From: Homoserinimonas sp. OAct 916
GTDB taxonomy: Bacteria; Actinomycetota; Actinomycetes; Actinomycetales; Microbacteriaceae
DNA length: 64,000 nt
Direction: 5' to 3'
NCBI RefSeq assembly: GCF_003260275.1
Contig: NZ_QJHB01000010.1
Location: forward strand, 124,001-188,000
Shown here: one piece after another, positions 1 through 64,000 of the stretch
Position numbering within the stretch: position 1 is the stretch's first letter
Layout: each line of letters begins with the position of its first letter
The notes under the pieces: model-generated
The model's input: only the letters and a program-made list of their open reading frames with translations
The model's database searches: none
Told to the model about the DNA's origin: nothing
Program-made: the position numbers and the translations under genes

Positions 1-3000
1 AGTGCTCATCGCCACGTCGAGGGTGTCGGCATCGAGCGAGCCAAAGCCCTCATCGACGAACAGGGTGTCAAGGGTCAGTCCACCCGCCTGATTCGTGACC
101 ACTTCAGCCAGGCCGAGCGCCAGCGCCAGCGAAGCCAAGAAAGTCTCCCCTCCCGACAGCGAACGGGTGGCCCGGGACCGACCGGTGTGCTGGTCGATGA
201 TCTCCAGCCCGAGTCCGGAGCGCACCCCGCGATATTGCTTGGAGTCGTCATGTTCCAGGGAGTACCGTCCACTGGTCATGACCCGCAGTCGCACGTTCGC
301 CGCGGTGACGATCTCTTCGAGTTGCCCGGCCAGAACGTAGGTCTCCAGGCGCATACGCCGAGTGTTCGAGCCGCCTCCCTGAACAGCTGCCGCCAACTGC
401 TGCACCTCATCATGCTCCCTCGTCAACTGAGCCGATGATTCCAGCCGCTGCCGCACCCCGGTCACCACTGTGGAGAGTTGTGTGTGGCGCTCCTGAATCA
501 TGCTGCGGTGGGCGAAAGCGGCATCGCGGGCGGTGCTCGCCTGGTCGCGGCGTTCGGCGGCCGGTATCGTGTCCATCAGAGTTTCCGGTAGGTCGGCGAG
601 AGAGGGTTCCGCCAGAGTCGACCGCGCGGTCGCGTCGGCCTGCTCCCAGTCGCGTATGGCCGCCTCGAGCCGTTGGCGCTCTGCCTCATCGAGACGGGCT
701 GCATCTACCGACTCCTCGCTGCTGAAGTGATGGGCGACCAGTTGTGCATCAACGTGCTGGGTCGCCGCCGCGAGCGCCTGGTGCCGGGATTCTCGTGTGG
801 TGAGGGCTCGCGCCAATGCTCGGGCGGCTTCGAGGGCGCGTTGAAGGGCAGACGATCGCTCGGCAACGCTCTCGAACTCCTTCTTTGCACGGTCGACGCG
901 CTGCACGATCGCGGTGAGCCGTGCATCCATCTCAGTGAACCCGGCCAGGGCGGCATCGCGAACGGACCGCAACCGTTCGGCTTCGGCGCCCAGTTCGGCC
1001 TGTTCGTTCTTCAATCCTGTCAGCTCAGCCTGCTGCGTGATGAGCTCGCTGCCGGCATCTGCTGCCCGCTTCACGTCGGCCTCGGCCTCCACCAGTTCAG
1101 CGGAGAGCTCATCGGCGCCCTTGCCGGTCGCACGCGCCAGGGCGGCGGCCAACTTCGCCTCGACCCCCTTGGCCACCGCGCGAGCATTGTCCAGGGCGGT
1201 GCGACAGTTCTCGAGGCTCTCGTGTGCCCTGTCCAGGTCTGCTTCAGTGACCGGCTCACCCGCAGTGACAGCCGGCTGCGGATGCTCCACCGATCCACAG
1301 ACGGCACATCTTTCACCGGGTTTCAGTTTGGCCGCGAGTTCGCCGGCGTATCCGGCGAGGCGACGACGGTGCAGGTCGTCGAGATGTGCCGCTGCAGCGC
1401 TGTTTGCCGAAGCGGCCGCCCCTTCCGATTGCTGCGCAGCGATCAATTCGGGGCCGAGGGCTGCGGCTTCGCTGGCACCCTGCAACGCGGTGGTCACCCG
1501 CTGCACCGCCTCAGTGGCTGAGGAATGAGTGGCCGCGGACAGCTGGGTCTTCAGCACGCGGTCGCCCAGAGCGTCGATCAATTGTGGCAGCTCGGATGCC
1601 CGCGATGCGTTCTTCGTCACGGCCGCTTCCGCATTGTCACGGAGTGTCTGGCGCGCGGCCAATTCGTCGCGCAGTTCGGGTAGTGCCAGCTCGTCGTGCA
1701 CTACCTGTTCGAGGGCACCGATGGCGTGGGCGTTCTGGTCTATCGACGCGGCGATGGCAGCGGCGTCGACCTCGGTGGCGGCCGGCGTCTGATGCTCCTT
1801 CGCCGCCTCCTCAGCTGCCAGGAATGCGCGCAGCGCGGCGTGCTCGCTCGCGCGTGCGTCTTCCAGCGCCGTGGCTGCGTTTCGCCGGGCCTCGACCTGC
1901 GGCCAAACAGCGGCGGCGGAGATCGCCTCGTGCACGCGCCGGCGGTCTGCGGTGATCGCGTCGGCCTGGCCGGTGAGGGTCTCCAGTCGCGATCGGGCAT
2001 CATCGCGCCGTCGCTGGCGGGCCAGCGTCTCGACCTGTTCCCGATGAATATGATCAGCCTCCGCGAAGGCTGCATCGGCATCGGTGGTGGCTTTCTCGGC
2101 CGCGACGAGCGCATCCCCCAGCCGGCTGAGCGCGGCTTCAAACCACTCCAACGTGGGGTGCTCCGGTGCGGCATCGAACTCGCCTGCGGCCCGCTGGACC
2201 GGGTCGCCGCTCGGTTCGTTGGCGGGCTCACCGTAGAATCCAGCACCGAGCCCCTCGTCACTCTCGCCGGTCTGCAACTTCGGATCGGCATTCACCGCGC
2301 CACCGGCAACCGATTCGGCCAGCAGGTCGACGACGCGCCTGCCCTCTTCGCGAACCTGGTCGACCGCCGTGCGCAGCCGCGACTCGATGTCTTTGGCTCG
2401 CCCGGCGAGCGCGGTCTCATATTGTTCGAACCGCCGCGTGCCGAACAGGCTCCGAAGCACGGCCTGGCGCTCGTCGTCTCTGGCCAACAAGAACTCCTGG
2501 AATCGATTCTGGGCCAGAAGCACGACCTGCAGAAACTGCTCTTTGGTGAGCCCGACGATGCGAGCGAGTTCATGCCCCACATCGCGCGGCCCCGATGCCA
2601 GACCCACCCAATGCTCAATATCAGTGGCACCGGTCGCTGCCCCGGCGACGGTGCCTGTGCCGTTCGCCTCGTCCGGTTGCCAGACAAACAGTTCGGCGGT
2701 GGGCTTCTCCTTCGTGGTACCCGTTCCGCTCTTCTTGGCTCGTTCGTATTCGGGCGTGCGGCTCACCCGGTAACGATTGCCTCCGGCCGTGAAATCGAGC
2801 GTGACGTAACTGGGGTCTTCCGGTGCGGCGTGGTGGCTGCGCAATCGGGTCTGCGTGCCGTCATAGCGCGGTACAGCATCGTACAGCGCGAAACAGATTG
2901 CGTCGAGGATGCTTGACTTTCCGGCACCGGTCTTTCCCGTGATCAGGAAGATGCCGTCGTCGATGAAGTGGTCGAAGTCGACGGTCTGCGCGGTGCGGAA

Positions 3001-3039
3001 CGGACCGAAGCCGGCCACCTCAAGTCGGTGGATCCTCAT
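1..3039 (-). CDS. sbcC: SbcC exonuclease subunit, SMC-like ATPase (3' end outside window)
   Basis: ATPase subunit of the SbcCD (Mre11-Rad50-like) nuclease, which cuts hairpins and DNA ends at stalled forks and breaks. The frame is open for 1013 codons from the ATG at 3039 to the window edge. The N-terminus has a Walker A, GKTGAGKSS, at about residue 35. A zinc-hook CAVC lies near residue 580 (about base 1300) between long charged, coiled-coil-like stretches. Near the edge are the ABC signature LSGGETFLASLALALGLAE and the Walker B region LFVDEGFGSLD. Only a few tens of C-terminal residues should be missing. The start overlaps the sbcD stop (ATGA), so the two are translationally coupled. Confidence 0.93.
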   Translation of the reverse strand, partial: MRIHRLEVAGFGPFRTAQTVDFDHFIDDGIFLITGKTGAGKSSILDAICFALYDAVPRYDGTQTRLRSHHAAPEDPSYVTLDFTAGGNRYRVSRTPEYERAKKSGTGTTKEKPTAELFVWQPDEANGTGTVAGAATGATDIEHWVGLASGPRDVGHELARIVGLTKEQFLQVVLLAQNRFQEFLLARDDERQAVLRSLFGTRRFEQYETALAGRAKDIESRLRTAVDQVREEGRRVVDLLAESVAGGAVNADPKLQTGESDEGLGAGFYGEPANEPSGDPVQRAAGEFDAAPEHPTLEWFEAALSRLGDALVAAEKATTDADAAFAEADHIHREQVETLARQRRRDDARSRLETLTGQADAITADRRRVHEAISAAAVWPQVEARRNAATALEDARASEHAALRAFLAAEEAAKEHQTPAATEVDAAAIAASIDQNAHAIGALEQVVHDELALPELRDELAARQTLRDNAEAAVTKNASRASELPQLIDALGDRVLKTQLSAATHSSATEAVQRVTTALQGASEAAALGPELIAAQQSEGAAASANSAAAAHLDDLHRRRLAGYAGELAAKLKPGERCAVCGSVEHPQPAVTAGEPVTEADLDRAHESLENCRTALDNARAVAKGVEAKLAAALARATGKGADELSAELVEAEADVKRAADAGSELITQQAELTGLKNEQAELGAEAERLRSVRDAALAGFTEMDARLTAIVQRVDRAKKEFESVAERSSALQRALEAARALARALTTRESRHQALAAATQHVDAQLVAHHFSSEESVDAARLDEAERQRLEAAIRDWEQADATARSTLAEPSLADLPETLMDTIPAAERRDQASTARDAAFAHRSMIQERHTQLSTVVTGVRQRLESSAQLTREHDEVQQLAAAVQGGGSNTRRMRLETYVLAGQLEEIVTAANVRLRVMTSGRYSLEHDDSKQYRGVRSGLGLEIIDQHTGRSRATRSLSGGETFLASLALALGLAEVVTNQAGGLTLDTLFVDEGFGSLDADTLDVAMST

Positions 3040-4187
3040 CGGGCCGCCTCGGTGGCCGCGAGTGTGGCGATCACGTCGGCGATCACCCGTGCCTCATCGG
3101 CGGTCGGGCCCACCCCGTTTCGTACGTGTTCGAGAAACCCGGAGAAGACCTCATGGTCGCCCTTGCCTCTCAGCCGTTCACTGTAGCTCGTGGCGTCATC
3201 GACGGTGAGGATCGTCGGCTGGTGTTCCAGGTTGACACACCACGGGAAGCGCCGCTGCAAGCGCCGCATGCCGTCAATCGGCCGCGCCTGGTCGGTGAGC
3301 ACGGCACTCACCCAGGACGATTCGTGTTGGTCGAACCGGGCATCCGTCAACAGTTGGTCGATCGTTCCGGTGAGCTGAACCAGGGCGCGAGAAATGGGCA
3401 GGTTAAGCCATTCGACAGCGGCGCGCCCTGACGGGCCGAGGTCGACCAGCCAGACACCCCGAGGTTTTCCGGCCTCGGAGAAGGAGTAGTGAAGCGGGGC
3501 GCCCGAGTAGCGCACTCGTTCACGGAGAGTGGCGCGACCATGGATGTGCCCGAGTGCGACATAGTCGTGCCCCTCAAAGACGCTCACCGGCACCAGGTCG
3601 AGGCCGCCCGCGGTGATGTCACGCTCCACATTGCTGGCCTGAACTCCCGCTGCGAAGCAGTGGGCGAGCACCACCGAGCGCCCGCCCCTTTGCGCACGAT
3701 CATCGGCGATGAGCGACATCGCGTGCGTGATCGCCTGCTCGTGGGTGCGCAGTTCGACCCCGGGAAACCGGTGCCGGATGAGCGCCGGTTCCAAGAACGG
3801 AATGCCGTAGAAGTGCACCGGACCGTCGGCGTCGACGAGGGTGACCGGTTGATCGACCTGCTCAGGGCGAGTGAGCACGTGCACCCCGGCGAGGCTCGCG
3901 AATTCCGATTGGAAGCCGAGCCGGGTGGCCGAATCGTGGTTGCCGCTGGTGACCACCACCTGTGCGCCAGCCGCGAGGATTCCGCGCACCGCCGTGGTGA
4001 ACACCTCGAAGTAGTCGGCTGCCGGGGTGGCCGAGTCGAACACATCGCCGGCGACGAGCACCACATCGATATTCTGCTCGCGCACGTGGTCGATCAGCGC
4101 ATCAAGCACTTCGCCCAACGCTTCGTGCGTCGAGTGCCCGTGAAAGGTGCGACCGATGTGCCAGTCAGAGGTGTGCAGGATTCGCAT
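3036..4187 (-). CDS. sbcD: SbcD exonuclease subunit, metallophosphoesterase
   Basis: Nuclease subunit of SbcCD, an Mn-dependent Mre11-like phosphodiesterase. The 383-aa protein carries the calcineurin-like motifs in order: DWHIGR near residue 8, GDVFD near 47, GNHDS near 82, and GHIHGR near 212. The length is normal for bacterial SbcD. It lies upstream of sbcC on the same strand with a 4-bp ATGA overlap, the usual arrangement. The gene upstream (NAD(P)HX epimerase) is divergent, with only about 80 bp between the two starts, so promoters for both must lie there. Confidence 0.93.
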   Translation of the reverse strand: MRILHTSDWHIGRTFHGHSTHEALGEVLDALIDHVREQNIDVVLVAGDVFDSATPAADYFEVFTTAVRGILAAGAQVVVTSGNHDSATRLGFQSEFASLAGVHVLTRPEQVDQPVTLVDADGPVHFYGIPFLEPALIRHRFPGVELRTHEQAITHAMSLIADDRAQRGGRSVVLAHCFAAGVQASNVERDITAGGLDLVPVSVFEGHDYVALGHIHGRATLRERVRYSGAPLHYSFSEAGKPRGVWLVDLGPSGRAAVEWLNLPISRALVQLTGTIDQLLTDARFDQHESSWVSAVLTDQARPIDGMRRLQRRFPWCVNLEHQPTILTVDDATSYSERLRGKGDHEVFSGFLEHVRNGVGPTADEARVIADVIATLAATEAAR

Positions 4188-4265
4188 GTTCTCACGTTAT
4201 CGGTCGCCTACGACATTCACCTGTCTGGCCTGACGCCACACGGTTCGACGCGAGACAATGAAGAG

Positions 4266-5018
4266 ATGATCCGTGGATATTCTGCCGAGCAGGTGCGGGA
4301 GGCCGAGGCCCCACTGCTGGCTGCCGGTGTTCCTCTGATGCGCCGGGCCGCGGCCGGCCTGGCCGACGAGATCCGCCGGGTTCTGGCAGAACGATCCCGG
4401 CCGGCATCAGACCCCGGAAATGCAGATGGCGAAGACGCAGTCGCCGGCCATCCGGAGGCTGCCCGTGTCGTGCTGCTGGTGGGCTCCGGGAACAACGGCG
4501 GTGACGCCCTCTACGCGGGAGCCGAGCTCGCCGCAGAAGGGGTGAGTGTTGCGATCGTCAGCACCGGCAACCACGTGCAAGAGGCCGGACTGGCCGCAGC
4601 GCTCACGGCAGGCGCCCACCGTGAACCGGCGGAAGCCGACCGGGTGTCTCGGCTTGCCGCCGAAGCCGATATTGTCGTCGATGCAATTCTCGGTACCGGC
4701 AGCAGCGCGAACCCGGCGTTGCGCGGGCTGGCCCGCGAGATCGTCGCGGCGATTCGCCCGGTCGTCGCCGGGGGTTTTCCGCGGCCACACGTGGTCGCCG
4801 TCGACATTCCCAGTGGAACCAACCCGGATGACGGGTCGGTGCCCGATGCGACTGTGCTTCCCGCCGACGTCACAGTCACTTTCGGCGGGTGCAAGGCCGG
4901 ACTGCTGCTCCGGCCTGCGTCAGAGCTCGCCGGCCGCGTGCGGCTGGTCGACATCGGGCTGGGTGCGCGTCTCGCCGGAATGCAACCGCTGGTCAGTGCG
5001 CCCGATCCACTTCTGTGA
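4266..5018 (+). CDS. nnrE: NAD(P)H-hydrate epimerase (YjeF N-terminal domain only)
   Basis: Epimerises R- and S-NAD(P)HX so that the partner dehydratase can repair damaged NAD(P)H. The protein is 250 aa from the ATG at 4266. The glycine-rich GSGNNGGDALYAG motif lies near residue 76, the DAILGTG segment near 140 and the VDIPSGTNPDDG motif near 180, all typical of the YjeF_N fold. In many bacteria this domain is fused to the NnrD kinase-like dehydratase; here the ORF stops after the epimerase domain, so the dehydratase must be encoded elsewhere. The frame stays open far upstream (to 3489), but that part is antisense to sbcD and was excluded. Confidence 0.85.
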   Translation: MIRGYSAEQVREAEAPLLAAGVPLMRRAAAGLADEIRRVLAERSRPASDPGNADGEDAVAGHPEAARVVLLVGSGNNGGDALYAGAELAAEGVSVAIVSTGNHVQEAGLAAALTAGAHREPAEADRVSRLAAEADIVVDAILGTGSSANPALRGLAREIVAAIRPVVAGGFPRPHVVAVDIPSGTNPDDGSVPDATVLPADVTVTFGGCKAGLLLRPASELAGRVRLVDIGLGARLAGMQPLVSAPDPLL

Positions 5019-5045
5019 AGATTCGGTCACCCGTAGCGCACGAGC

Positions 5046-5591
5046 TCATTCCGCCTGGTGGGAAGGATCCTCGAGGCCAGGCCCGAGCTCGCTCTCCAAA
5101 CCCCCGATGACGTGGTCGACAATCACCTGCGGGCTGTCCCGGATGTCGACACTGATTCCGCGTTCATCGGCCCCCAGCGGTTCCATGGTGTCGAACTGGG
5201 ATTGCAACAGCTCGGTGGGCATGTAGTCGTGATGGCGGTCGCGGATTCGCTCGGCTATCAGCTCGATCGAGCCGACCGGATTAATCACGAAGAGCTCGGG
5301 AACGGCCTCCCGCAACAGGTCACGGTACTGCTTCTTCAAGGCCGAGCAGACGACAACAATGCCGTCATCGGCATGCTCGGCCAATGTGCGCGCGATGGTC
5401 TTCAGCCACGGCAGGCGGTCTTCGTCAGTGAGCGGGATTCCGGAGGCCATCTTGGCGATGTTCTCATCAGAGTGCAGTGCGTCGCCGTCGATGAAACGCC
5501 GCCCGAGCCGTGCCGCGAGAATCGCCCCGATTGTGCTCTTACCCGCACCCTGCACCCCCATCACCACGATGGGAGGAATATTTGCTGGCAT
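5046..5591 (-). CDS. gntK: Gluconokinase
   Basis: Phosphorylates D-gluconate to 6-phosphogluconate, feeding the pentose phosphate pathway. The 181-aa protein has the P-loop GVQGAGKSTIG near residue 12, the FIDGDALHS gluconate-side motif near 33, and the C-terminal QFDTMEPL region, all characteristic of the GntK/IdnK family. Length is normal. The start ATG at 5591 has an AAGGAG ribosome binding site at good spacing. No gluconate permease or GntR-type repressor is adjacent, so it appears to be a single-gene unit convergent with the epimerase gene. Confidence 0.9.
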   Translation of the reverse strand: MPANIPPIVVMGVQGAGKSTIGAILAARLGRRFIDGDALHSDENIAKMASGIPLTDEDRLPWLKTIARTLAEHADDGIVVVCSALKKQYRDLLREAVPELFVINPVGSIELIAERIRDRHHDYMPTELLQSQFDTMEPLGADERGISVDIRDSPQVIVDHVIGGLESELGPGLEDPSHQAE

Positions 5592-5820
5592 CCGTGCTCC
5601 TTGATTCAGCCCTGATCTGCACGCACGTTCGTTCCCTCACCCCACCCTACGGCCCCGTCCCCGTCAGTTGGGACGTTTGATTTCGTTGAGCGTGCGCTCG
5701 ATGGCATTATCCGGACGTTTCAACACCATCTACTGCTCGCTCGCCGAGTCGAGCGACGTTCACGACCACGACGGACAGATCACCGGCCAGGCTGGACCAC
5801 GACCGATAGTGTTGACGAAT

Positions 5821-6525
5821 ATGCGCCTCCTCTTCATCCGACACGGTCAGACGCCTGGGAATGTCGCCGGCCTCATCGACACCGCCCACCCCGGCCCGGG
5901 TCTCACCGACCTCGGCCACCGGCAGGCTGCACACATCCCGGTCGAGTTGAAGAACGAACCGGTCGACGCGCTCTATGCATCGACGCTGGTGCGCACCCAG
6001 TTGACGGCCAGACCCTTGTCGACGGACCGAAAACTCGACATCGACGTGCGCCCGGGCCTGCACGAGATCCAAGCCGGCAGCCTGGAGAATCTTCGCGATC
6101 ACGAAGCCGTGCGGGCCTACCTGGAAACCGTGTTCGCGTGGGTGGCGGGCGATCATGATGTCGCCATGCCGGGCGGCCCCGACGGGCACGAGTTCTTCGG
6201 CCGTTACAACGCCGATCTGCGCGCGATCGAGGCATCCGGCGCCTCGTCGGCAGCGGTCGTCAGCCATGGCGCCGCCATCCGGGTCTGGGTTGCCGCGAAC
6301 GTCACCAATGTGTCGCCCGTGTTCGCGCAGGAGAACCACCTGGACAACGCGGGGATCGTCGTTGTGGAGGGCTCGTTCGAGCGTGGATGGACTCTGTCCA
6401 GTTGGGCGGGCCGGTCGATCGCCGACCACGGCGAACCGGGCACCCCGATCGTCACTCCGCCGCGCCCTGACGTGCACGACCCCACCGGCGAAACCCTCAG
6501 CGAGGCGCGCGCCGACTCCGACTAG
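5821..6525 (+). CDS. Histidine phosphatase family protein (phosphoglycerate mutase-like)
   Basis: Member of the branch 1 histidine phosphatase superfamily. The 234-aa protein starts with LLFIRHGQTPGN, the RHG phosphohistidine motif, and has a second catalytic histidine at VVSHGAAIRVW near residue 150. LYASTLVRTQLTA near 55 is the usual arginine-containing substrate-pocket segment. The substrate cannot be read from the sequence: cofactor-dependent mutase, broad phosphatase and cobalamin-pathway phosphatase are all possible, and no pathway gene is adjacent. The ATG at 5821 is preferred because the upstream in-frame extension has no coding character. The 229 bp before it show no other feature. 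Confidence 0.8.
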   Translation: MRLLFIRHGQTPGNVAGLIDTAHPGPGLTDLGHRQAAHIPVELKNEPVDALYASTLVRTQLTARPLSTDRKLDIDVRPGLHEIQAGSLENLRDHEAVRAYLETVFAWVAGDHDVAMPGGPDGHEFFGRYNADLRAIEASGASSAAVVSHGAAIRVWVAANVTNVSPVFAQENHLDNAGIVVVEGSFERGWTLSSWAGRSIADHGEPGTPIVTPPRPDVHDPTGETLSEARADSD

Positions 6526-6989
6526 CCGTCCGGAAAGACGCGCTTGTAGCTGCGTCCGTCCGGCAACGTCACCGTCTCGGCTCGCAGTGTTCCGCGAGTG
6601 ACCCGCAGGTAGATCGCCTGGGCGGAGACACCCAGCTTCGTGGCGGCCTCTGCCACCGACAGCCCCGGCAGGTCCGTCGGCACGCTGCTCGGTCGCGACG
6701 ACCGTTTGCGGCCCGCCTGATGCCGGGCAGCGATCTCGTCATCGCTGCCCTGCCAACGCCATTTCGCGGCGGCGGGTTTGATCGACGCGGCCCGAGCGAC
6801 CTGCTCCCAACTCGCCCCCGCCTCCAGAGCGTCTCGTACGCTCGCGAGCGTCGCCGGGTCGTTCTCCAGCGCGCTGATCAGCGAACGGATGCCGTCCAGC
6901 CGCTCCAACGCATCCGGAACCTCATCGACCCCGTCTGCCGCAACGACGCGCCGAAGAGCTGCCCGCGTCGACTCTGCCAAAAAGCTCAC
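6522..6989 (-). CDS. Small DNA-binding protein with two helix-turn-helix-like segments
   Basis: A 155-aa protein read from a GTG at 6989. The middle (GASWEQVARAASIKPAAAKWR) and the C-terminus (LSVAEAATKLGVSAQAIYLR) both look like helix-turn-helix segments separated by a basic linker. This suggests a nucleoid or transcriptional regulator. No enzymatic domain is seen. The ORF stays open further upstream, but that part overlaps the hydrolase remnant in another frame. No clear Shine-Dalgarno precedes the GTG, so the start is uncertain. Its 3' end overlaps that of the convergent phosphatase gene by 4 bp. Confidence 0.6.
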   Translation of the reverse strand: MSFLAESTRAALRRVVAADGVDEVPDALERLDGIRSLISALENDPATLASVRDALEAGASWEQVARAASIKPAAAKWRWQGSDDEIAARHQAGRKRSSRPSSVPTDLPGLSVAEAATKLGVSAQAIYLRVTRGTLRAETVTLPDGRSYKRVFPDG

Positions 6990-7011
6990 GATGGATCTGC
7001 CCGGGCCCCTT

Positions 7012-7380
7012 CTACAGCGCCCACTTCGACACCGTGGCGTTGAACTCAGCCGGTGCGGTGCCGAATCCCATTTGGGTGGGCATGGTGGCAATTTCTGCAT
7101 TCGGCAGGTTCGTCGTGATCCATCGCTCAGCGGCATCCGCCCAATCGTCGCGCGCGATGAACAGCGTGGGGATCGTCGTTGAAACGTCTGAGGCGGTTGC
7201 CGAGAAGTCACTGGTCAAGCCGTCGGCAGCGGTGGTGATGGCGACATGTTCCGGAGTCTGGAAACCCAGTTGCACAACACGGGTGACATCGGGGTGATCC
7301 GCTGCAGTGTCGCCGTCACCCACATCGACCTGTGACTCGGTCACCGAAGCGGGTACGGGCGGCAACAATAATTCGGTCAT
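7012..7380 (-). pseudogene. Alpha/beta hydrolase remnant with internal deletion
   Basis: A 122-aa ORF whose second half (from about residue 45) matches the C-terminal third of an alpha/beta hydrolase: an IPTLFIARDDWADAAERW strand-loop-helix, then NLPNAEIATMP and PAEFNATVSKWAL. The N-terminal core carrying the G-x-S-x-G nucleophile is absent. The position where the catalytic histidine is expected reads TQMGF rather than the usual HMxF pattern. The first 40 residues look like a true N-terminus joined directly to the C-terminal piece, as if the middle had been deleted. It is unlikely to be an active enzyme. Confidence 0.6.
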
Positions 7381-7479
7381 GGTGCCACCTAAGCAGAGCC
7401 CACGACGCAAGGGCAAGAGGCGCGAGGGCCCGGGCGAACGGCTGAGCCCGGATCAGTGAGCCCGGCGGATGCCCTGCAC

Positions 7480-8409
7480 TCAGCCGATCAGCGTGACAAC
7501 GTCTTTGGGCGCCTCGTCGACGAGCAACGTGAACACGTCTGGGCGTGAATAATGCCCGGCGCTGTCGAAGTCGAACTTCGCCCGCGGAATGTCGTCGAGG
7601 TCGATCTCGGCGACCAGCACGCCCTCTTCACCACGCAACGGGCCGGCGAGCACCTCACCGAGCGGTGAGACGATCACGCTGCCGCCGTTGATCAGCACCG
7701 TCTCTGGGGCCTCGCCCTGCACGGGATGAACGTCTTCCGGCAGGTGGGCCCGGGTCAGGTACTGGCCGGCACCGATCACGAAGCAGCGCCCCTCCAGGCT
7801 GATGTGCGTCATCGTCGACTGCCACTGCGGCCGGTCGTCCACCGTCGGCGCGCACCAGATCTGTACCCCTTTGGCATACATCGTCTGGCGGAACAGCGGC
7901 ATGTAGTTCTCCCAGCAGATTGCTGACCCGAGCACGCCCAACTCGGTCGAGACAGCGGGCATGGTCGAACCGTCGCCCTGTCCCCACAAAAAACGCTCTG
8001 CCGCTGTGGGCATCAGCTTGCGATGTTTGGCCACCATCCCTTGACCCGGCACGAAGAAGGCGGCCGTGCAGTACAGAGTGCCACCGTCGCGTTCGATCAC
8101 ACCGACCACCAGGTGCACGTCAAGCTCGGTCGCGAGCTCGGCGAGGTGATCAGCCTCTGTGCCGGGCAGGTCCACCGCCGATTCGAAATAGCGCCGGAAC
8201 TCGTCCCGGCCACCCGGCGCGCGGGAGCCCACGGTCACACCGAAGTCGAGGCCCTTCGGGTATCCGCCGAGGAAGGCCTCGGGCAGCACGATCAGCCGCG
8301 CACCGGCATCCGCCGCCTCTCTGATGAGACGTTCCCCCTTGGCGAGAGTGGCCGGGGTGTCGAACAGCACTGAACCGGCCTGAACAGCGGCCACCGTGAT
8401 ACGCGTCAT
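7480..8409 (-). CDS. Nitrilase / carbon-nitrogen hydrolase
   Basis: Cytoplasmic enzyme of the nitrilase superfamily that hydrolyses nitriles to acids and ammonia. The 309-aa protein has the catalytic triad in place: Glu in LPEAFLGGYP near residue 44, Lys in KHRKLMPT near 129, and Cys in ICWENYMPL near 163. The CWENYMPL signature is that of true nitrilases (branch 1) rather than amidases, and the length fits. It is a single gene, transcribed in the same direction as the neighbouring acetyltransferase but separated from it. The natural substrate is not indicated. Confidence 0.85.
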   Translation of the reverse strand: MTRITVAAVQAGSVLFDTPATLAKGERLIREAADAGARLIVLPEAFLGGYPKGLDFGVTVGSRAPGGRDEFRRYFESAVDLPGTEADHLAELATELDVHLVVGVIERDGGTLYCTAAFFVPGQGMVAKHRKLMPTAAERFLWGQGDGSTMPAVSTELGVLGSAICWENYMPLFRQTMYAKGVQIWCAPTVDDRPQWQSTMTHISLEGRCFVIGAGQYLTRAHLPEDVHPVQGEAPETVLINGGSVIVSPLGEVLAGPLRGEEGVLVAEIDLDDIPRAKFDFDSAGHYSRPDVFTLLVDEAPKDVVTLIG

Positions 8410-8454
8410 GCCCCGAGCCTATGGCACCGCGACTGACCGCCTCGTTTCACCCGC

Positions 8455-9777
8455 TCAGAACCAAGTGCTCAGCCACGGAGTCGTCGGGGAGCGGAACGCG
8501 GCGTCGAACGCGATCGCCGAGCCCGGTTGCACGTCGGTGAGTCGGCCGGCGCGCGCCAGGGTTGCGGCCGACACTCCCCCCACATAGAGGGCACCGAGTT
8601 CACTCACCCCGAGGGTAAGTTCGGCAGTGGCATCGGGTACACCAATATCCGACTCCAGCGCCGTGATGGTGCCCACACCGGCGTCGTCGACCGCGAGCAG
8701 CACCCGTCCATCTGCGAATCCCAGTGGATCGCTCACTCGCAGTACGATCCGACCGGGCGCACTGTAGCGTCGCGCTTCGAGGGCATCCTTGAGATCGAGG
8801 ATGCGCACCCACAGATGGTCATTCACGGCGGCGGCACGCACGGCCCGCGGGTTGGCGACGAGCCAGAGCAGGGGCTCGTCGACAGGACGCAACCGCGCCG
8901 ACACCGACCCGACCAGGTCAAGCCCCAGCAGGTACTGCCACAATCCTGCATAAGCGTCGTCAGTGACCGAACACAGGTATTCCACAGTCGCGACACGCTC
9001 TGTGTTCTCACCCTCGGAGTGCTTCACGCTATAGATGGCGAAACCCTGCGGAACCCCGTCCGCATCGTCGAATCGCACCGCACGGTTCTGCTTGGCGTTG
9101 TCCTCGTCGCCCACAACACCGACAAGCTCGCCCCAGAGCTGCTCGTCGAGAGTGACGTCGCCGGGTGAGCCGAGTTGGGCCCGCTCCAGAATCTCCCGCC
9201 CAGATCTGTGGATGTGCTGCAACGACACCAGGTGCACCCTGCCGGCTGTCTCGCGTCCAGCCCATCCCGCCCTCCGGGTCTGAATAGTCAGTTCGGCCCC
9301 TTGGGTGGCGGGTCCGAAACCATAGCGACCATAGAGCGTGGCCTCGGAAGCGGTGAGCACGGCGAGCGGCAGATTCTGCGCCGCGGCGGTGCGCAATTCT
9401 CCCTCGATCATGGCTCGGGCGATGCCGCGGCGGTGATGGGTGGGTGCAACCGTGACGGAGCTGATCGCCCACGCCGGAACCTGCTTATCGCCCGGGACGG
9501 TCATCGCCAGCGGCCACGAGCTGACCGTCGCGATCGGGGTCTCCGGTTCGGCGGCCGTGTCGTCCCACACGCCGGAAGTTCGCCGGTAGGCAGTCTGCCC
9601 CACCAGCTCTTCGAGTTGGGTGCCGGCAATCCGCTCACCGTGGAATCCGCGCGCATCCGCCTGCAACCACGCCTCGAAGGCCACACGATCAGCCGTGTCG
9701 ACCCGCTGCAGCCTGAGTCCCTGCTTCGTCATTCGTTCGGCTGATTGCGGATCGATCCTGATCTCAGTGAAACTCAT
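8455..9777 (-). CDS. Eis-like GNAT N-acetyltransferase
   Basis: A 440-aa acetyltransferase of the Eis type: an N-terminal GNAT domain, a second degenerate GNAT domain, and a C-terminal sterol-carrier-like domain. The acetyl-CoA pyrophosphate loop is visible at VAPTHHRRGIARAMI near residue 110, followed by LYGRYGFGPAT, typical of Eis. The protein ends in LSTWF, and a C-terminal aromatic carboxylate is the general base in this family. Eis proteins acetylate amines, including aminoglycosides, at multiple sites. Activity against antibiotics cannot be inferred from sequence alone. Confidence 0.83.
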   Translation of the reverse strand: MSFTEIRIDPQSAERMTKQGLRLQRVDTADRVAFEAWLQADARGFHGERIAGTQLEELVGQTAYRRTSGVWDDTAAEPETPIATVSSWPLAMTVPGDKQVPAWAISSVTVAPTHHRRGIARAMIEGELRTAAAQNLPLAVLTASEATLYGRYGFGPATQGAELTIQTRRAGWAGRETAGRVHLVSLQHIHRSGREILERAQLGSPGDVTLDEQLWGELVGVVGDEDNAKQNRAVRFDDADGVPQGFAIYSVKHSEGENTERVATVEYLCSVTDDAYAGLWQYLLGLDLVGSVSARLRPVDEPLLWLVANPRAVRAAAVNDHLWVRILDLKDALEARRYSAPGRIVLRVSDPLGFADGRVLLAVDDAGVGTITALESDIGVPDATAELTLGVSELGALYVGGVSAATLARAGRLTDVQPGSAIAFDAAFRSPTTPWLSTWF

Positions 9778-9901
9778 CTGTTCAGGCTAATGCCCCCACC
9801 CGCGCCGACGCCACGAGCTCGCAGGCGTCCGACCGCTCGTCCGGGTCGTCGTCGGCTCGTTGGCTGCTTCGATCGGCTCGGGCCGAGACACAGACCGCCG
9901 A

Positions 9902-10765
9902 TCACGCCGATTCGACCTCAACCGCCTGGAACCAGGGCGGATACACGGCGACACGCGCACGGTAGCCGGCGCGCTTCAATTTCGCCTTCACCTCATCGCG
10001 CACACGCTCGTTGCACACCCCGATCAGCGTCACCAATTCGAACGGGAGGGCGTCTTTCACGAGAAACTCTGCGTTGAGGATGCTCCCCGAACCATCTTCG
10101 GTGCGCAGCGAGCGCAGCATCTTCTCGGTGCCTGTCGGGCCCGTGCCGAACCGGGTGATGCTGAGGGCCGCGTCGCCGTCGGTCACGGAGTACGGCACCG
10201 CGTCGGTGGAGTCTGCGCAGGAGGCAAAGATGTCTTTCACCACGGTCACCACCACCACGAAATCCCGCGCGGCCAAAGTTAGTGCCCCGGTGGAGATGCG
10301 AGGGTCGATGCCCCGAGTTCGTACGGTGTCCCAGAGGTTGGCATCCGGCGACAGATAGAAGGGAACGTAGTCGGCGACGGTCGCCGTCTGGCCGGGAACA
10401 GCGGTTTCGCGGCGTACTTGGCGCACTTCCGGGGAAGCAACGTCGATCGTCGGTACCGCACCAGCTGTGTCAGCCAACAGCCCGCCGGACTCGATGATGG
10501 AATCCAGGTTGTCGACGTGGGTCACGTGATAAAGGCGCTGCTCAGCCACGTCGCCCGTGTGCGTGAGTTTCGTCGGCCCCGAAACCGCGCCGGGTGCTGT
10601 TCGTCGGGTCACCGGACGAGTGGCCTTTCTCGTCGACGATGTTCTCGGATTCGGCGCTGGCCGCGCTTTCGCGGGCCGCGTCTTCACCGCCGATTCAGGG
10701 ACAGCCGGTGGGGAGCAAACGGCGCAGAATCCGTCATCAAAGCCGTGGATACATTCGTCGCTCAT
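9902..10765 (-). CDS. DarT-like (DUF4433) protein with N-terminal Cys/His motif, no antitoxin nearby
   Basis: A 287-aa protein. Residues about 75-285 resemble the DarT family of DNA thymidine ADP-ribosyltransferases: LYHVTHVDNLDSIIESGGLL near 79, DYVPFYLSPDANLWDT near 132, and NAEFLVKDALPFELV near 233, where the glutamate matches the catalytic Glu of the family. Ahead of it is a short metal-site-like motif, C-I-H then C-A-V-C (Cys5, His7, Cys14, Cys17), and a basic Pro/Ala/Arg/Thr linker. DarT toxins are normally paired with DarG, a macrodomain antitoxin. No macrodomain gene lies on either side: downstream is Eis-like, upstream is a divergent EI24 gene. DarT assignment is by motif only. Confidence 0.62.
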   Translation of the reverse strand: MSDECIHGFDDGFCAVCSPPAVPESAVKTRPAKARPAPNPRTSSTRKATRPVTRRTAPGAVSGPTKLTHTGDVAEQRLYHVTHVDNLDSIIESGGLLADTAGAVPTIDVASPEVRQVRRETAVPGQTATVADYVPFYLSPDANLWDTVRTRGIDPRISTGALTLAARDFVVVVTVVKDIFASCADSTDAVPYSVTDGDAALSITRFGTGPTGTEKMLRSLRTEDGSGSILNAEFLVKDALPFELVTLIGVCNERVRDEVKAKLKRAGYRARVAVYPPWFQAVEVESA

Positions 10766-10914
10766 TTCACAAACCCTTCAACGCGTGATCGCCGCATCCG
10801 CATTCATCAGCCACGGCCACCCCTTAACGCTACGTTGTTTTCGAACTCGCCGAGAACATTCTTGGGTTCGCTCGAGCCTGCCCCCTCGGCTCGCTGGCCG
10901 ATTAGGCTGGCCGG

Positions 10915-11847
10915 GTGCAACGAGACGACCAGAGCGACGCGAAGCTCGACACCCCAAAAATATCTGGGCCGCGCACATCGGTGTTCGGCCCGGCCCGCGA
11001 GTTTCTGGTCGGGGCGCGTTTTCTGCTGCGCGGTCTCGGCCTGTGGACCCGCTCGCCCCGGCTGATGTTACTTGGTGCGGCACCGGCGTTCCTGGTCGGC
11101 ATTCTGTACCTCGCAGCGTTGACCATGCTCGCGCTCAACCTGTCCGCGGTGGCCGCCTGGCTCACGCCGTTCGCCGCCGAATGGGTGGATGCAGCTCGGG
11201 TCACGGTGCAGGTCGTCGCCGGCGCCGCCCTGCTCGGGTTGGTCGTGCTGCTCGCGCTCCTGGCATTCACTACGATCACCTTGATAGTGGGAGCCCCGTT
11301 CTACGAGAAGATCTGGCGGTCGGTGGAGATTCGCGCGGGTGGGCTGCCCGAGCGGGAGGCCGCGCCCTTTCTTCACGGCCTCGGCCGCTCCATCGGGGAG
11401 GGCCTGCGACTCTTTCTGGCCACAGCTCTGATCGGGATGGCGTTGTTCGCGGGTGGGTTCATACCGTTCGTCGGCCAATCGGTGATTCCGGTGCTTGCGG
11501 TGGGCGTCGGCGGCTGGTTCCTCACCGTCGAGCTGACCGGACTTGCCTTTGAAGCGCGCGGTCTCACTTTGAAGGACCGACGCCGGACGCTCGGCTCGCA
11601 CCGCCCGCGCACGCTCGGTTTCGGTATGGCCACGTTCCTGATGTTCTTGATCCCACTGGGCGCCGTGATCGTGATGCCTGCCGCGGTCGCCGGGGCGACG
11701 ATGCTCAGTCGGAGCATGCTGGTGCCAGGTTCGCTGACACCCGCGGCCCACCCGTCCGGTGTTTCGGCGCCTTCCTCCCCGCCATCCGACGCCTCGGCAC
11801 CGATGCAGCGCGCTACCGGGACGACACCCGGTCGAACTTGCGAATAG
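10915..11847 (+). CDS. EI24 domain integral membrane protein
   Basis: A 310-aa membrane protein with the CysZ/EI24 arrangement. Long hydrophobic helices lie near residues 45-85, 98-128, 163-190 and 238-270, with the amphipathic GAPFYEKIWRSVE segment between the second and third. Such proteins in actinobacteria are predicted transport or envelope proteins of unsettled function. Translation starts at a GTG (10915). The last about 35 bp overlap, tail to tail, the 3' end of the ABC permease gene, and the low-complexity Pro/Ser/Ala tail lies just before that overlap. Confidence 0.75.
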   Translation: MQRDDQSDAKLDTPKISGPRTSVFGPAREFLVGARFLLRGLGLWTRSPRLMLLGAAPAFLVGILYLAALTMLALNLSAVAAWLTPFAAEWVDAARVTVQVVAGAALLGLVVLLALLAFTTITLIVGAPFYEKIWRSVEIRAGGLPEREAAPFLHGLGRSIGEGLRLFLATALIGMALFAGGFIPFVGQSVIPVLAVGVGGWFLTVELTGLAFEARGLTLKDRRRTLGSHRPRTLGFGMATFLMFLIPLGAVIVMPAAVAGATMLSRSMLVPGSLTPAAHPSGVSAPSSPPSDASAPMQRATGTTPGRTCE

Positions 11848-12658
11848 CCAGCGGGACGAAAATGGCCAACGTGACGACGATGCCGATCAACACCGTGAGC
11901 ACCGGGTACTGCCCGGTCCAGGTATCCGGCACCGGGGTTCCGGGCGGCACGTTGCCGAACAGTTCCCTGGCCGCTTGCACCAGTGCCGACACCGGGTTGA
12001 GCTCGGCGAAGATGCGCAACGGGATCGGCAGCGTCTCACTCGGGACGAATGCGTTCGAGATGAACGTGAGTGGAAACAGCACCAGGAAGGCGACGTTGTT
12101 GATCACCTCGGGGCTGCGCACCAGCATGCCGAGAAAGGCCATCACCCAAGACAGGGCGTAGGCGAACAGCAGCAACAACGCCACCGCGGCGAGCGCCGAC
12201 AGAAAACTCGTGTGCACCCGCCAGCCGACGATCAGTCCGGTGCCGATCATCACGACCATCGAGATGCCGTTGATCATCAGGTCGCCGTTGGTGCGACCAA
12301 CAAGAACGGCAGACGGGCTCATCGGCAGGGTGCGAAACCGGTCGATGATGCCGTCTTTCAGATCCTGCGCCATCGCCGACCCCGAGTAGGTCGAACCGAA
12401 CACGACGGTCTGCGCGAAGATCCCGGCCATGATGAACTCGGTGTAACTGCTGCCCGGAATTTGGATCACGCCCGAATAGATATAGGTGAACAACAGCACG
12501 AACATGATCGGCTGCAACGTGGTGAACACGATGATGTCGGGCACCCGTTTGATTTTGATCAGGTTGCGACGGGTTGTGATCCAGCCGTCGGAGAACCAAT
12601 GGGCGAAGGCAGATCCCACGCCGACGAAGACGCCCGGTTGTGCCTGTGCGGTGCTCAT
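11813..12658 (-). CDS. ABC-2 type exporter permease (DrrB-like)
   Basis: Membrane subunit of a two-gene drug/lipid exporter of the DrrAB type. The 281-aa protein has six predicted membrane segments and the family region SAMAQDLKDGIIDRFRTLPM near residue 95. NPVSALVQAARELFGN near 220 matches daunorubicin-resistance permeases. It overlaps the ATPase gene by 4 bp (ATGA), so the two are co-translated. The substrate is unknown; nothing nearby indicates an antibiotic biosynthesis cluster. Confidence 0.87.
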   Translation of the reverse strand: MSTAQAQPGVFVGVGSAFAHWFSDGWITTRRNLIKIKRVPDIIVFTTLQPIMFVLLFTYIYSGVIQIPGSSYTEFIMAGIFAQTVVFGSTYSGSAMAQDLKDGIIDRFRTLPMSPSAVLVGRTNGDLMINGISMVVMIGTGLIVGWRVHTSFLSALAAVALLLLFAYALSWVMAFLGMLVRSPEVINNVAFLVLFPLTFISNAFVPSETLPIPLRIFAELNPVSALVQAARELFGNVPPGTPVPDTWTGQYPVLTVLIGIVVTLAIFVPLAIRKFDRVSSR

Positions 12659-13740
12659 GCCGACCTCTTTTGTTTGCTCTCGGCGGGCCGCGCCTTCGCG
12701 CGGTGCTCGTCCGGGTGCGGTCCGTGCCCCGCACCGTCGTGGTCCCGGCGGGCGACGAGTTCGTCGGGTTTCTCCTCGGGCGGCGTTGTCGAGGCCGCGT
12801 GCCCGGTCATGCGCAAAAACACCTCATCGAGGGTCGGTCGGCGCATTCCGGCGTCATAGAGCCGAATGTTTCGGTCGGTGAACTCCCCGAGGATGCCATA
12901 CAGCGCGGCCGGGGCATCCGTGGCACCCACCGTCAGGGAGCGCCCGTCGGCAGAGACCGTGGGCTGGGCACTGCCATAACGGGTCAGAACCTCAAGAGCC
13001 GCCTCCCGATCATCGGCGGTCACCAGGTTGATCTCCACCCGCTGCCCGCCGCTGGATGCCTTCAACTCGTCGGCGGTGCCGAGCGCGATCACCCGACCCT
13101 CGTCGATGACCGAGATGCTGTCGGCCAGCCGGTCGGCCTCCTCCAGGTATTGGGTGGTGAGCAGAACCGTCGTTCCCTCTCCGACCAGATTGGTGATGAT
13201 GTCCCACATGCCGAGCCGGCCATGCGGGTCGAGCCCGGTGGTCGGTTCGTCGAGGAACAGCACCGTCGGCCGGGTGACCAGCGCACCGGCGAGGTCGATG
13301 CGGCGGCGCATGCCACCGGAGAATCCCTTCACCGGCCGGTTCATCGCCTCGGTCAGTTCGAAAATGTCGATCAGCTCTTTCGCCCGCTGCCGAGACGCCC
13401 GCGCGCCCATGTGGTAGAGGCGGCCGACCATCTCCAGGTTCTCGAAGCCGGTGAGGTTCTCATCGACGGCGGCGTACTGGCCGGAGACGCCGATGATCGG
13501 CCGGATCCGCTCCGGGTGTCGCGACACGTCGATGCCGTCGATGACCGCTGTGCCGGCATCCGGTCGGATCAGGGTCGTGAGCACCTTGACGGTTGTGGTC
13601 TTTCCGGCGCCGTTCGGGCCCAGGAGCGCGGTGATGGTGCCTTTCGGCACGGCGAGGTCGAGTCCGTCGAGCGCGCGTACTTCGCCGGCGCCCTTCGGAG
13701 TATAGATCTTGGTCAGGTGGTCGACCTCGATAAAGGTCAC
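12655..13740 (-). CDS. ABC exporter ATPase (DrrA-like)
   Basis: Cytoplasmic ATPase of the same exporter, 361 aa. Walker A is LLGPNGAGKTTT near residue 40, the signature is FSGGMRRRIDLA near 140, and Walker B is LFLDEPTTGLDP near 162, followed by the switch histidine replaced by Gln in LLTTQYLEEAD, as is usual in the DrrA group. The C-terminal about 40 residues form a charged His/Asp/Lys-rich tail beyond the ATPase fold. First gene of the two-gene operon; it is divergent from the YCII gene, about 140 bp apart. Confidence 0.9.
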   Translation of the reverse strand: MTFIEVDHLTKIYTPKGAGEVRALDGLDLAVPKGTITALLGPNGAGKTTTVKVLTTLIRPDAGTAVIDGIDVSRHPERIRPIIGVSGQYAAVDENLTGFENLEMVGRLYHMGARASRQRAKELIDIFELTEAMNRPVKGFSGGMRRRIDLAGALVTRPTVLFLDEPTTGLDPHGRLGMWDIITNLVGEGTTVLLTTQYLEEADRLADSISVIDEGRVIALGTADELKASSGGQRVEINLVTADDREAALEVLTRYGSAQPTVSADGRSLTVGATDAPAALYGILGEFTDRNIRLYDAGMRRPTLDEVFLRMTGHAASTTPPEEKPDELVARRDHDGAGHGPHPDEHRAKARPAESKQKRSA

Positions 13741-13879
13741 GGTGCGAATTTACTCCTGCCCAGCGGCACTGTCCACGTTATTACGGAAGAGAATGATGGG
13801 TCTCGGCATGGCCTTACGCCTCACATCGTGCCACAGTTGGAGAACACGATTGCGGCTGACTGAAGCGAAACGAGCGACG

Positions 13880-14230
13880 ATGAAGTTCATGATCATGGTG
13901 TTCAGCGAAGAAGAAGACCTGCGCACGAACCCACCGGAGTGGACCGAGCAGATGACCTCCTTCATGGCCCAGCTCGACGACGAGCTTGCCCACAGCGGCG
14001 AGTTGGTCTATTCCGAGGTGCTGGCCTTCGGCAGTGCCGGGTCGCTGATCGACCGGCACGGCAAGGCGCACCACGGTTCGTTCTCGGGCGCGACCAAACC
14101 TCTGACCCGATTCTGGGTGGTGAAGGTGACCGATGAGGAGCGTGCAGTCGAGATCGCTGCGAGTATCGCCGCGGTGATCGGTGCCGCAGTCGAAGTGCGC
14201 CACGTCATGCCGTCGTCGCAGCGGCCGTGA
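13880..14230 (+). CDS. YCII-related (DGPF-type) small protein
   Basis: A 116-aa protein with the ferredoxin-like dimer fold of the YCII family. It begins MKFMIMVFS. The middle segment AHHGSFSGATKPLTRFWVVKV corresponds to the DGPFxExKE...GF/Wxi region, and an alpha-helical AVEIAASI segment follows. Family members are small, often sigma-factor-linked proteins of unclear function. The ATG at 13880 is chosen for its family-like start; the frame stays open to 13709 without similarity. It is followed after 13 bp by the DUF1304 gene, so they may be co-transcribed. Confidence 0.7.
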   Translation: MKFMIMVFSEEEDLRTNPPEWTEQMTSFMAQLDDELAHSGELVYSEVLAFGSAGSLIDRHGKAHHGSFSGATKPLTRFWVVKVTDEERAVEIAASIAAVIGAAVEVRHVMPSSQRP

Positions 14231-14243
14231 CGGTACTCGGGTA

Positions 14244-14705
14244 GTGGCCACCGCATTGGGGATCGCCTCGTTGGTGATCGCGTCGCTCGCCGCTGCCCTG
14301 CATGTGGGAATATTCGTGATGGAGAGCGTGCTCTGGACCCGCCCGGCGGTCTGGCGCCTGTTCGGCCTGCGCACCCAGGCGGATGCCCAGACCACCCGCC
14401 CATTCGCCTACAACCAGGGCTTCTACAATCTGTTCCTCGCGGTGGGTGCCGCTGTCGGCGTCGGCCTCGTTGCTGCCGGCGGGCAGGGTGCCGCATCGTT
14501 CGGGTGGGTGGAGTATGTGTCCGTCCAGCCGGGCACGAACATCGAAAGCGCAGGGATTGCGCTCGTGATCTTCACGATGGGGTGCATGTTCGCGGCATCC
14601 GTTGTCCTGCTGACGACGGGCCGAGGCTACCTGCGGGCCGCCGTCGTCCAGGGCGCGCTGCCGCTCATCGCCCTCGTACTGCTGTTGGTTGCCGCCCTGG
14701 TCTGA
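14244..14705 (+). CDS. DUF1304 family small membrane protein
   Basis: A 153-aa protein with four predicted membrane helices (about residues 3-25, 56-76, 98-120 and 128-152). The conserved DUF1304 features are the early HVGIFVMESVLWTRP loop and the FAYNQGFYNLFLA motif near residue 52. The function of the family is unknown. Translation most likely begins at the GTG at 14244, which places the first helix at the N-terminus as in relatives; the longer frame starts inside the previous gene. Confidence 0.78.
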   Translation: MATALGIASLVIASLAAALHVGIFVMESVLWTRPAVWRLFGLRTQADAQTTRPFAYNQGFYNLFLAVGAAVGVGLVAAGGQGAASFGWVEYVSVQPGTNIESAGIALVIFTMGCMFAASVVLLTTGRGYLRAAVVQGALPLIALVLLLVAALV

Positions 14706-14728
14706 GCCGCACACCTCGTCCCTTTTGA

Positions 14729-14794
14729 GCTTCGTGCCACCCGGCACACATCGCGCCGGCACGAACCGGCGCGAAGCGTGCCAACCGGCGCGAT
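14729..14794. repeat. 66-bp intergenic repeat, copy 1 (left of VOC gene)
   Basis: A 66-bp GC-rich stretch containing CGCGCC/GGCGCG inverted arms and two ACCGGCGCGA motifs. It matches the element at 15356-15421 at 60 of 66 positions, in the same orientation and with no gaps. The two copies sit immediately before and after the VOC gene. Confidence 0.8.
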
Positions 14795-14884
14795 CTTCTG
14801 GATGACCATTGACACGCCACCCCCGGTTTGAAACGATCTCATTATTCGATGATTCTCAACCCGATGAACAATCCGGGAGTATCC

Positions 14885-15352
14885 ATGGCCACCCAGATTT
14901 TTGTGAACCTGCCCACCACTGACTTGGAGCGGTCTAAAAAGTTCTTCACCGGACTCGGTTGGACGATCAACCCAAACTTCACGGACGAGAACGCGGCCTG
15001 TGTCGTGATCGACGAAAACGTCTTCCTGATGGTGCTCACCCGCGAGTTCTTCGCCACATTCACCGACAAGCCAATCGGCGATCCGCACACATCGGTACAG
15101 GTGCAGACCTCACTCAGCCGAGAGAGCCGGGCCGAGGTAGATGCACTTCTGGAGAAGGCGCTCGCGGCCGGTGCCGCCGAGCCGCGCGAGCCCCAAGATT
15201 ACGGTTTCATGTATTCGCGCGACTTCGTAGATCCAGACGGTAACGAATTTGGTGTGCTGTGGATGGATGCGCTTGCGTCCGAGGTCGGCCCTGAAGCGTA
15301 TCTGGCCCAGCAGCAATCAGCGGATACGTCTGAGCAGGCGCCAGGCACCTGA
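14885..15352 (+). CDS. VOC family (glyoxalase/bleomycin resistance-like) protein
   Basis: A 155-aa protein with two beta-alpha-beta-beta-beta halves of the vicinal oxygen chelate fold. IFVNLPTTDLERSKKFFTGLGW opens the first half, and the second ends in SRDFVDPDGNEFGVLWMD. The metal-ligand pattern is incomplete, as in many VOC proteins annotated only as glyoxalase-like. The ATG at 14885 is preferred over the in-frame ATG at 14828 because the family aligns from MATQIFVNL. The gene is bracketed by two copies of a 66-bp repeat. Confidence 0.8.
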   Translation: MATQIFVNLPTTDLERSKKFFTGLGWTINPNFTDENAACVVIDENVFLMVLTREFFATFTDKPIGDPHTSVQVQTSLSRESRAEVDALLEKALAAGAAEPREPQDYGFMYSRDFVDPDGNEFGVLWMDALASEVGPEAYLAQQQSADTSEQAPGT

Positions 15353-15355
15353 CCC

Positions 15356-15421
15356 GCTTCGCGCCACCCGAAACACATCGCGCCAGCACGAACCGGGGCG
15401 AAGCGTGCCAACTGGCGCGAT
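15356..15421. repeat. 66-bp intergenic repeat, copy 2 (right of VOC gene)
   Basis: Second copy of the element at 14729-14794, with six substitutions and no insertions. It starts 4 bp after the VOC stop codon and could also act as a transcript-end hairpin. Confidence 0.8.
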
Positions 15422-15441
15422 ACTCAACAAAGCCGCGGAGC

Positions 15442-16017
15442 TCAGTCGGCCGTACGCAACGCCTCCCACTCGGTGCGCAGCAAAGCGTAGACTCCGGTGT
15501 CCTCCCACCGACCCTTGATGAACATGTTCTGCACAAAATACGCCTCTTCACGCATGTTCAGGCGGTGGCACAACGCCACCGAAGCGGTGTTCTGAGGCGT
15601 CAACTCTGCAACGACACGATGCAGTTTCCACTCGTCGAAGGCGATCGCCAGAAGCGCGTTGGCCGCCTCTCGGGCGTAGCCCTTGCCGTGATGGTCCGGA
15701 TGGAAGACCCATCCGATCTCCGCGCACTCGTGTTCAACACTCACCAGTGAAAAGTACAACTCGCCCAAGACGGTGTGGTCGGCGAGTCTCTCCACGAGCA
15801 ATTGCACGAAGTCCCCGTCATTCTCAAGTCGGGTGAGCGTGGATGCCTCAACAACTTTTCCGGCGACGGCATCACGGTCGCGCGGCGCGTAGAGAAGGTA
15901 CTCGCACACATCCTCCCGGGACTGATACGAATGAACAGCATCGGTGTCGGCCGGAGTCATCAACCGCACCGTCAGGCGCTCCGTGGTCAACGGCCCGTTA
16001 AAATCTAGGGGGACCAT
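15442..16017 (-). CDS. GNAT acetyltransferase, RimJ/RimL-like
   Basis: A 191-aa acetyltransferase of the RimJ/RimL type, which acetylates protein N-termini or small molecules using acetyl-CoA. LTTERLTVRLMTPADTDAV at the N-terminus is the family opening. The acetyl-CoA loop is at HPDHHGKGYAREAANALL near residue 118, followed by NTASVALCHRLNMREEA. The ATG at 16017 fits the family start; in-frame starts further upstream (16050, 16026) add residues without similarity. Confidence 0.82.
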   Translation of the reverse strand: MVPLDFNGPLTTERLTVRLMTPADTDAVHSYQSREDVCEYLLYAPRDRDAVAGKVVEASTLTRLENDGDFVQLLVERLADHTVLGELYFSLVSVEHECAEIGWVFHPDHHGKGYAREAANALLAIAFDEWKLHRVVAELTPQNTASVALCHRLNMREEAYFVQNMFIKGRWEDTGVYALLRTEWEALRTAD

Positions 16018-16092
16018 GCTGTTCATAGTACGACTCCGGCACGCGATCACCCATGAATCCCGAGGGCCCGATGCCCGAACAACCGATCCGAC

Positions 16093-16680
16093 TCAGCGCA
16101 CCGACTGGGGGTGGATCGTCTCGCCGCTCTCGAGCATTGCGACGTAGGTGGCGATCTTCGCCCTGCGCGTCTCGGCCCGTTTCACCCCGTTGATGCGGAA
16201 CAGTATGGCGAATCGGTTCTGCGCGCTGAGCGCCTCGAAGGATTGGGCCGCGGCGGGGTGTGCGGCGAGCGCCTCCTGCAGGTCGGCGGGTACCGGGGCA
16301 TCCTTCTGGCGGTAGGCGGAATCCCACCGCCCGTCGGCCTTGGCTCGTTCGATCTCAGCGAGACCGGCCGGTCGCATCCGCCCCTCTGCCGTCAGTCGCC
16401 CGACGTGCTCACGGTTTCGCTGCGACCACGGGCTGCGGATCCGGCGCGGCGTGAACACCTGCAGATGGTAGTCGTCGTCAAGCCGGGCCAGCTGCCCGTC
16501 GATCCAGCCGAAGCACAGCGCCACGTCGAGAGCCTCCGGGTACGTGATGCCCGGTTTGGAGGAACTCTTCTTACGCAACCGCAATCGCACCCCGTCAACG
16601 TCTGGATTCTCTTCCAGCCAGCTCTCCCACTCCGCAACAGTGGCGACGGTGACCACTGGTTTCTCGGCGTTGGCTCCCAT
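16093..16680 (-). CDS. YdeI/OmdA-like protein
   Basis: A 195-aa protein of the YdeI/OmpD-associated (OmdA) family. Recognisable parts are WLEENPDVDGVRLRLRKKSS, LDVALCFGWIDGQ near residue 54, FTPRRIRSPWSQRN near 76, and a C-terminal helix NGVKRAETRRAKIATYV. Members are small cytoplasmic proteins of unresolved role, sometimes linked to stress and peptide tolerance. Length is normal. No functional partner is evident in the neighbouring genes. Confidence 0.8.
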   Translation of the reverse strand: MGANAEKPVVTVATVAEWESWLEENPDVDGVRLRLRKKSSSKPGITYPEALDVALCFGWIDGQLARLDDDYHLQVFTPRRIRSPWSQRNREHVGRLTAEGRMRPAGLAEIERAKADGRWDSAYRQKDAPVPADLQEALAAHPAAAQSFEALSAQNRFAILFRINGVKRAETRRAKIATYVAMLESGETIHPQSVR

Positions 16681-16718
16681 GCATCGATGGTAGTCGGAAT
16701 CCGGATGAGAGAGCCGCC

Positions 16719-16886
16719 CTGGGTGAACCGCATCATGTTCCCGGAGACGTCACGCAACACGCAGTTTCTCTCGCCCCGGGGCAGGTCATAGGGTTCCTGA
16801 AGCACCCCGGTGCCAGGTGCATGGATCTTCTGGAGAGCGCCATCCCGGCTTGGCGGGGTCACCATAACGCACCGTTCACACGTCAC
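16719..16886 (-). pseudogene. VOC-protein C-terminal fragment
   Basis: About 56 codons whose residues 15-56 read like the end of a glyoxalase/VOC domain: GVLQEPYDLPRGERNCVLRD then SGNMMRFTQ, matching the usual pattern of a Pro-rich loop, a basic strand and a DPxGN-type turn. The N-terminal half of the fold is missing. It runs out of frame into the YdeI-like gene and is probably a decayed remnant. Confidence 0.4.
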
Positions 16887-16894
16887 GTGTGAAC
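16874..16894. promoter_or_regulatory. 21-bp perfect palindrome, candidate operator
   Basis: GTTCACACGT-C-ACGTGTGAAC is a perfect inverted repeat with a single central base. It lies about 100 bp before the HesB-like gene and at the edge of the VOC fragment. This length and perfection are typical of a binding site for a dimeric regulator. No regulator is encoded next to it. Confidence 0.5.
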
Positions 16895-16995
16895 TCCCTC
16901 AGAATGCGCGCACTCCGCTTGCAACGTGTGCTCGGCTGAGGAATCGTGGCTGGGGCTGCCTGCACGAGGCAGCAGACAACCGGAAGGAAAAGCAC

Positions 16996-17280
16996 ATGCT
17001 CACCCTCACCGAAGACGCACAGAACATCGTCAAGGCCATCACCGGCCAGAGCCCGGGCGCCGACGACGGCGGCTTGCGCATCGCCTCGGCCAATCCCGAC
17101 AACTCCGATTTCTCCCTGGCCGTCGCTCCGGCCCCCGAGCCTGAGGACCAGGTCGTCGAAAGCTCCGGAGCCCGCGTGTTCCTCGAGGAGAACGCCGCCA
17201 TGGCGCTGTCGGACAAGGTGCTTGACGCACAGGTCGACGAACAGGGCTCCGTGCGTTTCGGCCTCGGCAACCAGGAGTGA
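16996..17280 (+). CDS. HesB/IscA-like protein lacking the metal-binding cysteines
   Basis: A 94-aa protein whose start, MLTLTEDAQNIVKAITGQ, and overall length match the A-type iron-sulfur carrier family. It contains no cysteine at all, so it cannot hold a cluster the way IscA does through its conserved CxnCGC. Actinobacteria often carry such Cys-free HesB-like proteins, whose function is unknown. The ATG at 16996 follows a good GGAAGGA ribosome binding site. No suf or isc gene is adjacent. Confidence 0.65.
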   Translation: MLTLTEDAQNIVKAITGQSPGADDGGLRIASANPDNSDFSLAVAPAPEPEDQVVESSGARVFLEENAAMALSDKVLDAQVDEQGSVRFGLGNQE

Positions 17281-17336
17281 CCGTTCGCTGATCCGACAGC
17301 CGCCGGTTGGCACCGGTCACCTGCGACAATGGAACG

Positions 17337-18332
17337 ATGAGTTCTGTCGTCGCGGGAGTATCGGATGCCGCGGTTCGCGTCATCAAAACGCGCCCTGCCG
17401 GCATGAATTCTGCGGGGTCCAACCCTGCAGATGCCGAACCCACCGGCACCCACCCCTTCGAGTCGTCCGCTGTTCGGCGGCCCACGCTTCTCAGGGCCAC
17501 CGAATGGCGCGAACTCGAGCGTTCCCATGAAGCGCGCGCCGACCTCCTGACCGCGGGCTGGCGGTCCCGCGCCGGCACCGGTGTCACGCATCCGGTCGAG
17601 GACTTTCTCTTCACCTATTACTCGTACCGGCCACGCATACTGCGCCGTTGGCATCCGGGTGCGAACATCACTCTGGCGGATGCCGCCGCCACGAGCCGGG
17701 CCACGTGGAAGTGGTATCGGTCTCACGGCGACGACGTGAGCGTCGACACGGAGGCTTTCGTCGTGGCGAAGGGTCCCAGCATCCGGTTCATCAGGAACCT
17801 GCTGGCGCGAACAGCCGCGCGTCCGGGAAACTTCGGATGCTTCGGCCTGCACGAATGGGCGATGGTGTACCGGGCGCCGGAGCATCGGCACCAGGTTCCG
17901 CTCAGGCTGGGCGCCAGTGCCACCGACGAGGTGGTGGAGGCCAACCGGATCGCGTGCACGCATTTCGACGCGTTCCGGTTCTTCACTCCCGATGCGGTGG
18001 GCCTCAACCATCGCACCCCGACCCGGGACAATCAGCCGGGGATGGAACAGCCCGGCTGCCTGCACGCCGGTATGGATGTCTACAAGTGGGCCATCAAACT
18101 CGGCCCGATCGTGCCGGGAGACCTGTTGCTCGACACCTTCGAGCTGGCCGCAGACATTCGCGAACTCGACATGCGCGCCTCCCCCTACGATCTCACCGAG
18201 TGGGGCTACACCCCGGTGCCGATCGAGACGCCCGCAGGCAAGGCCGAGTATGCGCGCCAGCAGCGTCGATTCGCCACCCGCAGCAACGACCTTCGCTCTC
18301 GTGTTCTCGCCGCAATCTCCTGCGCTGGTTGA
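17337..18332 (+). CDS. Conserved actinobacterial protein, often labelled 3-methyladenine DNA glycosylase
   Basis: A 331-aa soluble protein. After a variable N-terminus of about 50 residues come LLRATEWRELERSHEARAD, HPVEDFLFTYYSYRPRILRR and GNFGCFGLHEWAMVYR, a pattern I recall from actinobacterial proteins commonly annotated as 3-methyladenine DNA glycosylase. I cannot see helix-hairpin-helix or AAG catalytic motifs, so that label should be taken as inherited rather than shown. The ATG at 17337 lies 56 bp after the HesB-like gene and has a weak ribosome site. Confidence 0.55.
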   Translation: MSSVVAGVSDAAVRVIKTRPAGMNSAGSNPADAEPTGTHPFESSAVRRPTLLRATEWRELERSHEARADLLTAGWRSRAGTGVTHPVEDFLFTYYSYRPRILRRWHPGANITLADAAATSRATWKWYRSHGDDVSVDTEAFVVAKGPSIRFIRNLLARTAARPGNFGCFGLHEWAMVYRAPEHRHQVPLRLGASATDEVVEANRIACTHFDAFRFFTPDAVGLNHRTPTRDNQPGMEQPGCLHAGMDVYKWAIKLGPIVPGDLLLDTFELAADIRELDMRASPYDLTEWGYTPVPIETPAGKAEYARQQRRFATRSNDLRSRVLAAISCAG

Positions 18333-18484
18333 GGTATCGCGAAGCGACCGTCTCGAAACCCACCCCCACACGGCGAGCGCCGCTCATAAGCCGCAAAAAT
18401 TTCAGGAGGACTGATCGCCCGGCCGCGTCACAGCCTCGCCGATGCGCTCCTCCTGAAATTTCAGGCTTCGATACCCGGCTGGGG
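18327..18484. repeat. MITE-like element with inverted ends and an internal 14-bp inverted repeat
   Basis: The left end (18327-18360) is a copy of the interspersed GGTTGAGG...CGTCTCGAAACC element. The right end, GGCTTCGATACCCGGCTGGGG, reads as its approximate inverse. Inside is a perfect 14-bp inverted repeat, 18397-18410 against 18448-18461 (AAATTTCAGGAGGA), with a 37-nt loop. The right arm also overlaps the palindrome CCTGAAATTTCAGG. The element starts inside the last codons of the preceding gene. Confidence 0.55.
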
Positions 18485-18517
18485 AAGGATTGCGCACCCG
18501 GGCGCGTTGGTGTCGCC

Positions 18518-19552
18518 ATGAAGTCGATCATCTACAGTGAAACCGGTGACCCGTCGGTCCTCCGCCTCGTCGACCGCGATGTGGTCGAGCCGGGGCCGGG
18601 CGAGGTCCGCGTGCGGCTCGTCATCTCCGGCGTGAACCCCACCGATTGGAAGTCGCGCCGCGGGTCCAGCCCCGGGGAGTCATTGCCATTCGCTGACATC
18701 GTTCCGAACCAGGACGGCGCCGGAATCATCGACGCCGTCGGGCCGGGCGTCACCGGGCTCGGCGTGGGTGACCGCGTCTGGATCACGCTCGCCGCGTACC
18801 AGTTGCAGAGCGGCGGCACGGCACAGGAGTACACGGTGCTGCCCGTCGATCGCGTGCATCCGCTTCCGGATTCCGCCAGCTTTGAGCTGGGCGCGAGCCT
18901 CGGAGTGCCGGCAGTGACGGCGCACCGGGCACTCACGGTCGCGGAGGACGGCCCATCCCGGCTGTACCCGGGGGCGCTTGACGACAAGGTCGTTCTCATC
19001 GCCGGCGGCGCAGGAGCGGTCGGGCACGCCGCCATCCAGCTCGCGCGTTGGGCGGGCGCCACCGTCATCACCACGATCAGCTCTGCGGAGAAGGCCGCGC
19101 TGGCCTCGGCTGCCGGAGCCCACCATGTCGTCAACTACACGCAAACGGATGCCGCAGACGAGATTCGCCGTATCGCCCCAGACGGTGTGGATGTCATCGT
19201 CGAAGTGGCCCCGGCCCCGAATGCGCAGCTCAATCTCGCCATCGCTCGAAACCACGCCACGATCGCGGTCTACGCCAACAACGGCGGAGACATCATGACC
19301 CTCGATGTACGCAAACACTTCAGTCTCAACGTGCGCTACCAATTCCTGCTGCTCTACACGGTCGGCCGGCAGGCGTTGGACGCCGCGGTCGCCGACGTCA
19401 CCGCGGCCGTGCGCGACGGCGCACTGGAGGTCGGCGAGCAGACGGGCCTGCCGTTGCACCGGTTCGACCTCGCACAAACCGCTGAGGCGCACGCTGCGGT
19501 GGAGGACGGCGCCGTCGGCAAGGTGCTCATCGAGGTCACCGCCGTTCAGTAG
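18518..19552 (+). CDS. NADPH:quinone reductase, zinc-less MDR family
   Basis: A 344-aa medium-chain dehydrogenase/reductase of the quinone oxidoreductase type. The N-terminal GroES-like half has the GPGEVRVRLVISGVNPTDWK motif near residue 25 and the NQDGAGIIDAVGPGV loop near 65. The NADPH-binding VLIAGGAGAVGHAAIQLARW near 155 is the Rossmann glycine motif. The catalytic and structural zinc cysteines of alcohol dehydrogenases are absent. It reduces quinones or enones with NADPH; the exact substrate is not indicated. The start is the ATG at 18518, just after the repeat element. Confidence 0.85.
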   Translation: MKSIIYSETGDPSVLRLVDRDVVEPGPGEVRVRLVISGVNPTDWKSRRGSSPGESLPFADIVPNQDGAGIIDAVGPGVTGLGVGDRVWITLAAYQLQSGGTAQEYTVLPVDRVHPLPDSASFELGASLGVPAVTAHRALTVAEDGPSRLYPGALDDKVVLIAGGAGAVGHAAIQLARWAGATVITTISSAEKAALASAAGAHHVVNYTQTDAADEIRRIAPDGVDVIVEVAPAPNAQLNLAIARNHATIAVYANNGGDIMTLDVRKHFSLNVRYQFLLLYTVGRQALDAAVADVTAAVRDGALEVGEQTGLPLHRFDLAQTAEAHAAVEDGAVGKVLIEVTAVQ

Positions 19553-19808
19553 ATCGTGCCGGGCCAGCGCCCAGACCAATCAGCCCGACCCGCCGAGCGG
19601 ATACGACACCGTCCGGTCCTGAGGTCAGTGGCTGAAGCCAATCAGCTGAGCACCGCGATGAGCCGGCCTCGCGCGGCAAGCCAGCGTAGCCGACAGTGGT
19701 CACCGCATGCACCTTCAGAGTCTTCTGACGCACCTCCCAGTCTGTGCAGCCGCACTCCGCCTACGCTGAGGATTCAGCCCACCGGAAATAGGGATATAGG
19801 GAGTGACG

Positions 19809-20408
19809 ATGAGCTGCCGAACCAGCGTGTTGATCACGGCGAGCGCGTGCCTCGCACTGGTCCTGGCCGGCTGCACCACCGCCGACCCGCCGCCGCCCGC
19901 ACCCGACCAGAAGAACGAGCTGACCGCCACCGGAACCGTGATCGATGACGGTGACCGCGACAACGTCTTGCTGTGCATGCAGGTACTCGAGTCGTACCCG
20001 CCCCAGTGCGCCGGCGGAGTGGTGCTGGACGGTTGGAGCTGGGATGGCCTCGATGAGACGACATCCGAGCACGCGAATGATGTGCGCTGGGGTCTCTACC
20101 AGGTGTTCGGCACTTATCACGGTGAGACGCTGACACTCACCCGCCCTCCCGTGGTGGCCGATATGGTTCCGGATCCGGACGAACAGGCCGATCCGACAGG
20201 GTCGCGCAGCGATGCCGAGTTGGCACAGATCGAGCAGGTGGTCAGAGACAAGCAGCCGTATGTGTTGACCACGACTCGGGGCGACGGGATCCTGCTCGTG
20301 ACAGCGAGCTACGATGACGGCACGCTGCAGCGCGAGTTCGATGACGAGTTCGGGCCGGATGCGGTCGCCGTGACCTCCTGGATGCAACCCGCGAACGCCG
20401 GCGACTGA
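19809..20408 (+). CDS. Putative lipoprotein of unknown function
   Basis: A 199-aa exported protein. The N-terminus is a lipoprotein signal: hydrophobic stretch then lipobox LAGC, with Cys at about residue 22, so it should be anchored to the outer face of the membrane. A Pro-rich spacer follows, then an acidic domain with two further cysteines (VLLCMQVLESYPPQCAGG). No known catalytic motif is recognised. The ATG at 19809 is preferred over the GTG at 19803 because of spacing from an AGGGAG site. The 256 bp upstream show nothing recognisable. Confidence 0.65.
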   Translation: MSCRTSVLITASACLALVLAGCTTADPPPPAPDQKNELTATGTVIDDGDRDNVLLCMQVLESYPPQCAGGVVLDGWSWDGLDETTSEHANDVRWGLYQVFGTYHGETLTLTRPPVVADMVPDPDEQADPTGSRSDAELAQIEQVVRDKQPYVLTTTRGDGILLVTASYDDGTLQREFDDEFGPDAVAVTSWMQPANAGD

Positions 20409-20675
20409 AAGCCCGTCAACACCCCGCCCCCGAGCGCTCACCCCGGGGACGACCCACATCGTCGTCCTGATAAAACCGTCCGCACACAACTCTAGAAAAC
20501 GCTCTACCACATCCGGTGCTCTGGGGGTACTCTACGCGTATCGGTGCGCCCGCACCGAGCCAGAGCGGATACCCGAACCGCCCAGACGCACGTCGCTGCA
20601 GTAGATCGCCCAAGTGGATTGCGCGTCCCCGATCGGGGCCCGCCGAGGCGCACGCAAGTCCAAGGGAGTACCTCC

Positions 20676-21839
20676 GTGAAGAATAGATTCGTCGTCGCAG
20701 CCCTGTGCGCGACGGCACTCGTGTCGGTCGGCTTCGCCGCCCCTGCATCCGCGGCCAGCACCACCGTGTCGCAGCATGCTTTCACGCCCAAGATGTCGAC
20801 CGTGGCCGACCATCTGTTCGCCCCGCTCAGCGTCGCAGTGGACGGCGGCGGAAACGCGTTCGTCGCACAAAGCTTCATCGGCGAATTGACCAAGGTGACG
20901 AAGAAGGGCCAGAAGTCGACGGTTGTGTCGGCCCCCGGCTGGGAGATCGGCGCCGTGTCTGAGCGCTCCGGGAACGTCTATTTCGCAAAGAACAAGCAGG
21001 AGGAGGGCAAGGGATACCTGATGGTACTGTCACGTAACGGTGCAGTACGTCAGCTGGCTGATATCGGTGCTTTCGAGGCGGCCAATAATCCCGATCAGGT
21101 CAATTCCTACGGGTTCGTCGGGCTGGCTCAGGATTGTTTGGACCAGTTTGACCCGAACAGTGAGATGGGGCCCCCCACTTACACCGGAATCGTGGACACA
21201 CATCCGTACGCGTCAGTAGCCACGAAGCAGGGTGTTTACGTGGCGGATGCTGCGGGCAACGCCATCTTGAAAGTCGACTACAAGGGCAACGTCTCGACGG
21301 TTGCGGTCATGCCGCCCACCCCGCCGATCGTCGCTTCGCAGGAAATGGCCGACGCGCTGGGGTTGCCTGCGTGCGCGGTCGGTCAGAAGTACTGGTTCGA
21401 GTCGGTGCCGACCGACGTTGAGGTGGGTCCCCACGGTTGGCTCTACGTGACCTCCCTGCCGGGCGGCCCGGAAGACGCCAGTATGGGCGCCCGCGGTGCC
21501 GTCTACAAGGTGAACCCCTACACCGGAAAGGTTGTTTCGGTTGCGTCCGGCTTCGTCGGTGCCACTGACCTCGCCGTGGATGCCCGAACCGGAGTCATGC
21601 TGGTGACCGAATTGTTCGGCGGCAAGGACGGCACCGGCCAGGTCTCGCTGGTACTGCCCTGGATGAAGAAGGCCGTCAGCTCAGTGGCGGTGTCGTCCCC
21701 GGCGGCAATCGAGTTCTCAAACGGCAAGGTCTACGTGACGACGGATGCCTTTGTGCCAGACGCCAACGGCGCCCCGCAGGCGATCGGCAAGCTGGTGGTG
21801 GTCAATCCAAGCAGCATGTTCCACAACATGCGCTGGTAG
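20676..21839 (+). CDS. Secreted ScyD/ScyE-like beta-propeller protein
   Basis: A 387-aa protein with a cleavable signal peptide ending ASA near residue 28. The mature part has repeated strand-turn motifs (PLSVAVDGGGNAFVAQ, YASVATKQGVYVADAAGNAILKV, ATDLAVDARTGVMLVTELF) typical of NHL/ScyD-ScyE beta-propellers. Proteins of this family were named from scytonemin clusters, but in actinobacteria they occur without that pathway and their role is unknown. It starts at a GTG at 20676 after an AGGGAG site. Confidence 0.72.
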   Translation: MKNRFVVAALCATALVSVGFAAPASAASTTVSQHAFTPKMSTVADHLFAPLSVAVDGGGNAFVAQSFIGELTKVTKKGQKSTVVSAPGWEIGAVSERSGNVYFAKNKQEEGKGYLMVLSRNGAVRQLADIGAFEAANNPDQVNSYGFVGLAQDCLDQFDPNSEMGPPTYTGIVDTHPYASVATKQGVYVADAAGNAILKVDYKGNVSTVAVMPPTPPIVASQEMADALGLPACAVGQKYWFESVPTDVEVGPHGWLYVTSLPGGPEDASMGARGAVYKVNPYTGKVVSVASGFVGATDLAVDARTGVMLVTELFGGKDGTGQVSLVLPWMKKAVSSVAVSSPAAIEFSNGKVYVTTDAFVPDANGAPQAIGKLVVVNPSSMFHNMRW

Positions 21840-21856
21840 CCGCGTTCCTCCACGGG

Positions 21857-21907
21857 GTGCGCACGTCCCGTCCTTCCCGCTCACTGGGAAGAACCGGACG
21901 TGCGCAC
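21857..21907. terminator. Bidirectional terminator hairpin
   Basis: A perfect 12-bp stem (GTGCGCACGTCC at 21857-21868 against GGACGTGCGCAC at 21896-21907) with a second inner TTCCC/GGGAA pairing. It lies between two convergent genes, the position expected for a shared terminator. There is no U-tract, which is common in high-GC actinobacteria. Confidence 0.7.
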
Positions 21908-21933
21908 TCACACGCTGCTGGCGCGGTATTTCG

Positions 21934-23250
21934 TCAGCAGGACTTCAGCTTCTTCACGCCGTCGGTGAGCACCCCGGTGCCCCCCAGCAGATTCACTCGG
22001 TTGACCGGCCCGTTCAGGATGTCGGTGCGGATCGATGTCGGGATGCACGTGCGCTGCACCACATAGAGCGGCGCCTTCTTGGCCCCGGCGACGGCAGCAC
22101 CGGCCAGGGCATCTGGGAAGCCGAATCCGGTGGCGACGTAGGCGGTGTTCGCCTTCCCTGCTAGGGCCTTGTTCAGCTTCTGGCTGGTGCTGAACCGGTC
22201 GTTGCCGGCAACCCGGGTCACGCCGAACGAGGAGAGGGAGTTCTGTATCCCCTCGGTCACCACGCCGGCACCACCGGCGATGATGGTCTTCTTCACCTTG
22301 AGCTTGGTCAAGAGATCTTTGGTGGCCTTGTCGATCGACTTCGCCTTGCCGTTCACCAGGATGACCGGCGCGCCCGCGGCCCCGGCCGGGGCAGACGCGG
22401 AGAGGGCATCCGGGTAGTCCGAACCGGTCGCGATATATGCCGTTGTTGCCGTGGCGAATGCCGCCTGGGCGATGGCTCGCGCCGTGGCGTATCGGTCATT
22501 GCCAGACCTGCGCACCGTGTTCGTCACAATTTTCTTGACCTGGTCGAACGTCTTCGCTGAGATAGCCCCGGTTCCGCCGACGACGACGACCTTGGTGGGC
22601 TTCAGCCGCTTGATCTCGTTCGCGATCGCCGTGGGCAGCGACCCGCGTGTGGTCAGCAGCAACGGACCGCCCTCCTTGGCGGCAGCGGGCGCGGCGGCCA
22701 GGGCGTCGGGGTAATCGGAACCCGTGGCCAAATAGACGACCTTGGCCGTCGTGGGGTAGCCAGACTTCGAGACCGCGATCGCGGTCGAGTAGCGATCGTC
22801 ACCGGCGATGCGGCTGGTCACGGGGAGCGGCGCCGGACCCGCGCTCTTCAGCGTGACGGAAATGTCTCCTGCGCAGCCTGCGTAAAAGTTTTTATAGTAG
22901 ACGCTCGCCGTGCCGTTGCTGGCGATTGTTCCTGAAATGGATTCTCCATCGATCTTCTTCGAGAAACCACCGGCGGTGTCCACTGGAACCGGGGTGTCCC
23001 AATAGGCGGCGCCAAATCCGGGCGATGTCCCGCAGCTGTAGTAGTACCAGGCGTTGAAGTAGGTCACTTTTCCGTCTGCCGACACCTCGAGTACAGTCTC
23101 GTAACCGTTTGCGGTCCCGGTGTACTTACCAGCGAACGGGGATGCGGCGTGGGCGGGCTCAGCCGAGACAATGCCCAGGCCCAGGATGACGGCGAGCGAC
23201 ATGACCAGCGCGGAGATGATCGAATAGGGGTTTCGTCGTGTGGCGGTCAT
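21934..23250 (-). CDS. Secreted protein with three cell wall binding repeat 2 domains
   Basis: A 438-aa exported protein. After a signal peptide ending AHA there is an N-terminal domain of about 100 residues (Cys pair, Tyr-rich), then three CWB2-type repeats beginning SRIAGDDRYSTAIAVS, VRRSGNDRYATARAIA and TRVAGNDRFSTSQKLN. Each repeat continues into a YxATGxxxPDAL motif and a VVGGTGAI-like strand. Such repeats anchor proteins non-covalently to the wall. The ATG at 23250 follows AAGGAG; an in-frame start at 23298 has no such site. The N-terminal domain is not recognised. Confidence 0.85.
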   Translation of the reverse strand: MTATRRNPYSIISALVMSLAVILGLGIVSAEPAHAASPFAGKYTGTANGYETVLEVSADGKVTYFNAWYYYSCGTSPGFGAAYWDTPVPVDTAGGFSKKIDGESISGTIASNGTASVYYKNFYAGCAGDISVTLKSAGPAPLPVTSRIAGDDRYSTAIAVSKSGYPTTAKVVYLATGSDYPDALAAAPAAAKEGGPLLLTTRGSLPTAIANEIKRLKPTKVVVVGGTGAISAKTFDQVKKIVTNTVRRSGNDRYATARAIAQAAFATATTAYIATGSDYPDALSASAPAGAAGAPVILVNGKAKSIDKATKDLLTKLKVKKTIIAGGAGVVTEGIQNSLSSFGVTRVAGNDRFSTSQKLNKALAGKANTAYVATGFGFPDALAGAAVAGAKKAPLYVVQRTCIPTSIRTDILNGPVNRVNLLGGTGVLTDGVKKLKSC

Positions 23251-23434
23251 CGGCGAGTGTGCTCCTTGCTTCGTTGCAGAGGCCGCCGTGCGCGGCATGC
23301 GTCACCCTATCCCCCAGTCGGGGGGTACCGCAACTGCACACTGGGCCGCTGACCGGGAGTTTCACCGGCACCGGCCGATCGGGAGAACGCGAATCCGGAG
23401 CGTCCAGCGCCCAGGACGGGTGGTGCGAACGGCC

Positions 23435-23590
23435 TCACACGCACTCGAACATGGCAGGAGGCACGCATCGCAGGCGCTGGGCGCCGATGACCTCCTCCTG
23501 CTCGCGCGGCTCGAGCTCGACGTCGGCGCAGGGGTACCGGCACTGCACGACTTCGCACGCTCGCGCGGGCATCCTTGCAAGAATGGACAC
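23435..23590 (-). CDS. Possible small cysteine-rich ORF (51 aa)
   Basis: A short open frame in the 360-bp gap between divergent genes. From a GTG at 23590 (AAGGG 4-5 nt upstream) or an ATG at 23572, it encodes a 45- to 51-aa acidic peptide with five cysteines: CEVVQCRYPC near the middle, and RC...FEC at the end, separated by a Glu-rich helix-like stretch. Its composition differs from random high-GC reading frames, but I recognise no family. The rest of this gap holds only a CCCCC/GGGGG hairpin near 23310. Confidence 0.25.
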   Translation of the reverse strand: MSILARMPARACEVVQCRYPCADVELEPREQEEVIGAQRLRCVPPAMFECV

Positions 23591-23613
23591 CAAACCCTTG
23601 GAGGACACGCTCG

Positions 23614-24723
23614 ATGACGACCTCGTTGAACTATGAGCCGCTCAGGTCTTCAGTGGACGCCGAGCACGTCGACCGCCGGCGTCGCGAGGCCGAGGCTGCC
23701 GGGTTCACCCACCGACCACAGCTCTGGCTCGTCGTCATCCTGACAGTGTGGGTGGCCATCGCTGTCTACACCTGTTTCGTCCTTCTCCGAGAAGCGGCGA
23801 AGTTCGCCGGAGTCAACTTGAGCGGCGGCGAACCGGTCGCAGTGACCTTCCTGGTATTTCTCACACTCGCGTTGACCGGAACGCTGGCGCTGATCAGTGT
23901 TTTCGTCTATCGCGTGCTGTTTGCGAAATCGCCGTGGGAGCGGTGGCTGCGCCTTGAGCGGTTCGCGGCCGCGAATGGTCTCGAGTTCGGCACGGGGGCA
24001 CCGAATCCGGGGTTTCCCGGCGCTATCTTCATCGTCGGTGATGACCGCACCGTGCAGGAGCATCTCTTTCGCGCCGACACCCACTCCCCCGATATCGGCA
24101 ACTTTCGCTTCTCCACCGGCGCCGGTCGCGGCACGGTCACGCATACCTGGGGGTACGTTGCGACCCGGCTCAACCGGATGCTTCCGCACATGCTTCTCGA
24201 TGCGACGGCCAACGACACGCGGCGCACGCTGCCGGTCCGGCTGACTGACGGCCAGACGCTCTCGCTCGAAGGCGACTTCGATGATCACTTCACCTTGTAC
24301 TGCCCCGAGGGGTACGAACGAGATGCCCTGTATATCTTCACGCCCGACCTGATGGCGCTGCTCATCGACGAGTCATCGACCCTCGACGTCGAGATCGTTG
24401 ACGACTGGATGTTCTTCTATTCGGCGAAAGAGTTCGAGCTCGCCGATCCGAAGGTACTCGGCCGGATCTTCCGCATTCTGGATGTCGTTGCGCAGAAGAC
24501 CCTCAGTCGCACCGACCTGTATGCCGATTCGAGAATGAACCCGGTGGCGAGTTTTGTTCTTGGCCCAGACGGCAGGCAGATCAGCGGCCGGATGTCGGTG
24601 AATGAGGTTGCGCCCGAGGGAAGGCGCCTCGCGCGGGTGCGCCCGATGTCCCGCGCTGTGGTCATCGCAATCCTCGCCGTGTTCTGGGTGGTGCCGATCG
24701 CACTGCTGGTGGCGTTCGCCTAG
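23614..24723 (+). CDS. Membrane protein of unknown function
   Basis: A 369-aa protein with two N-terminal membrane helices (about residues 37-58 and 77-102), a large cytoplasmic or periplasmic domain of about 220 residues, and a C-terminal helix (about 343-366). The middle domain has strand-rich segments (GNFRFSTGAGRGTVTHTWGY; GDFDDHFTLYCPEGYERDAL) and no catalytic motif I recognise. The ATG at 23614 follows a GGAGG site. The next gene starts 11 bp downstream, so the two probably form an operon. Confidence 0.65.
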   Translation: MTTSLNYEPLRSSVDAEHVDRRRREAEAAGFTHRPQLWLVVILTVWVAIAVYTCFVLLREAAKFAGVNLSGGEPVAVTFLVFLTLALTGTLALISVFVYRVLFAKSPWERWLRLERFAAANGLEFGTGAPNPGFPGAIFIVGDDRTVQEHLFRADTHSPDIGNFRFSTGAGRGTVTHTWGYVATRLNRMLPHMLLDATANDTRRTLPVRLTDGQTLSLEGDFDDHFTLYCPEGYERDALYIFTPDLMALLIDESSTLDVEIVDDWMFFYSAKEFELADPKVLGRIFRILDVVAQKTLSRTDLYADSRMNPVASFVLGPDGRQISGRMSVNEVAPEGRRLARVRPMSRAVVIAILAVFWVVPIALLVAFA

Positions 24724-24733
24724 GCTGGGCGGC

Positions 24734-25402
24734 ATGAACTTTCAGGATCCGACCGCGAACCCCAACCATGCCATCGACCCCGATGTGGTGATGTGGGACC
24801 GTGACCCGGAGGAACGCGGCGGCAAACCGTTGCTCGTCATGATGCACGGTCTGGGCAGCCACGAGGGCGACCTGTTCGGTCTGAACCGGTTTCTCCCTGA
24901 TGACCTCGTGGTCGCCTCCCTGCGGGCGCCGTTGGGCTATGGCGGTGGTTATGCCTGGTTCCAATCGGGCGCGCAGTCCAGCACTGCTGGCACCAATCTG
25001 CTGGACGCCTCGGTGCAGGCGGTGCTGGACTGGATCGACGGCCTCGAGGTGACCCCCACCGGAATCGGCCTGATGGGCTTTTCCCAGGGCGGCTGCATGG
25101 CGCCGCAACTGATCCGCGAGGCACCCGAACGCTTCGACTACGCGTTGCAATTGAGCGGCTTCGTCGCCGATGCCGACCATCCGGGTGACGCTGCGCTGGC
25201 CGCCCGCGAGCCGCGGATGCCCGTGTTCTGGGCCCACGGCGACCAGGATCAGGTGATCGGCGCCGACGCCGTCGAACAAACCGGGCACTGGCTTACCGAG
25301 CACACCGCGGTCGAGGCGCACCGGTACCCGATGGCGCACACCGTCAGCCAGCCGGAGCTCGCCGACCTGGTCGACTTCGTCACGGCGCAGCTTCAGCGCT
25401 GA
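24734..25402 (+). CDS. Alpha/beta hydrolase, carboxylesterase/phospholipase type
   Basis: A 222-aa serine hydrolase of the carboxylesterase/LYPLA-like group. The nucleophile elbow is GFSQGG near residue 119. The acid is in the HGDQDQVIG segment near 175, and the catalytic histidine in RYPMAHTVSQPE near 203. The early LLVMMHGLGSHEGDLFGL carries the oxyanion-hole HG motif. It probably hydrolyses short-chain or acyl esters. Translationally close to the preceding membrane protein gene. Confidence 0.83.
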   Translation: MNFQDPTANPNHAIDPDVVMWDRDPEERGGKPLLVMMHGLGSHEGDLFGLNRFLPDDLVVASLRAPLGYGGGYAWFQSGAQSSTAGTNLLDASVQAVLDWIDGLEVTPTGIGLMGFSQGGCMAPQLIREAPERFDYALQLSGFVADADHPGDAALAAREPRMPVFWAHGDQDQVIGADAVEQTGHWLTEHTAVEAHRYPMAHTVSQPELADLVDFVTAQLQR

Positions 25403-25522
25403 GCTCGACTCTTACTCCTGCTCCCCTTCGCTCATACCGAACGCGTCTCTCCCCGGCGCCCGAAAACGAACACCCGGGCGCGGTAGAAACCGCGGGTTGG
25501 TCAAGGGACCCGTCATATTGTT

Positions 25523-25554
25523 GGATTGTAAGACAATCCTTCATCCCCTACAAT
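25523..25554 (+). promoter_or_regulatory. GntR-type operator and promoter of the regulator gene
   Basis: A perfect 17-bp palindrome GGATTGTAAGACAATCC (25523-25539) contains TTGTAAGACAA, fitting the FCD-GntR consensus TNGTNNNACNA. TTGTAA at 25526 could serve as -35 and TACAAT at 25549-25554 as -10, with a 17-bp spacer. Transcription would then begin at or near the ATG at 25561, making a leaderless mRNA. A repressor bound here would cover the -35 region, suggesting autoregulation. Confidence 0.6.
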
Positions 25555-25560
25555 GGGCAA

Positions 25561-26226
25561 ATGCAAGGGTTATCCAAAATGCCACTTCAGCGTGTGAGTT
25601 CTGCCGAGCAGGTACGTGACCACATCACCACATTGATCCTCAACGGAGAGCTCAAGCCCGGAACCGCGCTCCGAGAGACAGCCATCGCAACCAGCCTCGG
25701 GGTGTCACGCAACACCGTTCGCGAGGCGGTGCTTCTGCTGGGCCACAGCCGCTTGATCCGCCATGAGATGCATCGCGGCGCCGTCATCGCCGAGCCCACC
25801 AAAGATGCCCTCGTCAACCTTTATGACGCACGCCGCGGTCTCGAAGTCGGCGCCGCTTCGGTTGAGGCGAGCGACGACGTCGTTGCAGGACTGAAACAGG
25901 CTCTCATCGATCTCGAAGCCGCCGCAGAAAGTGGAAACGACCGGGACATCGTCGCCAAAGACCTGGCGTTCCACGCAGCCACCGTGCGCAATCTCGCCAG
26001 TACCCGAATCGACAACTTCTATTCAGGGCTCGCCGTTGAACTCTCCTTCTACCTGGGCAGCCTGGCGGCGTCACGACTCGACTATGCCGAAGATGAATTC
26101 TTCCTTGAAGAGCATCGCCGCATCTACCTTGCGATTGCCGCGCGAGACACCGAGACGGCGGTTCGATACGTGCGCGAGCACCTCGACGAAACCATTCGTC
26201 GCCTGCAACGCCGCCTGGAGTCCTGA
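25561..26226 (+). CDS. GntR family regulator, FCD (FadR) subfamily
   Basis: A 221-aa transcription factor. The N-terminal winged helix includes EQVRDHITTLILNGELKPGT and the recognition helix SLGVSRNTVREAVLLL near residue 50. The C-terminal all-helical FCD ligand-binding domain has the metal-site pattern with D-x-x-FH (DLAFHAATV near 137) and a late histidine (EEHRRIYLAI). Such regulators usually respond to small carboxylic acids. It adjoins a decarboxylase gene on the opposite strand and an importer; matching operator sequences in front of all three units suggest it controls them. Confidence 0.88.
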   Translation: MQGLSKMPLQRVSSAEQVRDHITTLILNGELKPGTALRETAIATSLGVSRNTVREAVLLLGHSRLIRHEMHRGAVIAEPTKDALVNLYDARRGLEVGAASVEASDDVVAGLKQALIDLEAAAESGNDRDIVAKDLAFHAATVRNLASTRIDNFYSGLAVELSFYLGSLAASRLDYAEDEFFLEEHRRIYLAIAARDTETAVRYVREHLDETIRRLQRRLES

Positions 26227-26287
26227 GCGCGGGCTCGAACAGCGCCTGCAGACACGGCCCCCGTCGCGCGGAGTGGTGCAGGTCGGA

Positions 26288-27931
26288 TCAGACGTCGAGG
26301 CTGATAACCGTCGGGCCACTGCGGCTCAATGCCACGCGAGCTCGTTCGGCAGCATCCGTCGCGTCAGTCGCCGTCTCTCCGACGGCACCAATCGCTGTCG
26401 CGAGGGCGGCGAGATCGGGAACATGCAAATCGACTCCGACCGGAGGTATGCCGCGGGCTGCCTGCTGGTCGCGAATCTCTCGGTAGCCACCGTTGTTGAC
26501 CACGATCACGACCAGGGCAAGCTGCTGCTCCACGGCGGTGACGAGCTCCTGCACCGAGAACATGAACGCGCCATCGCCGAGCAGGGCGACGACGGCTGCC
26601 TCGGGCTTCGCCACCTTCGCGCCGAGCGCCGCCGGAACCGCGTATCCCAGGGTCGCGACGCGCGGCATGTACAGGAATGAGTTCTTGGTGGGCACCGGGA
26701 AGAAGTGCACGGTTCCCATGTAGGTGACCTGGGACGAGTCACCCGTGATGATCGAATTCTCGGGGAGCACTTTGCGCAGCTGCGTGTTCAGCTCGAACCA
26801 TGCCTCGCCGTCGACACGCGCCTCCTCGATCAGGCTCTTCCTGAATTCATCGAGGTCGGCCTGAGCCTTGGTGCCGGGTTTGTCACGAGCGTCCGCGGCG
26901 TCGCTGTCGTCTCCCAGTAGTGAGTTGATCTGATCGAGTGCCTCAGCGGCATCCGCGTGAATCGCGACCAGCGCGGGGGCGTTGAGGTGCAACTGGCTCG
27001 CGGCGATATCGATGCGAATCACGTTCGTCGCGGTGATCTTTCCCTCCCAGAGATCAGAGTCGCTCAACTCGCTGCCGACAACCACCAGGGCATCACTCTG
27101 GTTCAATCGCGCCTGGGCACCCGGCAGACGAATATGGGCACCGAGTGAAAGCGGATGCACTTCCGGCAAGACGCCTTTGCCGTTGCAGGTTGTCATGACC
27201 GGGGCCTGTAGTCGTTCGGCGAGTTGACGCAGCTGGCCGTCGGCCCCACGAGAGCCGCCGCCAGCGATGATCATTGGTCGGCTCGCGTGACGCAGGAGTT
27301 CTGCCGCCTGCTTCACCGCGGTCTGCTCCGGTTTCGGCGTCGACAGCTCTCCGGCATGCACGACGTCGCCCTCCCATGCCTCCGCGAGCACATCGCAGGG
27401 AATCTCGATGAAGACCGGTCTCGGCCGCCCGTTGAGCATGAGTTCAAACGCCCGTGCGATGGATTCAGTCACTTCTTGTGGCGTGCGGGCGCGTACGCTC
27501 CACTGGGTCATGCTCGCCATCGCGGCGAGCGTGTCTTTCGTGTCGTGCAGTTCTCCGCCATCCAGATAGTCGGTGCCTGAGGGCAGCCCTGACGAGATGA
27601 TCAGCACGGGACGCGACTCTGCATACGCGGTGCCCGCCGCGACCATGGCGTTCAGAACCGCGGGGCCACTCGTCGTGATGACCACTCCCGGCTTTCCGGC
27701 CACTTGGCTGTATCCGTCGGCAGCGTAACCCGCGCCTTGTTCGTGTCGAGTCGTCACCGGCTTGATTCCGAGGCGCACCAGGTGGCGGTAGATCTCAAGA
27801 TTGTGAGTGCCGGGAATGCCGAAGATCACGTCAACGTCATGGGCGAGCAGTGTTTCAGCAACGGCAGCGCCGCCGTTTCGGTGCTCAATGTCGGAAGGAG
27901 TTGTGGCGAGGACAGCAGCGTCGATTGTCAT
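26288..27931 (-). CDS. Thiamine-diphosphate 2-oxo acid decarboxylase (5-guanidino-2-oxopentanoate decarboxylase-like)
   Basis: A 547-aa ThDP enzyme of the acetolactate synthase/benzoylformate decarboxylase superfamily. The catalytic Glu is in TTRHEQGAGYAADGY near residue 56, and the ThDP-binding GDGAFMF...VVNNGGY motif near 435-465. GTHNLEIYRHL near 35 and the GGELHDTKD stretch near 125 resemble AruI-type guanidino-oxo-acid decarboxylases rather than biosynthetic IlvB, and no small subunit gene is present. With a ureohydrolase, importer and hydroxyacid dehydrogenase downstream, conversion of 2-oxoarginine to 4-guanidinobutanal is the best guess. The ATG at 27931 lies directly after a promoter/operator. 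Confidence 0.7.
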   Translation of the reverse strand: MTIDAAVLATTPSDIEHRNGGAAVAETLLAHDVDVIFGIPGTHNLEIYRHLVRLGIKPVTTRHEQGAGYAADGYSQVAGKPGVVITTSGPAVLNAMVAAGTAYAESRPVLIISSGLPSGTDYLDGGELHDTKDTLAAMASMTQWSVRARTPQEVTESIARAFELMLNGRPRPVFIEIPCDVLAEAWEGDVVHAGELSTPKPEQTAVKQAAELLRHASRPMIIAGGGSRGADGQLRQLAERLQAPVMTTCNGKGVLPEVHPLSLGAHIRLPGAQARLNQSDALVVVGSELSDSDLWEGKITATNVIRIDIAASQLHLNAPALVAIHADAAEALDQINSLLGDDSDAADARDKPGTKAQADLDEFRKSLIEEARVDGEAWFELNTQLRKVLPENSIITGDSSQVTYMGTVHFFPVPTKNSFLYMPRVATLGYAVPAALGAKVAKPEAAVVALLGDGAFMFSVQELVTAVEQQLALVVIVVNNGGYREIRDQQAARGIPPVGVDLHVPDLAALATAIGAVGETATDATDAAERARVALSRSGPTVISLDV

Positions 27932-27940
27932 AATTGTTCC

Positions 27941-27968
27941 ATTGTAGGACAAAACTTGATTCTGTCTA
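27941..27968 (-). promoter_or_regulatory. Promoter with overlapping GntR-type operator
   Basis: Read on the minus strand: a -35 TAGACA (27963-27968), a 16-bp spacer, and a -10 TACAAT (27941-27946). The operator-like TTGTCCTACAA (27942-27952; TTGTAGGACAA on the plus strand) overlaps the -10. The ATG at 27931 is only about 9 nt past the -10, so the transcript should be nearly leaderless. Confidence 0.6.
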
Positions 27969-28087
27969 CCGGAGATTCGCGCCCAAACACTACTGCACGC
28001 CACGCCTCCTATGAGCGGAAAGCAACGATTTGGCGACGCTTCTGATCCTTTCGAAAAATATTTCGGCCGCAACGAGAATTTGTATTA

Positions 28088-28098
28088 TTGTTGGACAT
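28088..28098 (+). promoter_or_regulatory. GntR-type operator before the importer operon
   Basis: TTGTTGGACAT matches the TTGTNNNACAA pattern of the two other sites at all but one position. It lies 69 bp before the binding-protein ATG, next to a TATTAT sequence (28083-28088) that could be a -10. Confidence 0.5.
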
Positions 28099-28166
28099 CC
28101 ATGCAATAGTGTATTCAGAACGATCAGGAATTGCACCTGACCGGATATCACTCAAAGAGGAGAATC

Positions 28167-29102
28167 ATGCGTTTCAAGATCACACGCGTCGCGCGGCAAG
28201 CAGCTGTTCTCAGTGTGGCAGCGGCCATGACGGCGACTGTACTGGTCGGATGCTCGGCCGGAGACTCGGCGACACCGGCTGCCAGCGACGCTCCTGCAGC
28301 CGGCGCATCCGGTTCGACCGACAGCGCGCTTCACGACATGCTGCCGGCCGACATCAAAGCTGCCGGTGTGCTCAAGGTCGGAACCGAAGCCTTCTACCCT
28401 CCCTTTGAATACCTCGACACCGACAACATCACGGTGATCGGGCTGGACATGGAACTCTTCAACAAGATCGGCGAAGAGTTGGGCCTCAAGGTTGAAGTGA
28501 CCAACATGGCCTTCGACGGTTTGCTCCCGGCGCTCGACACCAAGCGCATCGATGTCGTTGCTGCGGCGATGACAGACACCGTGGCCCGCCAGAAGAAGTA
28601 CGACTTCGTCGACTACTTCCTGACGGGACAGGGCATCGTGGTGCCGGCAGGAAACCCGAAGAACATCACCGGGATCGACAGCCTGTGTGGCTTGAACGTG
28701 TCGGCGCTCGAAGGATCCGTGCAGGTCGACATGCTCGAACAGTTCAACACCGACCAGTGCAAGAGCAAGCCGATCGTGGTCACGGCACTTGCCACTGACG
28801 CCGACGCCATGCTGCAGGTGCAGAGCGGCCGTGCCGATGCCTCGTTCTCGCAAGACGCCGTCGCGCGGTTCAACGTGGAGGCAAAGGGCGGCAGCGGCAA
28901 GTTCGAGGTTGCCAACAAGGAACCGCTGTTGCCGGTGCTGACCGGCCCGATGTTCACCAAGAGCAACTCCGAGCTTCGCGACGCGGTCAAGGCAGCCGTT
29001 GAGAAACTGATCGCCGACGGCACCTACGCCGACGTTCTCGCACAGTACAAAGTGGAGTCCGGCGCCGTCAAGGAGCCGACGGTCAACGCGGGCACCCAGT
29101 AA
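28167..29102 (+). CDS. ABC amino acid importer, substrate-binding lipoprotein
   Basis: Extracytoplasmic binding protein (family 3, polar amino acids), 311 aa. A lipoprotein signal ends in LVGC near residue 29, and an Ala/Ser/Pro linker follows. The binding domain begins GVLKVGTEAFYPPFEY near residue 74, with GLDMELFNKIGEELGL and DVVAAAMTDTVARQ, the family's amino- and carboxylate-contact segments. It has a good AAAGAGGAGA ribosome site. Upstream of the permease and ATPase genes in one operon; ligand unknown, with arginine-like guanidino acids suggested by the neighbours. Confidence 0.87.
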   Translation: MRFKITRVARQAAVLSVAAAMTATVLVGCSAGDSATPAASDAPAAGASGSTDSALHDMLPADIKAAGVLKVGTEAFYPPFEYLDTDNITVIGLDMELFNKIGEELGLKVEVTNMAFDGLLPALDTKRIDVVAAAMTDTVARQKKYDFVDYFLTGQGIVVPAGNPKNITGIDSLCGLNVSALEGSVQVDMLEQFNTDQCKSKPIVVTALATDADAMLQVQSGRADASFSQDAVARFNVEAKGGSGKFEVANKEPLLPVLTGPMFTKSNSELRDAVKAAVEKLIADGTYADVLAQYKVESGAVKEPTVNAGTQ

Positions 29103-29148
29103 CAGTCCGGTCGCGGGTCTTCAACCCTGAGAGGGAGCGGTAACACCC

Positions 29149-30120
29149 ATGAGCAACAGCAACGAGCCGATGACCGGACCGGTGACATCCGCAGATCGCC
29201 CCGCTCCGATCCAGGCCATCCCGGTTCGGCACTGGGGCCAGATGATCGCGGGCGTCATCGTGATCGCGTTGCTCGCGGCGTTCCTCTACGCAGTCGCGAC
29301 CAACCAGAACATCGACTGGTCGATCGTCGGAGAAAACCTGTTCAACTCAACCATTCTGAGCGGGTTGTGGATCACCATCTCGTTGACGATTCTGTCGATG
29401 ATCATCGGGATCGTGCTGGGTATCGGCCTGGCAATCATGCGGCTGTCACCAAACCGGGTGTTGAATTCGGTTGCCGCGGGGTACATCTGGATATTCCGCG
29501 GCACACCGCAGCTGGTGCAACTGCTGTTGTGGTTCAACCTGGCGCTGTTCTTCCCTCGGTTGGGCATCGGAGATTTCAGCGTCGACACGAACACCGTGAT
29601 CACCGCATTCGTGGCTGCGCTGCTGGGCCTCGGGCTCAATGAGGGTGCGTACATGGCCGAGATCGTGCGTGGCGGCATCCTGTCCGTCGATCACGGCCAA
29701 AGCGAAGCGTCCATGGCACTGGGTATGCGCCGGCAGAAGACAATGTTCAAAATTGTGCTCCCTCAGGCGATGCGGGTGATCATTCCGCCGATGGGTAATG
29801 ACCTGATCACCATGTTGAAGATGACCTCGCTCGTGACGGTCATCGCGGCACCAGATCTGCTCAACCGGGCACAGACGATCTCGGTGCGCAACTTCTACAT
29901 CTTCGAGCTGCTCATCGTGGCGAGCATCTGGTATTTGGTGCTCACCACCATCGCGACGATCATCCAGTCGCGACTCGAGAAGCGTTTTGCGCGTGGTATC
30001 GCTGCCCGCCCCTCCACCCGCGCCCGTGTTCTGAAGAATCTCAAACCGGGTCGGGTCGAGTCCATTGCGGCCGTCACAGAACCCAATGCCACGCCCGAGG
30101 ATCACGGAGTGAAATCATGA
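29149..30120 (+). CDS. ABC amino acid importer, permease
   Basis: A 323-aa HisM/GlnP-type permease. Six hydrophobic segments are preceded by a cytoplasmic N-terminal extension of about 30 residues. [15 protein letters not shown] near residue 118 and the EAA loop [20 protein letters not shown] near 163 are diagnostic, and [19 protein letters not shown] contacts the ATPase. There is only one permease gene, so it probably works as a homodimer. It overlaps the ATPase gene by 4 bp (ATGA). Confidence 0.9.
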
Positions 30121-30881
30121 CAACCCCCATGGTCAAGGCGGAAGACGTTCACAAGTCCTTCGGCCAGGTCGAGGTGCTCAAGGGAATCAACCTTGAAGTT
30201 CGGGCCCGCGAGGTGTTCTGCCTGCTCGGGCCGAGTGGTTCCGGAAAATCCACATTCCTGCGCTGCATCAACCACCTGGAACGAGTCGATGCCGGCCGGC
30301 TCTCGGTTGACGGTCAGCTCGTCGGTTACAAGGAACGTGCCGGCAAACTTTACGAGCTGAATGAGAACGAGATCGCCGACCAGCGGCAAGACATCGGAAT
30401 GGTGTTTCAGCGATTCAACCTCTTCGCGCATATGACTGCGCTGCAGAACGTGATGATGGCGCCGATACAGGTTCGCAATGAGCCGAAGAAAGATGTGCGA
30501 GAGCGCGCCCTGCAACTGCTCGAGCGGGTGGGCCTCGCGGACCAGTCGCACAAGTACCCGTCGCAGCTTTCCGGTGGCCAACAACAACGAGTCGCAATTG
30601 CCCGCGCCCTGGCGATGAAGCCGAAGCTGATGCTGTTCGACGAGCCGACCAGTGCGCTTGATCCGGAGCTGGTCGGGGAGGTGCTCGATGTCATGCGCAA
30701 CCTCGCCGAAAGCGGAATGACCATGATCGTGGTGACCCACGAAATCGGGTTCGCCCGCGAGGTCGGCGACAGCCTTGTGTTCATGGACGCCGGAGTTGTT
30801 GTTGAGCAGGGGACACCGCGCGAGGTGCTGTCGAATCCGCAACATGCGCGCACTCAGGCCTTCCTGTCCAAGGTGCTTTAA
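30117..30881 (+). CDS. ABC amino acid importer, ATPase
   Basis: A 254-aa GlnQ/HisP-type ATPase. Walker A is [15 protein letters not shown] near residue 35, the signature [15 protein letters not shown] near 155, Walker [15 protein letters not shown] near 175, and the switch histidine is in [12 protein letters not shown]. It has a short insertion around residues 63-90 relative to typical members. The next gene, a hydroxyacid dehydrogenase, begins 71 bp downstream and is likely in the same transcript. Confidence 0.92.
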
Positions 30882-30952
30882 CTCCTCACCATGCACCGTG
30901 CCCCGATGGCACGGCAGCAATGAATTGCATCCATGATGAAAGAGCGAATCCG

Positions 30953-31951
30953 ATGACCAAGCCTCTGGCGATCTATACCGACAACGAAGACATGGACCCG
31001 ACGCCGGGCATCCTCTTGCTGGAGAGCCACGGCTTCGAAGTGCGCTTCCTGGAGACACTCGACCCCGAGCGCATTGCCGTCGAAGCGCGCGACGCGGAAG
31101 CCCTGCTGGTGGGGTATGCGCCAATCCCGCACGATGTGATCGCTGCTTTGCCCAAGCTGCGCATCATCTCCCTCGTGTCCATGGGTTTTGACAATATCGA
31201 CCTGGCGGCGGCCCAATCACGAGGTATCTGGGTGACGAATCTTCCCGGGGTCGCCAGCGAAGAGGTGGCGACCCACGCACTCGGACTGATCCTCGCCATC
31301 ACCAGGGATCTGCCGTACTTCGAGCACAGCATCACCGTGGACTGGAATGCGCGCCCCGATGTGACTCCCCCGCGCCTCAGCACACGAACTCTCGGGCTGC
31401 TGGGCCTTGGACGTATTGGGGCCAAGCTCGCCGAAGTAGCCCGACCCCTTTTCAAAGACGTGATCGGGTTCGACCCCTTCGTGTCGGAGAACGCCGAAGC
31501 CCGAACGCGCGTCGAGGCGTTGGGGGTTCGGATAGCACCCCTCGACGAAGTACTTGCAACAGCTGATGTCGTCTCGCTGCATCTCCCCCTGACCGAGCAG
31601 ACCCACCAGATCATGAATGCCGAATCGATCGCACGGATGAAGGCAGGAAGCTATCTCGTCAACGTGAGCCGCGGGCAACTCATCGATAGCCCCGCGCTGC
31701 TCGCTGCGCTGGACTCCGGCCACCTGACGGCCGCAGGGTTGGACGTCTTGGACATCGAACCCGCGCCGGCGGACCATCCCCTGATCAAGCATCCCCACAC
31801 GATCGTCACTCCTCACGTGGGTTTTCTTTCCGAATACACGCTGGCGGAATACATTCGAATCCAGGCGCAGAACGTCATCTCCGTTTTTGAAACAGGCGCA
31901 CCAGAGACCACGGCGGTCGTGGATCCGCGCTCAGTTCGAACGCAACCATAA
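30953..31951 (+). CDS. D-isomer specific 2-hydroxyacid dehydrogenase
   Basis: A 332-aa NAD(P)-dependent dehydrogenase interconverting D-2-hydroxy acids and 2-oxo acids. The Rossmann motif is [18 protein letters not shown] near residue 148. The catalytic Arg is in [15 protein letters not shown] near 237, Glu in [15 protein letters not shown] near 265 and His in [12 protein letters not shown] near 288. Placed between an amino-acid-type importer and a ureohydrolase, it could oxidise an imported hydroxy acid to the 2-oxo acid used by the neighbouring decarboxylase. This role is inferred from context only. Confidence 0.87.
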
Positions 31952-31994
31952 AGTCATCGCACCAGCAGCGTCACTCACGAAAGTCAGGTTTCCC

Positions 31995-32960
31995 ATGGTC
32001 AACGAATTCTCCAATGACGATGTTCCCATCGGCCCGGTCGATGCGAGTGTGGTGCCCCGGTTCGCCGGGATCGCCACCTTTGCCCGGCTGCCGCGGTTGG
32101 ACCAGGTGCCGCGCGCGGATATCGCGATCGTCGGGGTGCCGTTCGACAGCGGCGTCAGCTACCGGCCCGGAGCCCGATTCGGCCCCTCCCATGTGCGCGA
32201 ATCCTCGCGGTTGCTGCGCCCCTACAACCCGGTGCAGGACGTCTCCCCGTTCGCCTCGCAACAGGTGGCCGATGCCGGCGACATCGCCGTGAACCCGTTC
32301 AACATCCTCGAAGCCGTCGACCAGATCGAAGCCGGCGCCCGGCAACTGTCCGAGGGCGGCACGAAACTGGTCACCATCGGCGGCGACCACACCATCGCCC
32401 TGCCGCTGTTACGGGTCGCGCACGCCCAACACGGCCCGGTCGCCGTGGTGCACTTCGACGCCCACCTCGACACCTGGGACACCTACTTCGGGGCACCGAT
32501 CACGCACGGCACCCCGTTCCGCCGTGCCTCCGAAGAGGGCCTCATCGACATGCAGCACAGCCTGCACGTCGGCATCCGCGGGCCGTTGTACGACCGCGAA
32601 GACCTGCGGGATGACAAACGGTTGGGCTTCGCGATCATCGCCAGTCACGAGATCCAGTTGGAGGGCCTGCAGTCGGCCATCACGCGGATGCTCGACCGCC
32701 TGGGGGACCGCCCCGTGTACGTGTCGGTCGACATCGACGTGCTCGACCCGGCCCATGCGCCCGGCACCGGCACCCCGGAGGCCGGCGGGATGACCAGCAG
32801 GGAACTGCTGGCCATGCTGCGCGAACTGCAGCACGTGAACCTGGTCGGCGCCGACATCGTCGAGGTCGCCCCCGCCTACGACCACGCCCAGATCACCGGC
32901 ATCGCCGCCGCACACGTGACCTACGAGATCATCTCATCGATGGCGCCCCGCGAACGCTGA
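31995..32960 (+). CDS. Ureohydrolase: agmatinase/guanidinobutyrase family
   Basis: A 321-aa binuclear manganese ureohydrolase. The metal ligands are all present: GGDHTIALP near residue 121, [12 protein letters not shown] near 145 and [19 protein letters not shown] near 240. These enzymes release urea from agmatine, guanidinobutyrate or similar substrates; the agmatinase-type [18 protein letters not shown] loop near 46 argues against arginase. Its codon use is noticeably more GC-biased at third positions than that of the upstream cluster genes. Given the decarboxylase in the cluster, 4-guanidinobutyrate is the favoured substrate. Confidence 0.85.
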
Positions 32961-33028
32961 CAGGAGACTGCAGGCACACGCTCGAGCCCGTACATACGCC
33001 ACGCGAACGCGCGCGAGACAATGAGGAC

Positions 33029-33472
33029 ATGACAATGCGCCAAAAGCTCTACGACGCCGTCCTCAAAGGGATGAACCTGGGCCACCGCGCTCTGCTCTGG
33101 CTCTCCCGCGGTCGAGTCGGCTGGGCCATCGGCCCCATGCCCGCAGTCGAGTTGCACACGATCGGGCGGGTCTCGGGCAGCCGTCGATCAACCATGCTGA
33201 CGGCCCCCGTGCATAGCGACGGGCGCTGGGTTCTGGTTGCGTCGAAGGGAGGCGACGATCGCGATCCCGACTGGTACCGCAACCTGCTGGCGAACCCGGA
33301 GGCCGAGCTGACAGTGCGCGGGCGCACGTTGCCCGTGCACACCCGCACCGCGAGCCCCGAGGAGAAGGCCGAGTTGTGGCCGAAGATCGTGGCGGTGAAC
33401 CCCGGCTACGCCGGTTACCAGCGCAAGACGACGCGCGACATCCCAGTGGTCATCTGTGAGGCGCTGCCCTGA
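33029..33472 (+). CDS. Ddn-like deazaflavin (F420)-dependent nitroreductase family protein
   Basis: A 147-aa split-barrel protein of the Ddn family, whose characterised mycobacterial members use reduced F420. Family features are ELHTIGRVSGSRRSTMLTAP near residue 40, VASKGGDDRDPDWYRNLLANP near 70 and the C-terminal FPVI-like DIPVVICE. The protein is probably cytoplasmic or membrane-associated. Translation starts at the ATG at 33029 or at 33035, the latter better spaced from a GAGG site. No F420 biosynthesis gene is nearby. Confidence 0.82.
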   Translation: MTMRQKLYDAVLKGMNLGHRALLWLSRGRVGWAIGPMPAVELHTIGRVSGSRRSTMLTAPVHSDGRWVLVASKGGDDRDPDWYRNLLANPEAELTVRGRTLPVHTRTASPEEKAELWPKIVAVNPGYAGYQRKTTRDIPVVICEALP

Positions 33473-33493
33473 GAGCCCCGCGCCCACTCTCCG

Positions 33494-33564
33494 CTGAGGG
33501 GCCAAGATCGGCATCTCCCAGCAGCTCCCCGCGCGTAGCTGGCGCCGATTGTGACCCCTCGCCG
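33494..33564. repeat. 71-bp hairpin element, left of the Wadjet region
   Basis: An imperfect inverted repeat whose arms are CTGAGGGGCCAAGATCGGC and GGCGCCGATTGTGACCCCTCG around a variable middle. It matches the element at 41487-41557 in length and at about 18 of 20 positions at each end, but not in the middle. It begins 21 bp after the Ddn-like stop codon and could act as its terminator. Confidence 0.6.
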
Positions 33565-33667
33565 AGTTTGCCGAAGTGACAACTCGCGCGGCAGCGCTGC
33601 GCACGACCGACCGGGATGTGATGCAGCTGCGTGCCGGGCGCGGCCGTCCGGTTCGTAGTGTGGGTAT

Positions 33668-34048
33668 GTGTCAGAACCACGTTGTGTGAGTGACGACGGC
33701 TCTGAGAAGCGCCGGGGCCTGTTGGAGAGAGCCATTCGCGAGCGCCCCGCTGCAGCCTGGGTTCGCGCGTCGCCGAATGCGCATTGGAGCGTGGTCGCCA
33801 CCGTGTGTGCGGGTGCGTTCATGGGTCAACTCGACGCCGGTATCGTCTCGTTGGCTCTGCCACCGATTCAGGCAGACTTCGGCGCCGCGGCCAGTGATGT
33901 CCAGCGGGTCGCGCTGTGTTACCTGCTCACCCTCGTCGCGCTGGTCGCCCCGTCGGCCGGGTCTCGGATTGACAGGGCCGGGCGTGATCGCCGGGTGGAA
34001 CCTGCTGCCGCGCAGCCGGGCGCTGGCGCCGCGCACTCCACGGGATAG
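33668..34048 (+). pseudogene. Truncated MFS (DHA2-type) transporter remnant
   Basis: About 100 codons that read as the start of a drug:H+ antiporter: a charged N-terminus, then NAHWSVVATVCAGAFMGQLD, SLALPPIQADFG and the second helix VALCYLLTLVALVAPSAG, followed by the D-R-x-GR motif of the cytoplasmic loop (IDRAGRDRR). The frame then becomes unrelated Pro/Ala/Gly sequence and stops, some 400 residues short of a complete transporter. It lies at the edge of the Wadjet region. Confidence 0.6.
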
Positions 34049-34114
34049 AGCAGGGTTCGCGTCATTCCTGCCGACCATCCTGCTCGGGATGCACTTCCGC
34101 AGACGGAAGAGTAC

Positions 34115-34150
34115 TTTGGCGCCCTTCACCTCTTTGGCGCCCTTCACCTC
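34115..34150. repeat. 18-bp perfect tandem duplication
   Basis: TTTGGCGCCCTTCACCTC occurs twice in direct succession, 7 bp beyond the jetD stop codon (34157, minus strand). Confidence 0.8.
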
Positions 34151-34156
34151 GTGTCC

Positions 34157-35431
34157 TCAGTTTGCCGCGGCAAGTAACACTGGCAAGGCCAGCTGCCAGG
34201 CGATCCTCTCCTGCTCGAGGCGCACGTTTCCCTCGGTACGGATGCGCTCCAGCGTCTGTTGCTCGCCGTCGGTCAACCTCGGGTAGGTGCCGGTTGCCGC
34301 TTTCTTCTCCGGCACCCAGAGGTCGCGGTGGGCCAACAACGTGCTCTCATCCATCAGGATGCTCGTGACGTTCTCACATCCCGAGCGCAGCTGATGCAGA
34401 ATCGCGAACCCGTCGGAGTCAAGGTCGCCCCAATACAGGATGCGGCCGTGCTTGATCCACGGGATCTGCGCAAGCTGGCCCACCCCATAGCCGCCACCGT
34501 GCACGACGACGGCGCCCGAAACAGCCGGCATTGAGAACATGGTCTCCAGGTTCTCGAAGATGAAGATGATCTTCGGTGCGACTGTCATCGCCGCCAATTC
34601 TTTCACGGGCGCTATCACGTCGCAAAGCCCACCCGGCTGAAGCAGCGGGTCGAGAAAACGCACCCGCACCAGATTTGGTGCATCCAGCAGGCCGAGTGAT
34701 TCACGCCCGCTGATCGCCGCATGCAGCCCCTCGACGAGGGCGCGGTGCTGCTCCAGCCACTTGGTATCGATGCCGCGGATGGGCAGTTGCCTCACCCGCC
34801 ATCCGGAGTATGGATTATCCCGCAGCCAGGCGACCACGCCAACCAGAGTGTCGAAATCCGATTCCGGCATCAATTGCAGAACGCGCGCGTGCCGGCGCAC
34901 CGCGGCAGCCAACGCTTCCGACGGCGCGGCCGCCGGCGCTCTGTTCCCGGTTTCGACTCCGGCGTGTCCTGTCCAACTTTCGGAACCCGCTCCCGTTTGC
35001 CCGGTCTCCGCACTCGCGAACTCCCGTCCGAGCCGTACGGCCCGCTCACGCAAGGTGCCCCAATGCCGAGATGCCGTCGCCCCGGCAAACGCCGCAATGT
35101 TATCGGCGCCGCGCACAACGCAGCGTTCCGGAACCGATTGCGCCCCCACGCTCGGCCACTGACGGACACCCCAGGTCACGTCGCACGTCGAGTCACCGGC
35201 AGCCTCCCGCCATTCCCGCACCCAAGCGATCACGCCGGACAGGTCAGCGAGCACCGCTCGCTCAGTCGGCGGACGCAACACGATCTCCAGAACGGGCTCG
35301 GGCAGGGCACCCAATGGCACGCCCGAGTGCGCAGCCACCATCTGCGCCGCCCAGTCACGCTGATCTCGCTCCAATCGCTTTCGAGCCCGATCACGCGCCT
35401 GGTTGACCGTGACCATCACGCCCGCGGCCAT
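34157..35431 (-). CDS. jetD: Wadjet protein JetD (DUF3322/DUF2220, Toprim-like nuclease)
   Basis: Nuclease subunit of the Wadjet plasmid-defence complex, 424 aa. The N-terminal part (about residues 1-230) matches the DUF3322-type arm, with DNPYSGWRVRQLPIRGIDTKW near 205. The C-terminal DUF2220 part is Toprim-like: IFIFENLETMFS carries the acidic Glu near 290, and ILYWGDLDSDGFAIL the DxD pair near 330. A central Gly/Ala/Glu-rich stretch near 145-175 looks like a linker. The start codon shares one base with the jetC stop (TGATG). Confidence 0.9.
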   Translation of the reverse strand: MAAGVMVTVNQARDRARKRLERDQRDWAAQMVAAHSGVPLGALPEPVLEIVLRPPTERAVLADLSGVIAWVREWREAAGDSTCDVTWGVRQWPSVGAQSVPERCVVRGADNIAAFAGATASRHWGTLRERAVRLGREFASAETGQTGAGSESWTGHAGVETGNRAPAAAPSEALAAAVRRHARVLQLMPESDFDTLVGVVAWLRDNPYSGWRVRQLPIRGIDTKWLEQHRALVEGLHAAISGRESLGLLDAPNLVRVRFLDPLLQPGGLCDVIAPVKELAAMTVAPKIIFIFENLETMFSMPAVSGAVVVHGGGYGVGQLAQIPWIKHGRILYWGDLDSDGFAILHQLRSGCENVTSILMDESTLLAHRDLWVPEKKAATGTYPRLTDGEQQTLERIRTEGNVRLEQERIAWQLALPVLLAAAN

Positions 35432-38400
35432 CAGCCGTCTCCGCGGCCCGGGTCGCCATCGGCGGCACCTTCACCAACGTCGGCACCGCGCCTGGGCCCT
35501 TTCGCTTCCCGGTCATCGCCAGTGTCGCCGTCACGCTCGCTGCCCTCGTCACCGTCGTCGTTATCCCCGGCACGGAACATGAGCGTGGCAGCGCCCGATG
35601 CCTTGCGGCTCGGGTTCGTGATCGAGGTGACCGCCCCGACATACGGTTCGATCGTCTGCAACAGTTTTTCGGGCGTGGCCAAGATCATGTGAAACCCGAA
35701 CTCGACGAACACGTCCATCGCCATCCGGGTGTAGCGGCTGTCGGCCTTGTCGAACGCCTCGTCGAGGATGATCGTCGCGTACGACGGCAGGTCGTCTTCA
35801 TCGGCGGCCAGCTGGTAGCGCAAGGCCGCGGCCAGACAGAAGATCACCAGTTTTTGCCGCTGCCCACCGGAAAGCCCGCTGCTGGAGTCGTGCACATTGA
35901 CCACCCGCCCGGCTAGATCCACCTCTTTCGCCATGAACGTGACGTGCTCGCGGGTGTCGAGGCAGCGCCGCCGCCACGCCTGATCGGCGTTGTCGCTGGA
36001 GGCCAGGCGCTGCATGATCTGTTTCAGCACCGCGAATCGCTGTTCGGCGGCGACCAAATCTTCGTCGTTCCACGCCCCGTCGACCACGGTCTTCAGGTCG
36101 GCCATGAACTGCACCACCTCGGGTGCCCGCTTGGTCTTCACATCGATGCGCAGGTACCGTTCCACATCGAACCGTGACCGGCCCAGTGACGCGTTCACCG
36201 GTTCGATGCGGTCCTCGACCAGCTTGGGCGCATCACGGATATCGGACGCCAGGTGCCCTATCAGATCCCTGGACTTCTCGCGCAACAACTTCAAAAAATT
36301 GCCCTCGTGCTCGGGCAGCCCGCGGGCCACGATGCCCTCCAGCATCACCCGATAACCGGCCCGGTCATCGATGTTGGAGGTCAGATCCGCGGATGCCGCC
36401 GGCCACCTGGTTGCGAACGCCACCGCGCCTGAGACGAACACAGATTGAGCGTTGCCGGCCCGCGCCTGGGCCGCACCGAACTCGCGATGGAGGGTCTCGG
36501 CCACCTTGCGGCTGACCTCACCGGCGTTTACGCGGTTGATCTTACGCTGGACCGTCCGATACCGCTTCTCGAGTGCCTCCGTATCGGCTTCGCTCAACGA
36601 CCCGTCAACTACCCGGCCGTCCAGTTCAGCGATCAGTTCAGCCAGCTCGGCCAACCCGACGACACAGTCACGCAGGTCGCCGGACTTCTCGAATGCGGCG
36701 GCATCGGCCGCTTTACTGCGCACCCTCGCCTCGTTCTCAGCCTCAATCGCCTCCTGCAGTTTCACGTTGCCGGTGGTCATCGCGGTCAATTGGGCGGTGC
36801 GCACCCGCACGAGTTCGTCGGCAGCCTCCCGATCCAATTCGGCCCAGTCCAGGGTCAGTGTGCGTTCCAGTACGGCGTGACGGCGGGTCTGCGCATCGCG
36901 CTCATTCTGTGCTTGCTTGAGTCGGGCATCCGCCGCGGCGTGCCGCTTCTCAGCATCGCGGCGCCGTTCCAACAGCAGGTCAACCTTTGCCTCGTTGTCG
37001 GCGCCGAGGATCCACCGGCTGCGGTCGTCGATGCGGTGTCGGTCGTTCTTCTCGTAGCGGCGAGCCGATTTCTTGATCTGCCCGCCGATTGTCACGCCGC
37101 GGTCGACGCCGTCGAACTCGTCGGGGTGATCCACGCAGGCGTAGTCGAATTCCGCCGCCGCGCGGGCACTCAGCCAGGCGGCGAAGGGGCCATCCGTGAA
37201 CCGGACGCGGTGCAGCAGCGACCGCTCGGTGCGGACCGGCCGCGGTGTGTCTGCCACCGCGGGCACCGCCTCGAACACCAGGCGCGCGCCCAGGTTTCGA
37301 CTCTCCACCCGGCGGCGAACCTCTGGCAGGTATTCGTCGCGCACCAACAGCGCACTGGCCAGCGGGAACAGCACCCGTTCGATCGCGCCGGTCCACTCAG
37401 AGAACTCCGGCAGCACCTCCATCAACTCGCCGGCGAACGGCAGTGCCGCCTCGCTCACCCCGATCTCATCAGCCAGCTGCTTGCGGGCCAGCAGCAGGGC
37501 CGACGGCAGGTTGCTCTTGCGGGTGCGCAGCTCGGTGAGCTCTCGGTCGATCGCCGCCAACTCGTTGCGGGCGTCGAAATACAGCCGATTGTCGTCGTTG
37601 TCGTGCCCCGCCGGCGGCCCCGACGCCGCGATCATCGTACGGGCCGACTCCTGGAATTCGACAAACTCCGCGCGGGTCTCCGGAACGGCGGCGACATTCA
37701 CACTGGCCAACTCCTCGGCGAACCTGCTCCACCGCGCGGCCGTCTGTCCCGCATCTCGCTTGGCGTCGTTCAGCCGCCCCCGCAGTTGCGCCGCATCGGA
37801 ACCACCCAGTTGCAGCGCCCGCCTACTGGCGGCGGCCAGGTCTTCGGCGGCGGCATCCTTGGCGGCCTCCGCCTTGCGGGATTCTTCTTCGGCCCGCGCG
37901 TGCCGCGCGCGCAACCCGGCCCGGTCGTCTTCGGCCAATCGGCGCATCAAATGGTTCTGGAACGGGTCGATCAGCCCGGCGAGCCGGTCAGCCTCCGCCG
38001 CATCCGTCGAGGCGGATTCGTAGGCGACGATCGCTAGGTCGATCTCCCGCAGCTCGTCGGCCTGCCTGCGCAGGTCGACGACGTGCTGGTGGGCCTGGTT
38101 GAGCTCGCCGAACTGTTCGACTGCGGTGGTCGCGCGGGCAAACGTCGGCGGAACATCGAGCATGAACGAGCGGAACAGCTGGTCGAGAGTGCCGAGGTTC
38201 TTAGCCGACTGTGTCTTGTGCAACAGTTGCAGCGCGTTTTCGTTCTTGATGCCGAGCACCCGGCGAAGCCTCGTGTAGAACGAGCCGTGGGATCCGCTGG
38301 TGGTCACGACCGCATCCGGCCACGCCGCCTTGATGCGCCGGGTTTCGATGCCCGCGGTCATGTGCTCCCGAAAGTCCATGAGCTGGGCATCACCGCGGTC

Positions 38401-38907
38401 GAGAAAGCAGACATCTTTCAGGTCGGCGCGGTCGGTGCTGGAACCGCGCAGGTGGAACAGGCGCGCCAAGGTGACCGGCGCATCCCGTTCGTTCTCGAAC
38501 CGCAGCAGGATGCCGGTCCACGTCGCACGCGTGCGCAAATGAGTCGAGACGGCGCGGTCGAGAAGCTCGTCGGCCTCCTTGCTCCAGGCGCCACGAACGT
38601 AGCTGACCAGGCTGCGGTCGTCGTTGCGGTTGGTCGACTCCTGCGCTGCGGCGTTGAAACGCAACCAGCGGTCGGGGGTGAGCACCGAGGCGATCGCGTC
38701 GAGCAGCGAGGACTTCCCCGAACCGGATGCCCCCGTGAACAGGTGACCCTGCCGTGCCACGTCGATGCGGTGCAGGCCGTCGAAGGTTCCCCAGTTCAGC
38801 AGCTCGACCCGGGCGAGCCGCCACTGCCCGACATGAATGAGCCGGTTCGCCGCGGGGACCTCTGGGTCGGCGACCTGGTCGAATCCCGGCATCTCAAGCA
38901 GAGTCAT
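35431..38907 (-). CDS. jetC: Wadjet protein JetC (SMC/MukB-like ATPase)
   Basis: Motor subunit of Wadjet, 1158 aa. Walker A is GHLFTGASGSGKSSLLDAI near residue 52. The C-terminal ABC signature is SSGLSGGQRQKLVIF near 1000 and Walker B is YATIILDEAFDKADS near 1040. The region between is long, charged and rich in Ala/Glu/Arg, as expected for coiled-coil arms with a hinge around the middle. By analogy with studied Wadjet systems, it extrudes DNA loops and presents small circles to JetD. Length and neighbours match type I systems. Confidence 0.93.
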   Translation of the reverse strand: MTLLEMPGFDQVADPEVPAANRLIHVGQWRLARVELLNWGTFDGLHRIDVARQGHLFTGASGSGKSSLLDAIASVLTPDRWLRFNAAAQESTNRNDDRSLVSYVRGAWSKEADELLDRAVSTHLRTRATWTGILLRFENERDAPVTLARLFHLRGSSTDRADLKDVCFLDRGDAQLMDFREHMTAGIETRRIKAAWPDAVVTTSGSHGSFYTRLRRVLGIKNENALQLLHKTQSAKNLGTLDQLFRSFMLDVPPTFARATTAVEQFGELNQAHQHVVDLRRQADELREIDLAIVAYESASTDAAEADRLAGLIDPFQNHLMRRLAEDDRAGLRARHARAEEESRKAEAAKDAAAEDLAAASRRALQLGGSDAAQLRGRLNDAKRDAGQTAARWSRFAEELASVNVAAVPETRAEFVEFQESARTMIAASGPPAGHDNDDNRLYFDARNELAAIDRELTELRTRKSNLPSALLLARKQLADEIGVSEAALPFAGELMEVLPEFSEWTGAIERVLFPLASALLVRDEYLPEVRRRVESRNLGARLVFEAVPAVADTPRPVRTERSLLHRVRFTDGPFAAWLSARAAAEFDYACVDHPDEFDGVDRGVTIGGQIKKSARRYEKNDRHRIDDRSRWILGADNEAKVDLLLERRRDAEKRHAAADARLKQAQNERDAQTRRHAVLERTLTLDWAELDREAADELVRVRTAQLTAMTTGNVKLQEAIEAENEARVRSKAADAAAFEKSGDLRDCVVGLAELAELIAELDGRVVDGSLSEADTEALEKRYRTVQRKINRVNAGEVSRKVAETLHREFGAAQARAGNAQSVFVSGAVAFATRWPAASADLTSNIDDRAGYRVMLEGIVARGLPEHEGNFLKLLREKSRDLIGHLASDIRDAPKLVEDRIEPVNASLGRSRFDVERYLRIDVKTKRAPEVVQFMADLKTVVDGAWNDEDLVAAEQRFAVLKQIMQRLASSDNADQAWRRRCLDTREHVTFMAKEVDLAGRVVNVHDSSSGLSGGQRQKLVIFCLAAALRYQLAADEDDLPSYATIILDEAFDKADSRYTRMAMDVFVEFGFHMILATPEKLLQTIEPYVGAVTSITNPSRKASGAATLMFRAGDNDDGDEGSERDGDTGDDREAKGPRRGADVGEGAADGDPGRGDG

Positions 38908-39746
38908 CTACTCATCCCCTCCGTGTCGTCGTCGCTGTGGCCGCCGTCACCAATCTCGGTGACCTCGCCATCGTCAGCGGTGTCACCACTGTCCGCGACA
39001 TCGATGCCGGCGGCGTCTGACCCATCTGGCCCATCTGGCCCATCTGGCCCATCTGGCCCATTCCGGGCGTCCCGCCCATCTGGGCCACCAAACGCACCAC
39101 CCGCCCCATCAATGTCGCCCGCAGCTATGCGCGCATATTCGGCGCTGATGGCCTGAATCTGGTCGGCATCGACGATCAGCCGCAGCACCGGAGAGATCTC
39201 GACTCGGTCGTCGGCACCCGCCGGGTGGATGACGCGCAGCTTATTCTTCATGTTCTGCCAGGAGGAATTGAGTCGCCTCCCGAAATCGCTCTCGTCACGA
39301 TCGGATGTCCGATACACGTAGAGCTGCTCGAAAACCTCCTCCTGTCCGACGATCACCCGCCCATCCCCCTCGCCGGCCAGCAGCATCTGGCGCAGCACGA
39401 GCAACATGGCGGTGTCGAGAAAGCTGAGGGCGGCCGAGCGCACCGTTTTCGGCGTCTTCAGCTCGGTGGTGCTGACGTTGCGCACAAAAGCGAATTCGCC
39501 GACGCGGTCGACCACCAAATCGAGGAATAACTCGTTGAGGCGCGACCGGATGGTCTTCTCATCAGCCAGCAGTGCCGACCAGATTGCCGGCGACTTCGTG
39601 CCCGACAGATACGGCCCCTTGATCAGCTCCAGCACGGCCCGGCGGGACTGCTCACCCAGCACGCCGGTGTCCCCCGACCACAAGGCGGTGTTTGGGGCGT
39701 CCCACTCGGTCGGATCGCCGTGGTCTGGTCGTTCGGTATCGGTCAC
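38904..39746 (-). CDS. jetB: Wadjet protein JetB (DUF4194, MukE/kleisin-associated type)
   Basis: Accessory winged-helix subunit of Wadjet, 280 aa. The DUF4194 core spans about residues 25-195, with SRRAVLELIKGPYLSG near 33, SAALSFLDTAMLLVLRQMLL near 102 and SSWQNMKNKLRVIHP near 162. The last about 65 residues are acidic and repetitive, including four consecutive GPD/PDG units encoded by a 9-bp tandem repeat. Four-base ATGA overlaps join it to both jetA and jetC. Confidence 0.9.
   Translation of the reverse strand: MTDTERPDHGDPTEWDAPNTALWSGDTGVLGEQSRRAVLELIKGPYLSGTKSPAIWSALLADEKTIRSRLNELFLDLVVDRVGEFAFVRNVSTTELKTPKTVRSAALSFLDTAMLLVLRQMLLAGEGDGRVIVGQEEVFEQLYVYRTSDRDESDFGRRLNSSWQNMKNKLRVIHPAGADDRVEISPVLRLIVDADQIQAISAEYARIAAGDIDGAGGAFGGPDGRDARNGPDGPDGPDGPDGSDAAGIDVADSGDTADDGEVTEIGDGGHSDDDTEGMSR
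39021..39061. repeat. 9-bp tandem repeat (4 copies) inside jetB
   Basis: CCCATCTGG is repeated four times exactly (39021-39056) plus a partial fifth copy. On the coding strand it specifies Gly-Pro-Asp units in the acidic tail of JetB. Copy-number change would lengthen or shorten the tail without shifting the frame. Confidence 0.85.
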
Positions 39747-41194
39747 AGTACTCTCCCGGTGAAACAGAAAATCGGCACCTCGGCGGCCCGCCAGAGATCA
39801 TCCGCCCCGACCCAACGCACCGTTTCGGTGCCGGCGACGGTGCTTCCCTGGTTGGCGGCGAGGGTGAGAAGGCCCACCACACTGGCAACGCCCTGGCTGG
39901 CCGGATACCGCTGCAGCACCTCGGCGACCGTGCAGCGGTCCACCGTGGTCAGCGCATCGTTGACGTTGTCGATCAGCTCGGCGAAGTCGATCTCTGTCTC
40001 CCGGGCCAACCGACGCAGGGCCTCCAGGTCGGCGACGCCACCCAGGTGCTCGGTGATGGGCGCGCTCGCGTCGAGCTCGGCCGGGTCGTGCAGCGTGATG
40101 GCCCCAACACTCGACAGTGCCACCGCCGAAAGATCGAGGCGCAGGCGGGTGGGCTGGTACGGCTTGATGCATGCCGAGGCGGCGACACCGGCTCCCAACG
40201 AGTCGCGCAGGAGCCCGCGCAGCACGCGGTCGCGTTGGTAGTCCTGCGATTGCACGTATCGCCGCAGCCCGCGGGCGAACGAGGTGATCACGTCGTGTAT
40301 CTCCCCACTGTGATCCTTCAACGTGGTGACGAACCGGCGCAGATACCGGCGCTGCGCCGCGCTGAGTTCCCGGGTGAAGTCGCGGCTGAGCACCTTGCCG
40401 ATGTGGTCGTCGAACGCCTCCCCCACGGCGGGGTCGAGGACGAGGGCGGAGAAGCCAGCGAAACTGCGGCCTTCGTCGGAGGATCCGATCAGGTCGACGC
40501 CGCGGAACACCTCGTCGAGCACGGCGCGCTGGGTGTCGTCGGATTCGACGATGCGGGCCCTGAGGTCGCGGTTCAATGACTCGAACCCGGCTCGCACCCG
40601 CGCAAACTCGGAGGGGATCTCCTCAGCTTGGGCGAGGATGTCCCGCACCCGCTCCAGCGCCCGATCGGGGTCAAGCGTGTCGAGGTCACCGGCGTGGATT
40701 CGCTCGATCTGGGCGTCGATGCGGTCGCGTTGGGCGTGCAGCTGTTCCAGGCGCCGGGTGGCATCCGGATCGGTCTCGACCGCCAGCTGGCCCAGTTGGG
40801 CGCCGATGCTGGCCAACCGGGACTCGGTGACGGTCTGGCGGGGTGCGGCGAGTTGCTCGAGCACACGGATCGCGCTGAGGGCGGCGGGGCTGAGTTCGTA
40901 GGTCTCCCCGCGCGCTTCCTCGGCGGGGCGCCGGGTGAGAAACCCCTGCTTGCGCCATTCAGCGCAATACCCCTGGGCCCTCTGCGGCAGGTCGAACCCG
41001 TGCGCCCGCAGTGCATCGAGGTCGTGGTCGATCAGTTCGTAAAGCTCGTCGGCGGGCAGTCGGCGACTTTCACCGCCCAGGTGCTCGCTGAGCACGGCAG
41101 CGATGACAGGGGCGTTGTCGGAGCGCAGGAGCCGCCAGGTGGCGTCCGAATCGACCAGTTGCCGCAGCGCGTGCGTCTGTGCCAGCGTCGACAC
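39743..41194 (-). CDS. jetA: Wadjet protein JetA (DUF3375, kleisin-like)
   Basis: Kleisin-type subunit of Wadjet, 483 aa from a GTG at 41194. That start is chosen because GAGAGGG lies about 5 nt before it; an ATG at 41209 in the same frame has no such site. The DUF3375 family start THALRQLVDSDATWRLLR and later FAGFSALVLDPAVGEAFD near residue 255 are recognisable. The central region is helical and charged (LEQLHAQRDRIDAQIERIHAG). First gene of the four-gene operon; jetB overlaps it by 4 bp. Confidence 0.9.
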   Translation of the reverse strand: MSTLAQTHALRQLVDSDATWRLLRSDNAPVIAAVLSEHLGGESRRLPADELYELIDHDLDALRAHGFDLPQRAQGYCAEWRKQGFLTRRPAEEARGETYELSPAALSAIRVLEQLAAPRQTVTESRLASIGAQLGQLAVETDPDATRRLEQLHAQRDRIDAQIERIHAGDLDTLDPDRALERVRDILAQAEEIPSEFARVRAGFESLNRDLRARIVESDDTQRAVLDEVFRGVDLIGSSDEGRSFAGFSALVLDPAVGEAFDDHIGKVLSRDFTRELSAAQRRYLRRFVTTLKDHSGEIHDVITSFARGLRRYVQSQDYQRDRVLRGLLRDSLGAGVAASACIKPYQPTRLRLDLSAVALSSVGAITLHDPAELDASAPITEHLGGVADLEALRRLARETEIDFAELIDNVNDALTTVDRCTVAEVLQRYPASQGVASVVGLLTLAANQGSTVAGTETVRWVGADDLWRAAEVPIFCFTGRVL

Positions 41195-41261
41195 GCATTC
41201 CCTCTCCATTAGGTTTCTTTGCTTACTTGCCTACTTTGCCTTGCCAGCCTTGCCAGCCGAC

Positions 41262-41438
41262 CTTACCAGCGGACCTTGCCTCTACGAGGACAACCTCATC
41301 GTGAGCCTCGCCAGAGACCCACTGGTCGATGCGATGATCATCGTCAGTTCCGACAGCGATCTTCTCGATTTGGGGCCGGCCTGGAACGGCCGGCTGATCA
41401 TGCGCCCCGCTGACTTTGTCCGGCGAGCAATCACTTAG
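41262..41438 (+). pseudogene. NYN/PIN-like domain C-terminal remnant
   Basis: About 58 codons resembling the end of a NYN-type nuclease domain: DAMIIVSSDSDLLDLGPAWNG is the conserved S-D-x-D acidic segment of these folds, followed by LIMRPADFVRRA. No start or N-terminal half precedes it; the frame upstream runs into the jetA promoter region. It marks the other edge of the Wadjet region. The 500 bp between jetA and the membrane protein gene hold only this and the hairpin at 41487. Confidence 0.5.
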
Positions 41439-41486
41439 GCGGCCCATCCCGCCCATCGGCGGTCGCGCGCTGATATCACGCATTTT

Positions 41487-41557
41487 CTGAGGGGTCAAGA
41501 TCGGCGGCTGACCCGCGCGCTGGGACGCTGGGAGGCGCCGAGCTTGACCCCTCACCG
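41487..41557. repeat. 71-bp hairpin element, right of the Wadjet region
   Basis: The arms TGAGGGGTCAAG and CTTGACCCCTCA are perfectly complementary over 12 bp, with further pairing inside (TCGGC/GCCGA). The whole element has the same length and similar ends as 33494-33564. It lies downstream of the membrane protein gene (minus strand), where it could end that transcript. Confidence 0.65.
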
Positions 41558-41695
41558 CGCGGGCGGTGGCGCCGGGCAGATGATGTGGGTGGGTGGCGCA
41601 GGGTGGGTGTCTTGGCGCTGGTAGCGCAGGCAGAGAACGGCAGGCGGCGCAGCTCAAATGGCGCAGCGCAGTGCGGGGGCAGGTGGCGCAGCGCG

Positions 41696-43150
41696 CTACG
41701 CGCCCCTGGACAGGGGCGGGATGACCTCGCGCTGCAGCTCGCGCATCCAGCGCTGCCCGGTTGCACGGTATTCGGCACGCGTGGCGACGCGGTAGTGCCA
41801 GGTGCGCACCCGCACCCAGCGCGGTGGGGCGCCGTCGAACGGGTCGAGGCGCAGCAGCCGCAGCGTCGGGCGGTCGGCTTCGAGCAGCTTTTCCAGCAAC
41901 GCGTAGAACCAGCGTTCGTGTACCGAGCCCAGCGGCAGAAACCACATCAGCCAGTCCAGCCGCAGGTGGTAGGGCGCGAACTGGCGGGGAATGCGGCGCA
42001 CATCGCCCGGCTTCCCCTTGAACTCGTACTCGCGCCACGTTGCCCCGTCGTGCGGCACGGCATCAAGAGTCCCCTCCACCACCACTTCGATGCGCCGCTT
42101 CGTCACACTCCCGAACGCGCCGTACGCGTTCACGAGTTGCCAGCGGTTGAAGCTCGCGTTCATCAACTGGTGGCGGGAGAACAGGTTTCGCAGCGGCCAC
42201 CAGCTGAGCACCACCAGCAACACGGTCACCGCGAGCACGATCACCAACCACCACACCGGGGTCGCGGATGCCGCACCGGATGCAGTGCCGGATATCTCCC
42301 CAGCACCAACCGGCACGAACGGCAGCACCGCGTGCACCGCCTGGTCGCTCACCATGGCGAAGGCAAGCACGATGGTGATCCAGTTCAGCCAGGCAAAATT
42401 GCCGGTGACCACTAGCCACAGCTGGGTGAGGATGACGATCGCCGCCGCGATGCTCGCGACCGGTTGCGGGGCGAACAGGAAGAACGGCACCACCAGTTGG
42501 GCGAAGTGGTTGCCGAGCACCTCCAGCCGGTGGAAAGGCTTCGGCAGCAGGTGCGCCTGCCGGCTGAGCGGCCCGGGCATCGGCTGGGTCTCGTGGTGGT
42601 AGTAGAGCGCGGTCAAATCGCGCCACGAGCGGTCGCCGCGCAGTTTGATCAGCCCCGCCCCGAACTCGAGCCGGAACACCAGCCACGCGGCCAGCAGCAG
42701 GATGGTTGTGGGTGGCGGCACGGCATCCGAGCCGAGAAACGCGACCAGGAAGCCGGCTTCGAGCAGCAGCATCTCCCAGCCGAACCCGTAGAAGGTCTGG
42801 CCCACGTTGACGATCGACATGTAGAGCAGCCACAGGGCGAGGAACACCAGCATCGGCAGCCAGGGCGGACCGAGTTGCGGGAGCCCGAGAACGACGGATG
42901 CGGCGAGCGCGATCCCTACGCTGCACACGGCCACGAGCATCCGGTCGCTGTAGTGCCAGCGGAACAGGGTCGGCCCGCGTAGGTACTGCGGATACGTGAG
43001 AATGCGCGTCACCGGCAGCAGACCGTGTTCGCCGAGCAGCGGCCGAAACTGGTTGAGGCTGGAGAGGAACGCGATCAGGAAGATCGCGGCAATACCGCGT
43101 TGCAGCACTTGTCGGGCGATGATGAACTCGGTCGCGTCGAACCACTCCAC
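41696..43150 (-). CDS. Lipase maturation factor family membrane protein
   Basis: A 484-aa integral membrane protein similar to the lipase maturation factor family. About eight hydrophobic helices fill residues 15-310, with family segments YGFGWEMLLLEAGFLVAF near 123, RLEFGAGLIKLRGD near 160 and WRDLTALYYHHETQP near 178. The C-terminal part contains YEFKGKPGDVRRIPRQFAPY, LRLDWLMWFLPLG and the terminal YRVATRAEY region. In animals the family aids lipase folding; the bacterial role is unknown. It lies 4 bp after an FAD oxidoreductase gene, suggesting an operon. Confidence 0.8.
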   Translation of the reverse strand: MEWFDATEFIIARQVLQRGIAAIFLIAFLSSLNQFRPLLGEHGLLPVTRILTYPQYLRGPTLFRWHYSDRMLVAVCSVGIALAASVVLGLPQLGPPWLPMLVFLALWLLYMSIVNVGQTFYGFGWEMLLLEAGFLVAFLGSDAVPPPTTILLLAAWLVFRLEFGAGLIKLRGDRSWRDLTALYYHHETQPMPGPLSRQAHLLPKPFHRLEVLGNHFAQLVVPFFLFAPQPVASIAAAIVILTQLWLVVTGNFAWLNWITIVLAFAMVSDQAVHAVLPFVPVGAGEISGTASGAASATPVWWLVIVLAVTVLLVVLSWWPLRNLFSRHQLMNASFNRWQLVNAYGAFGSVTKRRIEVVVEGTLDAVPHDGATWREYEFKGKPGDVRRIPRQFAPYHLRLDWLMWFLPLGSVHERWFYALLEKLLEADRPTLRLLRLDPFDGAPPRWVRVRTWHYRVATRAEYRATGQRWMRELQREVIPPLSRGA

Positions 43151-43154
43151 GGCA

Positions 43155-44582
43155 TCACCGGCCCAATCGCAGTCGAATGCCGAAGTGGTCGCGCAGCGCG
43201 AGCCGCACGGCGAACCAGCCGTTCATGCCGTGCACCGCCGGCCCGGGAGGGGTCGCCGATGAGCAGAGGTAAACCCCGCGGATCGGTGTACGCCACGGCG
43301 TGGTCGAAACGACGGGCCGCTTGACAAGCTGGGTGAGGGTCATCGCCCCCGAGTAGATGTCGCCGCCGATGTAGTTCGGGTTGAGCTCCTCCTCGGCACG
43401 CGCGCTCGTCGCGTGGCTGGCCAGCACCACAGCACGAAAGCCGGGCGCGAACCGTTCGACCTGCGCTGTGACCAGTTCGGTGGCGTCGAGGGTGGAATCG
43501 GCGGGCACGTGCGTGTACGCCCAGAGCACCTGTTTGCCCTCGGGCGCGCGGGTGGAGTCGACCACGCTCGGCTGGGTGACCAGCACGTACGGGTTGTCTG
43601 GCACCCGGCCCCGCGCGACTGTGTTCTCGGCGTGCCGGATCTCACCGGCGGTGCCGCCGAGGTGCACGGTCGGGGCGAGGGAGATTTCGGCGTTGGCCCA
43701 CGGCACGGGCCCGTCGAGCGCGAAGTCGACCTTCGCGACTCCACTGCCGTACCGGTAACGGCGCAGAGCCCGCGCGTAGCGGCCCGGCAGCTCAGCGGTG
43801 AACAGCAGTTCGGGCGCGGTGTCGAGCAGCACCACTTTCGACGGCTGCACCTCAGCCAGGCTCTCGACGTGGCGCCCGGTTTGCACCCGGCCACCGTGGG
43901 CCACGAAGTCGCCGAGCAGGGCATTCGCGATCGCCTGCGATCCACCGACCGGCACGGGCCAGCCGCCGGCGTGGCCGTGCGCGGCGAGCAGCAGGGCGGC
44001 TCCCGCGGTCGCGAGCGACGGATGCCGCCCCGCAGCATGCGCGGCAATACCCGCGAACAGGGCCGGAGCAGCAGTGCCGCGAAAACGAATATCGGCGAGA
44101 GGCGTGCCCTGCTCCAGCGCGCGCAGGCCGTAGCGGAGGGCGGCGAGCGGGTCGCGCGGAATCCGCAGAAGTTGGTGTCCGGTGAAGTCGACGACACCCT
44201 CGATGTGATCGACAAGCGGTTCGACCAGGTGCCGCCAGGCCGGCCCGTCGTGCCCGAGCGCGTCGGCGGTGCGGTCGAGGTCGCGCCAGGCGATCGCCGC
44301 GGCTCCGCCGTCGAGCGGATGCGCGTACGAGGCATCCGGAATCATCCACTCGATGCGCTCAGCCAGCTTGAAGTCACGAAAGAACGGTGAGGCGAGGGCG
44401 GTGGGGTGCACCGCCGAGCAGACGTCATGCAGGAACCCGGGAAGCGTGAGCTCCGCGGTGCGGGTGCCGCCCCCAATAGTGTCGGCGCGCTCGATGAGCA
44501 GCACGTCGAGGCCCGCGCGGGCCGCGACGACAGCGGCGGCGAGCCCATTAGGCCCGCTGCCGACCACGGTGACGTCAGTCAT
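43155..44582 (-). CDS. FAD-dependent oxidoreductase, phytoene dehydrogenase-like
   Basis: A 475-aa flavoprotein of the phytoene desaturase/amine oxidase superfamily. The N-terminal dinucleotide motif is VTVVGSGPNGLAAAVVAARAG, followed by LIERADTIGGGTRT, typical of NAD(P)/FAD carotenoid-type enzymes. The C-terminal FAD contact is YLCSSATPPGPAVHGMNGW. No carotenoid genes are adjacent, so the substrate is unknown. The ATG at 44582 starts just before the Rossmann strand; a GTG at 44600 is an alternative. Confidence 0.82.
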   Translation of the reverse strand: MTDVTVVGSGPNGLAAAVVAARAGLDVLLIERADTIGGGTRTAELTLPGFLHDVCSAVHPTALASPFFRDFKLAERIEWMIPDASYAHPLDGGAAAIAWRDLDRTADALGHDGPAWRHLVEPLVDHIEGVVDFTGHQLLRIPRDPLAALRYGLRALEQGTPLADIRFRGTAAPALFAGIAAHAAGRHPSLATAGAALLLAAHGHAGGWPVPVGGSQAIANALLGDFVAHGGRVQTGRHVESLAEVQPSKVVLLDTAPELLFTAELPGRYARALRRYRYGSGVAKVDFALDGPVPWANAEISLAPTVHLGGTAGEIRHAENTVARGRVPDNPYVLVTQPSVVDSTRAPEGKQVLWAYTHVPADSTLDATELVTAQVERFAPGFRAVVLASHATSARAEEELNPNYIGGDIYSGAMTLTQLVKRPVVSTTPWRTPIRGVYLCSSATPPGPAVHGMNGWFAVRLALRDHFGIRLRLGR

Positions 44583-44652
44583 GCTCCCAGTCTGGCGCAC
44601 GCGACGCCGTGCTGACAGCTTCCGGCAAGCCCATCACCTTCGTCGACAAGCA

Positions 44653-44713
44653 CGTGAGTGTGCGCATTCGGCCCTTCCCGACGCCCCGAGAGGGCCGAAT
44701 TCGAGCTCTCACG
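44653..44713. terminator. Hairpin downstream of uricase, probable terminator
   Basis: An inner 10-bp perfect stem ATTCGGCCCT/AGGGCCGAAT (44666-44675 with 44691-44700) and an outer CGTGAG/CTCACG pairing (44653-44658 with 44708-44713). It lies after the uricase stop codon on the minus strand. No U-tract follows. Confidence 0.5.
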
Positions 44714-44761
44714 GTTTTAGGCAGACCAAAACACGGGGGTCAATGGTCGTCAGCGTCAGCG

Positions 44762-45745
44762 TCAGCAGAAGCCGGCAAGTCCATCCCAGACAGTGCCCGC
44801 CGGTGAGGCGTTGTCGCGAGTCACGGTCGCCTCGATCAGTCCGTAGGGGCGATCGGCCGCGAACAGCACGACGCCCGGGTTGTCCTGGCCGAACCGTTCG
44901 AGGTCGACGACGAAGTGGTGTTTGTTCGGCATCGAGAAGCGGATCTCCTCGATGTCGGGGCGCTCAGACAGCACCCGCTTTCCCATCACATACAGTGTGT
45001 TCTGCAGGGCAGACGAATAGTTCTCGGTGAACGCCTCGAGCATCAGCGCCTTGACCTGCTCGTAGCTTCCGTTGAAGTCCATCGAGCTGATGTCGAGGGC
45101 GCCACCATCGGCATCCGCCGTGTTGTAGCGCCAACGCGCCGCAACATCTGTCGACAGCACACGGTCGGTCGTCTCAGCGAGCGTCGTGTACTTGTCTTTC
45201 GGGTAGCCGACGAAACCAGACCGCGTGCTTTTCAGCACCGTCAGGTTCTTCAGACCACCGAGCACGTGCGTGCGGTCACCGTCGACAACCACCGCGGCCG
45301 TGCGGATGGCCTGGACGTTGCGAACGAACGAGTGGTCGTGCTCCACACCGTGCGCCCGGATGCGATCCCACGGGTACTGCTCGGCCTGCCACTGCCCGCC
45401 GGTCACCCAGTCGAAACCATCCACAAAGTGTTGGCTGAGACGCAGCAAGAACGCCTCGGGCGACCCGATGCCGTCGCGCGCGAACGAGAAGATCGTGTTC
45501 TTCTGCGTGTCGGTGGCCACGACGTGGCCGTTGTCACCATCGAGGTGGGCGGCGACGAAGTCTCCGCGCAACAGAGACGTGACGTTGAGGTCTTCGATCT
45601 CGTGATGGTCGGTGTCGCGCGTCAACCTGACCACGCGCACCTCGGCCTTGCCGTATTGACTCGGGCCGAGGATGATGTTGCTGCCCTGGCTTGTGGCACC
45701 GGCCGGTGTCGTGCTGCCGAGCTGGGGGGTCGCGGTGTCGGTCAT
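44762..45745 (-). CDS. uox: Uricase (urate oxidase)
   Basis: Cofactor-free oxidase converting urate and O2 to 5-hydroxyisourate and H2O2. The 327-aa protein has the catalytic Lys in SQYGKAEVRVVRL near residue 32, the Thr in VATDTQKNTIFSFA near 78, and the His in MPNKHHFVVDL near 284, which together form the known proton relay. The ATG at 45745 follows an AGAGGA site within the end of the HIU hydrolase gene; the longer frame upstream overlaps that gene. Last gene of the uraD-uraH-uricase unit. Confidence 0.93.
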   Translation of the reverse strand: MTDTATPQLGSTTPAGATSQGSNIILGPSQYGKAEVRVVRLTRDTDHHEIEDLNVTSLLRGDFVAAHLDGDNGHVVATDTQKNTIFSFARDGIGSPEAFLLRLSQHFVDGFDWVTGGQWQAEQYPWDRIRAHGVEHDHSFVRNVQAIRTAAVVVDGDRTHVLGGLKNLTVLKSTRSGFVGYPKDKYTTLAETTDRVLSTDVAARWRYNTADADGGALDISSMDFNGSYEQVKALMLEAFTENYSSALQNTLYVMGKRVLSERPDIEEIRFSMPNKHHFVVDLERFGQDNPGVVLFAADRPYGLIEATVTRDNASPAGTVWDGLAGFC

Positions 45746-45747
45746 GA

Positions 45748-46086
45748 TCAGTTTCCTCTGTACGTCGAGTACGCGAACGGGCTCAGCAGCAACGGCACGT
45801 GATAGTGCAACTCCCCTGCGGCGACGTTGAATGTCAGGGCGACCTCCGGGAAGAACGTCTCTGTGGATTGCTCGTCGAAATATGCGCCGGTGTCGAAGGT
45901 GAGCCGATAGAGGCCGGCCGGCAGCACATCCGGCCCAAGCTGGGAGATGCGACCGTTCTCGTCGGTCACACCGTACGCGATCTCCTCCCATCCGTCGCCA
46001 CGGCGGCCGTGCAGCTGCACGGCAACTCCAGACGCTCCGCGCCCGCGCGCCGTGTCCAAGATATGGGTCGTAATGAGTGAGCTCAT
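45748..46086 (-). CDS. uraH: 5-hydroxyisourate hydrolase
   Basis: Transthyretin-like enzyme hydrolysing 5-hydroxyisourate to OHCU. The 112-aa protein has the N-terminal TTHILDTARGRGASGV with the catalytic His, the central Arg-containing RLTFDTGAYF, and the end YHVPLLLSPFAYSTYRGN. The family C-terminal tetrapeptide is normally YRGS; here the last residue is Asn. That is a conservative but unusual change at a position lining the active site. It overlaps the uraD gene by 4 bp and lies just upstream of uricase. Confidence 0.93.
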   Translation of the reverse strand: MSSLITTHILDTARGRGASGVAVQLHGRRGDGWEEIAYGVTDENGRISQLGPDVLPAGLYRLTFDTGAYFDEQSTETFFPEVALTFNVAAGELHYHVPLLLSPFAYSTYRGN

Positions 46087-46580
46087 GCGGTGATCAGTCC
46101 TTCCAGTCTGAGGAGTGCGATCTCTCGCAACTGCTCGGCCACGATGGCGTCTTCGTCTGCCGCACTGTTCTCGAGGCGCGTGTTCAGCGCCGCAAGAATC
46201 TGCTCGGCCGAACGACCGGCGGCTCGAATCAAAAATACTCGATCGAACTTCTGCTCGTAGGCTTGGTTGCCTGCCGCGAGCGCGGACGCGACACTCGCAT
46301 CGTTCTCATCGACGCCCGACTGTTCTGCGCGGGAGTGCACTGCTTCGGCGTCGTGGCCGGTCGGCCGTTCGCCGATGCGCGGATGGTGCGACATCGCCGT
46401 GGCGACTTCGTCGACGGTGAACGGATGCGCACTCTCGCGTGCCGCCACGAGCAACGCGTCCAGGCCGCTGTAGGGTCGTGCGTCGGCGAGCTGCTCACAC
46501 CACCGTGTGATGTCGAGGCAGGGGCGCAAAACGTCCATCGCGCCCGAACGGGGCGCGTCGTTGAATTCTGCAAGCATCAT
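46083..46580 (-). CDS. uraD: OHCU decarboxylase
   Basis: Converts 2-oxo-4-hydroxy-4-carboxy-5-ureidoimidazoline stereospecifically to S-allantoin. The 165-aa protein has the catalytic His in MSHHPRIGERP near residue 65 and the family helix FDRVFLIRAAGRSAEQIL near 115. The start at 46580 (MMLAEFNDAP) is preferred because relatives begin at this point; the frame remains open to 46643. It is the first gene of the uraD-uraH-uricase operon. Confidence 0.9.
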   Translation of the reverse strand: MMLAEFNDAPRSGAMDVLRPCLDITRWCEQLADARPYSGLDALLVAARESAHPFTVDEVATAMSHHPRIGERPTGHDAEAVHSRAEQSGVDENDASVASALAAGNQAYEQKFDRVFLIRAAGRSAEQILAALNTRLENSAADEDAIVAEQLREIALLRLEGLITA

Positions 46581-46623
46581 TGCTTGTACAACTTTCTCAC
46601 CTGTGCTGGCATCCACGGTATCT

Positions 46624-46655
46624 GGCCCCGAAGGGCCGGACAATACTTTTCGTAT
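46624..46655 (-). promoter_or_regulatory. Candidate leader hairpin and operator before uraD
   Basis: In the 193-bp gap between bcp and uraD lie a small stable hairpin, GGCCC-CGAA-GGGCC (46624-46637), and an inverted repeat ATAC-TTTTC-GTAT (46643-46655). The latter overlaps a possible TATTGT -10 on the minus strand. Both precede the uraD start. Confidence 0.3.
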
Positions 46656-46773
46656 CGTGGAACTGCCAGTTCAGTGTCCGTAGTTCAAATACAGCCGATC
46701 ACTCGTCACTTGCGGCGGCTGCAATCTCATCGCCACATTATCACCGCCGCCATTTCTCAGCCGCGGCCGAGGC

Positions 46774-47241
46774 TCAGAGGCCGAGCGAGGTGCGCAACGC
46801 CGCCACATGGCCCTCGGCCGTGACGTTGTAGTGCGCGTCGACCAGCACCCCGGCGGCGTCGATCACGAACGTCGAACGCAGCACGCCCATGAATGTCTTG
46901 TCGCCGAAGGTCTTCTCGCCCCAGGCTCCCCACTGGTCAGCAACCGTTCCGCCGGCATCAGACAACAGGGGGAACGTGAGCGTCTCGGCGTTCGCGAACT
47001 CGGCAAGTTTTTCGACCGGGTCTGGCGAAATGCCGACCACCTGATAACCAGAGCCCTCAAGGCTCGCCAGGTTGTCACGGAAGTCGCACGCCTCGGTCGT
47101 GCATCCGGGGGTGAACGCGGCGGGATAGAAGTAGACGATCACGTTCTGTCCACGGAAGTCAGAAAGTGATCGCTCGGCTCCTGTGCCGTCGCGCAGTGTG
47201 AAATCGGGTGCCGTCTCGCCCACGGTCAGTTCGTTGCTCAT
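46774..47241 (-). CDS. bcp: Thiol peroxidase (peroxiredoxin, BCP/PrxQ type)
   Basis: Peroxidase reducing H2O2 and organic hydroperoxides with thioredoxin. The 155-aa protein has the peroxidatic Cys in FYPAAFTPGCTTEACDFRD near residue 47 and a second Cys five positions later, the PrxQ/BCP layout. WGEKTFGDKTFMGVLRSTFV near 110 is typical. It lies within the purine-degradation region, where uricase and possibly xanthine oxidation generate H2O2, so local detoxification is a plausible reason for its position. Confidence 0.92.
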   Translation of the reverse strand: MSNELTVGETAPDFTLRDGTGAERSLSDFRGQNVIVYFYPAAFTPGCTTEACDFRDNLASLEGSGYQVVGISPDPVEKLAEFANAETLTFPLLSDAGGTVADQWGAWGEKTFGDKTFMGVLRSTFVIDAAGVLVDAHYNVTAEGHVAALRTSLGL

Positions 47242-47311
47242 TGTGTCTTCTCCTCGTGCCTCATCAGCTGTAACAACTTCTCTGGGATCATAATTTCTCG
47301 GCCAGGGAATC

Positions 47312-47371
47312 TTCGGTCGCGGTGTATTCGGTCGCGGTGTATTCGGTCGCGGTGTCTTCGGTCGCTATGTC
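47312..47371. repeat. 15-bp tandem repeat, four copies
   Basis: TTCGGTCGCGGTGTA is repeated at 47312, 47327, 47342 and 47357, the last two copies with one and three changes, and a partial fifth follows. It fills the gap between bcp and allB. It does not appear to be coding. Confidence 0.85.
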
Positions 47372-47407
47372 CTCGGTCACCCCCGCCTACTTCGGTTACC
47401 CAAACTT

Positions 47408-48835
47408 TCAGGCGTCACGACGGATCAGCCGCCCGACCGGCACCTCTCCGTCGATCCTCTCCCCGCGCAGGTAGGTCGCACGCACCACGCCGTGCAACGC
47501 CTGCCCGTCGTAGGCACAGACCGCATTCTTGTGCTTCAACGTCGACGCGTCGACGGTGAAGGTCTGCTCGGGTGCGAACACCGCGAAGTCGGCGGCCGCG
47601 CCGACGGCGATCCGCCCCTTGTCTGTAAGGCCGACCAGGTCTGCGGGCCTCCACGCCATCCACCCGACGACCTGTTCGAGAGAAATGCCACGCCGCCTCG
47701 CCTCGGTCCAGACCAGGGACAGCCCCAGCTGCAGCGACGAGATGCCGCCCCAGGCCTCACCGAAGTCTCCGCCGTGCGGCTGCTTGAGTGCGACGGTGCT
47801 CGGCGAGTGATCGGAGACGATGCAGTCGATCGTGCCGTCGACGAGGCCCGCCCACAGGCGGTCCTGGTTCTCGGCGCCTCGGATCGGTGGGCAGCATTTG
47901 TAGGCGGTGGCGCCATCGGGAATGTGCTCGGCGGTCAACGTCAGATAGTGCGGGCAGGTTTCGACCGTGAGGGCGACGCCGTCCCGCCGGGCGGCGGCGA
48001 TCTCGGGCAGCGCGTCGGCTGAACTCAGGTGCAGGATATGCGCCCGCGCCCCGGTTGCGCGAGCTGCGGCAATCACCGCCTGGATGGCCGTGACTTCCGC
48101 CAGCGGCGGACGCGAGTCAAGAAAATTGCTGTAGTGGCTGCCGGTGGGAGTCGGCGCGTGCGCGATGATCCCGGCATCCTCGGCGTGCACGATCATGCGC
48201 GCATCGACAGTGGCAAGCGTGGCCATGTCGGCGCGCATCTCCGCAGCATCCAGCGGCGGAAACTCGTCGACACCGGAGGCGAGCAGAAAACACTTGAAGC
48301 CGAAGACGCCCTCGTGATGAAGTGCGAGCAAATCGCCGCCGTTGCCCGGGATCGCGCCACCCCAGAAACCCACGTCGACGAAGACGTGGCCCGATGCCAC
48401 ACTTCGCTTGAGTTGGAGAGACTCGACACTGGTGGTGGGCGGGATGCTGTTCAGCGGCATATCAATGATCGTCGTCACACCGCCGGCGGCCGCCGCCCGC
48501 GTTGCCGAGGCGAACCCCTCCCACTCGGTGCGCCCCGGCTCGTTCACGTGCACGTGGGTGTCGACCAGGCCCGGGAGCAGGATCTCGTCTGATGCCAGTT
48601 CGATCATGCGCAACCCGTGCAGACCGGCGCGACGCGGTGCTGAATCAGGCGGCACAGGATCAATCGGTGCAGGATCAATTGGTGCCGAATCAGTCGGAGC
48701 CGTTTCGATCGGCACGATGGTGGCGATCACACCGTCTCGCACGCCCAGCTCAGCGGCGATCACACGGGCGCCGGTGCTGCCGTCGCCGACGAGAATGCGC
48801 GACCCGCGGATGACCAGATCGAACGGCTCCGACAT
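47408..48835 (-). CDS. allB: Allantoinase
   Basis: Zinc amidohydrolase opening the allantoin ring to allantoate, 475 aa. The metal ligands are HVHVNEPGRTEWEG near residue 92, the carboxylated Lys in FGFKCFLLAS near 175, His in VHAEDAG near 213 and AHILHLSSADAL near 270, and Asp in IVSDHSPS near 345. An Asp/Pro/Ala repeat near residues 45-68 (TDSAPIDPAPIDPVPPDSAP) is an insertion not usual for the family, encoded by an imperfect 15-bp repeat. Start and allE stop overlap as TGATG. Confidence 0.92.
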   Translation of the reverse strand: MSEPFDLVIRGSRILVGDGSTGARVIAAELGVRDGVIATIVPIETAPTDSAPIDPAPIDPVPPDSAPRRAGLHGLRMIELASDEILLPGLVDTHVHVNEPGRTEWEGFASATRAAAAGGVTTIIDMPLNSIPPTTSVESLQLKRSVASGHVFVDVGFWGGAIPGNGGDLLALHHEGVFGFKCFLLASGVDEFPPLDAAEMRADMATLATVDARMIVHAEDAGIIAHAPTPTGSHYSNFLDSRPPLAEVTAIQAVIAAARATGARAHILHLSSADALPEIAAARRDGVALTVETCPHYLTLTAEHIPDGATAYKCCPPIRGAENQDRLWAGLVDGTIDCIVSDHSPSTVALKQPHGGDFGEAWGGISSLQLGLSLVWTEARRRGISLEQVVGWMAWRPADLVGLTDKGRIAVGAAADFAVFAPEQTFTVDASTLKHKNAVCAYDGQALHGVVRATYLRGERIDGEVPVGRLIRRDA

Positions 48836-49647
48836 CAGGTCAGCCGGATCTGCCGGTTGACGTCTTTGTAGAGCAGGTAACGGAACGGTCCGGGGCCCCC
48901 CGCGTAACACGCCTGCGGGCAGAACGCACGCAGCCACATGAAGTCGCCGGCCTCCACCTCGACCCAATCGTCGTTGAGACGGTAGACCGCCTTGCCCTCG
49001 AGCACATAGAGGCCGTGTTCCATCACATGGGTCTCAGCGAACGGAATCGTGCCACCCGGGGCGAACGTGACGATGTTGACGTGCATGTCGTGGGCAAGGT
49101 CATCCGGATCGACGAACCGCGTGGTCGCCCAGGCCCCATTCGTGCCCGGCATCTCCACCGGCTTCAGATCCTGATCACGGGTGACGAACGACTGCGCCGA
49201 ATAGCCCTCAATCGCCTCGTACGCCTTACGCACCCATTGGAAGGTCGCTGGCTCGTCACCCTCATTACGCACCGACCACGTGGCCCCGGCCGCGAGATAC
49301 GCGTAGCCGCCAGGCAGCAACCGGTGTTCGGTTCCGCCCAGCGTGAGCGTCAGGGCTCCCCCGGTCAGAAACACGACGCCCTCGACGCCCGCCTCCGGCT
49401 CCGGGTTCTCGCTGCCACCGCCAGCACCGACCTCGACGATCAGCTGCGCGAACGTCGTGGCGAATCCGGCGATCGGCCGCGCGATGATCCACGATCTGGT
49501 TCCCTGCCAGCCGGGCAGGTTGCTCGTGACGATATCCCGCAGAACCCCCTTGGGAATGACCGTGTACGCCTCACGCACCACTGCCCGGTCGGTCAACAGT
49601 TCGGTCTGGGCCGGATGGCCACCCGTGGGCGAATAGTAGGTGCTCAT
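48835..49647 (-). CDS. allE: (S)-ureidoglycine aminohydrolase, bicupin
   Basis: Manganese bicupin releasing ammonia from S-ureidoglycine to give S-ureidoglycolate, 270 aa. Two cupin halves are seen: EGVVFLTGGALTLTLGG with LLPGGYAYLAAG near residues 90-120, and PFAETHVMEHGLYVLEGKAV near 205-225, which carries the His/Glu metal ligands. FMWLRAFCPQACYAGG near the end is characteristic. The start is the ATG at 49647, with a GGAAGAG site. The preceding step (allantoate amidohydrolase, AllC) is not encoded in the window. Confidence 0.9.
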   Translation of the reverse strand: MSTYYSPTGGHPAQTELLTDRAVVREAYTVIPKGVLRDIVTSNLPGWQGTRSWIIARPIAGFATTFAQLIVEVGAGGGSENPEPEAGVEGVVFLTGGALTLTLGGTEHRLLPGGYAYLAAGATWSVRNEGDEPATFQWVRKAYEAIEGYSAQSFVTRDQDLKPVEMPGTNGAWATTRFVDPDDLAHDMHVNIVTFAPGGTIPFAETHVMEHGLYVLEGKAVYRLNDDWVEVEAGDFMWLRAFCPQACYAGGPGPFRYLLYKDVNRQIRLT

Positions 49648-49697
49648 GGTCTCTTCCTTGCGTTGATTGTCACTGTATTGGGTAGCCACCGGTGAAC

Positions 49698-51032
49698 TCA
49701 CGGATGCGCCAACTTCTGCAACCGGGAGACGGGCACGGCGACGTCGCTCTCGATCTCCGCCGCGCTGATCGCGCCGCAGTCCAGGCCGCGGCAGACGAAG
49801 CCGGCGAGCGCCCGCGCGGTTGCGGGCTCGTCCATCACCGCGCCGTTCGCTGCGGCATCGCCAGCGGCATCGCCAGCGGCATCGCGCCCGGCATCGGCGG
49901 CCCGCAGGTAGTTGCGCAGTCGTGCGGCGCCCGCTGCGTAGCCGTCGCGGTAGAACGCGTACGTCGCGCTGAACCGTGAGGGGAGCTGGGCCGCATGCAG
50001 GTCCCAGCCCTGGTAGAAGCCGCGTTCCAGCGACCGCCGCACCAGCCTGCCGTGCAGTCGCCACGCGCCTTCGACGCCAGCACCGACAGGCATGACATTG
50101 GTTGAGCCATCCGAGAGCCGGATGCCGGTTCCCGCCACAGCGAGTTGCATCACCTCTTTCGCGAAGTCGGCGACCGGATGCTCCATCGACTGGTATTGAG
50201 CCGAGATCTCGAGCGAAGCGCTGTAGTCATAGGTTCCGTAGTGCAGTGCGCTGATTCGACCGGGTACGACATGTGCGAGCCGCGCAACCGGTGACGTGCC
50301 GTCTGCCCCGAGGATCAACTGCGGGGTCTCGACCTGCACCTCGAAACGCAGGCGCCCGGCCGGCAGCGCGTGCACCCGCTCGAGTTCGGCGACGGCCAGC
50401 GCCATCGCCTGCACCTGTTCGACGGTCGAAACTTTCGGAACCGTCAGCATCAGGCCACTCGGCAATTCGCCGGCCGAGGCCAAAGCCGTGACGAACAGGT
50501 CAAGGGTGCGCAGGCCACGGGCCCGGGTCGCAGCCTCGAAGCATTTGAACCGGATGCCGATGAACGGCGGCGCCTGACCCGTCGCGACGGCCTCGATGAC
50601 CGCAGCCGCTGCAGCGAGCGCATCGGCGTCTTCGACCTCGTCTCCGCGGTCACCGTAACCGTCTTCGAAGTCGATGCGCAGGTCTTCGATCGGCTCCGAC
50701 TGGAGTTTCGCGAGAACCCGCGGCACGACGGCGGCCGCACACGCCGCATCCTGCCCCAGAAGTGCGCTCAGCTTCTCAAGACCAGCCTGCACCTCGAGTG
50801 CGCCGTGCGCGTCAACGGCGGCCAACGCCCGCTCGCCCCACTCGGCGGGCAGTGACGGCGAGTAACGGTCGGCCGGCACGTAGACCGTGTGCACCGGTTG
50901 CCTGGAACCGTCATCGCCCGGGTAGTTCGTCGCGAGCAGGTGATCCGTTGATGCCAGCAGCGTGTCGATCTCGGCCAGCGCTGACGCAGACATCGCGCCG
51001 ACGGCCGGTGCCGTCGAACCAGGGGCCGCCAT
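49698..51032 (-). CDS. Aldolase-like protein (DUF6986 / citrate lyase-like TIM barrel)
   Basis: A 444-aa protein related to HpcH/HpaI aldolase and citrate lyase beta families. LRIDFEDGYGDRGDEVEDAD near residue 118 carries an acidic metal-site-like cluster, GIRFKCFEAATRAR near 155 and RLRFEVQVETPQLIL near 230 are TIM-barrel strands, and ISALHYGTYDYSASLEIS near 262 is conserved. The substrate is unknown; its place between allE and xdh genes suggests a C2/C3 product of purine breakdown such as glyoxylate. Near residues 385-400 is an Asp-Ala-Ala-Gly repeat encoded by a 12-bp tandem repeat (49852-49887). Confidence 0.65.
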   Translation of the reverse strand: MAAPGSTAPAVGAMSASALAEIDTLLASTDHLLATNYPGDDGSRQPVHTVYVPADRYSPSLPAEWGERALAAVDAHGALEVQAGLEKLSALLGQDAACAAAVVPRVLAKLQSEPIEDLRIDFEDGYGDRGDEVEDADALAAAAAVIEAVATGQAPPFIGIRFKCFEAATRARGLRTLDLFVTALASAGELPSGLMLTVPKVSTVEQVQAMALAVAELERVHALPAGRLRFEVQVETPQLILGADGTSPVARLAHVVPGRISALHYGTYDYSASLEISAQYQSMEHPVADFAKEVMQLAVAGTGIRLSDGSTNVMPVGAGVEGAWRLHGRLVRRSLERGFYQGWDLHAAQLPSRFSATYAFYRDGYAAGAARLRNYLRAADAGRDAAGDAAGDAAANGAVMDEPATARALAGFVCRGLDCGAISAAEIESDVAVPVSRLQKLAHP

Positions 51033-51316
51033 CAGCCGAGCATTTCGTAGGCGGGAATGGTCGGGAAGTACAGTCGACCGGTGCGTGCCACAACCTCACG
51101 TTTCGCATCACGCGCGGCCAACAGCTCGCTGCGTTGCTGGTGGAAATGCCGCTGCCCCTGCTCGAGGAAGGCGGGCGCGTCTGGCGTGAGAATCTCTTCG
51201 GCACCCGCCGCCGTGGCCGCAGCTGCGGTGCTTTCGCCGACAATGGCTGGGTTGACAGCATCCACGCCTGCCGACGCGCCTGCACCACGTGCGTCTGCGC
51301 TGATCTCGATCGTCAT
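51032..51316 (-). CDS. Small ORF resembling the N-terminus of malate synthase A
   Basis: A 94-aa product. After an Ala-rich stretch, residues 42-92 (ILTPDAPAFLEQGQRHF, then QRSELLAARDAKRE and a TGRLYFP segment) look like the N-terminal helical domain of malate synthase A. The remaining about 430 residues of that enzyme are missing. The stop codon shares bases with the start of the aldolase-like gene (TGATG), so the two are translationally coupled. It may be a truncated aceB, or a small partner or former domain of the aldolase-like protein. Confidence 0.45.
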   Translation of the reverse strand: MTIEISADARGAGASAGVDAVNPAIVGESTAAAATAAGAEEILTPDAPAFLEQGQRHFHQQRSELLAARDAKREVVARTGRLYFPTIPAYEMLG

Positions 51317-51754
51317 GCGATGTGCCTTATCTGTTGCGGCGGCAGCGAGAGCCGTGACGGCCGCCGTTGGCCGAATGACCGAAAGAAACCTTTCCGTCTC
51401 TTGGAGACTATTGTCTGGCTCCGGGCATCTCAAGGGCTCCCCGTTGCGGCACGGGCACGGGGCTTCGAGACGAGGCTCGTTTGTCCGCTCCCCCAACCGG
51501 CGAGGCTGCTGGCCGGCGTTTGCGCAGACTCCGTTCCCTGAGGGGTCGCGCAGCGAACGTCTCAAGGGGTGCGCCCTGGCAATGGAAAGGCGCGAAACTC
51601 GTTCCTTGCCCGATCACGGAGCGCGCAACCGGCGCGCCGCCGACCGGGCAGGCTTGACCATTCGCTCCACGCGGCCCTACGATCCTCGTATCGCAATAAT
51701 CTAATTTCGCGCCTCGGAATTCAGTTGTGATGGCCAGACTCATAGAGGTACCAG
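51317..51754. other. Divergent promoter region between the all and xdh units
   Basis: These 438 bp separate two divergent purine-catabolic units, so promoters for both must lie here. I see an imperfect operator-like AGAC-TATT-GTCT at 51405-51416 and an AT-richer stretch around 51690-51715 before xdhA. Between them (about 51450-51600) are degenerate copies of the interspersed element (GGCTTCGAGACGAG..., CTGAGGGGTCGCGCAGCGAACGTCTC). No ORF in the gap has coding character. Confidence 0.4.
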
Positions 51755-53329
51755 ATGAACGAGCACCGTCGCCCAGTTTCTCCTCGCACCAACGAATCCG
51801 CCATCCCAAACACCGATGACGAGTCCACGAGCCGAGCCCTACCCGGCGTGACCGTGAACGGGCAACGTCAGCTGTTGGGTGATGTCGCCTCCCACACGAC
51901 CGCGCTGAACTGGCTGCGTGACTTGGGGCTGACCGGCGCCAAAGAGGGCTGCGCTGAGGGCGAGTGCGGTGCCTGCGCGGTGATGGTGGCTTCACCCGAC
52001 GGCGCGGGCGGCACCGCCTGGACATCCGTCAACTCCTGCCTGGTGCCGATCGCGGCCCTTGACGGTCAGGAGGTCGTCACCGCAGAGGGGCTCGGCTCCC
52101 CTGATGATCTGCACCCGGTGCAATCGAAAATGGCCGGCAACGGCAGCTCACAGTGCGGCTACTGCACCGCGGGCTTCGCGTGCAGCATGGCCACCGAGTT
52201 CTATCGGCGCGGTCGAAGCGAGCCAGAACCTGAGTCCCCCTGCGACGAACACGGACCAAACGGTTTCGACCTGCACGCGCTCAGCGGAAACTTGTGTCGA
52301 TGCACCGGCTACCGGCCGATCCGAGACGCTGCGTATGCGCTTGGCGACCCCGACCCGGCGGACGCGCTCGCCCAGCGCCGCGACCGACCCGCCCCGGCCC
52401 CCGTCGCCACCGACCTGCGTGCACCGGATGGACGCTTCGTGCGCCCGGGCTCCCTCGACGAGGCGCTGGGTCTGATGGCCGAGAACCCGGGGGCCACGGT
52501 GATCGCCGGCTGCACCGACTGGGGCGTCGAGGTGAACCTTCGCGGGCGCCGCGAGGAGTTGGTCATCGCAATCGACCAATTGGCAGAATTGCGAACCCTC
52601 CGCACCGTCACCGGCACCAGCACCCCCACCGAAACCACCACTGGCAACACCTTCATCGAGATCGGTGCCGGGCTGACGCTGTCGGAGGTCGAACGCGACC
52701 TTGACGGACAGATCCCGCTTTTGACCGAGATGTTTCCGGAGTTTGCTTCCCGGCTCATCCGCAACCGTGCCACATTCGGCGGAAACCTCGGCACCGGGTC
52801 ACCGATCGGCGATACTCCCCCCGCCCTGTTGGCGCTCGGCGCCCAGGTTGTGCTCGTCTCGCTCGACGGCGATCGCGAGGTGCCACTCGATGAGTATTTC
52901 ACCGGATACCGCACTACTGTGCGTAAGCCCACCGAGCTGATCGGCAGCATCCGTATTCCGCTCCCGTTGGCCCCGATCACCGCGTTCCACAAGATCTCGA
53001 AGCGACGCTTCGACGACATCTCGAGCGTGGCGCTCGCATTCGCGCTGCAGGTCGATGACGGCATCGTGACCCGAGCAACGATCGGCCTCGGCGGTGTTGC
53101 CGCCACACCACTGCGCGCCTACGCGACGGAGGATGCCCTTCTCGGCACGAGGTGGGATGAGCAGACGGTCGCCCACGCATCCGCCGTGTTGGGGGCCGAA
53201 GGAACCCCGATGGAGGATCACCGCGCGAGTGCAGCGTACCGACGTATCATGCTGTCACAGGCACTTCCCAAGCTCTTCGCTCAAGCCGCTGAAGGTCGAG
53301 TCGATGCCGGTGAGGAGGTGTCGCTGTGA
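51755..53329 (+). CDS. xdhA: Xanthine dehydrogenase small subunit (2Fe-2S and FAD)
   Basis: Electron-transfer subunit of xanthine dehydrogenase, 524 aa. The plant-type 2Fe-2S motif is KEGCAEGECGACAV near residue 65, the second cluster is CGYCTAGF near 132 and LCRCTGYRPIRDA near 177, and the FAD domain (about 225-400) includes TVIAGCTDWGVEVN and RNRATFGGNLGTGSPIGD. A 30-residue N-terminal extension precedes the ferredoxin domain. The stop overlaps the xdhB start by 4 bp. Oxidises hypoxanthine/xanthine to urate together with xdhB. Confidence 0.93.
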   Translation: MNEHRRPVSPRTNESAIPNTDDESTSRALPGVTVNGQRQLLGDVASHTTALNWLRDLGLTGAKEGCAEGECGACAVMVASPDGAGGTAWTSVNSCLVPIAALDGQEVVTAEGLGSPDDLHPVQSKMAGNGSSQCGYCTAGFACSMATEFYRRGRSEPEPESPCDEHGPNGFDLHALSGNLCRCTGYRPIRDAAYALGDPDPADALAQRRDRPAPAPVATDLRAPDGRFVRPGSLDEALGLMAENPGATVIAGCTDWGVEVNLRGRREELVIAIDQLAELRTLRTVTGTSTPTETTTGNTFIEIGAGLTLSEVERDLDGQIPLLTEMFPEFASRLIRNRATFGGNLGTGSPIGDTPPALLALGAQVVLVSLDGDREVPLDEYFTGYRTTVRKPTELIGSIRIPLPLAPITAFHKISKRRFDDISSVALAFALQVDDGIVTRATIGLGGVAATPLRAYATEDALLGTRWDEQTVAHASAVLGAEGTPMEDHRASAAYRRIMLSQALPKLFAQAAEGRVDAGEEVSL

Positions 53330-55791
53330 GCACGTTATCGAAACGCCCGGTGAACCCTGTGGTCGGCGCGTCCGAACCGCACGAGAGTGCCGTTGGTCAT
53401 GTGACCGGTCGGGCACTGTACACCGATGACATCTCGACGGTGAGGCGGGATGCATTGGTCGCGTGGCCGGTGCAGTCCACGCAGGCTCACGCGCTCATCA
53501 CCGCGCTGCGCACCGATCGTGCCCTGGCCGTTCCCGGCGTCGTGCGCGTGTTGACTGCCGACGACGTTCCCGGTCACAACGATGCCGGTATCTGGGGGGA
53601 CGAACCCCTCTTCCCCACCGAGGTCATGTATTACGGCCACGCGATCTGCTGGGTGCTGGGCGAATCCACCGAGGCAGCACGTCTGGGTGCTGCGGCGGTC
53701 GAGGTCGAATACGAGACGCTGCCGTCGGTCATCACCGTCAGCGAGGCGATCGCGGCCGGCTCGTTCCAGGGCACCCCACGCGTGTCACGGCGCGGCGACA
53801 TCGACGCCGCACTGTCGCAGGCGGCCCACGTCTTTTCGGGCGAGATCGAGACCAGCGGCCAGGAACACTTCTACCTGGAGACGCACGCCTCACTCGCCTA
53901 CTATGACGAGGGCGACCAGTTGTATGTGCAGTGCAGCACCCAGAACCCGTCTGAGGCCCAGGCCGTCGTGGCTCACGTTCTGGGGCTGCCCCGCAACGCC
54001 ATCACGGTGCAGTCGCTGCGAATGGGCGGCGGCTTCGGCGGCAAAGAGACCCAGCCACACGGTCTGGCGGCGGTCGCCGCGCTCGGCGCAACCCTCACCG
54101 GGCGCCCCGTGCGGCTGCGCCTGAACCGCACCCAAGACATCACGATCACCGGAAAACGGCCCGGCTTCCAGATGACGTGGACCGCCGGGTTCAACGATGA
54201 CGGCTTGCTCGTCGGGTTGAAGGCAAGCATGACAGCAGACGGCGGCTGGTGCCTCGACCTGATGCAGGCGGTGCTCTCCCGCGCCCTGTGTCACTTCGAC
54301 AACGCGTACTGGATTCCCGCGGTCGAGGTGCACGGTCGAATCGTGAAGACCCACAAGACCTCACAGACGGCGTTCCGCGGATTCGGCGGGCCGCAAGGCG
54401 TGCTCCTGATCGAGGATGTTTTTGGCAAGGCCGCGCCGGCGCTCGGCATCGACCCGGCGGAGTTGCGCCGCCGCAACTTCTACGCCCCCGGCCAGGCCAC
54501 CCCGTACGGCCAAGTTGTGAAAGACGCCGAACGCATGCCGAAGATCTGGTCCAAACTGCTGGAGAGTTGCGCGTTCGAGCGGCGCCAGAATGAGATCGCG
54601 GCCTTCAACGACAGCCATGCGCACGTCAAGCGGGGCCTGGCAATCACCCCGATCAAGTTCGGGATCTCCTTCAACGCCTCCTTCTTCAACCAGGCCGGCG
54701 CACTCGTGCTCGTCTACCAGGACGGGTCTGTTCTGATCAATCACGGCGGCACTGAGATGGGTCAGGGCCTGCACACCAAGATGATCCAGGTCGCCGCGAC
54801 CGCCCTCGGGGTGCCGCGCTCGGCCGTGCGACTCGCTCCGACTCGCACCGATAAGGTTCCGAACACGTCGGCGACCGCGGCGAGCACCGGCGCCGACCTC
54901 AACGGTGCTGCCGTCAAGAACGCGTGCGACCAGATCCGCGAACGGATGGCCGTGGTGGCCAGCGGCCTGCTCGGCGTCAACCCGGCCGATGTGCGCTTCT
55001 CCGACGGTGCCGTCACCGGTCTCGGTGCCGCTGAGCAGCTATCGTTCGCGGAGGTGGCCACGGCCGCCTATTTGCAGCGCGTTCAGTTGTCGGCTGCCGG
55101 CTACTACCGCACCGAGGGTCTGCACTGGGATCAGGAGAGCTGGACGGGTTCTCCGTTCAGCTACTTCGCGTTCGGCGCCGCCGCCACCGAGGTCGAAGTC
55201 GATGGCTTCACCGGGGCCTATCGCACCCGTCGGGTCGACATCGTGCACGACGTCGGCGACTCGTTGTCCCCGATGATCGACGTGGGCCAGATCGAGGGCG
55301 GCTACGTGCAGGGTGCCGGCTGGTTGACCCTGGAGGATCTGCGTTGGGACACCTCGAATGGTCCCACCCGCGGGCGGTTGCTCACCCAGTCGGCCAGCAC
55401 CTACAAGATTCCGAGCTTCTCGGAGATGCCTGAAGAATTCAACGTCACGCTGTTCGACGAGGCGCACGAGGAGGGTTCGATCTACGGATCGAAAGCGGTG
55501 GGAGAGCCGCCGCTGATGCTCGCCCTCAGCGTTCGGGAGGCGTTGCGCCAAGCGGTCGGGGGTTTCGGCCCCGCCGGGCATCCGGTCACCCTCGCGTCAC
55601 CGGCCACCCCCGAGGCCGTCTTCTGGGCCGTCGACGAGGCCAGGGCTGCGACACAGGCCGCGACTACACAGTCCGCCATGACACCGGGCACTACGACACA
55701 GGGCACTTCGACAGCGGCGGCCGTGACCACCGACAGCGAACAACCGCCCTCTCTCACGCCCGAGCGCAGCTCCATTCTCGCAAACCCGTGA
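53326..55791 (+). CDS. xdhB: Xanthine dehydrogenase large subunit (molybdopterin)
   Basis: Catalytic subunit, 821 aa. Molybdopterin contacts are visible at MGGGFGGKETQPHG near residue 230 and TAFRGFGGPQGVL near 345, and GGTEMGQGLHTKM near 473. The catalytic Glu is in GSKAVGEPPLMLAL near 725. HFYLETHASLAYYDEG and CSTQNPSEAQAVVAH near 185-215 are typical of the family. The last about 45 residues are a Thr/Ala-rich tail outside the fold. XdhC, the cofactor-loading chaperone, follows after 13 bp. Confidence 0.94.
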   Translation: MSTLSKRPVNPVVGASEPHESAVGHVTGRALYTDDISTVRRDALVAWPVQSTQAHALITALRTDRALAVPGVVRVLTADDVPGHNDAGIWGDEPLFPTEVMYYGHAICWVLGESTEAARLGAAAVEVEYETLPSVITVSEAIAAGSFQGTPRVSRRGDIDAALSQAAHVFSGEIETSGQEHFYLETHASLAYYDEGDQLYVQCSTQNPSEAQAVVAHVLGLPRNAITVQSLRMGGGFGGKETQPHGLAAVAALGATLTGRPVRLRLNRTQDITITGKRPGFQMTWTAGFNDDGLLVGLKASMTADGGWCLDLMQAVLSRALCHFDNAYWIPAVEVHGRIVKTHKTSQTAFRGFGGPQGVLLIEDVFGKAAPALGIDPAELRRRNFYAPGQATPYGQVVKDAERMPKIWSKLLESCAFERRQNEIAAFNDSHAHVKRGLAITPIKFGISFNASFFNQAGALVLVYQDGSVLINHGGTEMGQGLHTKMIQVAATALGVPRSAVRLAPTRTDKVPNTSATAASTGADLNGAAVKNACDQIRERMAVVASGLLGVNPADVRFSDGAVTGLGAAEQLSFAEVATAAYLQRVQLSAAGYYRTEGLHWDQESWTGSPFSYFAFGAAATEVEVDGFTGAYRTRRVDIVHDVGDSLSPMIDVGQIEGGYVQGAGWLTLEDLRWDTSNGPTRGRLLTQSASTYKIPSFSEMPEEFNVTLFDEAHEEGSIYGSKAVGEPPLMLALSVREALRQAVGGFGPAGHPVTLASPATPEAVFWAVDEARAATQAATTQSAMTPGTTTQGTSTAAAVTTDSEQPPSLTPERSSILANP

Positions 55792-55804
55792 GGCGGAGGC
55801 CGAG

Positions 55805-56653
55805 ATGGATTGGCTGACTGCGGTCGGGCACCTGCGCGAGCGCGGTCGAGACGGTGTGATCGTCACGGTGATCTCCTCGCGCGGGCACGCTCCACGGCGA
55901 GCCGGGGCGAAGATGGTGGTCTCCTCCACCGAAGCCTGGGACACGGTCGGGGGTGGCAATCTTGAGGCGACGGCGATTCAGCGCGCCCGCACGTTGCTGG
56001 CCGACGGCCTGGCCACACCGCAGCTGCTCACCGTGCAACTCAGTGAGAAGGCCCCGGCCGAGTACGGCGTGCAATGCTGCGGAGGAGAGGTCACCATGAT
56101 GTTGGAGCCCATTCGGATTCGGCCGGCAGTCGCCATCTGCGGGGTCGGCCACGTCGGTCTTGAACTGGCGCTGATCCTGTCCAGGCACGATGTTCAACTG
56201 CACCTGATCGACTCGCGCGAAGAAATGCTGAGCTCAGAACGGCTGGCCGCGCTCAAGGGTGGGGTGGCGAGCATCCATGTCCATCACTCCCCCGTGCCCG
56301 AGAGCGCGCTTCACGAACTGCCTCCTGACACGCACGTGCTCATCATGACGCATGACCACTTGGAAGACCTCGCCCTGTGCGACATGGCGCTCAAGACGCC
56401 CGGGCTCAGCTCGATCGGCCTGATCGGCTCACATTCCAAGTGGCGTCGCTTTCAGCTGCACCTCGGCGAGCTGGGCCACACCGCGGAGGAGATCGAGCGA
56501 ATCACGACACCGATCGGCATCTCCGGTATCACCGCCAAGGAACCCGCGGCCATCGCGGTCAGCGTCGCGGCGCGCCTGCTGCAAATGTTCGAGGCCTTGG
56601 CGGCTGCCGAGCGCGCCACGCATGAAGCCGCGCTTGGTGCAGGGCAAGCGTAA
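55805..56653 (+). CDS. xdhC: Xanthine dehydrogenase accessory protein XdhC
   Basis: Chaperone that binds sulfurated molybdenum cofactor and inserts it into XdhB; it is not part of the final enzyme. The 282-aa protein has the N-terminal VISSRGHAPRRAGAKMVVSS region, GVQCCGGEVTMMLEP near residue 80, and a C-terminal Rossmann-like domain starting VAICGVGHVGLELALILSRH near 108. Normal length. Last gene of the xdhABC operon. Confidence 0.92.
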   Translation: MDWLTAVGHLRERGRDGVIVTVISSRGHAPRRAGAKMVVSSTEAWDTVGGGNLEATAIQRARTLLADGLATPQLLTVQLSEKAPAEYGVQCCGGEVTMMLEPIRIRPAVAICGVGHVGLELALILSRHDVQLHLIDSREEMLSSERLAALKGGVASIHVHHSPVPESALHELPPDTHVLIMTHDHLEDLALCDMALKTPGLSSIGLIGSHSKWRRFQLHLGELGHTAEEIERITTPIGISGITAKEPAAIAVSVAARLLQMFEALAAAERATHEAALGAGQA

Positions 56654-56708
56654 AAGTCCCTCAGGCGTAGTCATCGCTGGCATCGACACCGCGCCCCTGC
56701 TGCGGTTT

Positions 56709-57203
56709 CTAGTATTCGATGCGCGATTCCAGATTGGTCCACTGCTCGAACGGGGCGGTGGGGGTGGGCGCATCCGTGCCGACGGGAGTGTATTGCACCA
56801 CCGGCATCGAGCGCTCGGCGACGGGCTGATCGAAGAACTCATAGAATTCGGCGTCGTCGAAGCCGACGGCCGCCGCATCGTGGCGATCGGCGGCGAAGAC
56901 CACGCTGTCGACGCGCGCCCACAGTGCACTCGCGAGGCACATCGGGCACGGCTCACAACTCGTATAGAGCGTGGCCCCCGTCAGATCGAAGTTCTCGATG
57001 CCCGCGCAGGCCGCGCGAATAGCCGTCACCTCGGCATGGGCTGTTGGATCGTTCGTCGCCGTGACCCGGTTGAGTCCCTCGAACTCGCGGCCGTCAGCGG
57101 TGACGATGAGGGCGCCGAACGGGCCCCCGCCGTTGTCGACGTTGCGAATCGCCAGATCGATGGCGCGGCTGAGGTACTTCTCTTGTTTTTGCGGAGATTC
57201 CAC
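56709..57203 (-). CDS. guaD: Guanine deaminase (cytidine deaminase fold)
   Basis: Zinc deaminase converting guanine to xanthine, 164 aa. The catalytic motif HAEVTAIRAAC near residue 63 and the zinc-binding PCPMCLASALWARVD near 93 are followed by DRHDAAAVGFDDAEFYEFF, the stretch that distinguishes GuaD from tRNA or cytosine deaminases. The GTG start at 57203 is chosen because AAGGAG lies 7 nt upstream; earlier in-frame codons add unrelated residues. It supplies xanthine to XdhAB and is convergent with xdhC. Confidence 0.88.
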   Translation of the reverse strand: MESPQKQEKYLSRAIDLAIRNVDNGGGPFGALIVTADGREFEGLNRVTATNDPTAHAEVTAIRAACAGIENFDLTGATLYTSCEPCPMCLASALWARVDSVVFAADRHDAAAVGFDDAEFYEFFDQPVAERSMPVVQYTPVGTDAPTPTAPFEQWTNLESRIEY

Positions 57204-57430
57204 GTTGAGGCTCCTTGGCTCGTGCCGTTGCGTTCGGTCGACCTGGCGAGAAGATCCTGCTCTGACCCACAGACGCAGCTGCACTGAAATTGGTAGTTCT
57301 GAGCGTAGCGAGTTCGGAGCGCATATGGGCGCCATACCGCGCAACTGTGCCATCCCGCTGGTCGAGGGGTCGCGCAGCTGGGCCGGGTCAACACGGGTGG
57401 GTTTCGAGACGATCCTCCTCCGTCGGATCC

Positions 57431-57600
57431 CTCAACCAGCGGAAAAAGCGAATCCCTCCACCCGCGGAAAATGCGTGCCCCTCCACCCGCGGAAAAAGCG
57501 AATCCCTCCACCCGCGCAAAGTCCGGCCTCCTCCACCCGCGCAAAGTCCGGACCCCCCCACCCGCGGAGATGCGGATCCCCCCACACGCGCGACTGCGCC
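57431..57600. repeat. 25-bp tandem array, about seven copies
   Basis: Units of the type CTCCACCCGCGGAAAAAGCGAATCC start at 57431, 57456, 57481, 57506, 57531, 57556 and about 57580. The first ten bases are best conserved; the second half varies (AAAAAGCGAAT, AAAATGCGTGC, CAAAGTCCGGC). The first unit reads CTCAACCAGCGG, linking the array to the end of the inverted interspersed element, from which it may have grown. Confidence 0.85.
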
Positions 57601-57608
57601 TTTACGCC

Positions 57609-57642
57609 GGTTGAGGGATGGCGCAGCGATCGTCTCGAAACC
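57609..57642 (+). repeat. Interspersed GGTTGAGGGAT...CGTCTCGAAACC element
   Basis: A 34-bp copy with the same length as the one at 18327-18360 and most bases identical, in particular the ends GGTTGAGG and CGTCTCGAAACC. Inverted relatives lie at 57400-57437, 58028-58070 and 59196-59231. Confidence 0.7.
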
Positions 57643-57701
57643 CCACGTCCTCCCTGTGGATAACGAAAACCGGAGGCGGCGCTACCTGTGAAGCTCTCGT
57701 C

Positions 57702-58016
57702 ATGGCATTCGTGTACATTCTCCGTTGCTCCGACGGTTCGTATTACGTGGGCAGCACACGAAACCTGGACAGCCGAATCGACCAGCACGCGTCCGGGCGC
57801 GGAGCCGTGTACACGAGAAGTCGGCTGCCTGTTGAGCTGGCCTTCGCCGAAGAGTTCGGCAACGTGGGTGACGCGTTCGAACGCGAGAAACAGATTCAAG
57901 GATGGTCGCGCAAGAAGCGCGAGGCGTTGATCGCGGGCGACTATGACGCGTTGGTTCCGGCCAGCCGTCGCCATTCGCGATACGAACGGCTGCCGGGGCC
58001 GCCAGTCGACGGGTGA
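57702..58016 (+). CDS. GIY-YIG nuclease family protein
   Basis: A 104-aa one-domain protein of the UPF0213-like GIY-YIG group. MAFVYILRCSDGSYYVGSTRNL carries the (Y)-x-L/Y-I-YxG-style motif, and the catalytic Arg and Glu are expected in NLDSRIDQHASG and AFEREKQIQGWS. Such small proteins are thought to act on DNA, but their role is unsettled. It lies between repeat arrays. The ATG at 57702 is the family start. Confidence 0.82.
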   Translation: MAFVYILRCSDGSYYVGSTRNLDSRIDQHASGRGAVYTRSRLPVELAFAEEFGNVGDAFEREKQIQGWSRKKREALIAGDYDALVPASRRHSRYERLPGPPVDG

Positions 58017-58070
58017 CTGCGCGGTGTGGGCTTCGAGTCGATACCTCGCCCCACGGAATCCCTCAACCGG

Positions 58071-58260
58071 CAGAAATTGTTTGCCGCAGTGGCGAGCTGG
58101 TCACCCTCGAACACGCCGACGGTTCCGCCTGGGATGGCGAGCGCATCCGCGAGGGCCTCGATCTGGCAATTGTCTGTGGCCCTCCCGGGGCGGCGGGCGG
58201 TTTGCGCTCGAGGCCGGAATCTCTGGGCTTTACTCGCAGGCCGCCAGTTGGAATCTGACC
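58071..58260 (+). pseudogene. Degraded gene fragment, possibly DUF917-like
   Basis: The 420-bp gap between the GIY-YIG and Lrp/AsnC genes holds an inverted interspersed element (58028-58070). After it comes a stretch that reads VCRSGELVTLEHADGSAWDG then ERIREGLDLAIVCGPP, faintly like the C-terminal end of DUF917/hydantoinase-related proteins. The frame is then lost. A second frame (ALEAGISGLYSQAASW...) continues to about 58430 without a recognisable family. Confidence 0.25.
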
Positions 58261-58439
58261 GACTGGTCCGCAGTTTGTGCGTTGTACGAGCGACTCGTCG
58301 AGATCTGGCCGGTGCCGTCGGCAGCGGAGCCGGCCTTTGAGTCCGACCCCGCTTCACCGCTTGCCTTCGAAGCGCTCTCGAATCGCGTCGGTGAGCTGAG
58401 CGTCAGGCCCAGGGGTTCGAAACACGGGAGAATGGACAG

Positions 58440-58925
58440 GTGCGAACCGAACCTGTTGACGCCCCCGACCGCGACATCATCGACCAGCTGCGTATCGATG
58501 GTCGGCAGTCCTTCGGCGAGATCAGCCGCGCGATCGGCCTCAGTGAGGCGAATGTGCGCCAGCGCTACAACCGGCTGCTGGCCCTCGGCATCGTGCAGGT
58601 GGTGGGAATGTCGGACGCCCCGAAGCTCGGCGAGGTCGAGGCGCACCTCTCGTTGCGCATTCGCGGGGTAACCGTCGAATCCGTTGCCCACAAGCTTGCG
58701 GCCCATCCCGAGGTGAAGTTCATCGGCGCCTGTATCGGCTCATTCGATCTGTCGGTCGATTTGAAATGCGACGACATCCAGCACCTGTCGAATTTTGTGC
58801 ACGAAACCGTGCGGCGCATCCGGGGGATCGAACACCTCGAGACGACCACCATCCTGGAGGTGTTGAAAGACACGTACCTGTGGGAAGGCTTCAGAGAACC
58901 GCAGGCGTTGAAACCGACCGACTGA
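58440..58925 (+). CDS. Lrp/AsnC family transcriptional regulator
   Basis: A 161-aa regulator. The N-terminal helix-turn-helix is IIDQLRIDGRQSFGEISRAIGLSEANVRQRYNRLL (DNA recognition around residues 25-48), followed by the RAM/AsnC effector domain with VKFIGACIGSFDLSVDLKC and RRIRGIEHLETTTILEVLKD. It starts at a GTG at 58440. It is convergent with the next Lrp/AsnC gene across a repeat array. Targets are unknown; the adjacent BKACE operon is a candidate. Confidence 0.87.
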   Translation: MRTEPVDAPDRDIIDQLRIDGRQSFGEISRAIGLSEANVRQRYNRLLALGIVQVVGMSDAPKLGEVEAHLSLRIRGVTVESVAHKLAAHPEVKFIGACIGSFDLSVDLKCDDIQHLSNFVHETVRRIRGIEHLETTTILEVLKDTYLWEGFREPQALKPTD

Positions 58926-58954
58926 ATCACCGCCCAGGCAGACGCCTTCCGCGC

Positions 58955-59165
58955 TGAGGGGTCCGAGGTACGAGGATCGTCTCGAAACCGCGGCGCGCCC
59001 GCCCCGCGGGTTGAGGGATCGTGAGGAACGAGCGATCGTCTCGAAACCGCGGCGCGCCCGCCCCGCGGGTTGAGGGATCCGAGGTACGAGGATCGTCTCG
59101 AAACCGCGGCGCGTCCGCCCCGCGGGTTGAGGGATCCGAGGTACGAGGATCGTCTCGAAACCCAC
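58955..59165. repeat. 57-59-bp tandem array derived from the interspersed element
   Basis: Three full units and flanking partial ones. The segment CTCGAAACCGCGGCGCG starts at 58981, 59040 and 59097, and CTCGAAAC again at 59154, giving spacings of 59, 57 and 57 bp. Each unit consists of GGTTGAGGGATCC..., GATCGTCTCGAAAC and a GCGGCGCGCCCGCCCCGC linker. It sits between two convergent regulator genes, and a degenerate inverted copy follows at 59196-59231. Confidence 0.85.
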
Positions 59166-59279
59166 CCATCCGCGACATTCAAAGTCGCTCGTGCGGGCTT
59201 CGAGACGGTCGTTGCGCGACCCCTCAGCCAACGTAGGTGGTCGCTGCGCGCCCCTCAGCCAACGTAGACGGTCGCTGCG

Positions 59280-59756
59280 CTACTCCTTGGCCGGCGTGGC
59301 CGCCTGGCCGGCCCGCCCGGCCAGCCCCATCCACGAGTAGTCCTTGTACAGCTCGGTCAGGATGAACTGCTCGATGGTCGCCACCCCCGGCACCCGGCGA
59401 ACATCATCGAGAAGCGACACCAGCTGGTCGAGGTCGCGGCAGGTCGCCTCCAGGTAGATGTCCTGCGCGCCGGTCGCCAGGGCCACATGGTTGATCATCG
59501 GCATGGCCGTCAACGCGCGAGCGACCTGGCGCGGCGAATGGTCTCTGACCGAGATCAGAAACCGTACTGACTGGTGCCCGAGCGTCAGCGGGTTGCACAG
59601 GGCCACGATGCGAAGAATGCCGGATTCTGTCAATTTCGCTATGCGTGACCGCACGGTCGCCTCGCTGACCTCCAGTTCGGCGGCCATGGTGGTGTTGCGG
59701 CGGCGCCCGTCGCGCTCCAGCATCGCGATGAGACGGCGATCTATCTCGTCGACCAT
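59280..59756 (-). CDS. Lrp/AsnC family transcriptional regulator
   Basis: A 158-aa regulator distinct from the one at 58440. The helix-turn-helix is RRRNTTMAAELEVSEATVRSRIAKL (residues about 20-45), and the RAM domain has NHVALATGAQDIYLEATC and VRRVPGVATIEQFILTELYKD. The ATG at 59756 has an AAAGGA site at correct spacing; the frame's earlier ATG at 59768 does not. It follows the BKACE gene on the same strand by 35 bp and probably belongs to that operon, whose substrate may be its effector. Confidence 0.87.
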   Translation of the reverse strand: MVDEIDRRLIAMLERDGRRRNTTMAAELEVSEATVRSRIAKLTESGILRIVALCNPLTLGHQSVRFLISVRDHSPRQVARALTAMPMINHVALATGAQDIYLEATCRDLDQLVSLLDDVRRVPGVATIEQFILTELYKDYSWMGLAGRAGQAATPAKE

Positions 59757-59791
59757 AGTTCCTTTCACGTCGACGCTCGCGCAGTCTCAAC

Positions 59792-60529
59792 TCAGCTGCG
59801 GCTGTGCTCCAAAGCCATGGCCAAGGTTGCGGCGATCATCGCCGCGTTGTCTTCGGCGGGTTCACCGTTCGGCATGAGCAGAACGTCTTCATAGCCAATT
59901 CTAGTTTCAACCCCGTCTTCGATTGCGGCCTGGATGACCGGCCACGTCGTCTGGTCGTAGCCGTGGTAGAGCAGCGGCGCGGTGACGCCGTTCTCCCGCA
60001 GGTGCGCGGCGATGGTGCGGCAGGCGGCGACGGCAACATCGGGGTCTTCGTCTTCGGGTTCGATGAGAATACGCACGTTCTGGTGCAACGTTGATGAGGC
60101 GAGCAGCGCCGGCACATCGTCCATCGACCAGACGGCGCTCTCGAGCACCATGCCCTTCTCCAGGATGAGTTCGGCCGTCTCGGCTGCACCTTCCTCGCTG
60201 TATGCGACTGAGGCGAAGTCGGGCAGCGCGTCTTCGGGCCAGGCCGCGACGAGGCGCATGCGCTCCTCGTGGCCCGAGCAGGTCCAGAGGCCCGTCGTCG
60301 TGCCGATGATCACCTGTGGGTTGGCCGCACGCACGGCGCGCACCATCTCGCCGATGTCGTCGGGGTGAATGGTCTGGCCGCCGTCGGCGGTGCGGGCGTG
60401 CGCGTGCACGATGTTGGCGCCGCTGACGAACGCCTGGGCGGAGTCGCGGGCGATCTGCTCGACCGTGACCGGCACCCCCGGGTTCTCGTCACGGGTGCGG
60501 CCGCCGTTGATGGCTGCTTTGAGAAACAT
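59792..60529 (-). CDS. BKACE family (DUF849) beta-keto acid cleavage protein
   Basis: A 245-aa TIM-barrel protein of the family that transfers acetyl-CoA-derived carbon to cleave beta-keto acids, for example 3-keto-5-aminohexanoate. The zinc-binding HAHAR is near residue 43, PVTVEQIARDSAQAFVSGA near 20 is the family opening, and RIGYEDVLLMPNGEPAEDN near 215 holds the conserved Glu. It is shorter than most members (about 270-300 aa). The specific keto acid is unknown. The start is the ATG at 60529; upstream residues in the frame lack similarity. Confidence 0.82.
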   Translation of the reverse strand: MFLKAAINGGRTRDENPGVPVTVEQIARDSAQAFVSGANIVHAHARTADGGQTIHPDDIGEMVRAVRAANPQVIIGTTTGLWTCSGHEERMRLVAAWPEDALPDFASVAYSEEGAAETAELILEKGMVLESAVWSMDDVPALLASSTLHQNVRILIEPEDEDPDVAVAACRTIAAHLRENGVTAPLLYHGYDQTTWPVIQAAIEDGVETRIGYEDVLLMPNGEPAEDNAAMIAATLAMALEHSRS

Positions 60530-60672
60530 GATTGCAAAGTCCTTTGTGCTGGTGTGCTGATGTTCTGTTGTGGATCTGAGGTGCGCGGCTGGCCGCCGCT
60601 TGGTGGATGGCGGGCAGCTCGGTGTCTGAAGCTGCAAATTAGAGATCGGATGGCCGCAGTGAGTGCCTGGGT

Positions 60673-61359
60673 TCAGGCCGGCGTGCCCGCGGCGGCGACA
60701 AACGACATGATCGTCTCGGTGGCGCCGGTCTCGTCGCCCAGCCGGGCGCCCGCCCGGAGAGCGGCGACCAGGTCGGGCTCCTCCGCGTCGTCTTCGAGCG
60801 CCGTGTGGATGATGGCTTCGACGGTGGCGACGGGGGCGAAGAACACCCCGTTGGCGTCGGCGAGCACAACGTCACCCGGCTGCACGACGACGCCGCCGCA
60901 GACGACCGGTACGTTCATTCCGCCCGCGTCGAAGTCGAGCAGTTTGGTGGTGAGCACGCTTCGGCCGCGCGCATACACCGGAATGGCGTGCTCGGCGATC
61001 TCGTCGACGTCGGTGACCACGCCGTCGACGATGATGCCGCGGGCGCCGCGAATCGCAGCCCCGGCGGCGATGACCAGACCAACCGGCGCGTGCCGCACAT
61101 CTCCCCCGGTGTCGATGACGAGCACGTCACCAGGTTCGAGGTAGCCGACCGCGTGGTGCAGCATGTTCGAGTCTGTGGCGGTGGTGCGCACGGTGATCGC
61201 GCGGCCAACCACGCGGCCGCGGCCGACCTGGCGGCTCACACCGAAGTCGGCGAAGCCCTCCTCGAGGTAGTGCCCGAGGGTGGGGAACGAGACGCGTTCC
61301 AGCTTTTCCAGCAGGTCGGCGGGCAGCGCCTCGGGCTGGTCGCCAAGGATGATCGACAT
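60673..61359 (-). CDS. RraA family protein (aldolase/dimethylmenaquinone methyltransferase fold)
   Basis: A 228-aa protein of the RraA/HMG-aldolase family. GRAITVRTTATDSNMLHHAV near residue 50, PGDVLVIDTGGD near 76, and AAIRGARGIIVDGVVTDVDEI near 100 form the conserved alpha-beta-beta-alpha core, with the GxxxxR...D active-site pattern of the aldolase members. Members act as 4-hydroxy-4-methyl-2-oxoglutarate/oxaloacetate lyases or as RNase E inhibitors; next to a catabolic operon the lyase role is more likely. It is 2 bp from the upstream hydrolase gene. Confidence 0.8.
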   Translation of the reverse strand: MSIILGDQPEALPADLLEKLERVSFPTLGHYLEEGFADFGVSRQVGRGRVVGRAITVRTTATDSNMLHHAVGYLEPGDVLVIDTGGDVRHAPVGLVIAAGAAIRGARGIIVDGVVTDVDEIAEHAIPVYARGRSVLTTKLLDFDAGGMNVPVVCGGVVVQPGDVVLADANGVFFAPVATVEAIIHTALEDDAEEPDLVAALRAGARLGDETGATETIMSFVAAAGTPA

Positions 61360-61361
61360 GG

Positions 61362-62159
61362 TTACTCCTTCACCGCGTAGGTCAGTGCCAGGCGACGGTT
61401 CTTCAGGGACGGGAGAATGGCGCGCACCTGTTCGGTGCGTTCCGGGGTGACATCGACGACGGCGACTCCGGGCTGCTCGCCCAGGTTGGCCCGTTCGACG
61501 CCCATCGGGTCGACGATCATGCTCAACCCGACGCAGTCGTCAGAGACGGTGCCGGCAGCGATCACCCAGGCAGTGTTCTCGATGGCGCGGGCGCGCACCA
61601 GGGTTGTCCAGTGGTCTTCCTTGCGGGCGCCGGCAACCCAGGCGGCGGAGACGGTGAGAATCTCGGCGCCCTGGTCGATGAGGTAGCGGGCCTGCTCCGG
61701 AAAGCGCACTTCGTAGCAGTTGATCAGCCCGACCTTGACCCCGGCGAGTTCGACGACCGGCGGCAGCTCGCCTCCGGGGGTGACGTAATCCGACTCCTTG
61801 TAGGTGAAGGCGTCGTAGAGGTGCAGCTTGTGGTAACGCGACTTGATGGTGCCGTCGTTGTCGATGGCGAGCAGCGTGTTGTGGGGGCGCTCGGAACTGC
61901 TCGGCTCGTAGCCGCCGATCACGATGGCCAGGTCAAGGAGGCGGGCGAGATCGGTGATGAAGGTCTCGAACGGCAACCATTCCCGTTCCACGATCGCCGC
62001 CATGGGCTCGGTGAATTCTCCGGCGAGCAGCATGGCTTCTTCGGGAAAGACGATCAGGCGCGCACCGTCGGCGGCTGCCTGTTCGGCCAGATGGGTGATC
62101 TCCTGGCGGTTGTTCTCGATATCGATCGTGGGCCGAGACTGGGCGACGGCGATTTTCAC
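61362..62159 (-). CDS. Carbon-nitrogen hydrolase (amidase branch of nitrilase superfamily)
   Basis: A 265-aa amidase. The catalytic residues are Glu in FPEEAMLLAGEF near residue 41, Lys in YHKLHLYDAFTYKE near 112 and Cys in LINCYEVRFPEQARYL near 146. It resembles omega-amidase, N-carbamoyl amidase and deaminated glutathione amidase rather than true nitrilases. In the operon it could release ammonia from an amide or carbamoyl intermediate of the imported compound. The start is preceded by AAGGAAGC. Confidence 0.85.
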   Translation of the reverse strand: MKIAVAQSRPTIDIENNRQEITHLAEQAAADGARLIVFPEEAMLLAGEFTEPMAAIVEREWLPFETFITDLARLLDLAIVIGGYEPSSSERPHNTLLAIDNDGTIKSRYHKLHLYDAFTYKESDYVTPGGELPPVVELAGVKVGLINCYEVRFPEQARYLIDQGAEILTVSAAWVAGARKEDHWTTLVRARAIENTAWVIAAGTVSDDCVGLSMIVDPMGVERANLGEQPGVAVVDVTPERTEQVRAILPSLKNRRLALTYAVKE

Positions 62160-62297
62160 GGTTGCTTCCTTTTCATTCGGGCGATGCTTCGGGGCTGAAG
62201 GCTTCTGGGCGGGTGGGACCGCACCACGCCGGCCGGGCCGTGCGGGGCAGCTGGTTGGTGTTGGGCGTTGCGGGGGTCGTGCGGGGCTGCGGAGCTT

Positions 62298-63443
62298 CTA
62301 CTCGGCGAGCACGCGGGCGTCTTTTTCGGCCCAGGAGACGAAGATGCTGTCCCCGGTGCGAAGGGCCCCGAGTTCGGGACCGAGCTGGGTGCTCGGCACG
62401 GTGGTGAACACGTGGGCGTCGCTTCCGAGCCGGATGCCGTAGCGCCATTCGTGGCCGAGGTAGACGGCCTCGGTCAAGGTGCCGGTGGTCGACCAGCCGG
62501 TGGCCGGTGCGCTCGCGCTCACCGACATGCGCTCGGGCCGCACCGCGACGGAGACATGGCTTCCCACGGGTTCGGCGGCGCCGACTTCGACGGCCGGAAC
62601 CTCTCCAATGCCGGCAACGGTCGGGGCATTGCCCGGGCCGGCGCTGATCGCCGGGATGATGTTGCAGCTTCCGATGAACGAGGCCACGAACTCGGTGGCC
62701 GGGGCATCGTAGATCTCCTGCGGGGAACCAATCTGCAGCAGGCGCCCCTTCCACATCACCGCGATGCGGTCGGACATGCTCAGCGCTTCCTCCTGGTCGT
62801 GGGTGACGTAGATGAAGGTGATGCCGACGTCACGCTGCATGCGCTTGAGTTCGATCTGCATCTCCTTGCGCAGCTGCTGGTCGAGGGCGCCGAGCGGTTC
62901 GTCGAGCAGCACGACGGCCGGCCGGCTGACCACGGCACGGGCCAGGGCCACGCGCTGGCGTTGCCCGCCGGACAGTTGGTCGGTCTTGCGTTCGCCCAGG
63001 TCGCCGAGGCGCACCAGGTCGAGCGCGTCCTGCACCCGCCGGGTGATGTCCTTCTTCGGTTCGCGTCGCACCCGCAGCTCGAAAGCGACGTTCTCGAACA
63101 CGGTCAGGTGCGGAAACAGGGCGTAGCTCTGGAAGAGCATGTTCAGGTCCCGTTTGCGGGTGGGGAGGCCGTCGACCGACGACCCCGCCAACTCAATGCT
63201 GCCGTCGGTCGGTGTTTCAAAACCGGTGATCATGCGCATCAGCGTGGTCTTGCCGCAGCCCGACGGTCCGAGAATCGAGAAGAACTCGTTCTGGCGGATG
63301 TCGAGGTCGAGCGGCTGCACGACCATGTTGTCGCCGAAGGTCTTCGTGATGCCGGTCAGCCGCACGGCAGGGGTCTCCCCCTGGCCGGCGCGGCTGTCTG
63401 CCATCAGCGAATCCGGCATTGCAGTTTGAGTTGACGAGGTCAT
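62298..63443 (-). CDS. potA: ABC importer ATPase, spermidine/putrescine type (PotA-like)
   Basis: A 381-aa ATPase. Walker A is ILGPSGCGKTTLMRM near residue 54, the signature QLSGGQRQRVALARAVVSRP near 150 and Walker B VVLLDEPLGALDQQLR near 173. The C-terminal TOBE domain, VAVRPERMSVSASA near 310, is typical of PotA/CysA-type ATPases. A 25-residue N-terminal extension precedes the domain. It follows the binding-protein gene by 10 bp; permease genes were not seen in the window and may lie beyond its end. Confidence 0.9.
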   Translation of the reverse strand: MTSSTQTAMPDSLMADSRAGQGETPAVRLTGITKTFGDNMVVQPLDLDIRQNEFFSILGPSGCGKTTLMRMITGFETPTDGSIELAGSSVDGLPTRKRDLNMLFQSYALFPHLTVFENVAFELRVRREPKKDITRRVQDALDLVRLGDLGERKTDQLSGGQRQRVALARAVVSRPAVVLLDEPLGALDQQLRKEMQIELKRMQRDVGITFIYVTHDQEEALSMSDRIAVMWKGRLLQIGSPQEIYDAPATEFVASFIGSCNIIPAISAGPGNAPTVAGIGEVPAVEVGAAEPVGSHVSVAVRPERMSVSASAPATGWSTTGTLTEAVYLGHEWRYGIRLGSDAHVFTTVPSTQLGPELGALRTGDSIFVSWAEKDARVLAE

Positions 63444-63453
63444 GGTCGGTTCC

Positions 63454-64000
63454 TTAGGAGGCCTTCACGCGGGTCCAGCCGTCCTGGTAGAAGCGCATGG
63501 CCTCACCCGGGTCGACGATGAACTCACTCTTTTCGAGCTGGTCTTCCGGCGCGAACACGGCCGGGTTGTCGAGCATTGTCTTGTCGGTGATGAGGTCGTT
63601 CGCGGCGACGTTGGCCGTCGACATGTAGTCCTCGTTGGTGGCGATCGCGGCAACCTCTGGGCGCAGCATGAAGTTCATCCACTTGTAGGCCGCGTCGGTG
63701 TGCGGCGCGTCGGCCACGATGGCGAAGTTGTCAACCCAGAGCGTGCCGCCCTCCTTGGGCAGAACGTAGTGCACGTCGTCGTGGGTGGCGACGGCTTCAG
63801 CCACGCTCGATCCGCCCCAGGCCTCGGCGATGCACGCGTCGCCGGAGACAACCAGCTCGTCGTAGTTGGTCGAGTTGTAGCCGGCCAGCAGCTTCTTCTG
63901 CTCGATCAGCGACTCGGTGGCTTTCGCAACCTCCGCCTCGTCCAGGCTGTTCGCGCTGAACCCGTTGATCTGCAGGCCGGCGATGTAGGCGGCGAGCATG
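63454..64000 (-). CDS. potD: ABC importer substrate-binding protein, PotD-like (5' end outside window)
   Basis: About 180 C-terminal residues of a periplasmic-binding protein of the spermidine/putrescine family. LLAGYNSTNYDELVVSGDAC, then AEAWGGSSVAEAV, then YVLPKEGGTLWVDNFAIVA are characteristic PotD segments, and AYKWMNFMLRPEVAAI follows. The N-terminus with its signal peptide lies beyond base 64000. The acidic and aromatic residues of the polyamine pocket are partly outside the window, so a polyamine ligand is not established. Confidence 0.88.
   Translation of the reverse strand, partial: MLAAYIAGLQINGFSANSLDEAEVAKATESLIEQKKLLAGYNSTNYDELVVSGDACIAEAWGGSSVAEAVATHDDVHYVLPKEGGTLWVDNFAIVADAPHTDAAYKWMNFMLRPEVAAIATNEDYMSTANVAANDLITDKTMLDNPAVFAPEDQLEKSEFIVDPGEAMRFYQDGWTRVKAS

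Follow-up and report, generated by a model that had tools for sequence, protein, structure and literature searches.

Three sites with a GT-N3-AC core are, with a probability of roughly 0.85, the operators of the FCD-type GntR regulator that is encoded at positions 25561-26226 of the window, the 64-kb stretch of DNA that was analysed (G000:C11:124001-188000, in which G000 is the organism's own genome; C33, C44, C62, C73 and C125 are among its other contigs). Regulator and targets would constitute a local, autorepressed regulon that is released by a metabolite; binding, repression, effector, substrate and operon transcription are what we infer from the sequence. The features of the cluster are:

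25517-25537, plus strand: candidate gntR operator, box ATTGTTGG (25517-25524) and core ATTGTAAGACAAT (25525-25537)
25526-25554, plus strand: predicted gntR promoter, TTGTAA-17-TACAAT
25561-26226, plus strand: gntR, FCD-type GntR regulator, 221 aa (PF00392, 48.8 bits, cut-off 27; PF07729, 66.7 bits, cut-off 24.3)
26288-27931, minus strand: thdp, three-domain ThDP enzyme, 547 aa, AruI/acetolactate-synthase-like (PF02776, PF00205, PF02775)
27933-27953, plus strand (importer sense): candidate thdp operator, box ATTGTTCC (27933-27940) and core ATTGTAGGACAAA (27941-27953)
27941-27968, minus strand: predicted thdp promoter, TAGACA-16-TACAAT, 10 of 12 consensus positions
28079-28099, plus strand: candidate importer operator, box TTTGTATT (28079-28086) and core ATTGTTGGACATC (28087-28099)
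28167-29102, plus strand: sbp, family 3 solute-binding protein (PF00497, 120.6 bits)
29149-30120, plus strand: perm, ABC permease of the polar amino-acid type (PF00528; TIGR01726, 75 bits, cut-off 42.2)
30117-30881, plus strand: atp, ABC ATPase, GlnQ/EhuA-like (both GlnQ/EhuA models below cut-off)
30953-31951, plus strand: dhdh, D-2-hydroxyacid dehydrogenase (PF02826, 181.1 bits; PF00389, 86.7 bits), found in all six Cryobacterium clusters
31995-32960, plus strand: agm, ureohydrolase of the agmatinase/guanidinobutyrase type (TIGR01230, 236.6 bits, cut-off 174.3)

In the proposed mechanism, a dimer of the regulator would bind the GT-N3-AC core, probably aided by an extra GT box 8 bp away. The bound regulator would cover its own -35 element, the -10 element of thdp and a place upstream of the importer, and would repress its own gene, thdp and the operon sbp-perm-atp-dhdh(-agm). 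The importer is expected to bring in a small carboxylate, and a carboxylate metabolite of the imported compound would be held in the FCD domain and release the regulator. The dehydrogenase would convert a D-2-hydroxy acid by oxidation into its 2-oxo acid, which the ThDP enzyme would decarboxylate; in the own organism, the ureohydrolase would remove urea from a guanidino product. The cluster very probably forms a single small circuit that controls itself, a type of circuit that is well known; as an FCD-GntR regulon it is ordinary in kind, and its mode of control is ordinary for the family. An unnamed regulator thereby becomes a defined regulon with three candidate operators and a conserved target set, the hitherto unassigned ThDP enzyme, the importer and the D-2-hydroxyacid dehydrogenase are tied to one pathway, and the regulator provides a handle for finding the pathway substrate.

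The sequence-only reading had located TTGTAAGACAA at 25526, TTGTAGGACAA at 27942 and TTGTTGGACAT at 28088, upstream of the FCD-GntR gene, the ThDP enzyme gene and the ABC importer operon, and a sequence check bears out both the coordinates and this arrangement. The fit to the consensus TTGTNNNACAA that it had claimed for all three is exact at 25526-25536 and 27942-27952, while 28088-28098 deviates by one mismatch (last base T). From the near end of each site, the first base of the start codon is 25 bases away for gntR (25561), 11 for thdp (27931, minus strand) and 69 for sbp (28167). Across the window as a whole the motif shows no enrichment, with 11 matches at up to one mismatch against 7.94 expected and as many in 20 of 100 shuffles. 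The two intergenic regions of 158 and 235 bp (393 bp) hold two exact matches and three matches with at most one mismatch, a concentration equalled by 0 (exact) and 1 (up to one mismatch) of 5000 dinucleotide shuffles; these shuffle figures are post hoc, because the motif was taken from these very sites.

Conservation provides an independent check that we consider stronger than the shuffle figures. A scan of named genomes yielded four Cryobacterium clusters whose ThDP enzyme is 72% identical, and the regulator was found in 6 of 57 Cryobacterium-group genomes (E <= 1e-60), four of them the same records as the clusters of the ThDP scan. All six loci contain gntR, thdp, sbp, perm, atp and dhdh together. 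A matrix trained on the three window sites only was scanned over these loci (10.6-16 kb each). It placed the sites at the thdp and sbp promoters on ranks 1-2 in 6/6 loci and the gntR promoter within the top four in 6/6, the gntR site being the weakest (scores of 9.4-13.0 versus 15.6-18.0 for the thdp and sbp sites). Because a matrix rich in A and T could score highly in AT-rich intergenic DNA of any kind, the half-site columns were shuffled with the dyad kept, in 999 random draws that allowed repeats. Not one of the 999 permuted matrices equalled the three counts together or reached the count for ranks 1-2; considered one at a time, the gntR count was reached by 25/999, and the count for two top-four places within the thdp-sbp gap by 15/999. 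A reverse matrix built from the Cryobacterium thdp and sbp sites, which is not fully independent because these sites had been picked with the window matrix, ranked the window sites first (gntR), second (importer) and third (thdp) of the 64 kb; the fourth place, inside the permease gene, follows closely (13.69 after 14.75). Being closely related, the six Cryobacterium genomes count as fewer than six independent cases.

At the level of single sites, ATTGCTCCATCGTAGGACAAT is present at thdp in all six Cryobacterium loci, the importer core reads AATGTTCTACATT, AATGTAGAACAAC or AATGTTCTACAAT (AATGTTCTACATT in three), and the six gntR promoters share an aligned block. The common regulon proposed from the window alone is well supported, as a local one, by GT-N3-AC at the same three promoters in 6/6 Cryobacterium clusters with an orthologous regulator.

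The 21 sites (three promoters in seven genomes) share the GT-N3-AC core and A/T-rich flanks, and the pattern is weakest at gntR. A second GT lies 8 bp before the core GT (importer sense) in the gntR and importer sites of all seven genomes and in the thdp site of the window; the six Cryobacterium thdp sites have GC at this position (ATTGCTCC). This second GT is an element that the sequence-only reading had missed. In the thdp operator, the box lies on the thdp side. Two overlapping GT-N3-AC cores, such as GTTGGAC and GTACAAC, can be discerned in the Cryobacterium gntR block. L089 has AT in place of the inner GT and retains only the first core, GTTGGAC, intact; the window retains only the second.

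According to Suvorova et al. (PMC4494728), GT and AC are typically 3 nt apart in sites of the FadR subfamily, and such sites may carry weaker added half-boxes at 7-12 nt from the site centre; the extra GT box is thus a known feature. With the local FadR/FCD autoregulators listed there (LldR, PdhR, DgoR, GlcC; PMC4494728) the system shares the GntR helix-turn-helix plus FCD architecture, a GT-N3-AC palindrome, an added half-box at that distance and a regulator gene beside catabolic genes. In contrast to these named regulators, the one described here reaches no named NCBIfam family. The operator also resembles that of NanR of E. coli, a GntR-family repressor whose operator has repeated half-sites and takes up several dimers. 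NanR binds three direct GGTATA repeats via an N-terminal extension (PMC8012715), whereas the operators here combine a palindrome with one direct half-box and the GntR domain of the regulator begins at residue 15.

Both predicted promoters come from a consensus scan of 25400-28200, which gave two promoter-like sites versus 0.5 expected and found no importer promoter in this range. The gntR operator covers the predicted -35 element of gntR and the thdp operator covers the predicted -10 element of thdp. Steric repression is the natural reading of this overlap, and the spacing suggests that gntR is possibly leaderless. The 'fourth half-site' ACAATGGG at 25550-25557, noted earlier by the regulator start codon, did not stand: it overlaps the predicted gntR -10 element TACAAT (25549-25554), is absent at that place in Cryobacterium and is best read as the -10 element of the gntR promoter. 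Directly 3' of the 13-bp importer core, CATGCAAT is found in the window and in 6/6 Cryobacterium loci, and it may be part of the importer promoter.

Since two of the sites overlap promoter hexamers, part of their conservation could reflect promoter constraint. Taken to its end, this would make the conserved blocks chiefly promoter elements, with the palindrome arising incidentally from TTGTNN (-35) and TACAAT (-10) hexamers in AT-rich intergenic DNA. TTGTAA and TACAAT do belong to the predicted promoters, and the thdp-importer intergenic region has a G+C content of 45.1% compared to 65.2% for the window. We nevertheless regard this explanation as very improbable: matrices of the same composition and symmetry failed to match all counts in every one of the 999 permutations, the importer core keeps its palindrome outside the predicted hexamers (AATGTTCTACATT in 3/6), and the second GT is kept at the gntR and importer sites throughout.

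The overlap also bears on the direction of control. The same GntR protein could bind the sites and activate, or it could repress some promoters and activate others. In favour of this, the importer site stands 69 bases ahead of the sbp start codon and, as the scan found no importer promoter, its place relative to -35 and -10 is uncertain. Two of the three sites, however, overlap predicted -35 or -10 hexamers, where repressors usually bind, and if CATGCAAT holds the -10 element, the importer core would also fall between -35 and -10. Activation thus appears improbable, and repression at all three promoters remains the preferred reading.

The regulator consists of an N-terminal GntR winged helix, starting at residue 15, and a C-terminal FCD domain, both above their gathering scores. 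D134, H138, H185 and H207, which we take to be the putative metal ligands of the FCD domain (Asp plus three His pattern), are invariant in all seven sequences. The six Cryobacterium proteins are 73-76% identical to it, and the segment VSRNTVREAVLLLG is the same in 7/7. Its 18 NCBIfam matches are all far below the cut-offs, the best being phnR_burk (97.9 versus 271.5). Among the genomes sampled, identity above 70% is confined to the own genome and 6/57 Cryobacterium-group genomes. Orthologues at E <= 1e-35 occur in 7 of 398 genomes of the family, only the own genome and G238 exceeding 46% identity, and at E <= 1e-45 in one of 396 genomes of the order, the own one; in these partly overlapping samples, no genome of the window's genus other than the own one was included. 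In the literature searched, nothing was recognised on this regulator or cluster, nor on Cryobacterium in connection with GntR.

A motif search of the genome, as proposed by the sequence-only reading, was carried out, and no wider regulon emerged from it. The exact motif is found at 11 places, compared with 36 for a backwards control. Nine places lie beyond the cluster: six in crude ORFs (at least 120 aa, GC3 above 0.7), one (C125) in a 214-aa ORF and two outside (C44 and C73). The relaxed pattern AWYGTNNNACAWH returned 35 rows versus 9 for its backwards control; they correspond to 32 distinct places, of which 29 are additional to the three of the cluster, 20 in crude ORFs and 9 outside. The ORFs adjoining the places outside ORFs, judged by eye on their first 30-40 residues, revealed no recognisable arginine or guanidino catabolism. 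The two-part pattern of box plus core, which was derived from the three local sites themselves, matches exactly at these three sites only, genome-wide; the next-best match (C73, two mismatches) is within an ORF.

Judging from its genes, the cluster may serve to take up and decarboxylate a 2-hydroxy or 2-oxo acid, possibly a guanidino compound. In amino-acid-binding family 3 solute-binding proteins, Arg binds the carboxylate and Asp (or Glu) binds the alpha-ammonium group of the ligand. The Arg is kept in sbp, but Gln occupies the Asp/Glu position in 7/7 orthologues, and the amino-acid signature of Arg plus an acidic residue is thus absent. In five solved chains that were aligned the residue is Asp (four chains, including two nearly identical ancestral designs) or Glu (one). 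The binding proteins of three other ThDP-associated importers, inspected by eye, have Thr (own genome, C62 and C33) or Ala (G003) at the acidic position; Asp is found in a binding protein encoded next to a Cryobacterium agm (G416). The acidic residue is thus absent from the ThDP-linked proteins seen, but the position clearly varies, and four proteins prove little.

No aminotransferase and no aldehyde dehydrogenase is encoded among the nine window proteins scanned, and the six genes conserved in the Cryobacterium clusters, whose flanks were viewed as ORF lists in three of the six loci, contain no aminotransferase. The best NCBIfam match of thdp is NF005712 (5-guanidino-2-oxopentanoate decarboxylase) with 445.2-446.6 bits, below the cut-off of 500; the genome has two further copies with higher scores (463 and 449) that likewise stay under it. 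As a working hypothesis, the imported compound would be a 2-hydroxy or 2-oxo acid rather than an amino acid, because a dehydrogenase is present, an aminotransferase was not found, thdp stays below the AruI cut-off and sbp has Gln. Of the 14 family loci L002-L015, viewed with flanks of only about 1.5 kb, six have a thdp relative next to a relative of dhdh (L004, L005, L008, L011) or of agm (L010, L012); agm also adjoins thdp in L037 (Pseudonocardia). The own genome contains a second cluster on C62 with an ABC importer, dhdh, an amidohydrolase and a ThDP enzyme.

AruH and AruI of Pseudomonas belong to the arginine transaminase pathway. A variant of this pathway would offer another substrate under the same regulatory reading: arginine would be imported, and an AruI-type 2-ketoarginine decarboxylase would be followed by a guanidinobutyrase. 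Besides the NF005712 match, it can point to the solved chains closest to agm, of which the best are a guanidinobutyrase (3nio) and a 3-guanidinopropionase (3nip), and to the adjoining agm and thdp relatives in L010, L012 and L037. An AruI-like ThDP enzyme and a guanidinobutyrase-like ureohydrolase are indeed shared with the pathway as described for AruI of Pseudomonas and for AspC/IlvB1 and the ureohydrolases of S. meliloti (PMC7268258). An AruI homologue of S. meliloti, however, preferred 5-amino-oxopentanoate (PMC7268258). The cluster also differs from the pathway by a D-2-hydroxyacid dehydrogenase where an aminotransferase would be expected, by a ThDP enzyme below the family cut-off and outscored by two other copies, by Gln at the acidic position of the binding protein and by the lack of an aldehyde dehydrogenase among the nine window proteins scanned, and the Cryobacterium clusters are devoid of agm. 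Arginine is thus a possible but unlikely substrate.

More speculative, and in our view doubtful, is a dedicated, undescribed route for the 2-hydroxy or 2-oxo analogue of a basic amino acid, e.g., argininic acid. Uptake would then dispense with the alpha-ammonium group (Asp to Gln in the binding pocket), dhdh would form the 2-oxo acid, thdp would decarboxylate it, and a recruited ureohydrolase would remove urea. The FCD-GntR regulator would sense the hydroxy or oxo acid and control all units via the three GT-N3-AC operators and the GT box.

The agm product also passes NF002564 (312.7 versus a cut-off of 302). The gene lies behind dhdh here but outside the cluster in the six Cryobacterium genomes. 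Two close copies are present on C33, with protein identities of 95% (G000:C33:80544-81491) and 89%; the 95% copy is followed by a cytosine/purine-type permease (PF02133), an arrangement also seen in the one Cryobacterium locus scanned (L075). Since the DNA match between the window gene and the 95% copy (935 bases) is confined to the coding region, agm may have been recruited into the operon by duplication. A place for agm in the Cryobacterium regulon was not supported: in the 300 bases upstream of it, the best window-matrix scores were 1.7-11.3 in the six genomes. The highest, 11.3 in L075 and L076 (GTTGCATGACAAA), fall within the range of the gntR sites (9.4-13.0), but the core GT is missing, and at most a weak operator may precede agm there. 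All six genomes with gntR have agm (at least 76% identity) versus 22/57 overall (hypergeometric P 0.002, or P = 0.008 with the 27/57 agm genomes at E <= 1e-60; both values ignore relatedness). Upstream of agm, ACACTTT-N3-WTGC is present in 6/6 Cryobacterium genomes.

The regulator gene gntR and its cluster are patchily distributed, being present in the Homoserinimonas genome (G000) and in six of the 57 genomes of the Cryobacterium group. The G+C content of the six conserved cluster genes (gntR, thdp, sbp, perm, atp and dhdh) is 59-64%, and that of the window overall is 65.2%. Patchy presence and the G+C content of these genes would fit a cluster that was transferred or lost as a unit. At one Cryobacterium locus (L089:11804-15000, genome G415), gntR is adjoined by ORFs that appear transporter-like and aldehyde-dehydrogenase-like by eye in the ORF list; neither was seen in the ORF lists of two other Cryobacterium cluster loci, L086 and L091.

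Three closely related ureohydrolase copies occur within G000:
window 31995-32960, window copy
G000:C33:80544-81491, second copy
G000:C33:119572-120516, third copy

The latter two are 95% and 89% identical to the window copy, which lies behind dhdh, an arrangement that differs in Cryobacterium, and has a G+C content of 68.2%, as compared to 59-64% in the six conserved genes. Its placement looks as if it had been recruited through duplication. The motif ACACTTT-N3-WTGC precedes the ureohydrolase gene at all six Cryobacterium loci (L073-L078); it is dissimilar to the predicted GntR sites and is perhaps the site of a different regulator, or a promoter.

G000 also contains a paralogous cluster:
G000:C62:143000-160000, cluster L053

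It comprises an ABC importer, a D-2-hydroxyacid dehydrogenase, a ThDP enzyme and, by Pfam, a diaminopimelate-dehydrogenase-like gene, an amidohydrolase and an aminotransferase; a Pfam search with its 532-aa ORF gave no match. Judged by eye, it also includes an Lrp-like regulator.

Elsewhere in the window, the translation of one ORF appears by eye to resemble a secreted protein with repeats of the cell-wall-binding type:
window 21934-23298, minus strand, putative secreted protein
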